Below are positions 1 to 64,000 of a stretch of 64,000 nt of DNA, one piece after another; position 1 is the first letter of the stretch, and every line of letters starts with the position of its first letter. The position numbers and the translations under genes were made by a program. Under the pieces are notes generated by a model that worked only from the letters and a program-made list of their open reading frames with translations, had not been told where the DNA came from and did no database searches. Source of the stretch: Desulfuromonas sp. AOP6 (lineage in GTDB: Bacteria; Desulfobacterota; Desulfuromonadia; Desulfuromonadales; SZUA-540); contig NZ_AP022810.1 of NCBI RefSeq assembly GCF_009731355.2, forward strand, positions 2,756,001 to 2,820,000, written 5' to 3'.

Positions 1-29
1 GTCCTAAAAAATCGCCAATAAATTGCCCC

Positions 30-3000
30 TCACACCTCAGACCTCACCCCACACAGACACGGCTCAATCTCCTCCGGAGGAACCGGACGACCAAACAGGT
101 AGCCCTGCCCCTGGGGACAGCCGTGCTTTTTCAGGAAATCAAACTGTTCTTCTGTCTCCACCCCCTCGGCTACGACATTGAGGTTCATACCGCGCGCCAG
201 ACCGATTATGGAAATGGCGATGGAGGCGTCGTTGGCGTCAACGGTGACGTCTCGAATGAAGGATTGGTCAATTTTCAGGGCCGAAATGGGGAATCGCTTG
301 AGATAGCTCAGAGACGAATATCCTGTGCCGAAGTCATCGATGGAGCAATGGACTCCCATTTCCGCCAGTTCCTGCAGGATCGCAATGGAGGCGTTGATGT
401 CGGCCATGATCATGCTTTCAGTAATCTCCAGATGCAGGTATCGGGGTTCGAGAGCCGAATCTTCCAGCGCCTTTTTGACCATATCGACCAGGTCGCGCTG
501 ACGGAACTGGCGCGCTGAAATATTCACCGAAACAGGCACACGGGCGCATCCGCGATCCTGCCAGAGCTTGTTCTGCCGGCAGGCGGTGCGCAGCACCCAC
601 TCCCCGATCGGGACGATAAGGCCCGTGTCTTCGGCCATGGGGATAAAACTATAGGGAGGCACCAGGTCCCCCTTCCCTCGGCGCCAGCGGATCAAGGCTT
701 CCATCCCCACCAACGTGCCGCTTTGCAGTTCGATCTGGGGCTGGTAATGGAGCAGCAGTTCTTCCCTCTCAAGGGCATTGCGCAGATCCGCTTCGAGGAT
801 CAGGCGATCGCGGGCATGGGAATCCATATCGGGCATATAGAACTGATAAAGATTGCGTCCCAGTTCCTTGGCCCGGTACATGGCGACCTCGGCCGCCATG
901 ATCAGGCTGTCGCCGTCGTCGCCATTTTCGGGAAAATGACTGATACCGATACTCGCCGTCGGATAAAACTGCAGATCGTCCAGCGCCATCTCCCGGGTCA
1001 GGCTGAACTGGATCTGCTGGACGATCTCCGAAACCTTGTGGATATCGGTGATATCTTCAAGCAGCAGAATGAACTTGTCGCCGCCGAAGCGGGAGAGGGT
1101 ATCGGCCCGCCGGGTGTGAGATTCAAGCCGCAGAGCGACCTTGCACAACACGCGGTCGCCAAAGGCATGCCCCATGGAATCGTTGATGGTTTTAAAGCGG
1201 TCGAGGTCGAAGAAGAGCAGGGCCAGCTTGCTGCCCGTGCGCCGCGCCCTGTCAATGGCATGCTGCAGGCGATCATGCAGCAGCACCCGGTTGGGCAGAT
1301 GGGTCAAGGGATCGTAATAGGAGAGATAGTTCAGGCGCTCCTGGTTTTCACGCAGGCGGCTTTCCGCCTGGGCCCTTTCGGTGACGTCGGTGGAAAGGCC
1401 GATAATGCCCATGACCTTTCCCGTGGAGATTTTCTGCGGGCTCCACAGGGTTTCAAAGATCCGTCCCTTAACCTCATTGCGGGCGGAGAATTCTTCACCC
1501 CCCAGGGCTCTGCTGACGTAATGCCGGATCTGGTGGACATCACCGTAAAGGTCGAAAACCGACTGTCCCACCACTTCGCCCGGTTTCAGGCCCATGCTGG
1601 CCAGAGCGCGCCCTTCCGACATGGTGAAGAACCCGTCGGCATCCAGGGCCCAGAGGATGATCGGCGCATTGTTGACGGTAGTACGGAAGCGTTCCTCGCT
1701 CTGACGCAGCAGCTCTTCGGCATGCTTGCGATCCGTGATGTCCTGCACCATGGCGATGGCATGATCGGGATGCCCTTCATCATCCAGAATCCAGACAACG
1801 GTGACATGACCCCAAACCACGCTCCCCGATTTGCGAACGAAACGCTTCTCATAATCAAAAGCCTGCAGATGACCCGCCTTGACCTGCTCATAAAAAAGGT
1901 GGGTCATTTCCCTGTCGGCGGGGTAGGTGACATCATCCACCGCCATCTGCAGCAGTTCCTCTTCGGAATAGCCAAGAAAACTGCTCATACGGGGATTGAC
2001 CATGGAAAAGCAGCCGTCTTTCGTCAAGGTGTTCATGGCTGCCCCCGTCGAATCAAAAATCAGCCGGAACCGTTCTTCGCTTTGCTTAAGGGCTGCTTCC
2101 GTTCGACGGTGTTCCTGTACTTCGTGGCGCAGGTCCTGGGTACGGGCGCGCACCTGCTTGCGCAAGGTCCAGAACCACAGAGCGGCCAGGATGGTAAGCC
2201 CCAGCCCGACGGCCAGTAAAATAATCCCGTAGCGCACCAGGTCGCGCATGGGCACCCGGCTCGGCTCCAGCCCTCCCAGCCATTTGTCATAGAGAGCCTG
2301 GTAGGTGCCATCTCCCTTGACGATGGCCAGGCCCTCACTGAATCGGGCCAGCAGCTCTTCCTCCCCCTTTTTGACGGCAAAGCCGCCGTATTGGTCCCAG
2401 AAAGGTTCGCCAACGGTCCGCATGTTGTCCAGGCCGAGACTGTGAACCCAGTGCAAACCCGAAAGACGGGAGACCAGGGTAAAGTCATAGTGCCCGTCGG
2501 CCACCAATTTCAGCGCTTCAACCTGGCTGGGCGCCAGCGCCAGATTCTCATCGAACCCCTGCTGAACCAGATAGTCATGACTGACATCGCCGCGGTTGAC
2601 CACAATACGTTTGCCGGACAAATCGGCGAGGGTCTGCACGGAAGGGGAATCACGGCGGGCAAAGATGGCGTAGTTGACAATGGTATGGTGGGGGCTGAAA
2701 TCGTAGAGCAATTCGCGCTCGGCGGTACGCGACATCATCTGGATCACGTCGAGCTCGCCCTTGTCCAGACGTTGGCGGGTCTGGTGCCAGGGGGCCAGAC
2801 GAACCTCCACGTCGAAGCCCATGGCTGCGCCTACGGCCCGGGCCAGCTCGACGTGAAATCCGCTCGGCTCCCCGCTGGCGGGATCGACAAAACTGTAAGG
2901 GGGGAAGTTGTCGGGGCCACCGACGAGAATGGTACGGGTGCTCTCCGCCAGAGGCGGGGACGCCAGCAGCAGGAGAAAAAATGAAGACAAGACCAGGGAA

Positions 3001-3035
3001 CGCAGCAGTCGACCAGGGAACCAGTGAGCCTTCAT
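30..3035 (-). CDS. Periplasmic-binding-domain PAS-GGDEF-EAL c-di-GMP protein
   Basis: Membrane-bound c-di-GMP signalling protein. A signal peptide (about 1-30) precedes a bacterial extracellular solute-binding family 3 domain (about 35-260) that would sense a small ligand in the periplasm. A membrane helix follows (about 268-290), then two PAS domains (about 320-440 and 445-560), a GGDEF domain and an EAL domain. The EAL motif is intact (Glu779-Leu781, in EALIRW), so phosphodiesterase activity is plausible. The cyclase signature reads GGDKF (651-655): the catalytic Glu is Lys, so the GGDEF domain is probably inactive or regulatory. The gene ends near the window edge and faces away from hsp20 with 253 bp between them. 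Domain assignment is firm; the ligand is unknown. Confidence 0.93.
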   Translation of the reverse strand: MKAHWFPGRLLRSLVLSSFFLLLLASPPLAESTRTILVGGPDNFPPYSFVDPASGEPSGFHVELARAVGAAMGFDVEVRLAPWHQTRQRLDKGELDVIQMMSRTAERELLYDFSPHHTIVNYAIFARRDSPSVQTLADLSGKRIVVNRGDVSHDYLVQQGFDENLALAPSQVEALKLVADGHYDFTLVSRLSGLHWVHSLGLDNMRTVGEPFWDQYGGFAVKKGEEELLARFSEGLAIVKGDGTYQALYDKWLGGLEPSRVPMRDLVRYGIILLAVGLGLTILAALWFWTLRKQVRARTQDLRHEVQEHRRTEAALKQSEERFRLIFDSTGAAMNTLTKDGCFSMVNPRMSSFLGYSEEELLQMAVDDVTYPADREMTHLFYEQVKAGHLQAFDYEKRFVRKSGSVVWGHVTVVWILDDEGHPDHAIAMVQDITDRKHAEELLRQSEERFRTTVNNAPIILWALDADGFFTMSEGRALASMGLKPGEVVGQSVFDLYGDVHQIRHYVSRALGGEEFSARNEVKGRIFETLWSPQKISTGKVMGIIGLSTDVTERAQAESRLRENQERLNYLSYYDPLTHLPNRVLLHDRLQHAIDRARRTGSKLALLFFDLDRFKTINDSMGHAFGDRVLCKVALRLESHTRRADTLSRFGGDKFILLLEDITDIHKVSEIVQQIQFSLTREMALDDLQFYPTASIGISHFPENGDDGDSLIMAAEVAMYRAKELGRNLYQFYMPDMDSHARDRLILEADLRNALEREELLLHYQPQIELQSGTLVGMEALIRWRRGKGDLVPPYSFIPMAEDTGLIVPIGEWVLRTACRQNKLWQDRGCARVPVSVNISARQFRQRDLVDMVKKALEDSALEPRYLHLEITESMIMADINASIAILQELAEMGVHCSIDDFGTGYSSLSYLKRFPISALKIDQSFIRDVTVDANDASIAISIIGLARGMNLNVVAEGVETEEQFDFLKKHGCPQGQGYLFGRPVPPEEIEPCLCGVRSEV

Positions 3036-3198
3036 GCCAGTCTCCAGAACAGGGGCATGCCGCCCCGAGAATCACTTGGGCAGGAACCGGAAGATTGGAC
3101 CATGTTAGTGAACCCCCGGTCATTCTGCAACCTTTTTACTCGAAAATAGTTCATCCGGTTCACCCCATTACCGCTGCGGATCGCCTCCGCGGTGGCAT

Positions 3199-3226
3199 TT
3201 GACATCCCGCCCCTGCCTACTACAAT
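3199..3226 (+). promoter_or_regulatory. Sigma-70-type promoter of hsp20
   Basis: TTGACA at 3199-3204 and TACAAT at 3221-3226 with a 16-bp spacer, about 60 bp upstream of the small heat-shock gene. I see no CIRCE-like inverted repeat. The match is to the consensus only; the start point is inferred. Confidence 0.55.
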
Positions 3227-3288
3227 GATTAAGAGAGGTTCATCACAAAGAGATTCCTTCGCAAAAACAGCAACAAAGGAGGCATGCC

Positions 3289-3810
3289 ATGGCCAAAAAA
3301 GAATCAAGGGACGTCCCGGTCGTCGAATCGAAAAAATCACTTATTCCCTTCGATGACATGGAGCGCTGGTTCGAAGATTTTTTCCGTCGTCCCATGGACA
3401 TGGAAAGGTGGTTTGAAGACGCCTTCCGTCGGCCCTTTTTACCTCCCGGCTTCCGTCACCGCCTGCGCGCCGAGCTCACCGAGATCTCCCCTTCGGTGGA
3501 CATTTATGAGGAAGGGGACAGCGTGATCGTCAAGGCCGAAGTTCCCGGCATGGAAAAAGAGCACCTCGACATTCGGCTGACGGGGGACACCCTGACCATC
3601 AGTGGCGAGAAAAAGACCGAAGAGAAGGTGGAAAAGAAAGATTTCTACCGCATCGAACGCTCCAGCGGCTCTTTTTCCCGCTCGCTGCGCCTGCCGGCCG
3701 AAGTGCAGACAGACAAGGCCAAAGCCAGCTTCAAAAACGGCGTCCTCGAAATAATCCTGCCCAAAACCGCTCAGGCCAAGGAAAAAGTCAAGAAGATCAC
3801 CATCGAGTAG
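3289..3810 (+). CDS. Hsp20/alpha-crystallin small heat-shock protein
   Basis: ATP-independent holdase chaperone of 173 residues, expected in the cytoplasm as an oligomer that keeps unfolding proteins soluble. The alpha-crystallin domain spans about 65-165, starting at SPSVDIYEEGD and including the typical VPGMEKEHLDI and NGVLEIILPK stretches. The C-terminal ITI near the end is the I-x-I motif that docks neighbouring subunits. Start: ATG preceded by AAAGGAGG. Unusual feature: the N-terminal arm carries two near-identical 14-residue units (23-36 and 37-50, each beginning DMERWFED and containing FRRP). It is a single-gene transcript with its own promoter and a hairpin after the stop. Confidence 0.96.
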   Translation: MAKKESRDVPVVESKKSLIPFDDMERWFEDFFRRPMDMERWFEDAFRRPFLPPGFRHRLRAELTEISPSVDIYEEGDSVIVKAEVPGMEKEHLDIRLTGDTLTISGEKKTEEKVEKKDFYRIERSSGSFSRSLRLPAEVQTDKAKASFKNGVLEIILPKTAQAKEKVKKITIE

Positions 3811-3835
3811 TCGAACCCAGGTTTTACACGCGAAT

Positions 3836-3877
3836 CAGGCGGCCGTCATATTCCATAGAGAATCTGACGACCGCCTG
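3836..3877. terminator. Hairpin between convergent hsp20 and chemoreceptor genes
   Basis: Arms CAGGCGG-CGTC and GACG-CCGCCTG, with one unpaired base in each arm and a roughly 18-nt loop. It lies between the stop codons of two convergent genes. A pyrimidine-rich run follows on the plus strand, but there is no clear T-tract. Confidence 0.5.
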
Positions 3878-3916
3878 TATCTTATCCTTTCCGTGTCACA
3901 GCCAATGCCGCAGAAC

Positions 3917-5740
3917 TCAATAACGGCCGAATTCGGCATCGTCCAAAGCAATCACAGCCTTGGGCTCAGGTCTGGCGGCCTGCGAGCGAGGAGGCGTCTT
4001 TTTGACTGGCGGACTCGGTTTGTCATAGCCCAAAAATGCCGGAGTCGAAGGCGCCTCGACGGGGGCAAAACGGGACTGTTTGCCGGCCAGCATAAAGCGC
4101 GACAGCATCTGACGCAGCTGTTCCGCCTGGCTGGAAAGCTCCTCGGCGGCGGCAGCGCTCTCTTCGGCGCTTGCCGTGTTCTGCTGGGTCACCGTGTCGA
4201 TCTGGCTGAGGCCCTGATTGATCTGGCTGAGGCCCTGGGCCTGCTCATTGCTCGCCGCGGCAATTTCCGCCACCAGGTCCGTCACCTTGGTGATACCAGT
4301 GACGATTTCCGACAGGGCACCGGCGGTCTTGTCGGCGATATCCGCCCCGTTTTCCGCTTTCTTGACGGAACCTTCGATCAGATCGGCCGTTTCCTTGGCC
4401 GCCTTGGCGCTGCGGGCGGCCAGATTGCGAACCTCCTCGGCAACCACAGCGAAGCCCTTGCCGTGCTGCCCGGCCCGGGCCGCTTCGACGGCGGCATTGA
4501 GGGCGAGCAGGTTGGTCTGGAAAGCGATCTCGTCGATCACCTTGATGATCTTGCTGATATTCTGGCCCGATTCGTTGATCTCGCCCATGGCGGTAACCAT
4601 CGCCTGCATGTGAGCGTTGCCCTTTTCGGCGGCACCCCGCGCGTGAGCGGCCAACTGGTTGGCCTGGGAAGCATTTTCGGCATTCAGGCTGGTCTGGCTG
4701 CCCATCTCGGTAAGAGAGCTGGTGATCTCTTCGAGACTGCTGGCCGATTCGGTCGCCCCCTGCGAGAGGGACTGACTCGAGTCAGAGACCTGGGCGCTGC
4801 CTGAGGCAATCTGCTCGCCCGCCACCTGCACCTGCCCCAGAATACTATTGAGATCGCGAGCCACCTGGGCCAGGGCGTTACGGACCACGTCCTGATCGTC
4901 ACGGGGAGTGACCTGGAAGGTCAGATCGCCAGAGGCCAGCTGCTGCAGAGAAGCGACGACCTCATGCTGCAGACTGTCGGCGAAGGCATCCATGGCCTGC
5001 GCCATACGCCCGATCTCGTCCGTCTGGGAGAGATTGAGGCGAGTATCCAGATGCCCCTTCTCCATCTCTTCTATCATGTGTACGGCCCGGCCCAAGGGGC
5101 GCGATATACCGCGGGCCACAAAGATGACCAAAGCCAGCGCCAGCAGAATAATGGCCGCCACCACCACCGCCACGCGCCAGAGAATGGCAAAAAGCTCGGC
5201 TTCGATATCGTCGAGATAAAGGCCGGCGCCAATCACCCAGTTCCACTCGGGAATGAGCTTGACGGCGGATATTTTCGGCACGGGGTGTTCGGACCCGGGT
5301 TTGTTCCACTCGTACTCGACAAAGCCGCCGCCTTTTTCCTTTGCCACCTGGGCCATTTCTACGAAGAGCGCCTTGCCGTTGGGATCTTTGTTGCCGGAGA
5401 GATCCTTGCCGTTGAGTTCAGGGGAGATGGGGTGCATGACCATGCGCGGCGACAGGTCATTGATCCAGAAATAGTTTGTTTCATCGAAGCGGGTATGGCG
5501 TATGGCCTCCATGGCCGCTTCCTGGGCGCCTTCCATCGACATGTTGAGGGCGGCGGCCTCTTTGGCATAATGATCGACCACGCCCCAGGCCGTTTCCACG
5601 GCATGGAGGACTTCCACCCGCTTGGCCTCATAGAGGTTGGCCCTGGCCCGCAGATATACCCAGCCGATGACCATCGTAAAAATGAGGATGATAGCCAGGC
5701 TCAGTCCGAAAATTTTCTGTGCAACTTTGATGTTTTTCAT
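3917..5740 (-). CDS. Methyl-accepting chemotaxis protein with Cache sensor
   Basis: Transmembrane chemoreceptor of 607 residues. It has an N-terminal helix (about 7-28), a periplasmic single-Cache-type domain (about 35-185, with the family-typical DPNGKALF and [10 protein letters not shown] stretches), a second helix (about 188-210), HAMP (about 211-265) and a long signalling coiled coil. The conserved hairpin tip is present ([20 protein letters not shown], about 405-425), so it should couple to CheW/CheA. Start chosen at an ATG behind GGAGGAGAAGG. It lies 58 bp downstream of the receiver-like gene on the same strand, so it may share that gene's sigma-54 promoter. Ligand unknown; small carboxylates are common for Cache receptors but cannot be read from sequence. 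Confidence 0.95.
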
Positions 5741-5798
5741 CTTTTCCTTCTCCTCCCATCCTTAGGCATGGGGTTTGTTTTTGCCGTCTGTTCCGATT

Positions 5799-6251
5799 TC
5801 AGAAATCACGCACAAGGCGTAATGCCTCTGAATTGTTTTCTTTTTCGTCGCTGCCTTGCGGGTGATTTTCAAGCAGGTATTTCACGGTTCCGACCACCTC
5901 TTCCGGCCCACAGAAATATATGCCGCCGGAGGGGGGCTGCAGCCGATCAAGAATCCCCTTTCGGCTGCTCTCGCCACCATGGTTGACGACCAGCAGGGGC
6001 ATTTGCCGGCGGATTTCCTGCAACATGACCAGCTCGCGAAGGTCACCAGCAGCAATGGCAGCGCTGTCCACCAGAATGAGATGGAGAGGAAAAGCGTTGA
6101 TCCGGCAATTATGGAGATAGTTGACCCCTTCCATCACATCACGGGCCAGACAATAACCGTAGCCACCAAGCTTCATCAGGAAGGTCAGGTTCCGACCTTC
6201 CTGTGCCGCCTGACAAATCAGCAGGATCTCTTTTTGTTTTTTGTAAAGCAT
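5799..6251 (-). CDS. Divergent receiver-like protein
   Basis: A 150-residue soluble protein with an alternating beta/alpha pattern resembling a response-regulator receiver (hydrophobic strands ILLICQ, LHLILVDS, MPLLVVNH, GIYFCG). The Asp in LILVDS sits where a phosphoacceptor would be, but the N-terminal acidic pair and the conserved Lys are not recognisable, so normal phosphorylation is doubtful. It lies between a chemoreceptor gene and a sigma-54 activator and is preceded by a near-consensus sigma-54 promoter. A role in chemosensory or stress signalling is only inferred. The ribosome site is weak (GGGTGATGG). Confidence 0.75.
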   Translation of the reverse strand: MLYKKQKEILLICQAAQEGRNLTFLMKLGGYGYCLARDVMEGVNYLHNCRINAFPLHLILVDSAAIAAGDLRELVMLQEIRRQMPLLVVNHGGESSRKGILDRLQPPSGGIYFCGPEEVVGTVKYLLENHPQGSDEKENNSEALRLVRDF

Positions 6252-6294
6252 CCATCACCCCGTGACCACTCACTTGCACGCCAACCCTGACATA

Positions 6295-6310
6295 GCAAAG
6301 TGGGTGCCAA
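6295..6310 (-). promoter_or_regulatory. Sigma-54 promoter (-24/-12) of the receiver-like gene
   Basis: On the minus strand the sequence reads TGGCACCCACTTTGCT, which matches the TGGCAC-N5-TTGC consensus with exact spacing. The -12 element is about 45 bp from the ATG at 6251. A sigma-54 activator gene (6486-7940) lies immediately upstream and is a natural candidate regulator. Confidence 0.75.
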
Positions 6311-6455
6311 GCGCACGATCGGAGCGCAAGACTCTGTTTTCACATGTGTTTTTACCTGAAGGGGCAATAAGGCGAAGTACCGACACTCATAACCAGGGCT
6401 ATGGAGACAGGGCGAATCGGATAGGCAACAGGTTGATTTAATAGAATTTTTGCTC

Positions 6456-6491
6456 CTATAACCACAAGTGGGTCGATAACCCAGGTTATAG
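6456..6491 (-). terminator. Nested inverted repeat at the end of the sigma-54 activator gene
   Basis: Outer arms CTATAACC and GGTTATAG enclose inner arms TGGGT and ACCCA. The repeat overlaps the stop codon at 6486-6488. It could end the kinase/regulator transcript, but it also lies about 150 bp upstream of the sigma-54 promoter at 6295-6310 and could be an activator site. There is no strong T-tract. Confidence 0.4.
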
Positions 6492-7940
6492 GGCTTTAGA
6501 GGGGGTATTCTGAAAACCAGTTCTCTTCTTGAGTCGTTTACTCAGTGCCGGCTGGGAGATGCCGAGCAGACGCGCCGCGATGGTCTGGTTGCCCCCGGCC
6601 CTGGTCAGGGCTTCGTCTACCAGGATGTCGCCAACCTGCTCGAGAGTGGGGAGGGGGTCAAAAAACTGCACCCTGACCCCATCCGGAGCTGTCTTTTCTG
6701 CCGGAGCCATGGCCGTCTGCGCAGCCTCGTCCCGAGGGGACATGGCCCTTTTGAAGGCTGCCATGGAAAGGACCCCGCCTGCATGAAGGCTCAGGGCGTC
6801 ATAGACCATGGCCCGCAGTTCACGCACATTGCCGGGAAAAGCATAGGTGGAGAGAAGCAGGGCGAGCTGCTCGGGCGGGGTGGGACGGCTCTTGCCGAGA
6901 GCGGCGGCGGCTTCGGCCAGAAAGTGTTCCAGCAGGAGGCGAATATCCTCCTGGCGCTGGCGCAGGGGAGGAATCTCCAATTGGTGCGCGCAGAGGCGAT
7001 AATAAAGATCCTTGCGAAAAGATCCTTCGGCCTGGCGCCGCGCCAGGTCCTGGTTGGTGGCGCAGATGAGTCGGGTCTGTACGCGACGGGGACGGTCCGA
7101 GCCCAGGGGATAATACTCCCCTTCCTGTAAAAAACGCAGGAGTTTGATCTGAGAGGACAGACTGAGATCACCAATTTCGTCGAGGAAAAGCATACCTCCC
7201 GCCGCCTGCTCGACCATGCCGCGGCGAGGCTGATCGGCCCCGGTAAAAGCTCCCCGCACATGGCCAAAGAGGGTATCGGCAAAGACCTGATCATCGAGCC
7301 CGGCGACATTGACGGCAACCCAGGGTCCGTCAGGGCAGGCCAGACGATGAGCGGCTCTGGCGAAGAGCTCTTTGCCAACACCGCTTTCTCCGCGAATAAG
7401 AATCGGTTCGCGACTGGCCGACACCGCCTCCAGATAGGAGAAGAGCGTGCGCATTTTCGGGCTGCGGGTCTGAATCTCAGCAAAGGCCTCGGGGGAGTCG
7501 ACGCCACCGTGCAGCATCCTCTCCCGCAGGCGTTCGAGTTCATCCTGCATTTCCCGCTGGGCCAGAGCTCGCTTGACACCGGCGACCAGACGTTCAGCCT
7601 CGGTCGTCTTGACAAAATAGTCAAAGGCCCCGGCCTTGATGCAGCGCACCGCGGTTTCAAGCTGGTTGAGTCCGCTGAGAATCAGCACCGGCAGCTGCGG
7701 AAAATCGGCGGTGATCTCGGCCAGCAGCTCTTCTCCGCCCCGGTGGGGCATGGTCAGATCGAGCACCACGGCACTGATCTGCTGCCGGCCTAGAATATCC
7801 ATCACCTCACGACTGTCCTGACAGAGGAGGACATTGTTGATTTTGCCGGAATATTCCAGAGTGAAGGCAAAGCTTTCCAGCCAGGATCTCTCGTCATCCA
7901 CGAGAAGAATGGGATGTTGCGGATACAGAGGGTCCGTCAT
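6486..7940 (-). CDS. Sigma-54-dependent response regulator (NtrC family)
   Basis: Enhancer-binding protein of 484 residues. A receiver (about 10-125) has the phosphoacceptor Asp in VVLDLTMP and the Lys in YFVKTTEAE. The AAA+ domain (about 150-385) has Walker A GESGVGKE, the sigma-54 contact loop GAFTGA and Walker B MLFLDEIGD. A C-terminal Fis-type helix-turn-helix (about 440-475) includes NQTIAARLLGISQPAL. All parts needed to activate sigma-54 promoters are present. Its start overlaps the stop of the upstream kinase gene by 4 bp, so the two form a two-component system. Near-consensus sigma-54 promoters on both sides (6295-6310 and 9335-9350) are likely targets. Confidence 0.96.
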   Translation of the reverse strand: MTDPLYPQHPILLVDDERSWLESFAFTLEYSGKINNVLLCQDSREVMDILGRQQISAVVLDLTMPHRGGEELLAEITADFPQLPVLILSGLNQLETAVRCIKAGAFDYFVKTTEAERLVAGVKRALAQREMQDELERLRERMLHGGVDSPEAFAEIQTRSPKMRTLFSYLEAVSASREPILIRGESGVGKELFARAAHRLACPDGPWVAVNVAGLDDQVFADTLFGHVRGAFTGADQPRRGMVEQAAGGMLFLDEIGDLSLSSQIKLLRFLQEGEYYPLGSDRPRRVQTRLICATNQDLARRQAEGSFRKDLYYRLCAHQLEIPPLRQRQEDIRLLLEHFLAEAAAALGKSRPTPPEQLALLLSTYAFPGNVRELRAMVYDALSLHAGGVLSMAAFKRAMSPRDEAAQTAMAPAEKTAPDGVRVQFFDPLPTLEQVGDILVDEALTRAGGNQTIAARLLGISQPALSKRLKKRTGFQNTPSKAL

Positions 7941-9223
7941 CGCGGCGACTCCTTGGCGACGGGGAAGGCGATGGTGACCACTGTACCTTGCCCGGGCGTC
8001 GAATCGAAGGTCAGCTCCCCGTCGTGTTCTCTGAGGATGCGGGCTACGATGGAAAGCCCCAGGCCGGTCCCCCCCTGTTGGCGCTTGGTGGTGAAAAAAG
8101 GTTCCAGAATGTGAGCAAGATTCTTCTCTTCGATGCCGCTGCCCTCATCAGCGACACGCAGGATGATCCGGTGCCGGCTGCGGTCATAACAGGTTTCCAC
8201 CCGTACGGCCCGGTCACGATCGGGCAACGCCTGGCAGGCATTCATGATGAGGTTGACCACGACCTGTTCGATGCGCTGGGAAGCACCCATGAAGGTGGGG
8301 AGAGGTTCCGTGTAGCTGATGGAGAAATGATCGGTCGACACCTTGATGGTATTGTCTGCCAGGCGCACGGCAAACTGTACGACCGCGTTAAGATCGACAG
8401 GTTCAAGCACGCTGAGATCGCCCTGGCGGACAAAATCCTTAAGGTCTTCGACGATGCCGCGGATACGGCGGCTGCCCTCCAGAATCTGCTCATACATGCG
8501 GGGGATCTGACTTCGCAGGCGAGAGTAGGGTAGCCGACCCAGCGTAAAATCTCCTTTTTCCGTCTGTACTTCGTCAAGGATACGCTGCATATCATCCCAG
8601 GCCTCCTGCAGTATGGGCACATTGTGCAGGGTAAGGGCGTTGGGGTTGTTGACTTCATGGGCGACCCCGGCGGCCAGCTGACCGAGGGAGGCCAGCCGCC
8701 CCGAACGTTCGGTTTCCTGGCGCATACGGACTTTTTCCGTCACGTCGCTGGTGACATGAATGATATGGGCAATCTCGCCGGCTTCGTCCCGCATGGGAAA
8801 AGCTTTGACGCCCCAATAGCGTCCATCAGGCACCTTGATCAACTGGTCTTCGGTCTGGCCGGAGACAAGACAGCGCAGAACCGGGCACTCCTCACAGGGC
8901 TCCCCTCGCCCATGCCATCTTCCATAGCAGGTCGGACTCGACGGGTTGCCGCAGGGACGACTGTATTCCAGGTCTGTATCCTTGTTGCTCCAGCCAATGC
9001 GCAGATCAGCCGTTAACAGAGTAATACGGTCAGGGATGGCATGTATCAGGGTCCGAAATTCGAGATCCCGCTGCCGGGACAGTTCTTCGTAGGCCCGCAG
9101 CTCATCCTCGGTCCTTTTACGCCGGGCGATCTCACGGCTGAGAGCCGCATTAAGACCGATTCTGCGTTGGCCGCCCGCGGCGGGTTTCAACGTCTTACGA
9201 TTGAAGGGACTTCGATGGCGCAT
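7937..9223 (-). CDS. PAS sensor histidine kinase, cytoplasmic
   Basis: Soluble kinase of 428 residues with no membrane helix. An N-terminal coiled coil (about 28-56) leads to a PAS domain (about 57-165), then HisKA with the phosphorylated His in GVAHEVNNP (about 190-255) and a HATPase domain with DEGSGI and GTGLGLSIV. The PAS holds a cluster of Cys (91, 99, 110, 113, 118; local pattern PCEECP), which suggests metal or redox sensing. Translationally coupled to the sigma-54 regulator downstream. A sigma-54-like promoter about 110 bp upstream hints at autoregulation. Confidence 0.95.
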   Translation of the reverse strand: MRHRSPFNRKTLKPAAGGQRRIGLNAALSREIARRKRTEDELRAYEELSRQRDLEFRTLIHAIPDRITLLTADLRIGWSNKDTDLEYSRPCGNPSSPTCYGRWHGRGEPCEECPVLRCLVSGQTEDQLIKVPDGRYWGVKAFPMRDEAGEIAHIIHVTSDVTEKVRMRQETERSGRLASLGQLAAGVAHEVNNPNALTLHNVPILQEAWDDMQRILDEVQTEKGDFTLGRLPYSRLRSQIPRMYEQILEGSRRIRGIVEDLKDFVRQGDLSVLEPVDLNAVVQFAVRLADNTIKVSTDHFSISYTEPLPTFMGASQRIEQVVVNLIMNACQALPDRDRAVRVETCYDRSRHRIILRVADEGSGIEEKNLAHILEPFFTTKRQQGGTGLGLSIVARILREHDGELTFDSTPGQGTVVTIAFPVAKESPR

Positions 9224-9334
9224 GATCGCGAGACCTTTTCATCCAACAAACAACAGAAAGCAGCCATGGGCGCCGGTGGATACCTGTCAAAAACCCGTCA
9301 CAAACGGAACCTTTTCCCGCGTGGGGGGAACAAT

Positions 9335-9350
9335 GCAAAAAACCTGCCCA
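9335..9350 (-). promoter_or_regulatory. Possible sigma-54 promoter of the PAS kinase/regulator pair
   Basis: The minus strand reads GGGCAGGTTTTTTGCA. The -24 GG and -12 GC have the required spacing, and mismatches fall at the first and sixth positions of the consensus. It lies about 110 bp upstream of the kinase ATG at 9223. Confidence 0.45.
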
Positions 9351-9366
9351 GGATTAAAATGGAAGT

Positions 9367-9392
9367 CCTTTCCGACAGGAAAGTCGGAAAGG
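9367..9392 (-). terminator. Hairpin after the PAS-GGDEF-EAL gene
   Basis: Perfect 10-bp stem (CCTTTCCGAC / GTCGGAAAGG) with a 6-nt loop, 18 bp past the stop at 9410. On the minus strand it is followed by ACTTCCATTTTAA, a modest T-rich tail. Confidence 0.6.
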
Positions 9393-9409
9393 CTGTAGAA
9401 GACGTGACG

Positions 9410-12139
9410 CTATTGGCCGGAATAAAAACAGAAGGCTTCAGGATGGGTGGCCCTCATAAGAACCGATTCCAGTTCTTCGGCCGCAAGAGGATGACTGAAA
9501 TAGAACCCTTGAATTTCATCGCATTGACGTTCTCTGAGAAAGTCGAGCTGGGATCGCTGTTCCACGCCTTCGGCCACCACTTTGACACGCAGGCTGTGGG
9601 CGAGGGCGATGATCGCTTCGGCGATGGCGGCATCGTCGGGATGAACATCGATCTCCCGCACAAAGGATTTGTCGATTTTCAGACGATCGATGGGAAAGTG
9701 CTTGAGATAATTAAGGGACGAGTAACCGGTGCCAAAATCGTCGATGGCCAGCTGCACACCCATCTCTTTGAGAGTTTTCAGGGTATGCCGGGTGGCGCCG
9801 GCGTTCTCCATGAGGATGCTTTCCGTCAACTCCAGTTCGAGACAAGAGGCAGGCAGACCGGTTTCTCGCAGTACATCCTTGATGCTTTCCAGCAGCCCGC
9901 CTTCCCTGAATTGTTTGCCGGAAAGATTCACCGCCACGCGTAGAGGGAAAAAACCCGCCTCCTGCCAGGCCTTGTTCTGCCGACAGGCCGTTTCAATGAC
10001 CCAGCGTCCAATGGGAAGGATCAGACCGGTCTCTTCGGCCATGGGAATGAACTGACCCGGGGAGATCACTCCCAGATCGGGGTGCTGCCAGCGCAGGAGG
10101 GCTTCGATCCCCGTCATTTTCCCGGTTTTCAGGCACAGCTGGGGCTGATACAGGAGAAAAAACTCATTGCGCTCCAGGGCCCGACGCAGATCGTTGGCCA
10201 GCAGCATTTTTTCCAGGGCCTGTTCATGCATCTCCGAGGCGTAAAACTGAAAGTTGTTGCGACCCCGTTCCTTGGCCTGATACATGGCCGTATCGGCATT
10301 TTTCAGCAAGGTTTCCGCATCCAGCCCATCGACCGGATAGAGGGCAATGCCAAGGCTGCCCGTGGTGAAGACCTCCCGCCCTCCCAGCGATATGGGCTGG
10401 GAAAGGATATCGAGGACCTTGTGCGCGACATCGGCGACGACGGCTTCGTTGTTTATTTCATCCAGCAGCAGAATAAACTCATCGCCACCCAGGCGTGCCA
10501 CGGTGTCGCTCTTGCGCATACAATCGTTCAAGCGGCCGGCAATCACCCGCAAGAGGTGATCGCCCGAATCATGGCCGAGGGTGTCATTGACCGCTTTGAA
10601 CTGGTCGAGGTCGAGAAAGATTAACCCCAGTTTTAATCTGTTTCGCCCCGCCTTGGCGATCATCTGGCCAAGGCGGTCCCGTAACAGAACACGGTTGGGC
10701 AGGCCCGTGAGCATATCGTAATAGGCCAACCGCTCGATCTGGTTCTGCGCCTTTTTGCGCTCGGTAATGTCGTCGAAAATGATAGCAACCTGACCCGGCG
10801 AGGGACAGATGGCGGAAAGAGCCAGTATTTTGTCGGAAGGCTCGTAAATTGTTTCGAGGTGTGCCGGTCGGCCACTTGCCACCACCTCGACAAAGGCATC
10901 CAGCAGCAGCGGTCCGTTCTTGGCGTCAGGAGGATAGATCTGGGAGCCCAGTCTTCCCAGCACCCGGTCGCGAGGCAGACCGAGAATGCGCTCAAAGGCC
11001 GGATTAACGTCCAGAAAACGATAGTCTATCGCCTTGCCGGCCTCATCATAAACGAGCTCTTTCAAGGCCATGCCTTCATGCATGGTGGCATAGAGGGAGC
11101 GATAGCGTTCTTCGCTCTTCTGCAGGCGTTCTTCGGCTTCTTTCCGAGCCGAGATATCGATAAAGCTCTCCAGGAACATCTCGCGCCCGCCGATATCTAC
11201 CCGGGTGACGGTTTTAAGCACTGGTGAGTGCTTGCCGCAGGAAGTCACCAGAACCTGTTCCGAGTTGTCTATGGTCCTGCCGCCATCCACGGGACAGCGC
11301 CCGCGCAGGGCCGGGCAGATGAAGTCATGACAGACCTTGCCGATCATGTTCTCGGCCCGCTCTCCCACCAGGCTGGCCGCCGCCTCATTGACCAGTTCAA
11401 TCTGCTTGGTGTGGGGGTCGATAACCATGATCCCCGCCTGGACGCTGTTGAGAATGGTCTTCAGCCGGGTTTCGGCTTCACGTAGCGCCTGTTCATTGCG
11501 TCGGCGTTCGGTGATATCCGTACAGACGAGTATGACCTGGGCGATTTCGCCCTGCTGGTCTTTAAGGGGGGTGGCAATGACATGGTAATTTCTGCCGCGG
11601 GAGACAAAATCGGCCTGCTCGATCACCTGCTTTTCCGCCATCACGCGGTCGAAAACGCATTTCTGCGGGTGGGTCTCGACAGGGCACATCAACTCACGCA
11701 GATTGCGTCCGATCATCTCCCCGCTGTCGGGAAAAAAGAGCTCCTGGCTCTTGCGATTGTAGGCCTGCAACCGCATCCCGTTGTCAACCACCAGGATAGC
11801 GGCGCCGGCGGAATCGAAAATGGCCTGGATCTCGTCGTGGGCCAGGGCCAGCGTCTCGTTGGTTTCTTGCAGGTGTGCCAGAACTTGCGTGAACGATTCG
11901 GCCACGATGCCGATAGGGTCGACCTGCACCAGAGTTTCGTCGTCCAGTTCCTCCGCCCGCAACGGCAGAGTGCCGATGACTTCCAACAACTGATTGGTCT
12001 TGCTGCGCACATAGGTGCTCAGGGCTTTTTCCCGCGCCCGCAGCGAGAAAAAGTCTTCCATCAGCTGTTCTGTACCCTTCAGCGGCCCTTCGGTCAGGTC
12101 GATGATGTTGGCTCGGGTTTCTGCGGATTTTTTTGCCAT
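9410..12139 (-). CDS. Multi-PAS GGDEF-EAL c-di-GMP protein
   Basis: Soluble 909-residue protein with no signal peptide or membrane helix. Three PAS domains are apparent (about 100-220, 225-340, 345-470), followed by GGDEF with an intact motif (551-555) and EAL with its catalytic Glu at 679 (EALLRW). Both synthesis and breakdown of c-di-GMP are therefore possible. The first two PAS domains carry Cys-Pro motifs (CPVETHPQKC, CPALRGRCPV) like those in other sensors of this window. The gene starts 15 bp after the TusA-like gene and should be the last gene of the yedE operon, which ties c-di-GMP to sulfur or selenium handling by inference. Confidence 0.94.
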   Translation of the reverse strand: MAKKSAETRANIIDLTEGPLKGTEQLMEDFFSLRAREKALSTYVRSKTNQLLEVIGTLPLRAEELDDETLVQVDPIGIVAESFTQVLAHLQETNETLALAHDEIQAIFDSAGAAILVVDNGMRLQAYNRKSQELFFPDSGEMIGRNLRELMCPVETHPQKCVFDRVMAEKQVIEQADFVSRGRNYHVIATPLKDQQGEIAQVILVCTDITERRRNEQALREAETRLKTILNSVQAGIMVIDPHTKQIELVNEAAASLVGERAENMIGKVCHDFICPALRGRCPVDGGRTIDNSEQVLVTSCGKHSPVLKTVTRVDIGGREMFLESFIDISARKEAEERLQKSEERYRSLYATMHEGMALKELVYDEAGKAIDYRFLDVNPAFERILGLPRDRVLGRLGSQIYPPDAKNGPLLLDAFVEVVASGRPAHLETIYEPSDKILALSAICPSPGQVAIIFDDITERKKAQNQIERLAYYDMLTGLPNRVLLRDRLGQMIAKAGRNRLKLGLIFLDLDQFKAVNDTLGHDSGDHLLRVIAGRLNDCMRKSDTVARLGGDEFILLLDEINNEAVVADVAHKVLDILSQPISLGGREVFTTGSLGIALYPVDGLDAETLLKNADTAMYQAKERGRNNFQFYASEMHEQALEKMLLANDLRRALERNEFFLLYQPQLCLKTGKMTGIEALLRWQHPDLGVISPGQFIPMAEETGLILPIGRWVIETACRQNKAWQEAGFFPLRVAVNLSGKQFREGGLLESIKDVLRETGLPASCLELELTESILMENAGATRHTLKTLKEMGVQLAIDDFGTGYSSLNYLKHFPIDRLKIDKSFVREIDVHPDDAAIAEAIIALAHSLRVKVVAEGVEQRSQLDFLRERQCDEIQGFYFSHPLAAEELESVLMRATHPEAFCFYSGQ

Positions 12140-12154
12140 GAATGTGTCCGCCTC

Positions 12155-12394
12155 TTATTCTTTTTCGGTGATGCTCAGTCGATAATGGGCCCCTTCTTTG
12201 TCCACCGTGACGCCATAACCCATATTCTCCGCCGCTTCGGCAATGCGCGTTGTTGAATCCCGATTATCGGACAGCACCTCCAGTACCAGTGTTCCCTGTC
12301 GCAGCGCCGCCTGATGGATGTTGATCTCTTTCAACGCGACCAGCAGAGTGGAGGGGCAGATCTGGTTGCGAATATCGAGCTTCAGGATTTCCAT
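12155..12394 (-). CDS. TusA/SirA-like sulfur carrier family protein
   Basis: A 79-residue protein starting MEILKLDIRNQICPST. TusA-family proteins pass sulfur as a persulfide on the Cys of a CPxP motif. Here the Cys14 is kept but the second Pro is Thr (CPST). The rest fits the family: a helix after the Cys, then the LVLEVLSDN strand. Start chosen at the ATG behind GGAGGG; a longer open frame to 12586 runs into yedE and is rejected. It sits 31 bp after yedE, a pairing typical of YeeE/YedE transporters, so it probably receives the sulfur or selenium species imported. Confidence 0.88.
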   Translation of the reverse strand: MEILKLDIRNQICPSTLLVALKEINIHQAALRQGTLVLEVLSDNRDSTTRIAEAAENMGYGVTVDKEGAHYRLSITEKE

Positions 12395-12425
12395 ATGGTC
12401 CCTCCACCAGAATGGACGCGCAGGA

Positions 12426-13535
12426 TCAGCGCAGGACAACCTTGACGAAAAGCCGAGAGCCCAGCCAGGCGCCGGGGAACAGCCCCAGGATGAAGAGCAG
12501 GCTCTGGGTAACCAGCAGGGGACCGCCACCCATAAGATGCCAGATGTTGCATCCCGGTGCCAGACGGGACGCAAGCCCCATGACAACTCCGCCCAGAACA
12601 GCGGAGAAAGCCTGCCGCCAGGGGAGCTTGAAAGAGAGATGAAATTCGCCGAGAGTCATGGCCGAGGCGGCAGAGCCCAGGACGATACCAGCGATAAGAG
12701 GAAACTGCAACAGTACCACGCCATCAAGAGTAGGACCGCCACCACCATAGAGCGGGCGGCCACCGAAACGATCCACGGCCATCAGCGTCTCGGCCTGGAA
12801 ATAGGCGAGGCCGGCCACGTGCTCCGGGAAAAAAAGCTGTTCCATCCAGCTCCCCATCTTGGCATAGGAGGTGGTCACGCCCAAAGGGGCTCCCAGTAGC
12901 CAGCAGGAGGACACGCCAATGAGGGCCAGCAGCAGAGCGGCTTTCCAGGGCTGAAGGTACCCGGAAACCACCGTAGGTCTCTCCATGGCTCTCGTTCGGA
13001 ACCAGCGCCCTATGGGAAAGGCCAGGATGACGGCAAGCCCAAGGACCATCGGTGTTGTCGTCATCCCCAGATGCACCGGCAGAGTTTTCCCCGCCAAGGG
13101 CAGCTTGAGATGATCGGTCACCACCATCCAGGCCGGGTGAATTTCGGCATAGAGAACACTGCCGACAAGCAGTCCCAAAAACGCCAGCAGACTCGGAAAT
13201 CGTCCGGCGCCCATCTTGTAGAGCGTACCGACGACGCATCCACCGGCCAGCACCATGCCGATGCCGAAGAAAAAACCGCCCAACAGATTGGTCAGGGCCG
13301 GGGTTTTATAGAGGACCTCCATGGTCGGAAAAAGCCCGGCCAGACGGCCGGCTTCGAGGAGCACCATGCTGGACGCGATCAGTAGCAGCAGACTGCGCTG
13401 CATGCCGTGCACACCCGCTAGAAAAACGTCGCGGAACATGCCGGCGATACAGAAGTCGGCACGATGCATCACCACACCAGCAGCCAAACCCAGCAGCAGA
13501 GAGGAGCCGACAATCAGAAAGGTATGAAACGTCAA
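12426..13535 (-). CDS. yedE: YeeE/YedE family sulfur or selenium transporter
   Basis: Inner-membrane protein of about 369 residues with around nine hydrophobic helices. Family motifs are present: HRADFCIAGMFRD near the N terminus, GGCVVGTLYKMGAGR in the middle and LAPGCNIWHLMGGG near the C terminus, each with the conserved Cys/Gly pattern thought to relay thiosulfate or selenium compounds. The start is not trivial. The longest frame begins with a TTG at 13598 and an ATG lies at 13568, but neither has a ribosome site. The TTG at 13535 has GAGGAGG eight bases upstream and fits the sigma-54 promoter at 13583. First gene of an operon with the TusA-like protein and a GGDEF-EAL protein. Sulfur versus selenium cannot be decided from sequence. 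Confidence 0.88.
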   Translation of the reverse strand: MTFHTFLIVGSSLLLGLAAGVVMHRADFCIAGMFRDVFLAGVHGMQRSLLLLIASSMVLLEAGRLAGLFPTMEVLYKTPALTNLLGGFFFGIGMVLAGGCVVGTLYKMGAGRFPSLLAFLGLLVGSVLYAEIHPAWMVVTDHLKLPLAGKTLPVHLGMTTTPMVLGLAVILAFPIGRWFRTRAMERPTVVSGYLQPWKAALLLALIGVSSCWLLGAPLGVTTSYAKMGSWMEQLFFPEHVAGLAYFQAETLMAVDRFGGRPLYGGGGPTLDGVVLLQFPLIAGIVLGSAASAMTLGEFHLSFKLPWRQAFSAVLGGVVMGLASRLAPGCNIWHLMGGGPLLVTQSLLFILGLFPGAWLGSRLFVKVVLR

Positions 13536-13582
13536 AAAAGCGACCTCCTCGGGTAAAGGTGCGATCATGCAGACATCTATTA

Positions 13583-13598
13583 GCAAAAACTCAGCCAA
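13583..13598 (-). promoter_or_regulatory. Possible sigma-54 promoter of the yedE operon
   Basis: The minus strand reads TGGCTGAGTTTTTGCT: GG and GC at correct spacing, perfect TTGC, and two mismatches in the -24 element. It would start transcription near 13571, which supports translation from the TTG at 13535 behind GAGGAGG. Confidence 0.5.
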
Positions 13599-13835
13599 TA
13601 GAGGAGCACATCATCATATCCATTGATTTCAAAGGACTAATATGATTTTAATCCTAAGTGCGCTGGGTGACTCGATGGCGATCTGTGGAAATCCCCTGAC
13701 CGAGACCGTGAAAAAGCGGCATATGCCGCCTCATTCCGCGCAAAGAAGAGATTCAAGCCGATACAGCTTGCACTTTGACCACCTTCGATTAGAATCAGAA
13801 GATATCGTACACTATGCCGAAAAAAGGAGGGTTCC
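13599..13835. other. Divergent intergenic region yedE / wrbA
   Basis: Holds leader sequence of both genes. A TTGACC near 13780 could be part of a wrbA promoter, but no -10 element at good spacing is evident. No coding signal is seen. Confidence 0.5.
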
Positions 13836-14456
13836 ATGAAAAACATCCAGGTTCAGGTGGTCTTTTACAGCATGTACGGTCATGTCTACCAGATGGCCGA
13901 AGCCATCGCGGCAGGTGTGAATGAAATCGAAGGGGCCGAAGCCCTGCTGCTGCAGGTTCCAGAACTCATGAACGAAGAAGCCCTGAAAGCCGCCGGGGCG
14001 GCCAAGACCCGCCAGGCCTTTGGCCACATTCCCGTGGCACGCCCGGAGCAGCTGGCCGACGCGGACGCCATCATCTTCGGTACCCCCACCCGTTTTGGCA
14101 ACATGTGCGGTCAGATGCGCAATTTTCTCGACCAAACGGGCAAGCTCTGGCTGGAGGGAAAGCTCATCGGCAAGGTGGGCAGCGTCTTCACGTCGACGGC
14201 GACTCAGCACGGCGGCCAGGAAACGACCATCACCAGTTTCCACACCACCCTGCTGCACCACGGCATGATTATTGTCGGGGTACCCTATTCGGAGCAAGGG
14301 CTGCTCAACATGACGGAGATCTCCGGCGGCACCCCTTACGGCGCCAGCACCCTGGCTGCCGGGGATGGCTCGCGCCAGCCCAGTGAAAACGAGTTGGGCC
14401 TGGCCCGCGCCCAGGGACGCCGGGTGGCGGAAATCACCTTGAAACTAAGCCGGTGA
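13836..14456 (+). CDS. wrbA: WrbA-type NAD(P)H:quinone oxidoreductase
   Basis: Flavodoxin-like FMN enzyme of 206 residues that reduces quinones by two electrons and limits oxidative stress. The FMN phosphate loop is the [13 protein letters not shown] segment (12-24). GTPTRFGNM (about 87-95) and the [12 protein letters not shown] stretch (about 127-138) are characteristic of WrbA rather than plain flavodoxins. Length is as usual for the family. ATG preceded by AAGGAGG. Single gene ended by a strong hairpin. Confidence 0.95.
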
Positions 14457-14477
14457 CCTCAAAACCCAATTAACGCA

Positions 14478-14508
14478 AAAGGCCGCTTCCATAAGGGAAG
14501 CGGCCTTT
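14478..14508. terminator. Strong bidirectional terminator wrbA / cbcB
   Basis: Perfect 13-bp stem (AAAGGCCGCTTCC and its complement) with a 5-nt loop, between two convergent genes. The A/T ends of the stem extend it on both strands. Confidence 0.85.
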
Positions 14509-14529
14509 GCACCAACAACGGCGTTTTTA

Positions 14530-15225
14530 TCAGGCAGCTCTTACCTGCGTTGTTTCCCGCGCCTCCTCATGGTTTTCTTCCTCCACTTTTTCCTCATGCT
14601 CCTCGACTTTCTCCCATCCTGTCCACATAGGGACAATATGTGCCATCACGGTATGACCCAGGGTAGCCAGATAAACATGGGTGAAGAGAAAGGCGCATAG
14701 AGCGCAGGCCAGCAGAAAGTGCAGTCCTACCAGAAACTTCAAACCGCCAAAGATAAGGACCAGCTCGCGCAAAGGGGCGATATTCATCAGCAGCAGACCG
14801 GAGACGATGACCAGGGGGACCAGGATCATCATGATGACCAGGTAGGCCGACTTCTGCATGGGATTGAACTTGTTGTCCGGGGTGGTGTGGTGTGGGTTCG
14901 GTTTTCCCCGGAAGTAATTGAAGAAGTAGAACACCCCTTGCCGCACGAGACCGCGCTGCAGATCGTCCTTGCCCGGCAGATACAATTTCTTCAGCGTGCC
15001 GGCGACCACCAGGTAATAGAAAAGCCACAGGCCGAAAGAGATCGCCACGACAACCCCGGCCGTATTGTGCAGTCGGATGGCGGCCCGATAGCTGCCGAAA
15101 AGGTTCACGTACTCGGGAAAACGGATCTGGATACCTGTCGCGATCAGGGTGATAATACCCAGGGCGTTGAGCCAGTGCCAGATGCGGACAGGTGTCGGCT
15201 GCAGATAGATCATTTTTGCTTTCAT
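14530..15225 (-). CDS. cbcB: CbcB-like dihaem cytochrome b (quinone oxidoreductase subunit)
   Basis: Integral membrane cytochrome b of 231 residues in the cytochrome b561/thiosulfate-reductase fold. Four to five helices are visible (about 17-35, 52-75, 125-148, 158-185). Candidate haem ligands are His in IWHWLNAL (TM1), RLHNTAG (TM2), VGLHFLL and FTHVYLATLGH (last helix). The C-terminal tail (about 205-231) is strongly acidic. It begins 2 bp after the heptahaem cytochrome gene, so both should form one complex that takes electrons from menaquinol and passes them to periplasmic cytochromes. The arrangement matches what I recall of Geobacter sulfurreducens CbcBA, used near the thermodynamic limit of metal respiration. 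Homology to that named pair is inferred. Confidence 0.85.
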   Translation of the reverse strand: MKAKMIYLQPTPVRIWHWLNALGIITLIATGIQIRFPEYVNLFGSYRAAIRLHNTAGVVVAISFGLWLFYYLVVAGTLKKLYLPGKDDLQRGLVRQGVFYFFNYFRGKPNPHHTTPDNKFNPMQKSAYLVIMMILVPLVIVSGLLLMNIAPLRELVLIFGGLKFLVGLHFLLACALCAFLFTHVYLATLGHTVMAHIVPMWTGWEKVEEHEEKVEEENHEEARETTQVRAA

Positions 15226-15227
15226 GG

Positions 15228-16280
15228 CTAGTGCCCCTTTCCTTGGCGTTTGCTTCGGGTCAGGAATCGCAGCGTCCCGTGGCCGATGGGCATGATCAGA
15301 CCACCGGCGATGATGGCCAGTCCGATGAGGTTCAACGAGGCGTTGCGCGTAGCCCCCACCATATAGAAATCCGGAGTTCCGTTAAGGGCATCGAGAACGG
15401 CCCCTTCCTCTACAGGCAGCCGACTGTAGGAGTTGTCGGCCCGGGGAAAAGCGACGTAACTGCTCTGCATCGCCTCAGGTCCTGAGGCATGGCAGTAGGA
15501 ACAGTCCCAACGATTCTCCAGAATCTGAAAACTGTGGGTCACCTGCTCCGGCATCATCATGCCTTTAAGACGGATTCCCTCGTTTTTCAGGTCGATCCGT
15601 GAATTGAAGTCTTTCAGTTCGGCCAGGGAGATATGGCCGTCCTCATTGGTGTCCAACAGACGGTCGATATTGTCGCTGCCGGCCAGCTTCTGCAGCTCAC
15701 GGAAAGGTGCCAGCTCAAAGTCACCATAACGGGGGTCACTCTCCCGCTTGATGATATACCAGGTGATGACATACTCTTCCGAGCCGGTGTGACAAGCCAC
15801 GCAGGCAAGCGCCCCGATATGCAGCTCAGCCTGGGGCAGCCACTGCGCATGACTACGGATGGAATCGGCTTCCAGGTGGCAGGTATCGCACTGCTGGTTC
15901 ATGTCATGGCCTGAAACGGCGGTCGGATCATGGACGTTATGGGGATTGTGGCAGTCCGTGCAGGCGGCGTAGTCGCCGTGCATGCTGGCGGCATACTCTT
16001 CATGAACCTCGCCGTGGCAGTCATTGCAGCTGGCCTTTGTGGGTACCAGACCGTCATCGGGGTGCGCTTCTGCCACACTGGCATGACAACTGGTGCAACC
16101 GATCTCCGCATGGGCGGTATGGTCAAACTGCTCGGCCTCGATGACCAGGTCGGCTCCGACCATATCCGCCTCGGCATGGCAGCCGAGACAATCCTCATTC
16201 TCCATGGCCCAGCCCGATGACACCATCAGACTTAGAACCATCACGCTCATCAGTCCTGTTCTACTTATCCATTTCAACAC
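15228..16280 (-). CDS. cbcA: CbcA-like heptahaem cytochrome c with EF-hand-like loop
   Basis: Periplasmic, membrane-anchored cytochrome of 350 residues. After the signal peptide (1-25) come seven CXXCH motifs starting at Cys 31, 62, 85, 107, 131, 160 and 260, the last set apart by about 100 residues. In that gap lies a sequence fitting a calcium EF-hand loop (DTNEDGHISLAE, 210-221). A C-terminal helix (about 315-335) anchors it. Start is the GTG behind AGGAGGG. Located directly before cbcB, it would be the electron outlet of the quinol-oxidising complex. Seven haems plus a partner cytochrome b fit Geobacter CbcA, as far as I recall that protein. No catalytic site for a terminal acceptor is visible, so it most likely relays electrons. 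Confidence 0.88.
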   Translation of the reverse strand: MLKWISRTGLMSVMVLSLMVSSGWAMENEDCLGCHAEADMVGADLVIEAEQFDHTAHAEIGCTSCHASVAEAHPDDGLVPTKASCNDCHGEVHEEYAASMHGDYAACTDCHNPHNVHDPTAVSGHDMNQQCDTCHLEADSIRSHAQWLPQAELHIGALACVACHTGSEEYVITWYIIKRESDPRYGDFELAPFRELQKLAGSDNIDRLLDTNEDGHISLAELKDFNSRIDLKNEGIRLKGMMMPEQVTHSFQILENRWDCSYCHASGPEAMQSSYVAFPRADNSYSRLPVEEGAVLDALNGTPDFYMVGATRNASLNLIGLAIIAGGLIMPIGHGTLRFLTRSKRQGKGH

Positions 16281-16314
16281 AACACGGCCCTCCTTTAGTT
16301 GACCACGCGACGAA

Positions 16315-16548
16315 TTAACGTAAAGCGACCCGTCTGGCCTTTTTCTTCTTTTCGCTCCATTCGTCCAGCAGGGAACGGAGCCCTTTTAAGGCCGCCATGA
16401 GCTGAGCCACCACTACCAGAGCGCAATACGCGAGAAAAACCCAGATGACCAGACCGCTGGCCCCATCGGGGACAAACGAATTAGCCCAAGCCGATGTGGC
16501 TGTCCCCAGCATCCCTATTGCCAACAGACTAAGAACCGCTGCTTTCAT
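16315..16548 (-). CDS. Small one-helix membrane protein, copy B
   Basis: A 77-residue protein: signal-like N terminus cut near SAWA-NS (about 22), then a single helix (SGLVIWVFLAYCALVVVAQL, about 29-48) and a Lys/Arg-rich cytoplasmic tail. ATG chosen behind AAGGAGG; a longer frame to 16599 lacks a ribosome site. It is a paralogue of the next gene upstream (16645-16881), sharing the GLV-WVFL--CAL-VVAQL core. Position between the receiver-like gene and cbcA suggests an accessory or assembly subunit of the cytochrome complex, which is inference. No known domain recognised. Confidence 0.82.
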   Translation of the reverse strand: MKAAVLSLLAIGMLGTATSAWANSFVPDGASGLVIWVFLAYCALVVVAQLMAALKGLRSLLDEWSEKKKKARRVALR

Positions 16549-16644
16549 ACTCTTGCCTCCTTTTGCGCCCCAGGAGCTGCGGCGGCCAGGGATTTTCATC
16601 TGCTTGCGGCCGCCGCGGACTGCCTTTGGCGATCTGACGTGCGC

Positions 16645-16881
16645 TTATTCATTTATTTGAGATTTCGCGACCTTGGGGGAAGGGCTGAAAGCCCCTTTGA
16701 CCAAGCCAAACAGCATCATGGCAGCGGGGAGAAGCTGGGCGACCACGATCAGGGCGCAGAAGCCGAGAAAAACCCAAACGACCAGTCCACTGGAATCTTC
16801 CCGACCGGCGGCGGCCAGGGCCGGAACGACAGAAACGATCCACATACTTGCGGCTGCCGACAGAATACGCGTTGCTTTCAT
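16645..16881 (-). CDS. Small one-helix membrane protein, copy A
   Basis: A 78-residue protein with a signal-like segment (1-24, ending ALA-AA) and one strong helix (about 32-60, SGLVVWVFLGFCALIVVAQL), followed by a polar tail. ATG behind AGGAGG. Same architecture and core sequence as copy B 96 bp downstream, so the two arose by tandem duplication. Part of the sigma-54-driven cytochrome operon. Function unknown; a stabilising or quinone-site subunit of the CbcBA-like complex is one possibility. Confidence 0.82.
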   Translation of the reverse strand: MKATRILSAAASMWIVSVVPALAAAGREDSSGLVVWVFLGFCALIVVAQLLPAAMMLFGLVKGAFSPSPKVAKSQINE

Positions 16882-16892
16882 GACATCCTCCT

Positions 16893-17321
16893 CTATTGTG
16901 GGTTGACAGATAACTTTCTGGCGTGACCGCCAGCGAGGCGGTTTTCCAGTTCCTCAAAAGCACATTTCAAGGCCAGCCTGATTTCCTCGCGGTCACGGGA
17001 ATCCAGGGGCTTAAGCGCGTGATAAAAGATGCCATCCCGCCGGATCCGGCGTTCCATGGCCAGGGAAACCTCGTTGGACATGAGAATGATGGGAAGGTCG
17101 CGGTTGAGCATTTTAAAGAGCGGGATCAGATCGGCGGCGGCCAGTTCGTCAAACTCACTGCCCAGCAGCACCACCTGGACGTTTCTTTTCAGAATGTCCC
17201 TCAAAACACGGGCCGCCGAGTTGGTCGCCACCACCTGATAGCCGGACTCGATGCAAAGGGCGGCCATCTGTTTTCTGACGGCGGGATCTTTATCGGCTAT
17301 GAGAATCGCTCTTTCCATCAT
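16893..17321 (-). CDS. Degenerate receiver-domain protein
   Basis: A 142-residue single receiver-like domain, first gene of the cytochrome operon. The start matches a receiver (ILIADKDPAVRKQM with the acidic pair) and the conserved Lys is kept (HALKPLD). The phosphoacceptor position is lost: the third strand reads VVLLGSEFDE where an Asp is expected. It is therefore likely a phosphorylation-independent or partner-binding module. ATG lies behind TGAGGATG. It may report or modulate the redox circuit upstream, but this is inferred only from position. Confidence 0.85.
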   Translation of the reverse strand: MMERAILIADKDPAVRKQMAALCIESGYQVVATNSAARVLRDILKRNVQVVLLGSEFDELAAADLIPLFKMLNRDLPIILMSNEVSLAMERRIRRDGIFYHALKPLDSRDREEIRLALKCAFEELENRLAGGHARKLSVNPQ

Positions 17322-17432
17322 GGCATCCTCATTTCATCTGGGGTTTGCGGCCATAAACTATCCGCCGCATTATCCTGAACCCTGTCCAGCCAACCTTCAT
17401 CGCTTGCTTCGTCTTGTCTTGTCTTCCTGAAA

Positions 17433-17450
17433 TTGCACCGCTTGTGCCAA
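17433..17450 (-). promoter_or_regulatory. Sigma-54 promoter of the cbcBA-like operon
   Basis: The minus strand reads TTGGCACAAGCGGTGCAA: perfect TGGCAC, correct spacing and GTGC for TTGC. Transcription would start near 17423, about 100 nt before the ATG of the receiver-like gene. Confidence 0.72.
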
Positions 17451-17547
17451 AACCACAAACCGTACCGTACAAATACCTATATCACTGAAATTACAACGCT
17501 TTAAACACTGACAAGCCAAAGGTACTATCCTGATTATTGGTCGGCGA

Positions 17548-17566
17548 CGTATGAATAAACTATACG
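17548..17566. promoter_or_regulatory. Possible enhancer site of the cbcBA-like operon
   Basis: Imperfect inverted repeat CGTAT...ATACG containing ATGAATAA (17551-17558). It is about 100 bp upstream of the -24 element. The same octamer forms a perfect palindrome about 95 bp upstream of the second sigma-54 promoter at 19906. Confidence 0.45.
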
Positions 17567-17928
17567 TTGGCCGCTTCCAAGACGAGCTGCTGCAAGCCCC
17601 AGAGTGAACAACGGCGGAGGAAGGTCCCTTGAAGACGGGGGTAGGATCGGTAAGACTCTTGGATTTAAAGGGTTTTCAAAGGAGTGGTGTCAGCCTGCCC
17701 CGTCTGCCCCCCCAAAAAAGGAGAGGTGCATGATCCAATTGTTCACTGTGCCACCCCAATAAGGCCAACCCACTCTAGACTCAGCCAACACACGGATATT
17801 GTGTCTGTTTTTATCCAGGACTACCGCATAGGCCAGATATACAGTTAACGAAAGAGAGTACCGGCAGGGGACAGCAGAGATGGACGGAGTGATAAAAAAA
17901 GGAGGGACAAAGGAGTTCTGCGGGGACA

Positions 17929-18450
17929 TCAGGATGGATTCGAAGCCGAGCGCACGAATTGATAAAGCAGCTCTTTCTCTTTGGCAAGAGCGTGCTGGGT
18001 TTCAGACCAGGTTCGATAGTGTTCAAGTCCGAGGATAGTGAGGCCGGCGATGAAAACCGCCCAGAAATTGCCCTTCAGTGCATTGCCGGCCCAGTAGAAC
18101 AGATAAAAAGCTCCCAGATAGCCCAGATGCGGCCACCCTTTGTAGACCCCCGTCCCTTTGGCCATGCGCGCCAGCAGAATCGTCAGGGCGGAAAAGCTGT
18201 ACACCGCCAGGGCAAGACTGATCAGATTGGCCGGTGGCGGCGCTCCCAGCAGTTTTCTCGTTTCCAGAGAGAAAAGGTCGTACAGATCAAAGGACTGCGC
18301 ACTGGCAAAAAGGACGCTCACCAGCACAAAAGAGAGGATGGCCCAGAGCCCGGTCCGGGCCCGGCGCTGAAGAACACCGATGCTCTTTTCGATCTGGGCG
18401 CGCCGCTGCTCCGGCGTCAGGAAACCATTTTCCGGCGAAGGGGTCTTCAC
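17929..18450 (-). CDS. Unknown membrane protein of the haem-sensor operon
   Basis: A 173-residue protein with a charged cytoplasmic start (1-30, coiled-coil-like) and about four hydrophobic helices (34-53, 75-95, 106-122, 128-143), then a helical tail. I recognise no family. It starts with GTG one base after the stop of the haem sensor gene, behind GGAGG, so it is translationally linked to that sensor. It may be a membrane partner that transmits or dampens the redox signal. No conserved His or Cys pattern suggests cofactor binding. Confidence 0.8.
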   Translation of the reverse strand: MKTPSPENGFLTPEQRRAQIEKSIGVLQRRARTGLWAILSFVLVSVLFASAQSFDLYDLFSLETRKLLGAPPPANLISLALAVYSFSALTILLARMAKGTGVYKGWPHLGYLGAFYLFYWAGNALKGNFWAVFIAGLTILGLEHYRTWSETQHALAKEKELLYQFVRSASNPS

Positions 18451-18451
18451 A

Positions 18452-19303
18452 TCAGGCCTCCGGAGTTACTGAGGGTTTCTCCGGCGAAGTGCTTTGCGCC
18501 GCTTCGAATGATTCATTTTCGTGCAGTCGAGCTGCCAGTCCATGAATAGAGCGGCCCAAAAACGCGACTTCGGCATTCTCGTCGGGCAGGGGATGGTTCA
18601 GTTCACCTTTCAGTGTTTTTTCACTGAAATCGAGCAGGTTTTTGATCGGCTGCAGGACATTCCGATGCAAGAGAGCGGCGACACCGCCAACGGACAGGAG
18701 CAGGATCATCAGGCAGAAACCCACCAGTCCCTGGCCGAGCGTGGCGAGGGTGGCATTCAGCGGCTCCTCCGAGATACCGATATCCAAGGTGCCCAGCACC
18801 CTCTCCTGTTCCGAATGGACGTGGCACTCACCAGCGAAGCAGCTGGGTTCATTGTAGATAGGGACGGTGATGGCCATGACGTCCTGACCAGCCTCGTTAG
18901 TATAGCGCCGGGTCCGTTCGTTCATGCCCAGGGTGGCCAGAGGGACTGGATCACTGTGGCACTGAACGCAACCTTCCGCCTCTTTTTTCACCATCTGATT
19001 GATTTCGGACTGGTCGGAAGAGAAGGTGATGATCCCCTTCTTGTTGAAGATGCGCAGATGCACCAGGTCCTTGCTTTCCCCCACATACTGGATGGTCGCG
19101 GCGAGAGATTCCCGGTCTGATTTCAACATGCTGTAGCGCGTGGCCTTGACCACCGTGTTCGCCAGACTGTTCTGCTGTTTGATCTCATCCGCCACCATGT
19201 TCTGCCGGTTGTAACTGTACAGCAGGATACTGCACACGACGACGAAACCGGTGACGGTGAGAGCAACGGGGACGATGGCTTTGAACGACAAGCTCTGTCT
19301 CAT
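18452..19303 (-). CDS. Periplasmic two-haem-motif sensor without kinase domain
   Basis: A 283-residue membrane sensor: helix 1 (about 8-30), periplasmic domain (31-190), helix 2 (about 190-212), HAMP-like segment (213-265) and a short tail. The periplasmic domain has CVQCH (112-116) and an atypical CFAGECH (155-161), so two c-type haems are likely. No HisKA, HATPase, GGDEF or MCP domain follows, so the protein must act through a partner. Its haem motifs have exactly the same residue numbers as in the kinase at 21772-23358. Likely partners are that kinase, the lone receiver just upstream, or the membrane protein downstream. ATG at 19303. Confidence 0.87.
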   Translation of the reverse strand: MRQSLSFKAIVPVALTVTGFVVVCSILLYSYNRQNMVADEIKQQNSLANTVVKATRYSMLKSDRESLAATIQYVGESKDLVHLRIFNKKGIITFSSDQSEINQMVKKEAEGCVQCHSDPVPLATLGMNERTRRYTNEAGQDVMAITVPIYNEPSCFAGECHVHSEQERVLGTLDIGISEEPLNATLATLGQGLVGFCLMILLLSVGGVAALLHRNVLQPIKNLLDFSEKTLKGELNHPLPDENAEVAFLGRSIHGLAARLHENESFEAAQSTSPEKPSVTPEA

Positions 19304-19381
19304 GATGAACTCCCTGCAGGATGAACCTGGTGGCGACTTTGCGCTCGTTTCAGGCCTACCAGGTAATTATATCGGCAAGAC

Positions 19382-19828
19382 TCACGATGAAAACCGGGAC
19401 TCAGACAAAAAACCCTCTTTGGAAGAGGAGGGTCCTTCGGCACGATCCGAGAATTGTCGACGACGCCAATCGACGGCTCTTTGAGTCTGATAGAGAATCT
19501 GCCCCGGGGTGAAGGGCTTGGATAAAAAGTCAAAAGCCCCGGCCACCATAACTTCTGCGGCCATCTCTGCCGTGGCGTACCCGGTGACAATGAGCACAGG
19601 CACCTCGGGTTGCAAGCGGCGAATCGCTTTGAGCACCTCGATTCCACTCATTCCAGGCATTTTCAGATCCGTTATGACAAGGTCGAAGGAACACCTCTGA
19701 AGACACTCCAAAGCCTGCACGCCACTGCATGCCACCGTCACCTGCTGTCCGTCCCGCTCAAGAACCTTCTGCAGACCGTTTCGGATCACCTGTTCGTCAT
19801 CGACAATCAGAATATGCGCCCGGATCAT
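19382..19828 (-). CDS. Single-domain response regulator
   Basis: A 148-residue receiver (about 5-125) with complete phosphorylation residues: acidic pair in ILIVDDEQ, phosphoacceptor Asp in LVITDLKMPGMSG, Thr in IVTGYA and Lys in FLSKPFTPGQIL. No output domain; a Ser/Glu-rich tail follows. Closely similar to the receiver of the sigma-54 activator at 20338 (both share VITDLKMPGMSG-EVLKAIR), so it may be a truncated duplicate that competes for the same kinase. First gene of the operon with the haem sensor, behind a sigma-54 promoter. Confidence 0.93.
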   Translation of the reverse strand: MIRAHILIVDDEQVIRNGLQKVLERDGQQVTVACSGVQALECLQRCSFDLVITDLKMPGMSGIEVLKAIRRLQPEVPVLIVTGYATAEMAAEVMVAGAFDFLSKPFTPGQILYQTQRAVDWRRRQFSDRAEGPSSSKEGFLSESRFSS

Positions 19829-19905
19829 AACCGCAACCGCTTCCTCCTACCTTCCGGCAGGTATTATCCCCTTCCCCAAAGTGATTCTCCCCCATGCTTC
19901 ATAAA

Positions 19906-19921
19906 GCATCGAATGTGCCAA
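19906..19921 (-). promoter_or_regulatory. Sigma-54 promoter of the receiver/haem-sensor operon
   Basis: The minus strand reads TTGGCACATTCGATGC: perfect TGGCAC, exact spacing and ATGC for TTGC. The -12 element is about 78 bp from the ATG at 19828. Confidence 0.65.
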
Positions 19922-20013
19922 GGTGGCCTCGACAGAACAGGCAGTTCATAACATCCTGTTTTTATGTGTTTTTCAGTTCAGTTTTCATAGACTTGTGAAC
20001 AGCGGGAGGACCA

Positions 20014-20030
20014 ATGAATAATTTATTCAT
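20014..20030. promoter_or_regulatory. Palindromic candidate activator-binding site
   Basis: Perfect 17-bp inverted repeat ATGAATAA-T-TTATTCAT, about 95 bp upstream of the -24 element at 19920. The half-site ATGAATAA recurs at 17551-17558 at similar distance from the other sigma-54 promoter. Position and symmetry fit an enhancer bound by the activator encoded at 20338. Confidence 0.5.
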
Positions 20031-20337
20031 ACAGATGAGCTCCCCCTTTCGCCCCTCCTGTCCTTGTTTCTGTCGTCTAAGGTGCTGAAACAAATAGACC
20101 GTTGGCATTATGCGCTCCTGTATGCAGAAAATATACGTCATCCGGTTCTTTGCCGTCCCACCGACGGGAGACAAAACGACGTTGCTGCTCACGCCGCTCC
20201 AGGCTGGATTATTAGGGCAAAAACCCCATTGCTTTTAGGGTTGAATTTGGTATTGTTTAACGAGTTTTTTTGCATATTCCGCCACCCGCCGTCTCTCCCT
20301 GACCCGCGGAAATTTTGTTGAATTGAGGGAGTTATAC

Positions 20338-21759
20338 ATGAGAAAAGGCGATGCCAACATCCTGGTTGTGGATGATGAGAGTGTTATCCGTGAAGGGGTG
20401 CGGCGAATTCTGCTGCAGGAGGGCTACCAGGTCGAAACCTCATCCAGCGGCAACCTGGCCCTCGAGCGCATGCAGTCCGCCGATTTCGACCTGGTCATTA
20501 CCGACCTGAAAATGCCGGGGATGAGCGGTATGGAAGTGCTCAAGGCCATCCGCATTCTGCAGCCGGACGTACCCGTTGTCATCATCACGGGATACTCCAC
20601 GGTGGAAACCGCCGTGGAGGCCATGAAATTCGGCGCCTTCGATTACCTGGCCAAACCCTTCACCCCTGAGCAGATTCTCCATTTAGCCGAATCCGCCCTC
20701 AAACACCGCATCACGCAGATAGAAAAGGCGGTCCGGGGAGACTCTCCCGGCAAGCACCCCGGCTTCGACCTCTTCGTCGGGGAAAGCCGGCAGATGGAAC
20801 GCGTCTACCGCCGGATCCTGCAGGTCGCCCCAACGGACAGCACCGTGCTCATCACCGGGGAAAGCGGCACGGGCAAGGAACTTCTGGCCCGCGCCATCCA
20901 CAACCACAGCTCCCGCAAGGATCAGCCTTTTCTCGCCGTCGACTGTACATCCCTGGCGGAGAGCCTGCTGGAAAGCGAGCTTTTTGGGCACATGAAAGGC
21001 TCTTTTACCGGCGCCGTACAGAGCAAGGTGGGGCTTTTCAAGGTGGCCGACGGCGGCACCCTCTTTCTGGACGAAGTCTCCAATATCAGCCTCACCACGC
21101 AGGCCAAACTGCTCCGGGTGCTGCAGGAAAGGGAAATCACTCCCGTCGGCGGCAACAAACCGGTTCCCATCAATATCCGGCTCATCGCCGCCACCAACCG
21201 TAACCTGCGGGAGATGTGTGCCAAGGGGGAGTTTCGCGAGGACCTCTTCTTCCGCCTCAACATCATCCCCGTCGACCTCCCCCCTTTGCGGGAACGGCAG
21301 AGCGACATTCCCCTGTTGACCCGATTTTTTCTGGAAAAGTTCGCCCGCGAACTGGGCAAGGAGATCCGTGGACTTTCACCGGCTGCCATGGAACACCTGA
21401 ACCAGCACGCCTTTCCCGGTAACGTCCGCGAACTGGAAAACATCCTGGAGCGCGCTGTCGTCCTGGCGGAAGGATCCGTCATCGAAATCGACAACCTGGA
21501 GCTCTCCGGCCAGACGAAGGAGGACGGCGCCCCTTTCTGTCAGTTCATTCCCAAAACGGCGGAAGAGCTGAAAGAGACCAAACAGAAGATACGAGAGATG
21601 GCCGTCATGCCGGTGGAAAAGGCTTTCGTGCTGGACGCGCTGGAAAGGAACAACTGGAATGTCACCCGGGCGGCGGAAGAGGTCGGCATGCTGCGCCCGA
21701 ACTTTCAGGCCTTGCTGAAGAAGCAGGGCATATCCATTCGGGACAGGCTTCCTGGCTGA
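20338..21759 (+). CDS. Sigma-54-dependent response regulator (BccR-like)
   Basis: Enhancer-binding protein of 473 residues. Receiver 1-120 (Asp in VITDLKMPG, Lys in LAKPFTPEQ), AAA+ domain about 145-380 with Walker A GESGTGKE, Walker B TLFLDEV and the sigma-54 loop as GSFTGA, and a Fis-type helix-turn-helix near the C terminus (NVTRAAEEVGMLRPNFQALL). Start is the ATG behind GAGGGAG; the TTG at 20323 gives five extra residues and has no ribosome site. It faces away from the haem-sensor operon and converges with the haem kinase gene (12 bp between stops). The setting beside a CbcBA-like operon resembles Geobacter BccR, as far as I recall, so it is the likely activator of 17433 and 19906. Confidence 0.94.
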   Translation: MRKGDANILVVDDESVIREGVRRILLQEGYQVETSSSGNLALERMQSADFDLVITDLKMPGMSGMEVLKAIRILQPDVPVVIITGYSTVETAVEAMKFGAFDYLAKPFTPEQILHLAESALKHRITQIEKAVRGDSPGKHPGFDLFVGESRQMERVYRRILQVAPTDSTVLITGESGTGKELLARAIHNHSSRKDQPFLAVDCTSLAESLLESELFGHMKGSFTGAVQSKVGLFKVADGGTLFLDEVSNISLTTQAKLLRVLQEREITPVGGNKPVPINIRLIAATNRNLREMCAKGEFREDLFFRLNIIPVDLPPLRERQSDIPLLTRFFLEKFARELGKEIRGLSPAAMEHLNQHAFPGNVRELENILERAVVLAEGSVIEIDNLELSGQTKEDGAPFCQFIPKTAEELKETKQKIREMAVMPVEKAFVLDALERNNWNVTRAAEEVGMLRPNFQALLKKQGISIRDRLPG

Positions 21760-21771
21760 CGCAGCACCCTC

Positions 21772-23358
21772 TCAGCCGGCGGTTGCTGCCGTGGCGGGGT
21801 TGCTGAAGGGCAACGTAATGGTGAAGGTCGTCCCCTTCCCCTCCTGGCTGGAAACCTCAATCTGGCCGCCATGATTTTCCACGATTCCGTAAGAAACGGA
21901 CAGGCCCAACCCCGTGCCGCGATTCTCCTTGGTCGTATAGAAGGGATCAAAGATGCGGGCCAGATTCTTTTCTGAAATACCGCACCCCGTATCGGAAACA
22001 CGAATAAAGACTCCCCGCCCTTCGCTCTCCACCCCCGTCGTGATACTCAGACTGCCATCCCTTTTTTCTTCCATGGCCTGACTGGCGTTGATGAGGATAT
22101 TCATGAACACCTGTTCCAGCTGATTCGGATCAATCAGCACCTGGGGCAGTCCCTCACCATATTCGCGCACAATACGGATATTCTGGAAATCCGCCTGCCT
22201 TTCGATCAAGGCCAGCGTTCTCTCCATGACGGTGTTGATGGACTCCGGACGTTTGTGCGGGATGGATTCCCGCGAAAAACCAAGCAGCCCCCGCACGATT
22301 TCCGCACAGCGCTGCGTCTCCCGCACCACCACGGCGAGGTCGTCTTTCAGGCCGGCATCCAGGCGGGGATCGCTTTCGATCATGGAGGCATACATGAGAA
22401 TCCCGGTGAGGGGATTGTTGATTTCATGGGCGATCCCGGCGACCAGTTCGCCGATGGTCGCCAGCTTCTCCGAACGGACGAGTTTCGACTGCATGGACTG
22501 GATACGGGCGGTGCGTTCTTCGACCTTCACCTCCAGCGTGTTGGCCCACTCTTTAAGCTCCTGCTGCGCGGCCTGAAGATTCTGGGCCATGTCGTTAAAA
22601 GCCAGAGCCAACTCGCCGATTTCATCGGATGGCACGGTGGTGATGCGGCTGTCCAGCTCGCCATCAGCCAGACGTCGCGTATGATAAAGCAGCCGATTGA
22701 CCGGCACGTTCACCAGTTTATGGGTCAGAAAAGCCAAGCTGAGGGAAACCAGCAGCAGCACAAAGGCCGTAAGGAGAACAATCTGATTGCGGCTGGCAGC
22801 AGCCTGAGCTTCCATCCGATCCATGGGAACAATGACATCCAGGGTACCGAGGACCGTGGCACTGGCCGGATGGACATGACAGGCGGCGGTGTAACAACTC
22901 GGCTTATTGTAAATGCCCTTGGTCACCCCCAGAAAATTGGTGCTCCCCTCGGAAAAAAATCGGGCGCGCCCCTCCGTCGGCACATCGGAGTGCGGCGGCT
23001 TGTTGTCGATATGACAGCCGTTGCACCCTTCGGAATCGACGTCCAGGGTGCTGCCGACTTCTTCCTTGGCGGTGGAATAGCTGATCACCCCATCTTTGTT
23101 GAACAGCCTTATGCGGGAAATCCCCTCCTGGGCCCCGACCTCTTCCATCATCTGGTAAACACGGGCGCGATTATCCACCAGCATCTCGTAGTGGGTCGTG
23201 CTGAGCAGGGTCTCACTCAGATGCTCGACATGCTCGATGGCGTTGTCCGTACTCATGTTCCGTACATTCTTGATCGTCATGAAAGCAAAGAAGCTCATGG
23301 CGACCAATACCACGGCGCTCGTTCCCAAGGTGAATTTGGTGCTCAGTTCCAATGACAT
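21772..23358 (-). CDS. Histidine kinase with periplasmic two-haem-motif sensor
   Basis: Membrane kinase of 528 residues. Helix (about 9-30), periplasmic domain with CNGCH (112-116) and an atypical CYTAACH (155-161), second helix (about 188-208), HAMP (210-262), coiled coil, HisKA with the His in GIAHEINNPL and HATPase with DTGCGI and GTGLGLSVSYG. Both haem motifs would hold c-type haem in the periplasm, so kinase activity should follow redox potential or a haem ligand. The start is the ATG at 23358 behind GGAGAG; the frame extends to 23475 but overlaps the terminator of the pst operon. Lies tail to tail with the sigma-54 activator, its likely phosphorylation target. Confidence 0.93.
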   Translation of the reverse strand: MSLELSTKFTLGTSAVVLVAMSFFAFMTIKNVRNMSTDNAIEHVEHLSETLLSTTHYEMLVDNRARVYQMMEEVGAQEGISRIRLFNKDGVISYSTAKEEVGSTLDVDSEGCNGCHIDNKPPHSDVPTEGRARFFSEGSTNFLGVTKGIYNKPSCYTAACHVHPASATVLGTLDVIVPMDRMEAQAAASRNQIVLLTAFVLLLVSLSLAFLTHKLVNVPVNRLLYHTRRLADGELDSRITTVPSDEIGELALAFNDMAQNLQAAQQELKEWANTLEVKVEERTARIQSMQSKLVRSEKLATIGELVAGIAHEINNPLTGILMYASMIESDPRLDAGLKDDLAVVVRETQRCAEIVRGLLGFSRESIPHKRPESINTVMERTLALIERQADFQNIRIVREYGEGLPQVLIDPNQLEQVFMNILINASQAMEEKRDGSLSITTGVESEGRGVFIRVSDTGCGISEKNLARIFDPFYTTKENRGTGLGLSVSYGIVENHGGQIEVSSQEGKGTTFTITLPFSNPATAATAG

Positions 23359-23482
23359 GAGAACTCTCCGCGTGAATGATGGTTCCTTTGGGCTGACGGC
23401 CGGAAAAAACAATTCCTTTAAAGGTACCTTTTTTTTCGTCAGGAACAAGGGCTTTCCTGTTCCCTCCCCCCTCAAATAAAAA

Positions 23483-23509
23483 GACCGCCCGTTACTGTCG
23501 GGCGGTCTC
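23483..23509 (-). terminator. Rho-independent terminator of the pst-phoU operon
   Basis: Perfect 10-bp stem (AGACCGCCCG / CGGGCGGTCT) with a 7-nt loop, followed on the minus strand by TTTTTATTT. It lies 30 bp past the phoU stop. Confidence 0.9.
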
Positions 23510-23538
23510 TGAGAGCTTGCTGCGAGGTGGGTGGCGGC

Positions 23539-24210
23539 CTAGGACTTCGGCCCCCAGTCACTGGTGTGGCGGACAATCTCCCCTTCGATGAGGTAATAGA
23601 CCTCCTCAGCGATATTGGTGGCGAGGTCGGCGATGCGTTCCAGATGGCGGGAGACGGTGAGATACTGGGTGATGTGGTCGATACTGTCAGGATTGCGGCG
23701 CATCTCGGCCTTGATGAAGGTAAAGTTCTCGGCGTGCATGCGGTCGACCTCGTCATCGAGGCTCTGCACCTCTTTGGCCAGAGCGACATCGAGACCGACC
23801 AGGGAGTCGAGGCTCATCTTCAGCATCCGCTGGGTCTTGGCTGCCATGGAGAGGTAGTCGAAGGGGGGCTCCAGCCGGCAGATGGAGGCCAGCGCCACGG
23901 TGCGTTCGGCGATATTGGTGGCCAGGTCGCCGATGCGCTCCAGATCGTTGTTGATCTTGAGCACGGCGACGATGAAGCGCAGATCCACGGCCACGGGCTG
24001 ATAGAGAGCCAGCGCCTTGAGGCACTCCTCCTCGATCTCCACTTCGAGATTGTCGATCTCGGTGTCACCGGCGATGACCTTCTCGGCCAGCTCCAGGTCA
24101 CATTTCTCCAAGGATTCCACGGCCTGGTGGACGCTCTCCTCCACCACGGCGCTGAGCCCCAGCAGCATCTTTTTCAGCGTATCCAGTTCCTTCTGCAGAT
24201 GTATGGTCAT
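23539..24210 (-). CDS. phoU: PhoU phosphate signalling regulator
   Basis: All-helical cytoplasmic protein of 223 residues with the two PhoU repeats (about 15-105 and 120-210), each with the E-x3-D-x-E and DLATNIAE signatures that bind metal (ERIGDLATNIAE near 97, ERIADLATNIAE near 195). It links the Pst transporter to PhoR and prevents signalling when phosphate is plentiful. Last gene of pstSCAB-phoU, 17 bp after pstB, and followed by a strong terminator. Confidence 0.97.
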   Translation of the reverse strand: MTIHLQKELDTLKKMLLGLSAVVEESVHQAVESLEKCDLELAEKVIAGDTEIDNLEVEIEEECLKALALYQPVAVDLRFIVAVLKINNDLERIGDLATNIAERTVALASICRLEPPFDYLSMAAKTQRMLKMSLDSLVGLDVALAKEVQSLDDEVDRMHAENFTFIKAEMRRNPDSIDHITQYLTVSRHLERIADLATNIAEEVYYLIEGEIVRHTSDWGPKS

Positions 24211-24227
24211 AGCCTGATTCTTTCTCC

Positions 24228-25010
24228 TTAACCGAAGCGGCCGGTAATATAGTCTTCCGTCTGTTTATTTTTAGGCTTCATGAAAATGCCGTTGGTTTTG
24301 CCGTATTCGACCAGAATGCCTTCGTACAGAAAAGCCGTATAGTCGGAAACCCGGGCCGCCTGCTGCATGTTGTGGGTGACAATGATGATGGTGTAGTTCT
24401 CGCGCAGTTCGCCAATGAGCTCTTCCACCCGGGCCGTCGATTTGGGGTCAAGGGCGCTGCAGGGTTCGTCCATGAGGATGACCTCGGGATTGACGGCGAT
24501 GGCGCGGGCGATGCACAGGCGCTGCATCTGGCCGCCGGACAGGCCGAGAGCCGACTGGTGCAGGCGGTCTTTGACCTCATCCCACAGGCCGGCGCCTCGG
24601 AGACTCTTCTCCACCGTCTCGTCAAGGCTGGCCTTGCTCTTCACGCCGGCGATGCGCAGCCCGTAAACGACGTTTTCATAGATCGATTTGGGGAAGGGGT
24701 TGGATTTCTGGAAGACCATGCCGACGCGGCGACGCAGTTCGATGACATCCATGGCCGAAGAATTGATCTCCACCCCGTTGAGCGTCATGCTCCCCACCAC
24801 CCGAGTGCCGTCCACCAGATCGTTCATGCGGTTGAGGCAGCGCAGAAAGGTGGATTTGCCACAGCCTGAAGGGCCGATGAGAGCCGTAACCTGGCGTCGT
24901 GGGAAGGCGAGACTGATATCGTGCAGCGCCTCGGCAGAGCCATAGTAGAAATTGAGGTTTTTGACCTCGATGACGGGATCGTCGATGGTAACGAGTGTGC
25001 TTTTTGGCAT
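24228..25010 (-). CDS. pstB: PstB phosphate ABC transporter ATPase
   Basis: ATP-binding subunit of 260 residues. Walker [10 protein letters not shown] (about 42-50), Q-loop in [13 protein letters not shown] signature LSGGQMQRL, Walker [13 protein letters not shown] and the switch His in VTHNM. The [14 protein letters not shown] segment is typical of PstB. It drives high-affinity phosphate import with PstA and PstC. Starts 21 bp after pstA. Confidence 0.98.
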
Positions 25011-25031
25011 GAACCTGTCCTCTATCGGTGT

Positions 25032-26627
25032 TTAGAAGGTACTGTAAGTGTAGCGCTTCTTCATCTTGTTGCGCAGATAGATCGCCACGCTGCTCATGAG
25101 CAGCACGATGAGCACCAGCAGCAGGGTGGTGACAAAGACCATGGGTTTGGCGGCCTCGACGTTGGGCGACTGGAAACCAATGTCGTAGATGTGAAAACCC
25201 AGGTGCATGAATTTGCGATCCAGGTGCAGATAGGGAAAATTGCCGTCCAGCGGCAGGGCAGGCGCCAGCTTGACCACCCCGGTGATCATCAGGGGAGCTA
25301 CCTCGCCGGCGGCCCGTGCCATGGCCAGAATCAGACCCGTCATAATACCGGGTGAGGCCATGGGCAGCAGCGTGCGCATCAGGGTCTGGAACTTGGTCGC
25401 CCCCAGCGACAGCGAGCCTTCGCGTACCCCGGCGGGAATGGCGCCGAGAGCTTCCTCGGTGGATACGATCACCACCGGCACGGTAAGCAGCGCCAGAGTC
25501 AAGCTGGCCCAGAGGATGCCGCCAGTGCCGAAGGTGGGGGTCGGCAGCTGTTCAGGGAAAAAGATTTTGTCGATGGTACTGCCAATGCCGTAGACAAAGA
25601 AGCCCAGACCGAAGATGCCATAGACAATGGAGGGGATACCGGCCAGATTGTTGACGGCGATGCGCACCAGGCGCACGACGACACCGTCTTTGGCGTATTC
25701 CCTCAGGTAAACGGCGGCGATAACCCCTAGGGGGAAGGTTACCAGGGTCATCAGGAAGATCAGCATGACCGTGCCGAAGATCGCCGGGAAAAGGCCGCCT
25801 TCCGTATTGGATTCCCGCGGTTCGCCAAAGATGAGCTCCCACAGCTTGCCGGCGTAGATCAGGGACTTGTCCACCCAGGACAGCGCATTGGGTTGGTAAA
25901 AACGTACAATGTGGCTGCCCTCGATCTCTTTTTCCTGACCGCCGGCATCGGCCACCACGATCTTGTAATCCGTCAGTTCCGCCGCCTTTTTCCCCTGTTG
26001 CGTCACGATCTGCTCGAAATCTTCCCGCAGCATGGCCTGCTGCTGCCGCAGTTCCACCAGACGGGAGTCCGAATCATCCACCCCCTGGTAAACCAGTTTG
26101 AGTTCCTGCTGCCGCAGCCTTTCCATTTTTCTGTTCAGCCGCCCCAATTCTTCCCCACTTCGCACCAGGGGCTTTTCCAGCTCCTCCACCTGGGCCAGCA
26201 TCTTTTCCAGGGGCTCGATCAACGGCGCCCGGGTGTGCTCGCCGTCCGGGGTCTGCACGCGGATGAGGGTCCCATAGAAATTGCCGTACTCATCCCGTTC
26301 AATGACCGTCACCTCATCGGGATAGTCTAGATGGGCGATGTCCGCTTCGTCGATCCAGCGGAAATCCAGGCCGTACAGGTCCCGGTTGCCGATCTTGAAC
26401 TGAATCCGTTCCCCCTCGCCGGAAGCGGTCGGTTCCCGTTTGATGATCTCGCCGATAACGGTCTGGCCGCTGTGCAGCCGGGCCTTCGCCACATCAGAGG
26501 GCCAGAAGACACCGAGACCATTGACCAGCACCACGACGATGAGGGTCGCGGCAATGAGCAGGGTCATGCCCAGGGCCACACCGGTGGCCCAAACGAAGGG
26601 TTCTCCTTCACGCCAGTACTTTTTCAT
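25032..26627 (-). CDS. pstA: PstA phosphate ABC transporter permease, long form
   Basis: Permease of 531 residues, nearly twice the E. coli length. A first helix (about 18-40) is followed by a large extracytoplasmic insert (about 41-270) with beta-rich and coiled-coil parts (roughly 130-200 rich in Glu/Gln/Leu). The core with five helices follows and carries the EAA-type loop (about 405-425, EALGAIPAGVREGSLSLGA). Long PstA forms occur in other proteobacteria; the insert may bind PstS or the matching insert of PstC. 12 bp downstream of pstC. Confidence 0.95.
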   Translation of the reverse strand: MKKYWREGEPFVWATGVALGMTLLIAATLIVVVLVNGLGVFWPSDVAKARLHSGQTVIGEIIKREPTASGEGERIQFKIGNRDLYGLDFRWIDEADIAHLDYPDEVTVIERDEYGNFYGTLIRVQTPDGEHTRAPLIEPLEKMLAQVEELEKPLVRSGEELGRLNRKMERLRQQELKLVYQGVDDSDSRLVELRQQQAMLREDFEQIVTQQGKKAAELTDYKIVVADAGGQEKEIEGSHIVRFYQPNALSWVDKSLIYAGKLWELIFGEPRESNTEGGLFPAIFGTVMLIFLMTLVTFPLGVIAAVYLREYAKDGVVVRLVRIAVNNLAGIPSIVYGIFGLGFFVYGIGSTIDKIFFPEQLPTPTFGTGGILWASLTLALLTVPVVIVSTEEALGAIPAGVREGSLSLGATKFQTLMRTLLPMASPGIMTGLILAMARAAGEVAPLMITGVVKLAPALPLDGNFPYLHLDRKFMHLGFHIYDIGFQSPNVEAAKPMVFVTTLLLVLIVLLMSSVAIYLRNKMKKRYTYSTF

Positions 26628-26639
26628 GCAGTCTGTCCT

Positions 26640-28901
26640 TTAAAACCGGCCGTATTTCTTGCGCAGCCGCTGCCGAACCACTTCGGCGATGGTGTTGAGA
26701 ACGAATGTGAAGAGAAAGAGAATAACGGCCGACAGAAAAAGCACCCGATAGAGCGTACTGGCCACCGGCGCCTCGGGGATTTCGACGGCGATATTGGCCG
26801 AAAGGGGCCGCATGCCGTTGAAGATGCTCAAGTCCATGATGGCCGTATTGCCTGTGGCCATGAGCACGATCATGGTCTCGCCGATAGCGCGGCCGAAACC
26901 GATCATGATACCCGCAAAGATGCCCGGACTGGCCGAGGGCAGAATCACCCGCCACACCGTCTGCCAGCGGCTGGCGCCCATGGCCAGGGAGGCAGCCTTC
27001 AGGCTGCCGGGGACGTTGGAAAGAGCGTCCTCGGCAATGGTGAAGATGATGGGAATAACGGCGAAGCCGAGGGCGAAGGCGATGATGATGTTGTTGCGTG
27101 GATCATAGCGCGTGCCCATTTCGGTGAAGAGCCAGAGACGAAAGTCGCCGCCGAAGAGCCAGGCTTCCACCAGGGGCCCGATGGCGAAGGCGGCCGCCAC
27201 CGAGAGGACGATGACCGGGGCGAAGGTAAGGAACTCGAAACCCCTCTCGACTTTCCGCAAAGGACCGACTTCCCTCAGCTTCTGCCAGAGCAGGGAGAAG
27301 AGGATGAAGGAGGTCGGCACGAAGAGAAAGCTGAGAAAAATGGCCGTCACCGACTTTTCCACGATAGGCGCCAGCCAGAGGGCAGCGAGGAAGCCGATAA
27401 TGACGCTGGGGATAGCGGCCATGATCTCCACCGTCGGCTTGATGTACTGCCGCAGTTTCGGATGGCCGAACTGGCTGGTGTAAATCGCCCCGAGCAGGGC
27501 CAGGGGGACGGCGAAGATCATGGCGTAGAAGGTCCCCTTCAGGGTGCCGAAAATCAGGGGCGTCAGGCTGAGCTTTGGCTCGAAATCCTCAGAAGCCGAC
27601 GACGACTGCCAAACGTAGGCAGGCTCATCGTAACTTTCATACCAGACCTTGCCAAAGAGGGTTCGCCAGCTCACCTCGGGATGGGGATTGTCCACGGTCC
27701 AGGCCTCGAGTTGCCCCTTTTCATTAAGAGCAATAATACCGGTGCCCCGCAGATTGAGAGCGGCGGTGCGTAGGGGAGAGCTGCCTTCCAGGGTCAGCAA
27801 CTGGCGTTCGCTGGTCATGTGATCGAGATAGACCGTCCCTTCTTCATCGAGGCTGAGCAGGGATTTGTCCCGGTGGGAGGGCGAGATAGTCCGCACAGCG
27901 CTGCCGCGATCGGCCAGAGTATGGATGCGGCGGAGTCTTTTCTCCCCGCCTTCCGCACCGGTGCGTACCGGGAACCAGGTGGTCAGCTGCCCCTTCGTAT
28001 CCCCGACGGCGAGGGAAATATCGCCGAACACCAGGGTCAGAGCCGTGATGGCGCGGCGATCACGAAAAGCCTGCTGCCTCTCCACAAGTCGGGGGCTCCC
28101 CGCCTCGCTCAGGTCCCAGCGCAGCAACGCTCCCTGGTCGGTGCCGGCATAGAGAGCGTGCCCCTGGGTGTCCAGGGCCAGGGCAGTGAGACGATCCGGC
28201 TCTTCATCGCCTAGAACCGTGCTGAATTGCATCCGCTCCTCGTTGCCGAAGATATCGGCAGTCACCGCTTCCTGGGTGAGCAGCAAGCGATTGTCGCCCA
28301 TGAGGCTGACGCGGGTGTGGGTACCCTCATTTGAAATCCGCCCCCGGGAAATTTCCGGCACCCCCCCCTCGGGAGCAGCGAAGACCCCTTCCCGGTCCAC
28401 GGCTATCTCGAAGGTCCGGTTATGGTGCTCGTCCCACTGGGCCGAGAAGCGCAGTTGCTCGATGGACAGAACCCCGTCACTCCACAGCAGGCCATAGGCC
28501 TGGCGACCGAACTTTTCAGCAGCGACAATAGACGCCTCCGGCGCGCCGGGAGGATGCAGAGAGATCTGTTCAGAGACCTCACCCGAGGGCAGGTCGTAAA
28601 AGGTGAAGTCACCGGAAGCCGACAGAGTGAAAGCCGTCTCCAGGTATTCGTCAAGGCCGAGCGCCAGGACCGCTTCGCCCCCCTGGGAATCGACCGGATG
28701 GATACGGGCCACGGGCGCTGCCGTCGGTTGATTGAACAGGGGCAGAGAGACTTCCCCGATAAGGAGCAGGATGAAAATAACCACAAAAATAATGGCCATG
28801 CCCCCAACGGTTATCACCCAGCGGGCAATACGGTCGCGTCGTTTGACTTTTTTCAGCAGCTTCTGATCCATATCCATCCATCCAGAATCCTGAACATACA
28901 T
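26640..28901 (-). CDS. pstC: PstC phosphate ABC transporter permease with large periplasmic insert
   Basis: Permease of 753 residues against about 320 in E. coli. Helix 1 (about 28-50) precedes an insert (about 60-455) whose repeats look like a beta-propeller (for example ALYAGTDQGALLRWD, SLLSLDEEGTVYLD, GIIALNEKGQLEAW). The transport core with six helices and the EDALSNVPGSLKAASLAMGA loop lies at the C terminus (about 465-745). Start ATG behind GGGAGG; a second ATG lies at residue 9. Works with PstA/PstB; the insert may sense or present phosphate-loaded PstS. Confidence 0.95.
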   Translation of the reverse strand: MYVQDSGWMDMDQKLLKKVKRRDRIARWVITVGGMAIIFVVIFILLLIGEVSLPLFNQPTAAPVARIHPVDSQGGEAVLALGLDEYLETAFTLSASGDFTFYDLPSGEVSEQISLHPPGAPEASIVAAEKFGRQAYGLLWSDGVLSIEQLRFSAQWDEHHNRTFEIAVDREGVFAAPEGGVPEISRGRISNEGTHTRVSLMGDNRLLLTQEAVTADIFGNEERMQFSTVLGDEEPDRLTALALDTQGHALYAGTDQGALLRWDLSEAGSPRLVERQQAFRDRRAITALTLVFGDISLAVGDTKGQLTTWFPVRTGAEGGEKRLRRIHTLADRGSAVRTISPSHRDKSLLSLDEEGTVYLDHMTSERQLLTLEGSSPLRTAALNLRGTGIIALNEKGQLEAWTVDNPHPEVSWRTLFGKVWYESYDEPAYVWQSSSASEDFEPKLSLTPLIFGTLKGTFYAMIFAVPLALLGAIYTSQFGHPKLRQYIKPTVEIMAAIPSVIIGFLAALWLAPIVEKSVTAIFLSFLFVPTSFILFSLLWQKLREVGPLRKVERGFEFLTFAPVIVLSVAAAFAIGPLVEAWLFGGDFRLWLFTEMGTRYDPRNNIIIAFALGFAVIPIIFTIAEDALSNVPGSLKAASLAMGASRWQTVWRVILPSASPGIFAGIMIGFGRAIGETMIVLMATGNTAIMDLSIFNGMRPLSANIAVEIPEAPVASTLYRVLFLSAVILFLFTFVLNTIAEVVRQRLRKKYGRF

Positions 28902-28974
28902 CTACCTGCCTCCCGGTTTGAGGTCCGGAAGGCAGGCAGACGGGTTGTCAGGGTTGATACCGGTTCCAGCCGGT

Positions 28975-29964
28975 CTATTTGAGCAGGTCGAGCTGTTGCT
29001 GAGCGGCTTTGGCGGGCAGAGGAAGATAGCCGTCCTTGACCACGACTTCCTGACCTTCCTTGGACAGCACAAACTTAATGAACTCTTCAAGCATCTTGGG
29101 CAGCGGCTCATTGGGCTTTTTGGCGACGTAGAGATAGAGCATGCGTCCCAGGGGGTATTTGCCACTGAGCACGTTTTCATAGGTAGGCTCATAGGCCGGG
29201 CCGCCTTTTTCCGACAGGGCGATGGCTTTGACCCCCGAGGTCAGGTAACCGATGCCCGAGTAACCGAGGCCGGACTTGTCTTCCGTCACCGACAGGACAA
29301 CGGAGGCGCTGCCCGGCTGTTCCTTGACAATATCCTTGAAGTCCCCCTTGAAGAGAGCGTTATCCTTGAAGTACCCGTAAGTACCGGAAGCCGAGTTACG
29401 TCCATAGAGGCTGATGGGCATATTGGCGAGGGAACCGGTTACACCCACCTGGCTCCAGGTCACGATATCCTGAAGGTAGCCGCCTTTGCGGTTCTTGGAA
29501 AAGATGGCATCAATCTGCTGCAGAGAGAGCTCTTTGATGGGGTTGTCCTTGTTGACGAAGACGCCCAGAGAGTCGAGAGCCACGCCGATCTGCAACGGCT
29601 TGAAGCCATACTTGCTCTCAAAAGCCTCGATTTCTGAAGTCTTCATTTTGCGGGACATGGGACCGATCTGAGCGGTTCCTTCGATAAGAGCGGGGGGCGC
29701 GGTGCTGGAGCCCTTGCCTTCAATCTGGATGTTGACGTTGGGGTACTGCTTGCGGAACCCTTCGGCCCAGTAGGTCATGAGGTTGTTCAGGGTATCGGAA
29801 CCGATGCTGTTGAGGTTGCCACTCACCCCTTGAGTCTTGGAGTACACCGGCAGGGCAGGATCGACCTTAATTTGGGCGGCGACTGCGGACCCACCGGCAA
29901 AAACCATGGCTGCGGCCGCTACGGCAGCGGCAAGAACCAACTTCTTCCAAACATTTTTTTTCAT
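28975..29964 (-). CDS. pstS: PstS phosphate-binding protein
   Basis: Periplasmic phosphate receptor of 329 residues with a signal peptide (1-29, AVAA-QI). Mature protein shows phosphate-binding loops typical of Pst[10 protein letters not shown] (about 56-64), [19 protein letters not shown] (about 84-102) and [12 protein letters not shown] (about 194-205). First gene of pstSCAB-phoU, 73 bp before pstC. Upstream 11-bp-spaced CTAACA repeats suggest control by PhoB. Confidence 0.97.
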
Positions 29965-30070
29965 CTGTCTTTTCTCCTGATAGGGCGTTTTGAGATGCCG
30001 CTTAAACGCTTATAAGCGGCTACGGCGATAGTCCTGTTTCGTTCTTTACGGTCCGGATTGTGACTCGCTT

Positions 30071-30088
30071 CTGTTAGGGGATTGTTAG
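30071..30088 (-). promoter_or_regulatory. Pho-box-like direct repeat, pst proximal
   Basis: CTGTTAG and TTGTTAG eleven bases apart on the plus strand; on the pst coding strand this reads CTAACA-N5-CTAACA. It resembles PhoP-type TTAACA repeats more than the E. coli box. About 110 bp upstream of pstS. Confidence 0.45.
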
Positions 30089-30167
30089 TCTCCCGTAAGA
30101 AGCTCATGAGTTTTCCAACCGATGAAACGGGGCTTCGCAGGACAGACTTCTGTGATTTAAACCCTTT

Positions 30168-30185
30168 TTGTTAGGAAAATATTAG
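30168..30185 (-). promoter_or_regulatory. Pho-box-like direct repeat, pst distal
   Basis: TTGTTAG and ATATTAG at 11-bp spacing, the same motif as at 30071, about 205 bp upstream of pstS. Confidence 0.35.
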
Positions 30186-30352
30186 GATGAAAGCACTATA
30201 TCGCCCGTGGGGTCCCTTTCAAGGGGGCAGGCCGAAAAAGGACAGAAGCAGATATCCGCACGGTCCTCTCCTGAGGAACGTGGGAATTTTTCTGGATCTT
30301 GTGAAAAAAGGGGCGTATTTTAGCGCGCGGTTGGCAAGGAGGCGCTGAAGAG

Positions 30353-31330
30353 ATGATGTGGGGGGCGGGTGTGCGGAAAGAAGGGGTTGATTGGTTGCCG
30401 GTGCTCAGCCTGGTGGCGGCCATGCTGTTGTGGGCCAGCTCCTTTGTGGCTCTCAAGCTCGCCTTCAGAAGCTATGATCCCATGGTCGTCATTTTCGGAC
30501 GCATGTTTCTGGCCAGCCTCTTTTTTGTGCCCTTTATCCCCAGCTTTCGCCGTATCCGTTTTCGCCGGGGCGACCTGAAGTATCTGGCCCTTATGGCCCT
30601 GTGCGAGCCCTGTCTCTACTTTGTCTTCGAGGCCAGAGCCATGGAGAACACCACGGCGTCACAGGCCGGGATGATTACCGCCATGATGCCGCTGCTGGTG
30701 GCCATCCTCGCCTGGTTCTTTCTGCGCGAGCGCATCAGCCGCCTGACCCTGGCGGGCTTTCTGCTGGCCATCGTCGGCGCCGCCTGGCTGAGCCTGGCCA
30801 GCAGCAGTGACGCCTATGCGCCCAACCCTCTGCTCGGCAATTTCTACGAATTTCTGGCCATGATCTGCGCCGCCGGCTACACCGTATCCCTGCGCCACCT
30901 AAGTGCCGGCTACCCGCCCCTGTTCATGGCGGCCTTCCAGGCCTTCGCTGGCAGCCTATTTTTCTTTCCTTTCCTGCTGCTGCCGCAGACGGTTCTCCCC
31001 AGCGAATTTCTGCTGGTGCCGGCCCTGGCCATCGCCTACCTGGGCATCTTTGTCACCCTGGTGGCCTATACCTGCTACAACATCGGCGTCAAACACATCC
31101 CCGCCAGCCAAGCGGCGGTCTTCGTCAATCTCATCCCGGTCTTCAGCGTGCTCATGGCCATGCTCTTTCTCGGCGAGCGGTTAAATCTTCAGCAGCTGGC
31201 CGCCGCGGCTTTGGTCCTGGCCGGCGTCCTCATCAGCCGTCACGGCGGCCGCCAATCATCCCGCCAGACCGGCGCACCGGCAACGACCCCTTTGACCGAG
31301 GAGAGCGCCCTCAGTCAAACTGGGCCTTGA
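30353..31330 (+). CDS. EamA/DMT-family transporter
   Basis: Inner-membrane exporter-type protein of 325 residues with ten hydrophobic helices formed by two EamA repeats (about 16-150 and 165-292). Typical features are the PSFRR-type loop after helix 2 and GERLNLQQLAAAALVLAGV at the end of repeat two. The last 30 residues are polar. Family members export amino acids or other metabolites; the substrate cannot be told. ATG behind AAGGAGG. Its 3' end overlaps the convergent yceH-like gene by 20 bp. Confidence 0.93.
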   Translation: MMWGAGVRKEGVDWLPVLSLVAAMLLWASSFVALKLAFRSYDPMVVIFGRMFLASLFFVPFIPSFRRIRFRRGDLKYLALMALCEPCLYFVFEARAMENTTASQAGMITAMMPLLVAILAWFFLRERISRLTLAGFLLAIVGAAWLSLASSSDAYAPNPLLGNFYEFLAMICAAGYTVSLRHLSAGYPPLFMAAFQAFAGSLFFFPFLLLPQTVLPSEFLLVPALAIAYLGIFVTLVAYTCYNIGVKHIPASQAAVFVNLIPVFSVLMAMLFLGERLNLQQLAAAALVLAGVLISRHGGRQSSRQTGAPATTPLTEESALSQTGP

Positions 31331-31973
31331 AGGCGGCCATCTCCCGCCGGAGGGTCTCTACCTCCTCACGCAGGGCGGCCACTTCGTCCTCGAGACGGAC
31401 CATACGCTCCTCTTCGGCCCGCACCCGCAGGGTGGCCGCTTCGGCCGGCGCCTCGGAGCAGGCGGATTCCTCCGGCGGCGCCCCGGCGAAGAGGTGGGCG
31501 TAGCGGGACTCTTTACGCCCCGGCTGACGGGGGAGACAGCTCACCAGGGGCGGCTGCCGCTGTTCGAGCCCCTGCAGCACCTCCTCCACCTGCGCCAGCT
31601 CGCCGAAGGAGTACAGGCGCTCGCTGCGCCCCCTCACTTCCCCCACGGTCTGCGGTCCGCGCACCAGCAGCACGCAGAGCACGGCCAGTTCTTCGGGCTC
31701 CAAGTGCAGTTTCTCGGCCAAGGTATGACGATATTTGGGCACCCTCCCCCCTTCGCCGCTCTGCATGGCCAGCCCGCCATGACGAAGGCGCTCCAGCGCT
31801 CGGACCACCTCTGTTTCTTCCAGGGCCATCACCGGCTCGCGGTTGGTTTTCTGGTTGCAGGCGTTGGTCAGCGCATTGAGGCTGAGAGGGTAGTATTCCG
31901 GGGTGGCCATCTCTTTTTCCAGGAGACAGCCGAGCACCCGGGCCTCCACGGCATCCAACAGCATCTGTTCCAT
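31311..31973 (-). CDS. YceH-family (DUF480) protein
   Basis: A 220-residue protein with two winged-helix-like halves (about 1-85 and 90-160), recognised from the family start EARVLGCLLEKEMATPEYYPLS and the NALTNACNQKTNREPVM segment. A predicted coiled coil (about 180-220) follows and is rich in Glu/Arg/Ala. DUF480 proteins have no firmly known function; DNA binding is suggested by fold. Stop overlaps the exporter gene tail to tail. Confidence 0.93.
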   Translation of the reverse strand: MEQMLLDAVEARVLGCLLEKEMATPEYYPLSLNALTNACNQKTNREPVMALEETEVVRALERLRHGGLAMQSGEGGRVPKYRHTLAEKLHLEPEELAVLCVLLVRGPQTVGEVRGRSERLYSFGELAQVEEVLQGLEQRQPPLVSCLPRQPGRKESRYAHLFAGAPPEESACSEAPAEAATLRVRAEEERMVRLEDEVAALREEVETLRREMAAFKAQFD

Positions 31974-32136
31974 AATGAAATCTCCTCAATTTTTCTCGCG
32001 GGCGCTACCTGCCTGGCCTGATCCGTAAAATTTCCGCCGGAAGAGCCCGGATAAGGATATTATTGACCTGCCTCAAGGCAACGGCGCCCGGAACGTGTTT
32101 TAGTGGCCGCAAGATCGTCATTCCCAGGAGATTAGC

Positions 32137-32247
32137 ATGCCAGAGAGTGAAACTATTGTCACCCTGCTGATTTGGGGACTCACCGCCGCTGGCTGTTTTT
32201 TCGGCCTGCGGTCCCGCTGGAAAAAGCGTCGCTCGCGCCGCCCATAA
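32137..32247 (+). CDS. Possible 36-residue one-helix membrane peptide
   Basis: Short frame starting MPESETIVTLLIWGL, with one hydrophobic stretch (about 7-24) and a strongly basic end (RSRWKKRRSRRP). ATG is preceded by AGGAG at good distance. It stands alone on the plus strand between two minus-strand genes, and its stop abuts a terminator hairpin. The positive-inside layout fits a small membrane protein, but no homologue is known to me and no promoter is evident. Confidence 0.38.
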   Translation: MPESETIVTLLIWGLTAAGCFFGLRSRWKKRRSRRP

Positions 32248-32250
32248 AAA

Positions 32251-32280
32251 AGGGCCGCCGGTATCAATCCCGGCGGCCCT
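32251..32280 (-). terminator. Terminator of the coiled-coil secreted protein gene
   Basis: Stem AGGGCCGCCGG / CCGGCGGCCCT with an 8-nt loop, followed on the minus strand by TTTTTTATG. It lies 28 bp past the stop at 32309. Confidence 0.88.
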
Positions 32281-32308
32281 CCTCCTGCGTTCTCTATAGT
32301 ACGGAAGT

Positions 32309-32764
32309 TCAGTCTCTCCTGTCTTCACGGCGCTCCTGCTCGCTCTCCTGCTCCCGCTGACGTTCCCAGATCATGCGGCGGTCCCCGTCTTCACGCTGTG
32401 AATCGCGCTTACGTTCCATTTCCTCGTCGCGCTCGCGCATTTTTTTGCCCTCACCGGCAGACTTTCCTTCGCTTTTCTCATAGCGCATGCGCTCCTTGTA
32501 AGCATTGCGCTCCTGATTATGCCTCTGTTTAAGGGCTTCCTTGTCCGCTTTGTAGCGCTCTTCCAGCGCCTTGCGTTCAGCCTGATGCCGTTTCTCCAGG
32601 CTCTTGACGTCCGTATCGAAGGTCTGCTGCATTTGCTCCATCCTGTCCGGCTTGCCCTTGCCCTCCTTGGGAGCGGCGAAAACAGCCTGGGGCAGGGCGA
32701 CAATCAGCATCCAGCAGAGGGTTGCGAGGAGTGCGGCTTGGACTCCTTTTCCATTGTTCATCAT
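32309..32764 (-). CDS. Secreted charged coiled-coil protein, unknown
   Basis: A 151-residue protein with a signal peptide (about 1-30, ending VFA-AP). The rest is almost wholly charged (Glu, Arg, Lys, Gln) and helical, with heptad-like repeats between about 45 and 95 (for example KSLEKRHQAERKALEERYK). The tail is Arg/Glu-rich. No domain recognised. Probably a periplasmic coiled-coil protein; such composition is seen in assembly or chaperone-like factors, but that is not evidence of function. ATG behind GGAGGAACTCAC. Confidence 0.82.
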   Translation of the reverse strand: MMNNGKGVQAALLATLCWMLIVALPQAVFAAPKEGKGKPDRMEQMQQTFDTDVKSLEKRHQAERKALEERYKADKEALKQRHNQERNAYKERMRYEKSEGKSAGEGKKMRERDEEMERKRDSQREDGDRRMIWERQREQESEQERREDRRD

Positions 32765-32846
32765 GTGAGTTCCTCCTTCGGTTTGAAGACGACAGCAAAA
32801 GACTATCTGTACATTCTAGCAGGCTTTGGGCGAAACGGAAGTCCAC

Positions 32847-33598
32847 TCAGGGGAGCGAGGACGACCATCCCAGACGCTCCAGAAGATCGGCAAAAATGGG
32901 ATCGAGAGGGGCCTCGATGACCAGTTGCCGCCCATCGAGAGGATGGGGGAACGCCAGGCGGGTAGCGGCCAGCAGCAGACGTTGGCAGCCGAAGTGCTCA
33001 CGGAAAAAGCGGTTGTGGCGCCCTTCGCCGTATTTGGTATCCCCGATGATGGGGTGGAAGATATGCTTGAAGTGGCGGCGCAACTGGTGGCGTCGGCCCG
33101 TGCGGGGATGGGCTTCCACCAGGCTGTAGCGGCTGCTGGGGTAGCGCCCGACGGCAAAGGGGAGTTCGACCTGCGCCAGGCGTCGGTAAGAGGTCACGGC
33201 CTCCTGGGCCGGCTTGTCCGGCTGTACCGGATAATCGGCAAGACGGTCGGGCTCTTCCAGCAGGGGATGGTCGATGATCCCGGTCTCCGGGCAGACGCCG
33301 CGCAGTACGGCCAGGTAGGTCTTTTCCACCGCGCCGCGGGCGAAAGACTCCCCCAGGGCGCGGGCCATCTCGGGGGAGAGGGCGAAGAGCAGCACGCCGG
33401 AGGTCGGCTTGTCCAGACGATGGGCCGGGTAAACCGGTCGGCCCAGCTGGTCCCGCAGCAACTGCAGGGCAAAACGGGTTTCACGCCGGTCGATGGGGCT
33501 GCGATGCACCAACAGCCCCGCCGGTTTGTTGATCGCCACCAGGTGGTCATCGGCGTAGAGGATATCGAGCTTTTCACGGCCGCTGGGAAAGACCGCCA

Positions 33599-33602
<4 letters not shown>
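32847..33602 (-). CDS. truC: TruC-like RluA-family pseudouridine synthase
   Basis: RNA-modifying enzyme of 251 residues that isomerises uridine to pseudouridine. The catalytic Asp is in AHRLDKPTSGV (about 71-81), and the family segments LVHRSPIDRRET, GRRHQLRRHFKHI and HPIIGDTKYG follow. The order and spacing match E. coli TruC (position 65 of some tRNAs) closely, more so than RluC/RluD, and there is no S4 domain. Start ATG overlaps the acnA stop by a few bases, so the two genes are coupled. Confidence 0.9.
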
Positions 33603-36271
<2,669 letters not shown>

Positions 36272-36294
36272 AGGATCCTCCTCTGGGCGGGTTC

Positions 36295-36332
36295 AACCGT
36301 TCCTCCCCCGTCACGGGATTAAAAGAACGGTT
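36295..36332. repeat. Inverted repeat between phoR and acnA
   Basis: Arms AACCGTTC and GAACGGTT separated by 22 bp, in the 101-bp gap. It could end the phoR transcript or serve as an operator for acnA; no T-tract decides it. Confidence 0.4.
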
Positions 36333-36372
36333 AAACCTTATCACGCCCAGAGCGGCCCGCAACTCGGAAAGA

Positions 36373-38157
36373 CTAGGAACGAAGGTCTGAAGGAAGGATG
36401 ATGGAGAAGGTGCTGCCTTTACCGGGGACGCTTTCCACGGCCACGCGGCCGCCATGGGTCTGCACGATGTGTTTGACGATGGCCAGGCCCAGCCCGGTGC
36501 CCCCCTGTTTGCGGCTGCGGGCCTTGTCGACCCGGTAGAAGCGCTCGAACAGACGGGGCAGATGCTCGCGGGCGATGCCGCAGCCCTGATCGATGACACG
36601 GATGACGACGCCATCGGCGCTCTGCCTCCCTTCCACCAGCACCCGACTGCCTTCGGAGGAATATTTGATGGCGTTGCTGATGAGATTGACCAGGGCCTGC
36701 TCGATCAGCGGAGGATTGAAGCGAGCCCGCAGACTTTCATCCACGGCCTGCTCTACCAGGATCTCCCGCTCCTGCGCCTGCATCTCGCAGGACTGGATGG
36801 CCGCTCGCACCACTTCGTCCACGGCCCCCGGTTGCAGGTCGATCTGATGCCGTTCGGCGCCCTGCTCAATACGGGACAGATCGAGCAGATCATCGATGAT
36901 GGCATTGAGACGGTCGGCCTGCTTGCAGATGATGGACAGGAAGCGTTGGGCATCTTCCGGCTGGTTGATGGCGCCGTCGAGGAGGGTTTCGACAAACCCT
37001 TTGATGGCCGTAATCGGCGTTTTCAGTTCGTGAGAGACATTGGCGACGAAATCCCGACGCATGGTCTCCAGGCGGCGCAGACGGGTCACGTCATTAAGAA
37101 CGATAAGGACGCCGATGCGCTGCCCTTGGGAGCCGCGCAGGGCCGTACCGTGGGCCTGCAGAAAACGCTCGGGGTCACCGTGAAAGACGATATCCCCCTC
37201 CACCGCTTCCGGGCTGGATAGCGCCTGGGCGATAAACCGCTGCAGATCGGCCTTGCGCACGACCTCCTGAATGCGCCGACCCTGGACCTCTGCGGAATCG
37301 AGAGTCAGCAGCTTTTCCGCCGCCCGGTTCAGGCGCAGGATGCGCTCCTCCGCATCCACCGCCAGAACTCCTTCCACCATGCTGGCCAGCACCGCCTCCT
37401 GCTCGTTGCGCTGGCGCAGCACCGTACGGATGCGTTCATCGAGCTGGGCGGCCATCTTGTTCATCGCTTCGGCCAGACTGCGCACCTCCGCCGAACCTCG
37501 CACGACCAGCGGCTGCTGCAGCTCGCCCCGGGAAAAGCGCTCAGCGCCCTGCTTCATCATCTCCAAAGGCTGACTGATGCGGCGGGAGACGAGCAGGCTC
37601 AGCAGAGCCGCCAGCACCGCCGCCACCACCCCGCCCAGGATGACCCGACGCAGCAGGGTGTCCAGGGTTTCGTCCAAAGCCGTGATCGCCATGGCGGTCC
37701 GTACCACGCCGGTGATGGCACCGTTCTCCGCCACCGGAAGAGCGACGTACATCATGTCCTGCTGGATGGTATGGCTGAAACGGACAGAGCGACCGGTGCT
37801 CCCCTGCATCGCCTCCACAACCTCCGGCCGCCCCGCATGGTTTTCCATACGGGCGGCTTCTTCGTCCGAGTCGGCCAGCACCACACCCGAGGGCATGATG
37901 AGGGTAATTCGCGTCGCCGAGTCCTGGCCTAATTCAGCGACCAGCGTTTCGAGATAGGGCGACTGGGAGACGGCGAAAAGCCCTTTGACCTGCACGGTGA
38001 CCAGGCGCGCCCGGGCCATCAGATCTTCTTTTGTCTGCTTAAGGTAGGATGAGCGCAGGGTGTTGGAAAAATACCAGGTCAGCACCAGCAGGGAGAGAAG
38101 AATGATGAGCAGACAGGGAATATAGAACTGCCAGAGCAACCGCTTGGGACGCATCAT
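36373..38157 (-). CDS. phoR: PhoR-like phosphate sensor histidine kinase
   Basis: Membrane kinase of 594 residues: helix 1 (about 10-30), periplasmic domain (31-165), helix 2 (about 168-190), HAMP (about 190-245), PAS (about 250-360), HisKA with the His in NVSHELKTPI (about 375) and HATPase with DQGCGI and GTGLGLAIVKH. Unlike E. coli PhoR it has a sizeable periplasmic domain. It lies 27 bp after phoB, so pairing with PhoB is secure. It should phosphorylate PhoB when phosphate is low, under control of PstSCAB and PhoU. Confidence 0.93.
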   Translation of the reverse strand: MMRPKRLLWQFYIPCLLIILLSLLVLTWYFSNTLRSSYLKQTKEDLMARARLVTVQVKGLFAVSQSPYLETLVAELGQDSATRITLIMPSGVVLADSDEEAARMENHAGRPEVVEAMQGSTGRSVRFSHTIQQDMMYVALPVAENGAITGVVRTAMAITALDETLDTLLRRVILGGVVAAVLAALLSLLVSRRISQPLEMMKQGAERFSRGELQQPLVVRGSAEVRSLAEAMNKMAAQLDERIRTVLRQRNEQEAVLASMVEGVLAVDAEERILRLNRAAEKLLTLDSAEVQGRRIQEVVRKADLQRFIAQALSSPEAVEGDIVFHGDPERFLQAHGTALRGSQGQRIGVLIVLNDVTRLRRLETMRRDFVANVSHELKTPITAIKGFVETLLDGAINQPEDAQRFLSIICKQADRLNAIIDDLLDLSRIEQGAERHQIDLQPGAVDEVVRAAIQSCEMQAQEREILVEQAVDESLRARFNPPLIEQALVNLISNAIKYSSEGSRVLVEGRQSADGVVIRVIDQGCGIAREHLPRLFERFYRVDKARSRKQGGTGLGLAIVKHIVQTHGGRVAVESVPGKGSTFSIILPSDLRS

Positions 38158-38184
38158 GTTATTTTGCCTCGTGAGAAAGGATAA

Positions 38185-38874
38185 TCAGGCCTTGAAACGA
38201 TAGCCGACGCCACGGACCGTTTCGATAACCTTGCCGCAGGGGCCCAGCTTCTTGCGCAGTCCAACGATCTGTACGTCCACCGCCCGGTCGGTGACCGAGT
38301 AGTCGTCGCCTCGCACCGCATTGACAATCTGGTAGCGGGTGAAGACCCAGCCGGGACGACTGGCCAGAAAATGCAGGACGCGAAACTCCGTGAAGGTCAG
38401 TTCGACGGGCTCACCGCCGACCAGCACCTCGTTGCGGCCGGGATGGATGACCAGCTCGCCCATGCGCAGGACCTCTTCGGCCGCGGGGACTTCCCCCTCG
38501 CTGCGTCGTCGCAGCACCGCCTTGATACGGGCCAGCAGGATTTTGGGCGAAAAAGGCTTGGTGACATAATCGTCAGCGCCCATCTCCAGGCCCAGCACCA
38601 CGTCCGACTCCTCCCCTTTGGCCGTGGTCATGATGATCGGGATATGGGCCAGGGCCGGGGTGTTCTTCAGCGCCCGACAGACCTCCAGGCCGTCGAGTCC
38701 CGGCAGCATCAGGTCGAGAACCACCAGGTCGAAGGGTTCCTGTCTAGCCCTCTGCAGTCCTTCTTCCCCGCTGATGGCGCCAGCGACCTGGTAGCCCTCC
38801 TTGGCCAGGTTGTAATGGATCAGGGCCAGGATATCCTCTTCGTCCTCGATGACCAGAATGCGCTCTTTGCTCAT
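38185..38874 (-). CDS. phoB: PhoB-like phosphate response regulator
   Basis: OmpR/PhoB-type regulator of 229 residues. Receiver 1-120 with the phosphoacceptor Asp in LVVLDLMLPGLDG and Lys in YVTKPFSP; winged helix DNA-binding domain about 135-228 with ELTFTEFRVLHFLASRPG and the final ETVRGVGYRFKA. Upstream of phoR. A repeat at 38933-38950 resembles those before pstS, so autoregulation is likely. Confidence 0.95.
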   Translation of the reverse strand: MSKERILVIEDEEDILALIHYNLAKEGYQVAGAISGEEGLQRARQEPFDLVVLDLMLPGLDGLEVCRALKNTPALAHIPIIMTTAKGEESDVVLGLEMGADDYVTKPFSPKILLARIKAVLRRRSEGEVPAAEEVLRMGELVIHPGRNEVLVGGEPVELTFTEFRVLHFLASRPGWVFTRYQIVNAVRGDDYSVTDRAVDVQIVGLRKKLGPCGKVIETVRGVGYRFKA

Positions 38875-38932
38875 GGGTCCGCTTCTTTTCTCCTCGAAAA
38901 TATCACGTGATTTTGAGGAATATAGGGCCGCT

Positions 38933-38950
38933 TTGTTAGAAACATGTGAG
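38933..38950 (-). promoter_or_regulatory. Pho-box-like repeat upstream of phoB
   Basis: TTGTTAG followed eleven bases later by ATGTGAG (plus strand), the same orientation and spacing as the repeats upstream of pstS. About 60-75 bp before the phoB ATG. Confidence 0.35.
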
Positions 38951-38963
38951 TTTTGAGGAAAAA

Positions 38964-39725
38964 CTACGCGACGTAAATCATTTTGCGCGTCATGCCACCG
39001 TCTACTACAAAATTTTGACCGGTGATGAAGCTGTTTTCGGGGCGGCAGAGAAAAACGGCCAGCGACGCGATATCGTCCGGGGTGCCCACGCGCCCGGCCG
39101 GATGCTGGGCATGATCGGCTTCACTCAACTTTTCCTGAACCCGGACGGACTTTTTGGCCCAGCCGGACACGTCGATCCAGCCCGGACTGATACAGTTCAC
39201 CCGTACCTGCGGCCCGAGACTGACCGCGAGGGCGTGGGTGAGAGCGAGAAGCCCCCCCTTGGAAGCCGCATAGCTTTCCGTGTCGGCCTCGGACATCAGG
39301 GCCCGGGTGGAGGCGATATTGAGCAGGGCGCCTTTGGTTTGGCGCAGGGCGGGGGCACAGGCGCGGGCGCAGAGGAAAGCGCCGCTCAGGTTGACGGCCA
39401 GGACCCGGTTCCATTCCGCCAGGCTCAGCTCCGTCAGAGGCCGGCGGATCATGATGCCGGCGTTGTTGATCAGCACATCCAGACCGCCAAAGGTGTGCAG
39501 CGTCTGCGCGACCAGGCTGCCGACCTCCTCCTCCGAGGCCACATCGGCTTGGAAAAAACGCACCTCCCCCGCCGCCTGCAGTTCCCGTTCGGTTTCTCGA
39601 CCGGCTTCCTCGTCGATATCGGCGATCATCACCCGGGCCCCTTCGACCAGAAAACGCTCGGCCAGACCGCGGCCGATCCCCTGAGCTCCACCGGTGATGA
39701 GAATGTTTTTTCCTGCTAGACTCAT
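38964..39725 (-). CDS. Short-chain dehydrogenase/reductase
   Basis: Classical SDR of 253 residues. Cofactor motif TGGAQGIG (about 11-18), NNAG (about 87-90), catalytic Ser in LNIASTRAL and the Tyr/Lys pair in YAASKGG (about 150-156). Oxidises or reduces an alcohol/ketone with NAD(P); substrate unknown. Start set at the ATG of MSLAGKN behind AGGAAG; a longer frame begins inside the upstream gene. It follows the thioredoxin/DsbD-like gene by about 20 bp and is likely cotranscribed. Confidence 0.93.
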
Positions 39726-39744
39726 GCGGTGATCTTCCTTTCTC

Positions 39745-41013
39745 TCAATCATTTTTTCCCTGTGGATAGAGGCGGCGATAGACGACCACGACCACAGCCG
39801 TCGACCCGATGGCCATCGCCAGCATTCCGCCGGCGGCGGCCGGATTGTTGAGCCAGGCTGGGTGGAGCAGCAGCACGCCGCCCAAAAGCAGCATCATTAC
39901 ACCCGACAGCAACTTGAGCACCCGGCCTTCCCACTGGCTGAGCTTGCGTGAGCCCAGGGTCCAGGTAAAGGCCAGGGTGATGGTCAACAGCGGCAGGATG
40001 TAAACAAGGTTGTAGAATGCAAGGTAGCCATAATACTGCCATGTTGTCAGTAGACGCAAGGTCAGCAGACGGGTATAGACCATGGGGAAGCCGGCGGTAC
40101 AGAGCAGTTCGTAGGCATTGGCCGCCACAGCCAGCACCAAGGTGCCCGCCAGCACGGGGCCGAGTCGACGCTGGCCGAGCAGAGAGCGCATGCGGGCAAA
40201 GAGCTTCGGCTTGGCCTCCTCGGGAATGGACAGGCTTACCCCTTTTTTAAACCAGAAGAAGTCCTTGATGTTGATGACGGCGACTCCCAGGGCCACCAGC
40301 CCTGCCGTCACCGTAATCCAGGGCAGGTGGCCGGCCAGCAGAAAGAGATTCAGCCAGGCCGCCATGAACAGAAAATAGATAAAGCCGGAACAAAAGACGA
40401 AGGTACCGCCCACCACCAGCATCCACTGGCGTGAATGCGCATGCACCAACATGCTGAGGAGAAAAAAGAGGACAAAAAAGGCGCAGGGGTTGAAGCTGTC
40501 GAGCAGGGCGAGAACCAGAGTGATCAGCAGCAGGGAGTGGCTTTCACCGTCAACCTCTCCCAGCAGGGGGAGGCGAACGGCATATTCCTTCCCTGGCGAT
40601 GCTGTTGCCGCCAACACTTCCGACCCGAGCCGCTGCGCCACGAAGGCTTCGACTTCACGGGCGGTCTCCGCTGAGAAACCGAACCACAAACGGTCATCGA
40701 TGTGAATGGCCGGGGTGCTGACGGTACCGCTGCCGGAGTGCTCTGCCAAGGCAACCAGACGGTTGAAATGTTCCCGGTTACTCCAGACTTCGTACTCGAT
40801 CAGCCGCAACCGGGGGTAGGTCGTCGTCAGTTTTTCAAGAAATGGCTTGGCCTCGGCACAGTGCGGACAGTTGGCGGCCCAGTAATAATGAAGGTTGAGG
40901 ATTGCCGGCTCAGCGGAAGCTGACGGATCCTGCGTCCATCCCAGCGGCGGTATCCACAGGCTCGCCAGCAGCAACGCGTAGAGTCCCAGCCAGAAATGGT
41001 TTTTTCTTGTCAT
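39745..41013 (-). CDS. Thioredoxin-fold / DsbD-like membrane protein
   Basis: A 422-residue protein: signal peptide (about 1-28), periplasmic thioredoxin-like domain (about 35-140) with the redox motif ANCPHC, then a membrane domain of six to eight helices (about 158-415) resembling the electron-transfer part of DsbD/CcdA. The Cys in [12 protein letters not shown] is at the place where CcdA-type proteins keep a redox Cys. It probably moves reducing power across the membrane, perhaps for cytochrome c maturation or disulfide repair. The domain order (thioredoxin first) differs from E. coli DsbD. Possibly cotranscribed with the SDR gene. Confidence 0.87.
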
Positions 41014-41111
41014 AAGGATCCTCTTTCAAGAACCGCTGCTCGGGTTTTCCCTGCAGACAAGTCTACCAGAAATCCGGATCTTCTCCTCCGGGCTGAAGCC
41101 TTCAGGAGAAC

Positions 41112-41120
41112 TGGTATAAT
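41112..41120 (+). promoter_or_regulatory. Extended -10 promoter element of ppc
   Basis: TGGTATAAT: a perfect TATAAT with the TGn extension, about 43 bp before the favoured ATG. The -35 region is poor, as is usual for extended -10 promoters. Confidence 0.55.
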
Positions 41121-41162
41121 ACAGATCAGTGTCACCCTCCTCCGATGAAAGGATTTACCGTC

Positions 41163-43961
41163 ATGCCCCGCAATGAAAACTACTGGTATCCCGTCGACCA
41201 GATGGAACGTCTGTATGAATTGACCAGTCGGCAGGAAGAGAGCAAGGACATCCCTCTGCGCCGGGATGTGCGGTCTCTCGGCAAGATGCTCGGCACCGTC
41301 ATCCGCGAGCAGGCGGGTCTGGACCTCTACAACACGGAGGAAGAGCTGCGGCAACTGGCTATCCGCCACCGTGAGCAATTGGCCAAGGCGGGAGCGGGCG
41401 CGCTGGAAGATCCGGTGGAGAGCGAGCTTATGCAACAGGCTCTGGCCCTGGTGCGCAATCTCTCCGTGGCCCAGTCCCACACCATCATCAAGGCTTTCGC
41501 CACCTTTTTCGAACTGACCAACCTGGCCGAGACCAACCACCGCAAGCGGCGGCGGCGGGCCGAACGCCTGCAGGCTGGCGCACCGGACAAGGCGGGGTCG
41601 ATGCGCGGGACCCTGCTGCGGCTGCAAAAGAAAGGACTGGATCTCGACGCCGTCCTCGAACGCCTGACGCGCATCGAGATCATCCCGGTTTTCACCGCCC
41701 ATCCGACGGAAGTCGCCCGCCGGGTTGTTCGCTTCAAACGCCGGCGCATCGGCCAACAGCTCGAAGAACTTGACCGACTCCCCCTCGGTGAAGCGGAAGT
41801 CCAACGGAGTCAGCAGGAGATACTCTCCGATATCACCGCCCTGTGGCAGAGTGACGAGGTGCGCCGCCGCAAGCCGACGGTAGGCGACGAGATCCGCATG
41901 GGCTTCGACCACTACCTCAATGCCCTGCTTCCACCGACCCATGAACTGTATCTTGACCTGGCCGCCGCCCTGCAGGAGGTCTACGGAAGGCGGATCGAAG
42001 CGCACGACCTGCCGACAGTGCTCCGCTACGGTTCGTGGATTGGCGGTGATCGGGACGGCAACCCCTTTGTCACCCCGGAGTCGACCATCGAGGCCCTGGT
42101 CCAGGCCCGCACCCTCATTCTGGGTCATTATCTCGAAGCCGTCAGCCTGCTGCAGGAGCTGCTCACCCCCTCCACCTGCCGGGTTCCCGTTTCCCGCGCC
42201 ATCACCCAACGCCTGGAGGCTTACCGCCAGGCCTATCCTTTCTTCGAACAGAGCCTGTCCGACAGTTTCCCCTGTGAAAACTACCGGCAGCTGCTCGGCT
42301 TCGTGCACTACCGTCTGCAGGGAGCCCTGAGCCAACCCCGAACCGCCGAGGGCTACGACGTCGCCTCCGAGTTTGCCGAAGATCTGGAACTCATGCGGGA
42401 CAGCCTGCGAGAGAACGGCGGCGAGCGTTTGGCAAGCCAATGGCTCGACCCGCTGCTGCGCAAGGTCGACACCTTCGGTTTCCACCTGCACACCCTCGAC
42501 ATTCGCCAACATGCCCGGGTGCATAGCCAAGCACTGCAAGAGCTGGCCGTCGGCGCAAAGGGTTGCACCGAATCCGCCGAGAACTTTCCAACACCCCCTT
42601 CCCGCCAGACGGAAGAGCTGCTTAAAGCCCTGCGCACCATCGCCGACCAGAAAAAACACGGCAACGCCCAGGCCATTCGCAGCTATGTCATCAGCGGAGC
42701 CAGCGGCGTGGCCGATATCCGTGCGCTGGTGTGGCTGTGTGAATTGGCGGGCATTGTGGTCAAAGGGAATAAAAGGGGGGAAGATCCCGGCCTGATGCCT
42801 GTCCCTCTGTTTGAATCCATCGAGGATCTGCGTAACGCCCCTGCCATCTGCCGCAGCCTGTGGACCGCCGCCGATTACCAGCCCTATCTCGACTCCTGGG
42901 GACGCTGGCAGGAGATCATGCTCGGCTATTCGGACTCCAACAAGGACGGCGGCATGATCACCAGCACCTGGGAGATTTTCAAAGCCCACCGTGCCCTGCA
43001 TCGGGTCGCTGAGGAATGCCAGGTGAAACTGTGCCTTTTTCACGGCCGCGGCGGCACCGTGGGGCGCGGTGGCGGCCCCACCCACCGGGCCATCGTCGCC
43101 CAGCCGCCGGGGGCGTTCACCGGCACCTTCAAACTCACGGAACAGGGCGAAGTGATCAGCTTCAAGTATTCCGACCCCCAGTTGGCGCTGCGCAACCAGG
43201 AACTCATGGTCGCCGCCTCGCTGGAAGCGCTGTGCCCTTCTCTGCTGGACTGTCCGGATATTCCCGCCCGCTGGGAAGAAGCCATGGAAGAAATCTCCGG
43301 TTACGCCTTTGCTCGCTACCGGGACAAGATCGCCGAGAATCCCGACATTCTCCGCTACTTCGAACAAGCCACACCCGTCCTTGAATTCGAACTGGCCAAG
43401 ATTGGCTCACGGCCCTCGCGCCGCAAAGACAGTCAGAGTCTCGACGACCTGCGCGCCATCCCCTGGGGCTTTGGCTGGATGCAGAGTCGCCACGTTATTC
43501 CCGGCTGGTTTGGGGTCGGTTATGCGTTTGAGCGCTTTATCGGGGAGGATCGCAACAGAGAAGAACTGCTTCGGAAAATGATGGAAGAGTTTCCGTTTTT
43601 TTCAGACATGATGCGCAACATTGAGCTGGCCCTGACCAAGGTCGACCTTCCCCTGGCCCGCCTCTACGCCGAACTGGTGACGGACAGCGATGTGAGGCAG
43701 CGCGTTTTCGATCTCTTTGTCGACGAGTTTAGCCGCACGCGCCGAATGCTGCTGGCTCTCACCGGTCAGCAGCGGCTGCTGGAAAAAAACCAGCCCCTGT
43801 CCCGTTCCCTGGAGTTGCGAAAACCCTACGTCGACCCCTTGAGTCTCATCCAGGTCGAACTGCTGCGTCGCAAGCGCTCCCAGGAAGAGGACGATGAATT
43901 GAACTATGCGCTGGCAGCCACCATCAACGGTATTGCCGCCGGCTTGCGCAATACCGGGTAA
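41163..43961 (+). CDS. ppc: Phosphoenolpyruvate carboxylase
   Basis: Anaplerotic enzyme of about 932 residues making oxaloacetate from phosphoenolpyruvate and bicarbonate. Conserved catalytic stretches are the His motif FTAHPTEVARR, GGDRDGNPFVT, GYSDSNKDGG and FHGRGGTVGRGGGPTHRA, and the C terminus ends NTG as in characterised enzymes. ATG at 41163 is preceded by AAAGGA; an ATG at 41145 would add six residues. A 785-residue frame on the opposite strand is a shadow of this gene. Single gene, convergent with the lipoprotein gene. Confidence 0.97.
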   Translation: MPRNENYWYPVDQMERLYELTSRQEESKDIPLRRDVRSLGKMLGTVIREQAGLDLYNTEEELRQLAIRHREQLAKAGAGALEDPVESELMQQALALVRNLSVAQSHTIIKAFATFFELTNLAETNHRKRRRRAERLQAGAPDKAGSMRGTLLRLQKKGLDLDAVLERLTRIEIIPVFTAHPTEVARRVVRFKRRRIGQQLEELDRLPLGEAEVQRSQQEILSDITALWQSDEVRRRKPTVGDEIRMGFDHYLNALLPPTHELYLDLAAALQEVYGRRIEAHDLPTVLRYGSWIGGDRDGNPFVTPESTIEALVQARTLILGHYLEAVSLLQELLTPSTCRVPVSRAITQRLEAYRQAYPFFEQSLSDSFPCENYRQLLGFVHYRLQGALSQPRTAEGYDVASEFAEDLELMRDSLRENGGERLASQWLDPLLRKVDTFGFHLHTLDIRQHARVHSQALQELAVGAKGCTESAENFPTPPSRQTEELLKALRTIADQKKHGNAQAIRSYVISGASGVADIRALVWLCELAGIVVKGNKRGEDPGLMPVPLFESIEDLRNAPAICRSLWTAADYQPYLDSWGRWQEIMLGYSDSNKDGGMITSTWEIFKAHRALHRVAEECQVKLCLFHGRGGTVGRGGGPTHRAIVAQPPGAFTGTFKLTEQGEVISFKYSDPQLALRNQELMVAASLEALCPSLLDCPDIPARWEEAMEEISGYAFARYRDKIAENPDILRYFEQATPVLEFELAKIGSRPSRRKDSQSLDDLRAIPWGFGWMQSRHVIPGWFGVGYAFERFIGEDRNREELLRKMMEEFPFFSDMMRNIELALTKVDLPLARLYAELVTDSDVRQRVFDLFVDEFSRTRRMLLALTGQQRLLEKNQPLSRSLELRKPYVDPLSLIQVELLRRKRSQEEDDELNYALAATINGIAAGLRNTG

Positions 43962-43968
43962 GGGGGTA

Positions 43969-44568
43969 TCAAGGCTCCTCTTTCGCCAGCGCCTTGAGAT
44001 TGGCCAACTGGGTGCGGCTGGTCGCCAGAGATTTCTGCGCCCCTTCGTGTTCGGGGGAAAAGGCAAGAATCTGCTCCCAGGTCCCGATTGCCTCTTCGAG
44101 CAGTCCGTTCCGGTATTCGGTCATTCCCTGCACCATCAGCTGCTCCGCGCAGAAGTCCCGTTGCCGGGCCAACTCTTCGATGGGCACCTCATCGCCGACG
44201 AGGGATGTCTTTTCCCCCTTTGCGAGGGACAGCAGATAGGCAAAGGTGGCCCCGGCCTCTGCATAATGCTCTTTCGACAACATCTCCTCCCCCTGCCCAT
44301 AGGCGCCGGGCAGCGCCCGACTGAGAATCTCGGCGCTGTACCCCTTCGCGCTGTCACCGGCGAGACCCAAGGCAGCCAGGTAGTCCCCCTGAGACATAAG
44401 CTTTTGTTGCTTCCGAACCAGGGCACCTTCTCGATCCTGTCCCGGACCTGGAAAATCTTTCATTGAAAGAGGGGATGGGGCGGGTTTGTGTAGAGCACAG
44501 GAAGACGCCAGGAGGCTCAAAACTGCCAGCAGCGTTAACAGACAGATCTTTTTAAGGGGAAACTTCAT
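43969..44568 (-). CDS. Lipoprotein with TPR-like helical repeats
   Basis: A 199-residue predicted lipoprotein: signal ending LLASSC (lipid on Cys about 24), then helical repeats from about 50 to 190 of TPR type (for example GDYLAALGLAGDSAKGY, EEAIGTWEQILAFSPEHEGA). Start is the ATG that overlaps the stop of the HD-GYP gene (ATGA); a longer frame has no signal peptide at its start. TPR lipoproteins often assemble envelope or secretion complexes; the link to c-di-GMP turnover is suggested only by coupling. Confidence 0.87.
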   Translation of the reverse strand: MKFPLKKICLLTLLAVLSLLASSCALHKPAPSPLSMKDFPGPGQDREGALVRKQQKLMSQGDYLAALGLAGDSAKGYSAEILSRALPGAYGQGEEMLSKEHYAEAGATFAYLLSLAKGEKTSLVGDEVPIEELARQRDFCAEQLMVQGMTEYRNGLLEEAIGTWEQILAFSPEHEGAQKSLATSRTQLANLKALAKEEP

Positions 44569-45938
44569 AAACCATCTCCCATAAAGGATGGCCGCCGGCC
44601 CGCGTCGAATTCCGGAAGTATCTTGACGAACAGGTCGGTTAATTCGGGGGAAAACTGGCTGCCGCGGCACTTCCGGATTTCCCGTACAGCCGCATCCCGT
44701 GAACGCCCGGACCGATAGGGTCGTGAAGAGATCATGGCGTCAAAGCTGTCTGCCAGGGCGACAATCTGGGCGTGAAGGTGAATCTGGCTCCCCTTAAGAC
44801 CAGCGGGATAACCGCTGCCGTCATAAAATTCATGGTGCTGCAGGACGGCCGGAATGTAGCGGTGAAGCGAATCGGCCAGCCCGAGGATCTCGGCGCCATA
44901 ACTTGGATGGCAGCGTATGAGCTTCGCCTCCTGTTCATCCAGGGTTCCCTGCTTATTCAACACATCATCCGGGATGCGGATTTTGCCGACATCGTGTAGA
45001 AAACAGGCCATTTCCAGTTCTTTGAGCTCATCTGCCGACAACCCCAGTTTTTCTCCGAGAAGAAGAGAAAGCCCGGCCACCCGGGAAGAATGTCCATAGG
45101 TATACTGATCCCGCGCGTCGATGGCGGCGGCCAGAATGCGCACGGTATCGCTGTAGGATGACTCCAGATTCTCGGCATATTTCTGCAGACTATCCTTCTG
45201 CCCTTGAATCACCCCTGCCATCTCATTAAATCTGCGGGTCAGTTCCCCCAGTTCATCTCGGCTGCGCGGAACAAGGGTCACATGGTAATCCCCCTGCTTG
45301 ATGCGGTTGACACCGTTAGCCAGCCGCTGGATGGGGCCGGTGATGATCCGCGACAACAGAATGGCACCAGCAACTCCCCCCAGCAGGGCGGCCACACTGA
45401 TCCAGGCGATCTGATGGCGGGCGCTGCTGCGGCTGGCTTCCAGGTTGGCGGCATCGATGCCGAGAAAAACTTGACCGACGTGACTACCGGCGAAATGGAC
45501 GCTGCTGGAAAACTCGTAGCCATCCACCCCGTCCTGGACAATCCGGCGAACCGTTCCATTCTCCCCCCGGTCCAGCAGCGCGCCCGGAACCAGCGTGTAG
45601 CTCTGCCCTGCCTTGGACAGGTCATTGTGGGCCAGAATCTTCCCTTCGGTATCGACAATTGCCAGATAAAGGATGTCCTGCTGCGAGTCCTTGATCTTGG
45701 CGGCCAGATTGTCGAGGGCCAATCGGTCACCTGAAAGGATACTGAAACCGGCCGGTGTCGTGGCGCTCAGGGCGATGGACTGTCCCCGCTTGACCATTTC
45801 CGCCACCAGGAAACGATCGAGGATGTTGATAACCAAAAATGCCGACGCGGCGGTGATAACGGCAATGAGCAGCAAAACGAACAGGGCCAGCTTGGCCCCG
45901 ATGCTGCGGAAAAAAAGGGATACTACAAACCTCTTCAT
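44565..45938 (-). CDS. HAMP/HD-GYP c-di-GMP phosphodiesterase
   Basis: Membrane-bound HD-GYP protein of 457 residues. Helix 1 (about 9-33), periplasmic sensor (34-160), helix 2 (about 165-185), HAMP (about 186-240), then the HD-GYP domain with metal-binding His315-Asp316 (HDVGKIRIP) and HHEFYDGSGYP (about residue 375). Expected to degrade c-di-GMP to GMP. ATG chosen behind GGAGGGGGGGAG; the longer frame to 45995 has no ribosome site. Coupled to the downstream lipoprotein. Confidence 0.94.
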   Translation of the reverse strand: MKRFVVSLFFRSIGAKLALFVLLLIAVITAASAFLVINILDRFLVAEMVKRGQSIALSATTPAGFSILSGDRLALDNLAAKIKDSQQDILYLAIVDTEGKILAHNDLSKAGQSYTLVPGALLDRGENGTVRRIVQDGVDGYEFSSSVHFAGSHVGQVFLGIDAANLEASRSSARHQIAWISVAALLGGVAGAILLSRIITGPIQRLANGVNRIKQGDYHVTLVPRSRDELGELTRRFNEMAGVIQGQKDSLQKYAENLESSYSDTVRILAAAIDARDQYTYGHSSRVAGLSLLLGEKLGLSADELKELEMACFLHDVGKIRIPDDVLNKQGTLDEQEAKLIRCHPSYGAEILGLADSLHRYIPAVLQHHEFYDGSGYPAGLKGSQIHLHAQIVALADSFDAMISSRPYRSGRSRDAAVREIRKCRGSQFSPELTDLFVKILPEFDAGRRPSFMGDGL

Positions 45939-46074
45939 CTCCCCCCCCTCCTGCGGGTAGACAGCGATATTAGCGTAACTTTTTGCTTCTGGCAAACCGA
46001 AAGAACACCCGAAACGACGACTGGAGGAAAGAGGTGGGAATCACTGGCAAAGCGCCTAAAGAGCTTTAGATCTG

Positions 46075-49000
46075 TCAGAAGGGAATGAGGCTTTTGCCTG
46101 AACCGGAAGCAGTCGAGGGCGTCAGGTAAGCCAGACACTGTTCCTGCGGAAGGGGGCGACCGAAGAGAAAACCCTGACCCTGGTCGCAGCCATAATCCAG
46201 GAGAAATTCCAGCTGCTCCCGGGTTTCTATCCCTTCGGCTATAACCTCCAGATTCATGCTGCGAGCCAAAGCAACGATGGAAGCGGCGATGGAGGCGTCG
46301 TTGGCGTCCTTGGTGATATCCTGCACGAAACCCTGATCGATCTTGAGTTTGGAGATGGGGAAGCGTTTGAGATACGCCAGCGAAGAATAACCCGTACCGA
46401 AGTCGTCGATGGCCAGGTGCATCCCGCGCACCTTGAGATCAGTCAGGGTCATGATGACCTCGCCGAAATCTTCCATGATGACACTTTCGGTAATTTCCAG
46501 TTCAAGCCACTGGGGATCGAGACCTGTTTCCTCCAGGATCCGGTCGATCACGTCAACCAGATCGGCCTGACGGAACTGTTTGGCCGAGATGTTTACCGAC
46601 ATGCGAACAGGGGGGAAGCCCTGCTCCTGCCAGGCCTTGTTCTGCAGACAGGCGGTCTTCAAAACCCATTCACCGATAGGCAGGATGACCCCGGTCTCTT
46701 CAGCCAGGGGGATAAAATCACCAGGAGAGACGAGCCCCTGCTGCGGATGCATCCAGCGCAACAGGGCCTCCATGCCGATCAGTTCACCACTGTTGAGATC
46801 GATCTGCGGCTGATAGTGCAGTACCAGCTGATCGTTGTCGAGGGCTTTGCGCAGGCTTCCTTCGAGGGCCAGCAGCTCATGGGCGCGGGCATTCATGTCC
46901 GGGGTGAAAAACTGGCAGTTATTGCGGCCCTTGTCCTTGGCCCGGTACATGGCCACGTCGGCATATTTCATCAGTTCTTCAGGACTTTCCGTGTCCACGG
47001 GAAAGAGGCTGGCGCCGATACTTGCCGTCACGAAAAGCTCCTGCTCATCAAGATGCACCGGCTGCGTCAGTACACCCAGTATTTTCTGGGCGACAGCCCC
47101 CACGTAGGTGGAATCCTGGATATCCTCCAGGATAATGACAAACTCGTCGCCGCCCAGGCGCGCTACCGTATCCGAAGCCCGCACCCAGTAGCGTATGCGC
47201 TTGGCCACCTCGGTCAACATCCTGTCACCGGTCTCATGGCCAAGGGTGTCGTTGATCACCTTGAAGCGGTCGAGATCAATAAAAAGCAGGCCGACCATGA
47301 GGTTCTGCCGCCGGGCCTTGTCCAGGGCATGCTGCAGGCGGTCCTGAAAAAGGAGGCGATTGGGGAGATCGGTCAGGGGATCGTGGTGAGCCAGATGGTG
47401 CAGGCGCTGCTCGTTGTCGCTCAGCCTGGCCTCGATGTGCAGGCGGTCGGTGATATCGCGTGAAACCTCGATGATGCCGGTAAGGGTGCCGTCGACCTCC
47501 CGCAGGGGGGATGCTTCCACTTCATAAATGCGGCGCTCACCAATCTTGTGGGCATGCTGATGGATGACGGTGACCGGCTGCCCCGTTTTCTTGACTTCCT
47601 CCAGGGGGCAGGGGTGGTCGGAGCCCTGACAGGGCACTTCGCTGCCGTGGGAAACCTGATGGCAGCACAGACTGGTCATTTGCTGCAGATCCGACCTCAA
47701 ATGCTGCCGCGCCGCCTTGTTCATCATGACAATGCGGTAGTCGGGCGCCACGACCATGATGGGGTCGACGACACCGTCGACGACGGCCTGGAGAAAAGCC
47801 CGCTCGGCGGCGATAGCGTCCTTGGCCTGACGCTGCTCGGTGATGTCGATGGCGATCTCCATACGGACCAGGCGGCCGTCCGGCCAGGTGATGGCGCGAT
47901 CGATACACTGGTACCAGCGCTGGGTCACCGTGTTCTGAAATTCCCACTTCACCGGAGGCTGTATCTCGCCGTTTACCAGCAGCCGATCGTTGGTACAGAA
48001 CTCACAGGGCCCGGCCATGTCTTTCTGCAGCACCTCGTAGCATTTAAGCCCCGGCCAGCCGTGTCCCCACAAGGCCTCACCGCTCTGGTTGATATACAGC
48101 AGATCGTGAGTCTCCATGTCAGCCACGTAGACCACGGCCTCCAGAGCATCGAAGATGGTACTGACCTGGTCGAACTGACTCCTGAGCGCCTGCTCGGCCT
48201 CTTTACTCTCGGTAATATCGCGAATGGAAAAGATGACGCCCTTAACGGCACCGCCATCATCGCGCAGCGAGGACAGGGAGATCTGGCCGTGAAACACGAC
48301 CCCCGACCGGCGCAACATCCGAGTTTCCAGAACAGCTTCCCTGTCTCCTCGCAGCAGCCGGTGGATAGCTGCGGGGATGTCATCGCCTAAAGGTTCCGTG
48401 AACAGCTGAAAAACCGGAATCCCCAGGGCTTCATCCGACGAATAACCAAAAAGATCCCGGGCCCCTCGGTTCCAGGAAACAACCATATTATCCGAATCTG
48501 TCGTGAAAACGGCTTCGTGCACCTGTTCCAGGAGCTGGGCCTGTTCACGCAGCAAAGCCTCCACCTGTTTGCGTTCGGCAATCTCCATCCGCAATTCACG
48601 GTTTTTATCCTTGAGCTCTGCGGTTTTTCTCTTGACCAGAAAACGACCCCACAAGGAGGATGCCAACAGCAAAACGACCAGCACAGCGGCCAATGTCAAG
48701 ACCCTGGGAAGCCAGGCCGGCAGGTGCATTTTTGACGGTTGCCCAAACCAGGTGTCCAAACTGCGATAGTATAGTGAGCCGGGATTCTGTTTGAGGCGGG
48801 TCAGGTGTCCGTCGATTTTTTCCAGCAACTGGGCATCGGCTCCCGGACGGGTGGCAAAGAGAATCTCGAAAGGGCTGACCAGAATGGAGGTCTTGCGAAT
48901 CGGCTGGGTGTATTCATGAGGAAGGGCGTAGATGCGATTGACCAGACCCGCGTCCGCCTCGCCGTTGGCAATAGCACCCAGCACCTGGTCCGGTCCATTC

Positions 49001-49512
49001 AGCTCCAGATAATCGATCTGCAGCTTGAACGCCTCGGCGAGCTGGCGCAGGCCGTTGTCGCCGACATAAAAGACGCTGTCCTTCATGACCGCCACGGTTT
49101 TGCCGTCCAGGTCAATAATGGATTCAATAGAGGAGGGCGTAGAGGAGGAGACAAAAACCTGACCCCAGTCGGAGACCACGGGCTCCCTGGAGAAGGCCAG
49201 ATATCGGCTCCGCTCCCGGGTGATGGCGATGGCGGGGAGCAGGTCGATCTCCCCCTTCTCCAATCGCGACAGGCACTCGGCCCAGGTTCCCCGCACGAAT
49301 TCGAGCTGCCAGCCTTCCTGCCTGGCAATATGCTGAAGTAAATCGGGGAAAATCCCCTGCACGGAATCCGGTGTATTCTGGTCGGACAGAACAATGAGGG
49401 GAGGAATCGGGTAGACTCCCGTGCGCACAACCCGGGCCTCGGCCTGGCACAGCCCGGAAAAGAGCAGAAAAAGCCCGCCAAAGAATATGAGACGCCACGT
49501 TTTGATAGCCAC
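46075..49512 (-). CDS. Periplasmic-binding-domain multi-PAS GGDEF-EAL protein
   Basis: The largest protein here, 1145 residues. Signal peptide, solute-binding family 3 domain (about 27-260), helix (about 268-290), three PAS domains (about 320-440, 445-570, 575-700), GGDEF with intact motif (787-791) and EAL with catalytic Glu915. Both activities look intact, unlike the related protein at 30-3035. PAS 2 and 3 carry Cys motifs (GPCEFC; VPCQGSDHPCPL), as in other sensors of this window. The periplasmic domain would couple a small nutrient or metabolite to c-di-GMP. Confidence 0.94.
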   Translation of the reverse strand: MAIKTWRLIFFGGLFLLFSGLCQAEARVVRTGVYPIPPLIVLSDQNTPDSVQGIFPDLLQHIARQEGWQLEFVRGTWAECLSRLEKGEIDLLPAIAITRERSRYLAFSREPVVSDWGQVFVSSSTPSSIESIIDLDGKTVAVMKDSVFYVGDNGLRQLAEAFKLQIDYLELNGPDQVLGAIANGEADAGLVNRIYALPHEYTQPIRKTSILVSPFEILFATRPGADAQLLEKIDGHLTRLKQNPGSLYYRSLDTWFGQPSKMHLPAWLPRVLTLAAVLVVLLLASSLWGRFLVKRKTAELKDKNRELRMEIAERKQVEALLREQAQLLEQVHEAVFTTDSDNMVVSWNRGARDLFGYSSDEALGIPVFQLFTEPLGDDIPAAIHRLLRGDREAVLETRMLRRSGVVFHGQISLSSLRDDGGAVKGVIFSIRDITESKEAEQALRSQFDQVSTIFDALEAVVYVADMETHDLLYINQSGEALWGHGWPGLKCYEVLQKDMAGPCEFCTNDRLLVNGEIQPPVKWEFQNTVTQRWYQCIDRAITWPDGRLVRMEIAIDITEQRQAKDAIAAERAFLQAVVDGVVDPIMVVAPDYRIVMMNKAARQHLRSDLQQMTSLCCHQVSHGSEVPCQGSDHPCPLEEVKKTGQPVTVIHQHAHKIGERRIYEVEASPLREVDGTLTGIIEVSRDITDRLHIEARLSDNEQRLHHLAHHDPLTDLPNRLLFQDRLQHALDKARRQNLMVGLLFIDLDRFKVINDTLGHETGDRMLTEVAKRIRYWVRASDTVARLGGDEFVIILEDIQDSTYVGAVAQKILGVLTQPVHLDEQELFVTASIGASLFPVDTESPEELMKYADVAMYRAKDKGRNNCQFFTPDMNARAHELLALEGSLRKALDNDQLVLHYQPQIDLNSGELIGMEALLRWMHPQQGLVSPGDFIPLAEETGVILPIGEWVLKTACLQNKAWQEQGFPPVRMSVNISAKQFRQADLVDVIDRILEETGLDPQWLELEITESVIMEDFGEVIMTLTDLKVRGMHLAIDDFGTGYSSLAYLKRFPISKLKIDQGFVQDITKDANDASIAASIVALARSMNLEVIAEGIETREQLEFLLDYGCDQGQGFLFGRPLPQEQCLAYLTPSTASGSGKSLIPF

Positions 49513-49684
49513 GGACCTCGAAATCGCTGAGAGGAATTGTCAGCACCGGCTCAAAGAGAGCACCGGCGGCATCAAAAAAGAGTAGCACAGACCCTTTCGG
49601 CAATAAAAGCCTTCTTTTCGCCGTCCTTGCAGGCTTCTACGGCCTTTCGGTTTGAGCTGTTACTCGCACCTCAGCTTCCGGCAC

Positions 49685-49714
49685 TTGATTTTCTGCCCCC
49701 GCTCCCTCTATGCT
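49685..49714 (+). promoter_or_regulatory. Possible sigma-70 promoter of the threonine aldolase gene
   Basis: TTGATT and TATGCT with an 18-bp spacer, about 44 bp before the ATG. Only a moderate match. Confidence 0.35.
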
Positions 49715-49757
49715 CCCAGCAGAGAGTGCATCATAACCCGGCGGAGGAAGCGCACCC

Positions 49758-50801
49758 ATGTCTGAGATCATGAACCAGTTCGCCAGTGACAATTATGCCG
49801 GCATCTGTCCCGAAGCCTGGGAGGCCATGGCAGCGGTCAACCAGGGCTTCGCCAACGCTTACGGCAACGACCCCTGGACCGAAAGAGCCTGCAATCTGCT
49901 GCGGGAGTTTTTCGAAACCGACTGCGAGGTATTCTTCGTCTTCAACGGTACGGCAGCCAACTCTCTGTCGCTGGCTTCCCTCTGCCAGAGTTATCACAGC
50001 ATCATCTGTCACGAACTCGCCCACATCGAGACCGATGAATGCGGCGCCATCGAGTTTTTTTCCAATGGCACCAAGGTCTTGCTGGTGGCAGGGCAAAACG
50101 GCAAGATCGACCTGGGGGAAGTGGAAAGGACGGTAACACGGCGCGCCGACATTCACTACCCCAAGCCGCGCGTATTGAGCCTGACCCAGGCGACGGAAGT
50201 CGGAACCGTTTACTCGGCGGCGGAGATGATGGCGGCGGGAGAAGAGGCCCGGCGGCTGAACCTGCACCTGCAGGTGGACGGCGCCCGTTTCGCCAACGCC
50301 CTGGCCTTCTTGCAGGTTCCCGCCAAGGAGCTTACCTGGAAAGCGGGCGTCGACGTGCTGACCTTCGGTGGCACCAAGAATGGCATGGCCATGGGAGAGG
50401 CGGTGATTTTTTTCAATCGCGACCTGGCCCGCGAATTCGATTACCGCTGCAAACAGGCAGGGCAGCTGGCCTCCAAGATGCGCTTTCTGGCCGCTCCCTG
50501 GATCGGTATGCTCAAAGACGGCGCCCTGTTGCGCCACGCCGACCACGCCAACCGCTGCGCCCGCAGCCTGGCCGAGCATCTTCGGGAAATACCCGGGGTC
50601 GACATCATGCACCCGGTGCAGGCCAACGCCGTTTTCGTCCAGATGCCGGAGTCCCTTATCGAGGCTCTGCACCGAAGAGGCTGGATCTTTTACACCTTCA
50701 TCGGATCAGGGCACGCCCGCTTCATGTGTTCCTGGAAGACCACGGAACAGGACATCGACCGGCTCGTCGCGGATATTCACCGCCTGGCCCAGTCAGGCTG
50801 A
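49758..50801 (+). CDS. Low-specificity L-threonine aldolase
   Basis: PLP enzyme of 347 residues that cleaves threonine or allo-threonine to glycine and acetaldehyde. N terminus FASDNYAGICPE is typical; the PLP Lys is in TFGGTKNGMAMGEA (about residue 207), and the Asp binding the pyridine nitrogen is in LQVDGARFANAL. Length matches the family. Start ATG behind CGGAGGAAG. Convergent with the secreted-protein gene, only 2 bp between the stops. Confidence 0.94.
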   Translation: MSEIMNQFASDNYAGICPEAWEAMAAVNQGFANAYGNDPWTERACNLLREFFETDCEVFFVFNGTAANSLSLASLCQSYHSIICHELAHIETDECGAIEFFSNGTKVLLVAGQNGKIDLGEVERTVTRRADIHYPKPRVLSLTQATEVGTVYSAAEMMAAGEEARRLNLHLQVDGARFANALAFLQVPAKELTWKAGVDVLTFGGTKNGMAMGEAVIFFNRDLAREFDYRCKQAGQLASKMRFLAAPWIGMLKDGALLRHADHANRCARSLAEHLREIPGVDIMHPVQANAVFVQMPESLIEALHRRGWIFYTFIGSGHARFMCSWKTTEQDIDRLVADIHRLAQSG

Positions 50802-50803
50802 GA

Positions 50804-51091
50804 TCATTTCTCACTCTGGGACTTTTTGACCTCGGCCAGATAACTGAAGAGGTTCCGGCACTTTTTCAGACGAAAAAGGTAGACCTTCTTCTCCACCGAA
50901 TCGCTTTTTTCAATGTCTCGAATGACCCGGTCGCAGGCGGCGGTCAGACTGTCCAGTTCTGAGACCGTCAGTCCTTCCGCCACAGCGGTCTGACCGCAGA
51001 GCCGGTCGAAATCGTCTTTCCAGGATTCGGCCTGCACTAAAGTCGCCGTCAGCAGCAGGCCGACCAGAACCCCCCATCCCCATCTTTTCAT
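50804..51091 (-). CDS. Small secreted protein downstream of hexahaem cytochromes
   Basis: A 95-residue protein with a signal peptide (about 1-21, VQA-ES) and a helical, charged mature part with three Cys. Start ATG set at 51091 behind AAGGTG; an ATG four codons earlier is too close to its ribosome site. It follows the cytochrome gene by 18 bp and so probably belongs to the same operon. No haem motif (no CXXCH), and no family recognised. Confidence 0.8.
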   Translation of the reverse strand: MKRWGWGVLVGLLLTATLVQAESWKDDFDRLCGQTAVAEGLTVSELDSLTAACDRVIRDIEKSDSVEKKVYLFRLKKCRNLFSYLAEVKKSQSEK

Positions 51092-51109
51092 GATCACCTT
51101 CATCCTTTA

Positions 51110-51886
51110 TTAGCGGGAAATGCGCGGATGGCACCCCTTGCAATCGTCCAGAGGGAAAGCCACCCGCAGGTGACAGACCCCGCAGAACTTGCCTTCGAGT
51201 ATATATTCCATGGAAAAATGCTGGGTCGTCTTCTTTTTGACGTTGAAGATGTCCGGGTGGCAGTTGGCGCAATCGAGCCAGGGCGTATGCTTGGCATGAG
51301 GGAAGTACGCCGGTGGCACATAGGTCCATTCGGCTTGCAGCTCCAGCTCGCGGTCGAAATCCATCGGCTTCTCGTCCGCATGGAAAAGACTGTAGGCCGA
51401 CCTGATAAGCCCATCTTCCAAAGCGTAGCCCCAGTGGATCTTGTTGCCGAAAGGCGCCGCCGGCAGGGGCCGGCTGAAAACTTCAAATTTCTCCGCATCC
51501 GTCGACCCGTAACCGGAATGGCACCTCTCACAGTTGCCTTCCGTATGTCCGAAAGCCCTCACACCGTCATGGCAGGAGCCACAGTAGAGCCCGTTACGGT
51601 TCTCAGCCTCGGTGATCTCCGTCTTGTTGGTGGCAAAGGCAAAATCGAGCTCGAAATGACAGACCCGGCAGCTGAATTTGGCGCGATGGCTCCAGTGGGG
51701 GAAGAGCACCGGTTTGATCTTGTTTTCCACCGAGGTTCGGCTGATCAAGACATTACCGTACTCGTGGGGGGCCGGCAGCGGCGGGAAATCCCAGTACTTC
51801 CCCGCCGCTGCCCCCGTTTCCGCCCAAAGGAGGCCCAGAACGCACCATCCCAGTATCCAGACCCATCTTGACCCTATCGTTGTCAT
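51110..51886 (-). CDS. Periplasmic hexahaem cytochrome c, copy B
   Basis: A 258-residue secreted protein (signal about 1-28) with six CXXCH motifs, CRVCH, CGSCH, CERCH, CANCH, CGVCH and CKGCH, in two sets of three. Each set begins with an HxxH before its first haem (FPHWSHRAKFSC; FPHAKHTPWLDC), as in c7-type triheme domains. It thus looks like two c7 domains in tandem, a plausible electron carrier between inner and outer membranes. Same layout as copy A just upstream, so the genes are duplicates. ATG at 51886. Confidence 0.93.
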   Translation of the reverse strand: MTTIGSRWVWILGWCVLGLLWAETGAAAGKYWDFPPLPAPHEYGNVLISRTSVENKIKPVLFPHWSHRAKFSCRVCHFELDFAFATNKTEITEAENRNGLYCGSCHDGVRAFGHTEGNCERCHSGYGSTDAEKFEVFSRPLPAAPFGNKIHWGYALEDGLIRSAYSLFHADEKPMDFDRELELQAEWTYVPPAYFPHAKHTPWLDCANCHPDIFNVKKKTTQHFSMEYILEGKFCGVCHLRVAFPLDDCKGCHPRISR

Positions 51887-51945
51887 ACGCTATTTCATCC
51901 CTCAGGTCTTTGGCGCGGACGGACCGGCGGCCCTCCCGCGCCAGA

Positions 51946-52719
51946 TTAATGCACCGGCTGGGTGTGACAGCGCTGGCAGTCGATATTGGGGAACGCCACC
52001 GTATCGTGGCAGACCCCACAGTATTTGCCGTTGAAGATGTCCTGCATGCTGTAGGCTTGGGCACTCTTCTTGACGGGAAATATCTCGGGATGACAGAGTT
52101 CGCAGCCGTTCCAGACCACGTGCTTCTGGTGTGACAGGATGATGTTGGGCATATTCGGCTCGGTGGGGGTCAGATCGAATTTATCCGGCTCTTTGATTTT
52201 GGCCCGGGAGATGGAGACACCCTCGAGGTAGTCCCTGACCGTGACCAGCCCCTCGTCTTCGGCCTTGAGCCAGTCGATGCCATTGCCGAAGCGCTCTTTG
52301 GGCATTTTTTTGCGGAAATCATAGAAGTTGTTCTTGAACAGCACGTTCTTGCCGTAAGAGTGGCAGCGATCGCAGTTTTTTTCCGCCTTGGCGACGGAAA
52401 AAGCTTCCTGGCCATTGTGACAGGCGCCGCAGTAGAGGCCGTTGATATTGTCCGTCTCCGTCATCTGCGTCCCTTCGGCGGTCATGGCGAAGCCGATATC
52501 CACATGACAGAGGCGGCAGGTGTACCTGGCCCGGTGTACCCAGTGTGGAAAAACGACGGGCGCGATATTCTTCTGCTCGGAATAGTTGTTCATGACCACG
52601 GAGCCGTATTCATGCAGCTTGGGGCGCTTCTGCTTCATGCCAAAGGTTTCCGCTCCAGCCACCCCGACCAGCATCGCCATAAGCAGCCACGCCATTAATC
52701 CGACAATCCTCTTGTTCAT
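51946..52719 (-). CDS. Periplasmic hexahaem cytochrome c, copy A
   Basis: A 257-residue secreted protein (signal about 1-23) with six haem motifs, CRLCH, CGACH, CDRCH, CELCH, CGVCH and CQRCH, again two c7-like sets with HxxH leaders (FPHWVHRARYTC; LSHQKHVVWNGC). First gene of a three-gene operon followed by copy B (59 bp) and a small secreted protein. Likely a periplasmic electron carrier; partner oxidoreductase unknown but the CbcBA-like complex is a candidate. Confidence 0.93.
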   Translation of the reverse strand: MNKRIVGLMAWLLMAMLVGVAGAETFGMKQKRPKLHEYGSVVMNNYSEQKNIAPVVFPHWVHRARYTCRLCHVDIGFAMTAEGTQMTETDNINGLYCGACHNGQEAFSVAKAEKNCDRCHSYGKNVLFKNNFYDFRKKMPKERFGNGIDWLKAEDEGLVTVRDYLEGVSISRAKIKEPDKFDLTPTEPNMPNIILSHQKHVVWNGCELCHPEIFPVKKSAQAYSMQDIFNGKYCGVCHDTVAFPNIDCQRCHTQPVH

Positions 52720-52901
52720 TCATTGGCCTCCTGCGATAATCACGTCTGATAAAAGGACAACGAAAGCCCTTATCGGGCCTTCATTACAATTTGTAAACTT
52801 TACCATCTTTTTTGTTTATGTCAGGAACTGGCTGAAAATAGCGGACCCAACCCCTGCCAAGAACCTCTTTTTATTGCCGCGCACGGAGATAAGGAATGTC
52901 C

Positions 52902-55547
52902 ATGACCAACCGACCCACCACGATTTACCTCAAGGATTACACGCCACCGGCTTTTCTGGTGGAGAACACCGATCTGCATTTTGAGCTGGCCGAATCGAAG
53001 ACTCGGGTCACGGCGACCTTGCGTCTGCGCCGCAACCCGGACAGCACCGACCCCGCCGCCCCGCTGGTGCTGCACGGGCGCGAACTCACCCTGCGGGATG
53101 TGATTTTGGATGGGCGGCCTCTGCCTGCGGCAGCCTATGCGGTCGACACGGAGACGCTGACCCTGGCCGGCGTGCCCGACACCTTCACCCTGCGGACCGT
53201 CACCGAAATCAACCCGCAGGCGAATACCTCGCTGGAAGGGCTCTATCTGTCCAGCGGCAACTTCTGCACCCAGTGCGAAGCCCAGGGCTTCCGCAAGATC
53301 ACCTACTATCCCGACCGTCCCGACGTCATGGCGCCTTTCACCGTCACCCTCGTCGCCGACCGCGCCAAGTACCCGGTGCTGCTGTCCAATGGCAATCTAT
53401 TGGAGAAGGGCGAGCTGGATGACGGCCGCCACTTCGCGCGCTGGCAGGATCCCTACAAGAAGCCGTCCTATCTCTTCGCCCTGGTCGCCGGTCAGCTGGT
53501 CAAAATCGAGGACCGCTTCACGACCCGCTCCGGCCGTGTGGTCACCCTGCAGATCTTCGTGGAGCCGCGCAACGCCGACAAGTGCGAACACGCCATGCGC
53601 TCCCTGCAGAAAGCCATGGCCTGGGATGAGGAAGTCTTCGGCCTGGAATACGATCTGGACATCTATATGATCGTGGCGGTGGACGACTTCAACATGGGCG
53701 CCATGGAAAACAAGGGGCTCAACGTCTTCAACTCCAAGTACGTGCTGGCCCGACCCGATACCGCCACCGATGCCGACTATCAGGGGATCGAAGGGGTCAT
53801 CGGCCATGAATACTTCCACAACTGGACCGGCAACCGCATCACCTGCCGCGACTGGTTTCAGCTCAGCCTCAAGGAGGGGCTCACGGTCTTTCGAGACCAG
53901 GAGTTCTCCGCCGACATGACCTCACGGCCCGTCAAGCGCATCGAGGAGGTGCGCATCCTGCGCCAGGCCCAGTTCCCCGAGGACGCCGGCCCCATGGCCC
54001 ACCCCGTGCGGCCTGAATCCTACGTAGAGATCAACAACTTTTACACGGCCACGGTCTACAACAAAGGAGCCGAGGTCATCCGCATGATCCAGAACCTGCT
54101 CGGCCGTGAAGGCTTCCGCCAGGGGATGGATCTTTACATTGAACGCCATGACGGCCAGGCCGTCACCACCGAGGATTTTCTGGCGGCCATGGCCGACGCC
54201 AACGGCGCCGACCTCGCACAGTTCCGCCGCTGGTACAGCCAGGCTGGCACCCCGGAGATCCACGTCACCACGGAGTTCGACCCGGCCAGCGGTGTCTACA
54301 CCCTGCGCTGCCGCCAGTCCTGCCCGCCGACACCGGGACAGGAGAGCAAGCAGCCCTTCCATATCCCCCTGGCCCTGGGTCTGCTCGACCGCCAGGGCAA
54401 CGACCTCCCCCTGCAGCTCGAAGGGGAGGCAGCCCCCCACGAAGCCGGCACCCGGGTACTCAGCCTGCGTCAGGAAGAGGAGAGCTTCCGCTTTGTCGGT
54501 CTTACGGAAGAACCCGTCCCTTCGCTGCTGCGGGACTTTTCGGCGCCGGTCAAGCTGCAGATCGACCTGGCCGACGCCGACCTCGCCTTTCTCATGGCTC
54601 GGGATGCGGACCCCTTCAACCGCTGGGAAGCCGGCCAGCAACTGGCCACGCGGGTGCTGCTGGGCCTGGTCGAGGATCTCCGTCAGGGACGCACGCAGGG
54701 GGAGGCCGACGTTTTCAGCGAAGCCTTCGGCCTGACCCTGCAGGATCGCGAGGCCGATCCGGCCCTGCTTGCCCTCGCCCTGACCTTGCCGAGTGAAACC
54801 TACCTGGCCGAACAGATGACCGTGGTCGACCCGGCGGCAATCCATGCCGCCCGTAAGGCCCTGCGCCAAAGTCTGGCCCGGCGCTGGCAGGCCGAACTGC
54901 TCGATACCTACGAGCGTCTGGGCGAGACCGGGCCGTACAGCATCGAGCCGGCGGCGGTGGGACGGCGCAGCCTCAAGAACGTCTGCCTCGCCTATCTCAT
55001 GGCCCTGGAGGAGGATGAAACCGTCCGTCTGTGCCAGCGGCAGTTCGCGCAGGGGGACAACATGACCGACGTCATTGCCGCCCTCGGCGCCCTCGCCCAC
55101 AGCCGCCGCCCCGAACGGCAGGCGGCGCTGGCCGCCTTCTACGGCCAGTGGAGGCAGGACCCCCTCGTTGTCGACAAATGGCTGAGCCTGCAGGCCACCG
55201 CCGACCACCCCGACACCCTGATGCAGGTGCGCGCCCTCATGGCGCATCCGGCCTTCAGCCTGCGCAACCCCAACAAGGTGCGGGCCCTCATCGGCGCCTT
55301 CTGCCATGGGAACCCGGCCGCTTTCCACCGGGAAGACGGCAGCGGCTACCGCTTCACCGCCGAGCAGGTGCTGGCCCTCGACCCTCTCAATCCCCAGGTC
55401 GCCGCCCGCCTTGCCGCTGCTCTCATCCGCTGGCGCAAGTTTGACGACGGCCGCCAGCAGCTGATGAAAGAACAACTGCAGCGCCTGCTCGACGCCCCCA
55501 GGCTCTCCCGCGACGTCTATGAAATCGTCAGCAAGAGCCTGTCGTAA
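52902..55547 (+). CDS. pepN: Aminopeptidase N
   Basis: Zinc metallopeptidase of 881 residues removing N-terminal residues from peptides. GAMENKGLN (exopeptidase motif, about 266-274) and HEYFHNWTGNR with the zinc His pair (about 302-312) are present, with a second Glu downstream. Start chosen at the second ATG (52902, AAGGA six bases upstream), which gives the MTNRPTTIYLKDYTPP start that matches E. coli PepN in position; the ATG at 52896 adds two residues. Expected cytoplasmic. Confidence 0.96.
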   Translation: MTNRPTTIYLKDYTPPAFLVENTDLHFELAESKTRVTATLRLRRNPDSTDPAAPLVLHGRELTLRDVILDGRPLPAAAYAVDTETLTLAGVPDTFTLRTVTEINPQANTSLEGLYLSSGNFCTQCEAQGFRKITYYPDRPDVMAPFTVTLVADRAKYPVLLSNGNLLEKGELDDGRHFARWQDPYKKPSYLFALVAGQLVKIEDRFTTRSGRVVTLQIFVEPRNADKCEHAMRSLQKAMAWDEEVFGLEYDLDIYMIVAVDDFNMGAMENKGLNVFNSKYVLARPDTATDADYQGIEGVIGHEYFHNWTGNRITCRDWFQLSLKEGLTVFRDQEFSADMTSRPVKRIEEVRILRQAQFPEDAGPMAHPVRPESYVEINNFYTATVYNKGAEVIRMIQNLLGREGFRQGMDLYIERHDGQAVTTEDFLAAMADANGADLAQFRRWYSQAGTPEIHVTTEFDPASGVYTLRCRQSCPPTPGQESKQPFHIPLALGLLDRQGNDLPLQLEGEAAPHEAGTRVLSLRQEEESFRFVGLTEEPVPSLLRDFSAPVKLQIDLADADLAFLMARDADPFNRWEAGQQLATRVLLGLVEDLRQGRTQGEADVFSEAFGLTLQDREADPALLALALTLPSETYLAEQMTVVDPAAIHAARKALRQSLARRWQAELLDTYERLGETGPYSIEPAAVGRRSLKNVCLAYLMALEEDETVRLCQRQFAQGDNMTDVIAALGALAHSRRPERQAALAAFYGQWRQDPLVVDKWLSLQATADHPDTLMQVRALMAHPAFSLRNPNKVRALIGAFCHGNPAAFHREDGSGYRFTAEQVLALDPLNPQVAARLAAALIRWRKFDDGRQQLMKEQLQRLLDAPRLSRDVYEIVSKSLS

Positions 55548-55586
55548 GGCCGCACTCCCTTACGCCTTTTGAAAAGGATGGTCTCC

Positions 55587-56462
55587 ATGGATAGAATCGT
55601 CATTATTGGTTGCGGCGATATCGGTCGCCGCGTCGCCCGCCGGGCCTTGGCTCAGGGTCAACAGGTGCACGGACTGGTGCGGGAAGAGGAAAAAGGCCAG
55701 GCTCTGGCAGCGACAGGGATTGTACCCCTGGTCGGGCACCTCGACGACCCCGAATCGCTCACCGGGCTGCCGCTGGCCGGCGCCGGCCTCTTTTACTTTG
55801 CGCCGCCGCCGGGGGGCGGCTTCAGCGATCCGCGGGTGCGGAACTTTCTGGCCGCCATCACGCCGGGGCAGGAGCCGGCCAAAATCGTCTACATCAGCAC
55901 CAGCGGCGTCTACGGCGACTGCGGCGATGACCTGGTCACGGAAGAGACCCCGCCCAACCCGCAGACCTCGCGGGCCAGGCGCCGCCTCGACGCTGAAAAC
56001 GCCTTCCTCGCCTGGGGAAAGGAGCACCAGGTCCCCGTGGTCATTCTGCGGGTCACCGGCATCTACGGCCCGGGACGCCTTCCCATCGCCCGCCTGACGG
56101 AGGGACACCCCCTGCTGCGGGAAGAGGAGTGCAAATCGACCAACCGCATCCACGCCGAAGATCTGGCCCGCGTCTGCCTGGCGGCCATGGATAAGGGGGA
56201 AGCCGGCGACATCTTCAACGTCTGCGATGGCCAGGGCGGTACCATGACCCAGTATTTTCTCGCCGTGGCTGACCTTCTCGGCCTGGCCCACCCGCCGCAG
56301 ATTTCCATGGAGGAAGCCCGCCAGGTTATGGCGCCCTTGATGATCTCCTACCTCAGCGAATCCCGGCGCATGGACAACCGCAAGATGTTGGAGAAGCTGA
56401 AGATCCGGCTCGAATATCCGACCCTCGCCGAGGGGCTGCGAGCCTGTCTTGACAAGGACTGA
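55587..56462 (+). CDS. NAD-dependent epimerase/dehydratase-like (YeeZ type)
   Basis: Extended SDR-like protein of 291 residues. It begins IVIIGCGDIGRRVARRA, a Rossmann dinucleotide loop, with STSGVYGDCGD later and a VTGIYGPGRLP active-site segment. The Tyr-x3-Lys is not typical, so a reductase or sensor role like YeeZ is possible. ATG at 55587 behind AAAAGGATGG; the frame opens upstream at 55569. It opens a short operon with the DUF2835 gene, 6 bp apart. Confidence 0.88.
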   Translation: MDRIVIIGCGDIGRRVARRALAQGQQVHGLVREEEKGQALAATGIVPLVGHLDDPESLTGLPLAGAGLFYFAPPPGGGFSDPRVRNFLAAITPGQEPAKIVYISTSGVYGDCGDDLVTEETPPNPQTSRARRRLDAENAFLAWGKEHQVPVVILRVTGIYGPGRLPIARLTEGHPLLREEECKSTNRIHAEDLARVCLAAMDKGEAGDIFNVCDGQGGTMTQYFLAVADLLGLAHPPQISMEEARQVMAPLMISYLSESRRMDNRKMLEKLKIRLEYPTLAEGLRACLDKD

Positions 56463-56468
56463 GACGCC

Positions 56469-56690
56469 ATGCCCCGCTGCCATTTTTCCCTCCATCTCGA
56501 CCGCCAGCAGTTTCTGCGCTACTACCAGGGGCAGGTTCAGCAGATTCTGGTGACGACGGAGGAAGGCATGCGGGTGCAGTTCCCCGCCGCCCACCTGCGG
56601 CCCTTTCTGAGCGAGCGGGGGATTCAGGGCCGTTTTGCCCTGCACTATGAAGAAGGTGGCAAGCTTGTGCGCCTGGAAAGGATAGTCTGA
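56469..56690 (+). CDS. DUF2835-family protein
   Basis: A 73-residue protein with the DUF2835 hallmarks: YYQGQVQQILV, VQFPAAHLRPFL and GIQGRFALHYEEGGKLVRLERI. Function of the family is unknown; small beta-rich fold expected. Start is close behind the epimerase gene and its stop overlaps the next start by one base. Confidence 0.9.
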   Translation: MPRCHFSLHLDRQQFLRYYQGQVQQILVTTEEGMRVQFPAAHLRPFLSERGIQGRFALHYEEGGKLVRLERIV

Positions 56691-56872
56691 TGAGGAACCC
56701 GGCCGGCTCCGATGGGGACGATGAGCTGATCTGTTATTGTTTCCACCACAGTCGCGGCGATATCCGCGAGGACGTGCACCGACACGGCCACTCCACCATC
56801 CTCACCGCCGTTCTGCTCGCCCACCGGGAAGGACGCTGCCGCTGCGAAACCCTGCACCCCCAGGGCCGTTGA
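56690..56872 (+). CDS. BFD-like [2Fe-2S] small protein
   Basis: A 60-residue protein with CYC at about 15-17 and CRC at about 49-51, plus His, resembling BFD-like [2Fe-2S] domains except that the second pair is CxC rather than CxxC. It could carry a small cluster. Start overlaps the DUF2835 stop. Function inferred only from the Cys spacing. Confidence 0.78.
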   Translation: MRNPAGSDGDDELICYCFHHSRGDIREDVHRHGHSTILTAVLLAHREGRCRCETLHPQGR

Positions 56873-56930
56873 TGCCTCGGTGATATCCGCCAGGTGGTGG
56901 ATAAGGAAAACAAGGGGAAGTAAAAGAGAA

Positions 56931-56958
56931 CGGGGGAGATGGTTACCCATCTCCCCCG
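56931..56958. terminator. Bidirectional terminator between convergent small genes
   Basis: Perfect 12-bp stem (CGGGGGAGATGG / CCATCTCCCCCG) with a 4-nt loop, between stops at 56872 (+) and 56987 (-). Modest T-rich tail on each side. Confidence 0.68.
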
Positions 56959-56986
56959 CTTTGTGCATGGTTCCGACTGTTTCGAC

Positions 56987-57307
56987 TTACTGCGCCGTTT
57001 CCGTGGTTTCATGGGTGGAAGGATCACGCAGCTGGATACGATCACGGGTGCTGTCCTTGTCCGCGATACCGTCGCCGGTCTGCTCAGCCGCACCCGTTTT
57101 GTTCTCATAGCGATACTGGTTCTGATGCTGGTAACGATTCTGCGACTGAGACTTGGTCATGGAGCCGGCGCCGTTCATCGAACCGGCCTGCGAGCGCGAA
57201 GCCCCCTGGCCACCCTGACCCCCTTTAGCCAGCGCGGCACCAGGACCGGCAACGGCGACACACACCACCAACCCACCAATGAGCATTACTTTTTTCGCAT
57301 TCATCAT
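56987..57307 (-). CDS. Secreted Gln/Ser/Gly-rich protein, unknown
   Basis: A 106-residue protein with a signal peptide (about 1-27, ALA-KG) and a low-complexity mature part rich in Gly, Gln, Ser and Asn, with no Cys. ATG behind GGAGG; the next codon is also ATG. No domain recognised. A neighbouring perfect hairpin serves as its terminator. Confidence 0.76.
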   Translation of the reverse strand: MMNAKKVMLIGGLVVCVAVAGPGAALAKGGQGGQGASRSQAGSMNGAGSMTKSQSQNRYQHQNQYRYENKTGAAEQTGDGIADKDSTRDRIQLRDPSTHETTETAQ

Positions 57308-57539
57308 TTACCTCCCTTTTACCTTCGTTAATTTTTTGCGGATGGGATCATCCATGGAATTGTTGATTTAGACGGTGTCCGCCCACCGAGGTTTACCTGT
57401 TGAGGAAAAAAAGTTTTTACGCCCTCCCGCTCGGCAGGTCGTTTTCACGACTTGCCCCTATCCCCCAATACCTGCTATAGATGAAACCTTTCACAACATC
57501 CCCTTTCCCGTTAGGTTTTGACGCTTTCAGGAGTCCACC

Positions 57540-60500
57540 ATGTCCTTTGATCCCTCCCAGTGGAAACGCTGCGAGTTCGAGAACGTGCCCATATATGTCC
57601 GCGGCGACCAGCCCTGCTGGTTCGTGCCCAATCGCGCCGGCGACGAACTTTTGCAGCGCTGGCAGCGGGGAGAAGCCCCCTCCAGCTCGCAAGAGGCTGA
57701 ACGTTTCCGGCAGAGGCTGCCGGACCTTCAAGGCGCTGGTTACGGCGGCCGTGACGCCATCCTCAAGACCGAACATTTGCGTGAACTCTGGTTTCATCTG
57801 ACCAACCGCTGCAACCTGACCTGCCGCCATTGCCTGTTCACCTCCGGCCCGGCGGCGGCTGACGAACTTTCCCTTGAGGACGTGGGACGGCTGGCCGCCG
57901 AAGCGGTGGACCTCGGTTGCCGGGTCTTCGCCCTTACTGGCGGCGAACCTTTCGTCCACCCCCAGTTCGCGGCCATCGTCCGTGACCTGCTGGCCTACCG
58001 GGACACCCAGGTCGTCGTGCTGACCAACGGCCTGCAGCTGTCCCGCCACCTGGAGACAGCCGACTGGGATCTCTCACGCTTTCATCTGCAGGTCAGCGTT
58101 GACGGTCTGGAGGAGCGACACGACCGCATCCGGGGAAAGGGAACCTTTGCCGCCCTCGGCGCCGAGCTTGCGTGGCTGAAAGCCCGGGAACTCCCCTTCA
58201 CCCTCTCCATGTGCGTCGAGCAGGACAATGTCGCCGATATGCCCGCGCTCATCGACTATGCCGCCGACGTCGGCGCCACCACTGTCCATTTCCTCTGGTA
58301 CTTTGTGCGCGGTCGGGCCGCGGCTGAAGGCTTTGTTTCCCCGGACGAACTCTTCCACCAGCTGCGCCGGGCCGCCGCACGCGGCAAGGCGCGCGGCATC
58401 CGTATCGACAACCTGGAAGCGCTGCGAACCCAGGCCTTCGCCCCCGTCGGCACTGTCCAGGACGGCAGCAACAGCGGCTGGGAATCCGTCGCCGTCGGCC
58501 CTGACCGCCGCCTTTACCCCTCGGCCGCCACCGTCGGCATGGAGGAACTGGCCAGCGATCTTTCCCAGGGTCTGGCCGCGGCCTGGCGCCACGGTGAGTC
58601 TCTGCAGCGGCTGCGAGAGGCCACGGCAGCTTCACTCTCTTCTCCCTGGCGTTTTTTCACAGGAGGAGGCGATGCCGACCACAGTTTCTTCCATGGTGGC
58701 CGCTTCGTGGGCGATGACCCCTATGTGCCACTGTACGAAAAGGTCCTGCTCTGGCTTATCGCTGCAGAGGCTGGCGCCAGCCTCGACGACGACAGGCCGC
58801 ACCTGCGGCTGAAGATGGGGGATGTGCTGGAGAATTGCGGAGCCCATGGCGCGGTTGCCCTTACCCACGCCAACTGCCTGCTGTCCCTGGCCAATCATGA
58901 CAGCCGCCGCATCGTCAAAGACTTCTACGCCGCGGCAGTGGGCGACAGCAAAGAGGAGATTCTCAATCCTGTCTGCTATGACAGCGACCTTATCGCCCAC
59001 ATTCCCGCCGAGTTCCGCTTCCGCGGTTACGGCTGCGGCAGCCCGGTGCTGGACGCTGGTCTGCAACCAGGGGAGACGGTAGTCGATCTCGGCTGCGGCG
59101 GCGGCGTCGAGTGCTTTATCGCCGCCCGCCTGGTCGGGGCCGAGGGCCGTTCCATCGGAGTCGACATGCTCGATCCCATGCTGGGGTTGGCGCGGCGAGG
59201 AGCCCAAGGTGTGCGGGCCAACCTCGGCTACGACAATCTGACCTTTGAAAAAGGCTATCTGGAAGAATTGCCTCTGGCCGAGAAGTGTGCCGACGTCATC
59301 CTCTCCAACTGTGTACTGAATCTCTCCAGTCACAAGCGTCGGACCTTTGCCGGCATTTTCCGCGCCTTAAAACCCGGCGGCCGCCTCGTCGTGGCCGATG
59401 TGGTGTGCGACAGCGAGCCCGGCGGTGCCATCCGCAACGACACCACCCTGCACGGCGAATGCATCGGCGGCGCCCTCACCCAGCAAGACCTGGTTGGCTT
59501 GCTGGAAGAAGCAGGCTTCGCCAACATCCGCCTGCTCAAACGCTTCCCCTATCGCACCGTGCAGAACCACCCCTTCTATTCGCTGACCTTCGTGGCCCGC
59601 AAACCCGAGGCCGCTGACAGGGTGCGAGTCATGTACCGCGGCCCCTTCGCCAGCGTCACTACCAGCAGCGGCCAGACTCTCGCCCTCGGCAGGGAGGTGG
59701 AGATTTCCGCCAGCGAGGCATCCCAGCTCGGCGAGCAGATTTTCGTCTTCGATGCCGGGGGGGCCGTCAGCAACCTCGATCTCGGGGCCGGCTGCGGCTG
59801 CGCGCTGTCGCCGGAAGCCCGGACCGATCAAGCGGCGGTCCAGCCTTCGGCGCCGAGCACGATGAAGTACGGCAGCGGCTGCATGGTCTGCGGCGCTCCC
59901 CTCGACTATTTCCCGCAAGAGCGTCCCGCCACCTGCACCTATTGCGGCCAGAATTTTGCCGCCAACGCCAGCTGCATGCATGGTCATTTCGTCTGTGACG
60001 GCTGCCATTCACAGGACGCCCTGCAGGTCATTGAACAGATCTGCCTGGAGAGCCGCGAAACGGACCTGCTCGCCCTCTTCGACCGAATCCGCCGTCACCC
60101 GGCCATTCCCACCCATGGCCCTGAACACCACGCTCTGGTGCCGGCTGTCATCCTCACCACCTTTGGCAATCTCGGCGGTCCTATCTCCCCTGACCAGATC
60201 CGTGCCGGCATCCAGCGCGGGAGCAAGGTTATCGGTGGCAGCTGTGCCTTCCTCGGCGCCTGCGGCGCCGCCACCGGGGTCGGCGTCGCCTTCAGCCTTC
60301 TGCTCGAAGCCAATCCCCTCAAGGGAGTGCAGCGCCAGCAGGTTCAGCAGCTGACCCAGGAGGTGCTCTCCCGTATCGCATCTCTGAACGCTCCCCGCTG
60401 CTGTCGTCGCGACGGCTGGGTTGCCCTGAAAGCCGCCGCCGAGCTGTCAGGGCCGTTACTGTCGATCCCACTGCGGGCCGAAGCCGTCATCGGCTGCCAC

Positions 60501-60590
60501 CAGCAGGCCGACAATCGCGAATGCATCGGCACCAGTTGCCCGCTTCACCAGAACCTCTTGGAAGTCCCCCTGCAGGCCCATCCAGGCTGA
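57540..60590 (+). CDS. Radical SAM-methyltransferase-DUF5714 fusion enzyme
   Basis: A 1016-residue fusion. The radical SAM domain (about 80-330) has the cluster motif CNLTCRHC (Cys 91, 95, 98) and TGGEPFVHP. A following SPASM-like stretch (about 340-360) has Ser where a Cys is expected (LYPSAATV). The class I methyltransferase (about 470-680) has motif I VVDLGCGGG (514-522), and its YGCGSPV lead resembles ArsM-type arsenite methyltransferases. A Cys-rich DUF5714 domain (about 780-1005) begins at CMVCG (781). No domain appears broken. It may modify a peptide, cofactor or metalloid; substrate unknown. Start ATG behind AGGAG. The nearby ferredoxin and AdoMet synthetase genes could feed it. Confidence 0.93.
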   Translation: MSFDPSQWKRCEFENVPIYVRGDQPCWFVPNRAGDELLQRWQRGEAPSSSQEAERFRQRLPDLQGAGYGGRDAILKTEHLRELWFHLTNRCNLTCRHCLFTSGPAAADELSLEDVGRLAAEAVDLGCRVFALTGGEPFVHPQFAAIVRDLLAYRDTQVVVLTNGLQLSRHLETADWDLSRFHLQVSVDGLEERHDRIRGKGTFAALGAELAWLKARELPFTLSMCVEQDNVADMPALIDYAADVGATTVHFLWYFVRGRAAAEGFVSPDELFHQLRRAAARGKARGIRIDNLEALRTQAFAPVGTVQDGSNSGWESVAVGPDRRLYPSAATVGMEELASDLSQGLAAAWRHGESLQRLREATAASLSSPWRFFTGGGDADHSFFHGGRFVGDDPYVPLYEKVLLWLIAAEAGASLDDDRPHLRLKMGDVLENCGAHGAVALTHANCLLSLANHDSRRIVKDFYAAAVGDSKEEILNPVCYDSDLIAHIPAEFRFRGYGCGSPVLDAGLQPGETVVDLGCGGGVECFIAARLVGAEGRSIGVDMLDPMLGLARRGAQGVRANLGYDNLTFEKGYLEELPLAEKCADVILSNCVLNLSSHKRRTFAGIFRALKPGGRLVVADVVCDSEPGGAIRNDTTLHGECIGGALTQQDLVGLLEEAGFANIRLLKRFPYRTVQNHPFYSLTFVARKPEAADRVRVMYRGPFASVTTSSGQTLALGREVEISASEASQLGEQIFVFDAGGAVSNLDLGAGCGCALSPEARTDQAAVQPSAPSTMKYGSGCMVCGAPLDYFPQERPATCTYCGQNFAANASCMHGHFVCDGCHSQDALQVIEQICLESRETDLLALFDRIRRHPAIPTHGPEHHALVPAVILTTFGNLGGPISPDQIRAGIQRGSKVIGGSCAFLGACGAATGVGVAFSLLLEANPLKGVQRQQVQQLTQEVLSRIASLNAPRCCRRDGWVALKAAAELSGPLLSIPLRAEAVIGCHQQADNRECIGTSCPLHQNLLEVPLQAHPG

Positions 60591-60610
60591 ATACAAAAAT
60601 CCATCCAAAA

Positions 60611-60648
60611 TGAATGAGGCCGCCCCCAAAAGGGGACGGCCTCATTCA
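60611..60648. terminator. Terminator after the fusion gene
   Basis: Arms TGAATGAGGCCG / CGGCCTCATTCA with an inner CCCC/GGGG stem and a small loop. Plus strand lacks a T-tract; the minus strand has TTTTGGATGGATTTTTG behind it, so it may end a minus-strand transcript as well. Confidence 0.7.
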
Positions 60649-60667
60649 CCGCGCTTCAGCTGGCTAT

Positions 60668-60793
60668 TTAGCTACAGCCCGTGCAGCCGTGCATTTCCTG
60701 CTGGCAGCGCGGGCAGCTGCGCCAACCGGAATTTTCCAGGGTACAGCTGTACTGGAGACAGAGGCCTGGTTGGGCTGCATGGGCTTTAGGCAC
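60668..60793 (-). pseudogene. Short Cys-rich frame, probably remnant
   Basis: A 41-codon frame with a GTG start and no good ribosome site. It has Cys-rich ends (SCPRCQQEMHGCTGCS) that look like a small zinc- or cluster-binding motif. An in-frame stop lies upstream, so it could be the truncated end of a longer gene or a genuine small protein. Confidence 0.3.
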
Positions 60794-60978
60794 TGCACCC
60801 GTCAAAAACCGACCGGCGTTGACACGAAACGTCTCTTTTGACTCAAACTATGCCCCAGGTGTGTTGCTCAGGCCACAGTCAGAGGTTCGCGCATGGCTAC
60901 AGAAGACCAAACGAGCCCGCACCTAACTCCCTGGAACCTCAAGCCCACCTCAGAAAATAACGCAAAAACGGGCTTGTT

Positions 60979-60994
60979 GGGCACATTACTTGCT
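60979..60994 (+). promoter_or_regulatory. Sigma-54 promoter of the secreted-protein gene
   Basis: GGGCACATTACTTGCT: GGCAC, correct spacing and TTGC, one mismatch in TGGCAC. The -12 element is about 70 bp upstream of the ATG at 61063. Confidence 0.55.
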
Positions 60995-61062
60995 CTTGAA
61001 TCAACCTGCTGACTGTGGCCAAAAAGGACCTGTCCTGCAAACCCAGACCCAAGAGGCGAAAC

Positions 61063-61527
61063 ATGGTACCCATTATTTCCCGCATGACCGGCGTTTTTTT
61101 CTTCGGAGTACTGGCGCTCCTGCTGTCGCTAGTCACCGCTGCAGCCGTGTCTGCCGAAGACTATGACATTCCGTTGGCGGAGACCTTTCCCGGGCTCTAT
61201 TTGGAAAGCAAAGGAAATTTGACGGGCTTGAGCTACACCGCCGACTCCAACGTCACCTCCTTTTTTGGCGCCAGCTTCCAGCTCGAGGACTCCATTGCGG
61301 AGGATGACATCTTTATTCCCGACGGCAGCTCCCTGTATTTGGAAGAAAAACAGAATTATTTCCTGGGAGCGGCCATCGACTGCTGCATCGGCCAGGATAC
61401 CCGCCTGACCCTCAATTATCAGTGGAATCCCAAAAATGTCCCCGGCTTCATGGACGGCGTCAGCAACGGGGTTGACACCCTGGACGAGAGCTACAATATT
61501 TCTTTTGGCCTAAGCATGGCTTTCTGA
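61063..61527 (+). CDS. Secreted beta-rich protein, unknown
   Basis: A 154-residue protein with a long signal peptide (about 1-31, VSA-ED). The mature part alternates polar and hydrophobic residues with several aromatic ends (NYFLGAAID; RLTLNYQWNP; YNISFGLSMAF) and ends in Phe, as outer-membrane beta-barrels do, but at this length a full barrel would be small. ATG at 61063 behind AGAGG; a GTG frame extends to 61015. It has a sigma-54 promoter and a strong terminator, so it stands as a single gene. Could be a surface or pilus-like accessory protein; not recognised. Confidence 0.82.
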   Translation: MVPIISRMTGVFFFGVLALLLSLVTAAAVSAEDYDIPLAETFPGLYLESKGNLTGLSYTADSNVTSFFGASFQLEDSIAEDDIFIPDGSSLYLEEKQNYFLGAAIDCCIGQDTRLTLNYQWNPKNVPGFMDGVSNGVDTLDESYNISFGLSMAF

Positions 61528-61551
61528 CCTGAGCTCTCCCCTTCAAACGCC

Positions 61552-61576
61552 AAAGGCCGGCTCATTGCCGGCCTTT
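61552..61576 (+). terminator. Terminator of the secreted beta-rich protein gene
   Basis: Perfect 10-bp stem (AAAGGCCGGC / GCCGGCCTTT) with loop TCATT, followed by a TCTGTTTTT tail. Confidence 0.9.
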
Positions 61577-61603
61577 TCTGTTTTTATCCCCTGCCACTTT
61601 TAC

Positions 61604-61777
61604 TCAGCGACGCCTGATGGCATCGACGGGACAGACGCCTTCGCAGGTGCCGCAGTCGATGCACTGGTGCATGTCAACCTGGTATTTTCCATCGATGGGA
61701 TGAATTGCCTGCATGGGGCACACCTCCGCACAGGCGCCGCAACCGATGCACTCTTCTGTTATCCGATGATGTCCCAC
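61604..61777 (-). CDS. Two-cluster [4Fe-4S] ferredoxin
   Basis: A 57-residue ferredoxin with two CxxCxxCxxxCP sets: ECIGCGACAEVCPM and QCIDCGTCEGVCPV, each holding one [4Fe-4S] cluster. Start is GTG behind AAGGA, so the gene is easily missed. It lies 59 bp after metK on the same strand. Low-potential electron donor; a natural partner for the radical SAM fusion enzyme nearby. Confidence 0.88.
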   Translation of the reverse strand: MGHHRITEECIGCGACAEVCPMQAIHPIDGKYQVDMHQCIDCGTCEGVCPVDAIRRR

Positions 61778-61836
61778 GGGAAAATCCTTCCTGCCGGCGC
61801 GCGTTACCGCCGATAGTCTTTTCTACCCTGCCCGTT

Positions 61837-63042
61837 TCAGCAGACCGGGTAGTGTCCAAGCGCCAGTTTTTCACACAGGCTTGAAATATCGTCCAATTCC
61901 GCCTGCAGAATCTCTGCCGCCGGTTCCGACACCTCGGCCAGCCCGTACCCGGCCGCCAGGATCAGCTGCAGTGCGGCCATTTTCGGGTCGTTGATCGGCG
62001 AGCCGATGCGGCTGACCAGATATACGGCCGCCTCCTGGATGCCGTCCACCTTTTCCACCAGACGGCGGGCCACCCGATGGGCCAGCACGTTATAGATCTT
62101 GCCGACATGGCTGACCGGATTTTTGCCGGCCACGGCTTCGGTGCCCAGAGGGCGTCCGACCGAGATGAGGCCGTTGACGCGGTTTCCCCGTCCCACCTGC
62201 CCCGAATCGGCGTCCTCCGCCGAGGTTCCCAGCAGACTCAGATAGGTGCCCTGCTCTCCCTTCCCCGCCTGATCGAGGGCGTTGAAATAGAGGTGAACAG
62301 CCATTTCATGCGTCAGCGCCGAGACAAAACGGTCGAGTTCGGCGCCGATCTCTTCCTTGCGCCGGAAGTAGTCTTTTTCGGAAGCGACATAAGGGGCCAG
62401 CAGCGGCATGGCCACCGTCAGATCCAGCTCCTCGCCACGGCGAACCGCCATGATCTTGACATCTTCGCCGGTGTCAGGAAAGTGTTGCTTGAAGTCCTGA
62501 CCATTGAGGTGATTTTCCAGTGCCAGGACCAACTGCTCGGTGCGGCTCAGGGGATAAAAACCTACAGCCGCCGAAGTGTCGTTGGCCGCCAGAATCTCAC
62601 TCGGCCGGCTGAAAATACCTGTCAACTCATCGGAGCCGGGAGCCAGGACAACGCGACAGCGCAGGTGGCGATCAACCTCGACAGCCGGCAGATGTGTACG
62701 AAACCACTGGCGGGCCGCCTCCGTGGCAATTTCCTTGACGGGAATCCTGTCGCCGCCGTACGCCAGGGTGGCGCGGTCACCGATATAGAGATCCATGGGC
62801 CGTTGCACGCGCCCGCCGCCGAACCACTTGCGCGTACGCCCGGCCACCAGCAGGCCCTTGTCCACATTATGGTGGAGGATGACGCCGAAGCGCTCCCGAT
62901 AGGCCTGGCACAGAGCCACGGAGACGGCGTCCATGGCGGCATCGCAGATGGAATCGGGATGACCCAAACCTTTGCGCTCGACAATTTCCATCGGACGCCG
63001 ATCCATGATGGCAACAGGCAATTCTTCGACAACCAGGCGCAC
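61837..63042 (-). CDS. S-adenosylmethionine synthetase, archaeal type
   Basis: AdoMet synthetase of 401 residues. It belongs to the archaeal-type family rather than the usual bacterial MetK, recognised from ERKGLGHPDSICD, HHNVDKGLLVAG and ISVGRPLGTEA, with no bacterial GHPDK start. It makes S-adenosylmethionine from methionine and ATP. It sits before a ferredoxin gene and near a radical SAM/methyltransferase fusion, all AdoMet-linked. Such genes occur in scattered bacteria. ATG at 63042. Confidence 0.94.
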   Translation of the reverse strand: MRLVVEELPVAIMDRRPMEIVERKGLGHPDSICDAAMDAVSVALCQAYRERFGVILHHNVDKGLLVAGRTRKWFGGGRVQRPMDLYIGDRATLAYGGDRIPVKEIATEAARQWFRTHLPAVEVDRHLRCRVVLAPGSDELTGIFSRPSEILAANDTSAAVGFYPLSRTEQLVLALENHLNGQDFKQHFPDTGEDVKIMAVRRGEELDLTVAMPLLAPYVASEKDYFRRKEEIGAELDRFVSALTHEMAVHLYFNALDQAGKGEQGTYLSLLGTSAEDADSGQVGRGNRVNGLISVGRPLGTEAVAGKNPVSHVGKIYNVLAHRVARRLVEKVDGIQEAAVYLVSRIGSPINDPKMAALQLILAAGYGLAEVSEPAAEILQAELDDISSLCEKLALGHYPVC

Positions 63043-63194
63043 AGGGTCCTCCCCCTTCAGGCCGACAAAGGAGACGCAACTCTCCCGTCTACTGTATCCC
63101 CGACATCCGGCTTGTCAACCGACCCGACAGGGGTCGCAGGATTGCCATATCCCTCTCATTCTGTCATGATCGGGCAGTGGACAGGAGGTATGCG

Positions 63195-64000
63195 GTGCAG
63201 AACGACAGCGCTTACGAGCAGACCGTGGAAAAGGGGCCCGAACAGCCCGAGTGGGTTCGCATCCTCCCGGAGAGGACCTCTCTGGCCTGGGGGCGAATGC
63301 GCCAGTGGACCCTGGTTCTCTCTGCCCGCCGCATTCCTCACCGCCGGCTGAAAACGGGAACCGGGTGGCATCTGCTGGTGCCTCCCAGTTATTTAACCTT
63401 GGCAGAAAAAGAAATCACCCTTTTTGAACAGGAAAACCTCAACTGGCCGCCGCCCGCCGAGCATCCCGCCCTTGCCGACAACAGCCTGATCACCCTTTCC
63501 GTCCTTGGCGTTCTGGCCATCTTCTACAATGTAACCCTGATGGATATCCAGGCTTTCGGTCACGCGCCCGTCGACTGGATCGGCCTGGGCAACGCCGACG
63601 CCCACAAAATTCTGAACGGCCAATGGTGGCGGACCGTCACCGCCCTGACCCTGCACGCCGACGCCCTGCACCTGCTGGGGAATATCGGCATCGGCGGTTT
63701 TTTCCTCGTCCTTGTCTGCCGCCAACTTGGCTCCGGTCTCGGCTGGAGCCTTGTGCTGCTGAGCGGCAGCGCCGGCAATCTGCTCAACGCCTGGGTCTAC
63801 CACAGCGACCATCGCTCCGTCGGGGCTTCGACGGCCCTCTTCGGCGCTGTCGGCCTGCTGGCCGGTATCCGCATGGCCCAGAAGCGTCACCCCCTGACTC
63901 GCGGGTGGCTCTGGCCCCTTGCCGCCGCTCTGGCTCTGCTCGCGCTGCTCGGCGTCGGCGACGAAAACACCGACATCGGCGCTCATCTCTTCGGCTTTAT
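63195..64000 (+). CDS. Rhomboid intramembrane serine protease, partial
   Basis: The gene runs off the right edge after 268 codons. The start is GTG at 63195 behind AGGAGG. A soluble N-terminal part (about 1-115) leads to the rhomboid core: catalytic Ser212 in GASTALFG and the catalytic His264 in GAHLFG near the end, with several helices between. It cleaves membrane-spanning substrates; none can be named. Divergent from metK with about 150 bp between. Confidence 0.9.
   Translation, partial: MQNDSAYEQTVEKGPEQPEWVRILPERTSLAWGRMRQWTLVLSARRIPHRRLKTGTGWHLLVPPSYLTLAEKEITLFEQENLNWPPPAEHPALADNSLITLSVLGVLAIFYNVTLMDIQAFGHAPVDWIGLGNADAHKILNGQWWRTVTALTLHADALHLLGNIGIGGFFLVLVCRQLGSGLGWSLVLLSGSAGNLLNAWVYHSDHRSVGASTALFGAVGLLAGIRMAQKRHPLTRGWLWPLAAALALLALLGVGDENTDIGAHLFGF

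Follow-up and report, generated by a model that had tools for sequence, protein, structure and literature searches.

A probable rearranged CbcBA-type quinone oxidoreductase locus in Desulfuromonas sp. AOP6, with small membrane proteins and a pseudo-receiver that appear not to be specific to it

We analysed a window of 64,000 nucleotides from Desulfuromonas sp. AOP6 (NZ_AP022810.1, positions 2,756,001 to 2,820,000; coordinates below are those of the window) and conclude that it probably encodes a rearranged Cbc5/CbcBA-type menaquinol:cytochrome c oxidoreductase under haem-sensed sigma-54 control, in which small membrane proteins (S) and a pseudo-receiver (RR) form an accessory module that is not specific to CbcBA. 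The core is the operon described by the original prediction: all five genes are found on the minus strand between 17321 and 14530, with the receiver, S1, S2, cbcA and cbcB in transcription order. However, that prediction missed half of the locus, namely CbcD, CbcE, the kinase, the activator, another promoter-like site and the lack of cbcC. Upstream of the receiver operon lie homologues of CbcE and CbcD, followed by a second receiver (RR2), a sigma-54 activator in divergent orientation and a kinase with a haem-c sensor, and the whole gene order is also present in a genome of the same genus, G001. Operons of the receiver/small-protein/cytochrome type are common in Desulfuromonadales; the frames in the compared loci are open reading frames and were not taken from annotation. 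We regard the locus as a rearranged Cbc5 locus combined with an accessory module apparently undescribed so far.

The CbcA-like gene (15228 to 16280, minus strand) encodes a seven-haem cytochrome c of 350 residues with a C-terminal membrane helix (residues 314-332). Its seven CXXCH motifs, at residues 31, 62, 85, 107, 131, 160 and 260, are invariant in 16 homologues, and CbcA homologues occur in 51 of 98 relatives. A solved homologue is present in the PDB (28pb_A, E 1e-99, in a record titled 'Cytochrome c'), with a best match of 76% among the loci that we fetched. The EF-hand-type loop predicted for this protein corresponds to a canonical 12-residue loop at residues 210-221, DTNEDGHISLAE, whose ends D210 and E221 are invariant in the same number of homologues (16), although its Pfam EF-hand score falls under the cut-off. 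The operon ends with a CbcB-like cytochrome b of 231 residues (14530 to 15225, minus strand; PF01292, E 4e-29), which directly follows cbcA in 51 of the 52 loci where both flanks are available. Histidines H17, H53, H112, H169 and H183 of CbcB are invariant across 70 homologues and are candidate ligands for two haems b.

Both the subunit types and the gene order match the CbcBA system of Geobacter sulfurreducens, and the top hits do not point to another cytochrome family, in agreement with the oxidoreductase type originally proposed. GSU0593 and GSU0594 have been published as a PF01292 cytochrome b and a heptahaem cytochrome c, and we infer orthology with them from subunit type and gene order. 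The published annotation of Cbc5 comprises five subunits, cbcEDCBA (GSU0590-0594), of which CbcD carries a HAMP domain and two haem sites. Besides the seven-haem CbcA and the PF01292 CbcB in the same order, the locus shares with this system the homologues of CbcD, likewise with HAMP and two haem sites, and of CbcE, a receiver gene adjoining cbcA and suggested sigma-54-type control. It differs in that cbcDE lie upstream here, with their own promoter-like site, whereas they lie downstream in G. sulfurreducens, and in having only two S genes plus the extra receiver RR2. The 12-haem cbcC (OmcQ) is absent from the locus, and its best match elsewhere in the genome covers half of the query at 43%.

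A -24/-12 promoter-like site, TGGCACAAGCGGTGCA (17434 to 17449, minus strand), with 10 of 11 consensus bases, precedes the RR-S1-S2-cbcA-cbcB operon, with 112 nt between its end and the ATG start codon of the receiver. Counting the pattern alone shows nothing unusual (2 sites in 64 kb against 1.45 expected) and would permit a chance match, but conservation across related operons argues otherwise. The site is kept in G001, and sites with at least 9 of 11 consensus bases lie upstream of 27 of 50 related S/RR-carrying operons, compared to a mean of 1.8 for dinucleotide-shuffled sequences (at most 6 in any of 100 runs). Its significance derives from place and conservation and not from count, and the near-perfect promoter claimed originally holds up. 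A second site, TGGCACATTCGATGCT (19905 to 19920, minus strand; 9 of 11 consensus bases), stands upstream of RR2-cbcD-cbcE and is retained in G001 in a form that carries a single change, TGGCATATTCGATGCT.

The expected link to a sigma-54 activator is likewise supported by a nearby gene (20323 to 21759, plus strand) for a sigma-54-dependent response regulator, which combines a receiver (PF00072, 7e-34), an AAA+ domain (PF00158, 1.7e-70) and a Fis-type HTH (PF02954, 3e-6). This gene diverges from the cbc genes, and homologues occupy the equivalent place in relatives. Convergent with it is a histidine kinase with a periplasmic haem-c sensor (21772 to 23475, minus strand; HisKA 1.6e-14, HATPase_c 7e-28, HAMP 4e-14), whose place and orientation are also retained in relatives, for example at locus L051. 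The genome carries one sigma-54 gene (rpoN). Judging from these sequences, transcription would start at both promoter-like sites, and the adjacent activator would drive both.

The CbcD homologue (18452 to 19303, minus strand; 283 residues) has a haem-c sensor-type domain and a HAMP region, for which the match is weak (0.03), and no kinase; its haem motifs are CXXCH at residue 112 and CFAGECH at residue 155. Homologues were found at 47 loci. The CbcE homologue (17929 to 18450, minus strand; 173 residues) is a predicted long-helix membrane protein, for which the AlphaFold model (pLDDT 90) shows four long helices and a fold search against the PDB gave no match. It could be argued that Cbc5 includes CbcD and CbcE as genuine electron-transfer subunits, and that mere operon shuffling has separated cbcDE from cbcBA, as the published cbcEDCBA annotation and the constant pairing of cbcD with cbcE (33 of 33 cbcD-bearing loci among the surveyed cbcA loci) would favour. 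We find this somewhat unlikely, since CbcD shows homology to the sensor half of the neighbouring kinase (30% identity, 2e-31), with histidine-kinase sensors as its best-scoring family, albeit weakly, CbcDE also occur beside an unrelated Hmc-like core, and some cbcA loci have cbcE without cbcD. Beyond cbcD lies RR2 (19382 to 19828, minus strand), a stand-alone receiver that keeps its Asp and represents an old inverted, truncated copy of the activator's receiver domain: RR2 and the activator gene share a 198-nt inverted repeat that is 71% complementary. With 79% identity to its counterpart in G001, it is the fastest-evolving gene of the locus.

The first gene of the operon encodes the pseudo-receiver (16893 to 17321, minus strand; 142 residues; PF00072, 1e-9), in which the phospho-acceptor Asp is replaced by Gly. 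No operon receiver in which this site is aligned keeps the Asp: the alignment has Gly in 37 rows and Ser or Ala in 4, and its sole Asp belongs to RR2. Between our locus and G001 the pseudo-receiver is the most conserved protein (99.3% identity, dN/dS 0.016) and is under the strongest purifying selection. The conserved loss of the Asp, together with the low dN/dS, thus rules out a decayed gene. Like phosphorylation-independent (atypical) receivers, the protein has the Pfam receiver fold with a replaced phospho-acceptor; unlike them, it belongs to a distinct subfamily linked to S genes, in which the stretch around the lost Asp is conserved and LLG.xFDE-like and the Lys site reads HALKP.

S1 (type Sb; 16645 to 16881, minus strand; 78 residues) and S2 (type Sc; 16315 to 16548, minus strand; 77 residues) are paralogues of one family (family profile 3.5e-30 and 9e-26, respectively). 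Each has a signal-like N-terminus and one membrane helix, which is long in S1, where the predicted structure places a helix at residues 32-65 (pLDDT 78). S1 is 97% identical to its counterpart in G001 (dN/dS 0.031). Searches of Pfam, NCBIfam and the PDB found no relative of the family. Profile searches were made with alignment A2, one row of which has a faulty N-terminus, and the fold prediction with a separate DNA-derived alignment, A3.

The original prediction suggested that the receiver and the small proteins could be new parts of the CbcBA complex. For this particular complex the suggestion finds no support. In G. sulfurreducens the corresponding neighbourhood already contains a 'response receiver', GSU0596, and a hypothetical protein, GSU0597, near cbcA (GSU0594). 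A synteny survey covered 73 cbcA loci whose upstream DNA could be seen: S genes are present in 45 and RR in 35, while both are missing in 27; S and RR are therefore not essential to CbcBA. In the cbcA tree, rooted only at the midpoint, S/RR occur on either side of the deepest split, and the association is therefore probably ancestral. A role of the pseudo-receiver, S1 and S2 as dedicated structural subunits would fit their place as the leading genes of the operon in many loci, the presence of S genes in 48 of 51 cbcA-bearing genomes versus 15 of the 47 that lack cbcA, and the fact that RR and S1 show the highest conservation of all proteins of the locus when the genus is compared. We nevertheless consider this role improbable: besides the loci that lack both, the equivalent gene types stand beside an Hmc-like core, and S pairs form stand-alone units, often with a receiver and with sigma-54-like sites, in up to 17 copies per genome.

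The Hmc-like complexes (HmcB/HmcC families) share the set of kinase, activator, small protein, pseudo-receiver, small protein, CbcD and CbcE, with the haem-sensor kinase and the sigma-54 activator seen where the DNA is visible (e.g. loci L170 and L182). Their core, which is not present within the 64-kb window, consists of an Fe-S protein, a polytopic membrane protein and a pentahaem cytochrome, and is unrelated to CbcAB. An assignment of the membrane subunit to NrfD was rejected, with no Pfam match and HmcC as the nearest NCBIfam model, below its cut-off. These pentahaem complexes are perhaps equivalent to Geobacter Cbc3.

Another explanation is that S and the pseudo-receiver form a sigma-54-controlled membrane-stress or envelope module in the style of Psp, merely co-expressed with cbcBA under a shared low-energy signal. 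The sigma-54-like sites of stand-alone S units are in line with this, as may be the published response of G. sulfurreducens to cobalt stress, which raises cbcBA and several hypothetical inner-membrane proteins by similar factors. GSU0596/GSU0597 have also been seen to shift in parallel with GSU3409/3410/3489. On the other hand, the S proteins match neither Psp nor other stress families, and their genes share an operon with a respiratory core in many loci, so we judge this explanation unlikely. S units elsewhere may have a function of their own, unrelated to respiration.

Based on these findings, we propose that CbcB would oxidise menaquinol in the membrane and pass electrons to the seven-haem CbcA, and CbcA in turn to periplasmic cytochromes, as in their families. 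The haem-c sensor kinase would sense the periplasmic redox state and activate the divergent sigma-54 regulator, which could then fire the two -24/-12 promoters of pseudoRR-S1-S2-cbcA-cbcB and RR2-cbcD-cbcE. CbcD, a copy of the sensor input domain that lacks a kinase, probably serves to report or damp the redox signal and not to carry electrons as a subunit. The S proteins would reside in the inner membrane, where the phosphorylation-independent pseudo-receiver may bind them or the regulator from the cytoplasm, and the module might tune assembly, membrane placement or activation of the co-encoded quinone enzyme. More tentatively, and with less than even confidence, we suggest that single-helix S proteins under sigma-54 control and a phosphorylation-independent receiver form a new respiratory accessory module that serves quinone oxidoreductases of unrelated structure and adjusts how they assemble or how active they are according to a haem-sensed redox signal.

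CbcBA supports Geobacter respiration near its energetic limit, at redox potentials around -0.21 V or lower, where the transfer of electrons from the membrane to external acceptors yields very little energy, and it has been proposed to take up electrons in bacterial partners of methane-oxidising archaea. Its little-studied companion genes, for an inactive receiver and small membrane proteins, belong to a unit of wide distribution, which also occurs beside another type of respiratory enzyme and by itself. Should several quinone enzymes depend on the receiver and S proteins as a common unit for their control or assembly, the description of Cbc5 in the literature as a five-subunit system would have to be revised, and a testable role would emerge for a widespread family of proteins that is apparently uncharacterised.

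The five genes of the original prediction, a degenerate receiver (RR), two small membrane proteins (S1 and S2), a seven-haem cytochrome c and a cytochrome b, are all present and tightly spaced at 17321-14530 (-). The CbcA-like cytochrome c carries seven CXXCH motifs, the proposed EF-hand-like loop, which is of canonical 12-residue type, and a membrane helix at its C-terminus. Its haem sites are invariant across homologues (n=16), and the same holds for the loop's first Asp and its Glu; a solved structure, PDB 28pb, is homologous to the periplasmic part of the protein (E 1e-99). The cytochrome b belongs to PF01292, with five invariant histidines among 70 homologues. Homologues of the cytochrome c occur in 51 of 98 related genomes, and the 80 named loci kept include Geobacter, Geomobilimonas, Citrifermentans, Malonomonas and others. 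At three homologous loci (L088, L104 and L111) CbcA and CbcB profile matches lie within one open frame (~610 aa), suggesting a fused CbcBA. The window's genome also contains a 625-aa open frame joining a CbcA-like stretch to a weak PF01292 match, likely a CbcL-like fused protein. At 12155-14456 we find a TusA-like protein, a PF04143 sulphur transporter and, running on the opposite strand towards cbcB in convergent orientation, a WrbA-type NAD(P)H:quinone oxidoreductase.

In published work, G. sulfurreducens GSU0593/0594 are a PF01292 cytochrome b and a heptahaem cytochrome c, and the wider Cbc5 set, cbcEDCBA, comprises also the 12-haem CbcC, CbcD with a HAMP domain and two haem sites, and the membrane protein CbcE; GSU0596 is annotated as 'response receiver' and GSU0597 as hypothetical. 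Likeness to this set is judged from subunit type and gene order in the published descriptions of the GSU genes. Relatives such as the homologous locus L051 have the order sensor kinase, sigma-54 activator (divergent), S, RR, S, S, cbcA, cbcB, cbcC, cbcD, cbcE. The window locus, by contrast, has cbcD and cbcE upstream of the operon and lacks cbcC, whose best match elsewhere in the genome covers half of the query at 43% identity. The operon itself is of a known kind, in rearranged form. Two tandem six-haem c7-type cytochromes (PF14522) at 51113-52719 (-) match the CbcC query distantly.

The original prediction missed the upstream half of the locus. Directly upstream, the operon is preceded by a CbcE homologue (18450-17929, -) and a CbcD homologue (19303-18452, -). 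Beyond these come RR2 (19828-19382, -), which is an old inverted copy of the activator's receiver domain, then the sigma-54 activator itself (20323-21759, +) and a haem-c sensor kinase (23475-21772, -). A same-genus genome, G001, has the same gene order. This inverted duplication (RR2 and activator, 19382-21759) may be a relic of the rearrangement by which cbcDE was relocated. CbcD matches the sensor half of the neighbouring kinase (30% identity across 250 residues, 2e-31) and so looks like a kinase-less copy of the redox sensor. On this basis, signalling is at least as likely a role for it as the electron transport implied by its published name. CbcE is confidently predicted to be a four-helix membrane protein, and a fold search found no PDB match.

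The proposed sigma-54 promoter is supported at sequence level: a -24/-12-like site ends 112 nt upstream of the first start codon, and a second precedes RR2-cbcD-cbcE (19920-19905, -). The pattern count in the window (2 observed, 1.45 expected) is no evidence for a promoter; the evidence is conservation, both sites being retained in G001. Sites of at least 9/11 stand upstream of 27 of 50 related operons with S/RR (dinucleotide shuffles: mean 1.8, maximum 6) and of 5 of 28 without S/RR (shuffle 1.1). A single sigma-54 gene is present in the genome.

S1 and S2 are paralogues from a family whose members are predicted to combine a signal-like N-terminus with a single long membrane helix. Against Pfam, NCBIfam and PDB, this family gave nothing beyond single weak matches of single members. 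S genes, up to 17 per genome, are found in 63 of 98 relatives (48 of the 51 with cbcA, 15 of the 47 without), and they also occur in further families of the same phylum. The small proteins and receiver do recur at homologous loci, with S or RR upstream of cbcA in 46 of the 73 where that DNA is visible. Such loci are found in both of the branches that part at the deepest split in the midpoint-rooted cbcA tree, which suggests ancestral presence followed by loss.

The receiver is indeed degenerate. In an alignment of 42 S-linked receivers plus RR2, 37 rows carry G at the phospho-acceptor site, two carry S, two carry A and one is gapped; the only D belongs to RR2. In operon receivers the Asp is lost wherever the site aligned. 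Yet the window receiver is the locus's most conserved protein against G001 (99.3%, dN/dS 0.016), followed by S1 (97.4%, 0.031), with CbcA at 88% (0.121). Such constraint on a phospho-dead receiver suggests that it works independently of phosphorylation.

The receiver and small proteins had been proposed as new parts of the CbcBA complex, a reading that their wider distribution speaks against. Twenty regions were taken from genomes in other parts of the phylum. In L168, L181 and L183-L185, and in part in L180, the accessory set (S-pseudoRR-S ... CbcD-CbcE, plus the haem-sensor kinase and the activator where these are in view) surrounds a CbcA-CbcB core. In L167, L169-L171, L176-L179 and L182 the same set surrounds a second core, unrelated to CbcAB, that consists of a pentahaem cytochrome, an Fe-S protein and a polytopic membrane protein. 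This core is also found in L117, its Fe-S subunit nearest HmcB (3e-120) and its membrane subunit nearest HmcC (1e-100), both below model cut-offs. Most of the S sites retrieved from other places in several genomes are S pairs that lie apart from any cytochrome operon and often have a receiver beside them; sigma-54-like sites of at least 8/11 accompany 18 of 21 on the sense strand versus 2 of 21 on the other. The window's genome has one extra pair (L140 7752-8323, +; G000:C1 near 1,920,000), followed by a receiver-PilZ gene with its Asp kept and with no cytochrome operon nearby. The S/pseudo-receiver module is therefore not CbcBA-specific. No description of it was found in the libraries and literature searched, which covered few subscription papers.

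Alongside the observed gene set, conservation and motif enrichment, we propose that the haem-c sensor kinase and sigma-54 activator would turn on two promoters, and that CbcB and CbcA, judging from their family, would take electrons from menaquinol and pass them to cytochromes of the periplasm. The role of the S/pseudo-receiver module may be to tune how the co-encoded enzyme is assembled, placed or activated. In G. sulfurreducens under cobalt stress, cbcBA rises together with several hypothetical inner-membrane proteins. The interest of the locus lies in this S/pseudo-receiver module, common to unrelated respiratory cores.
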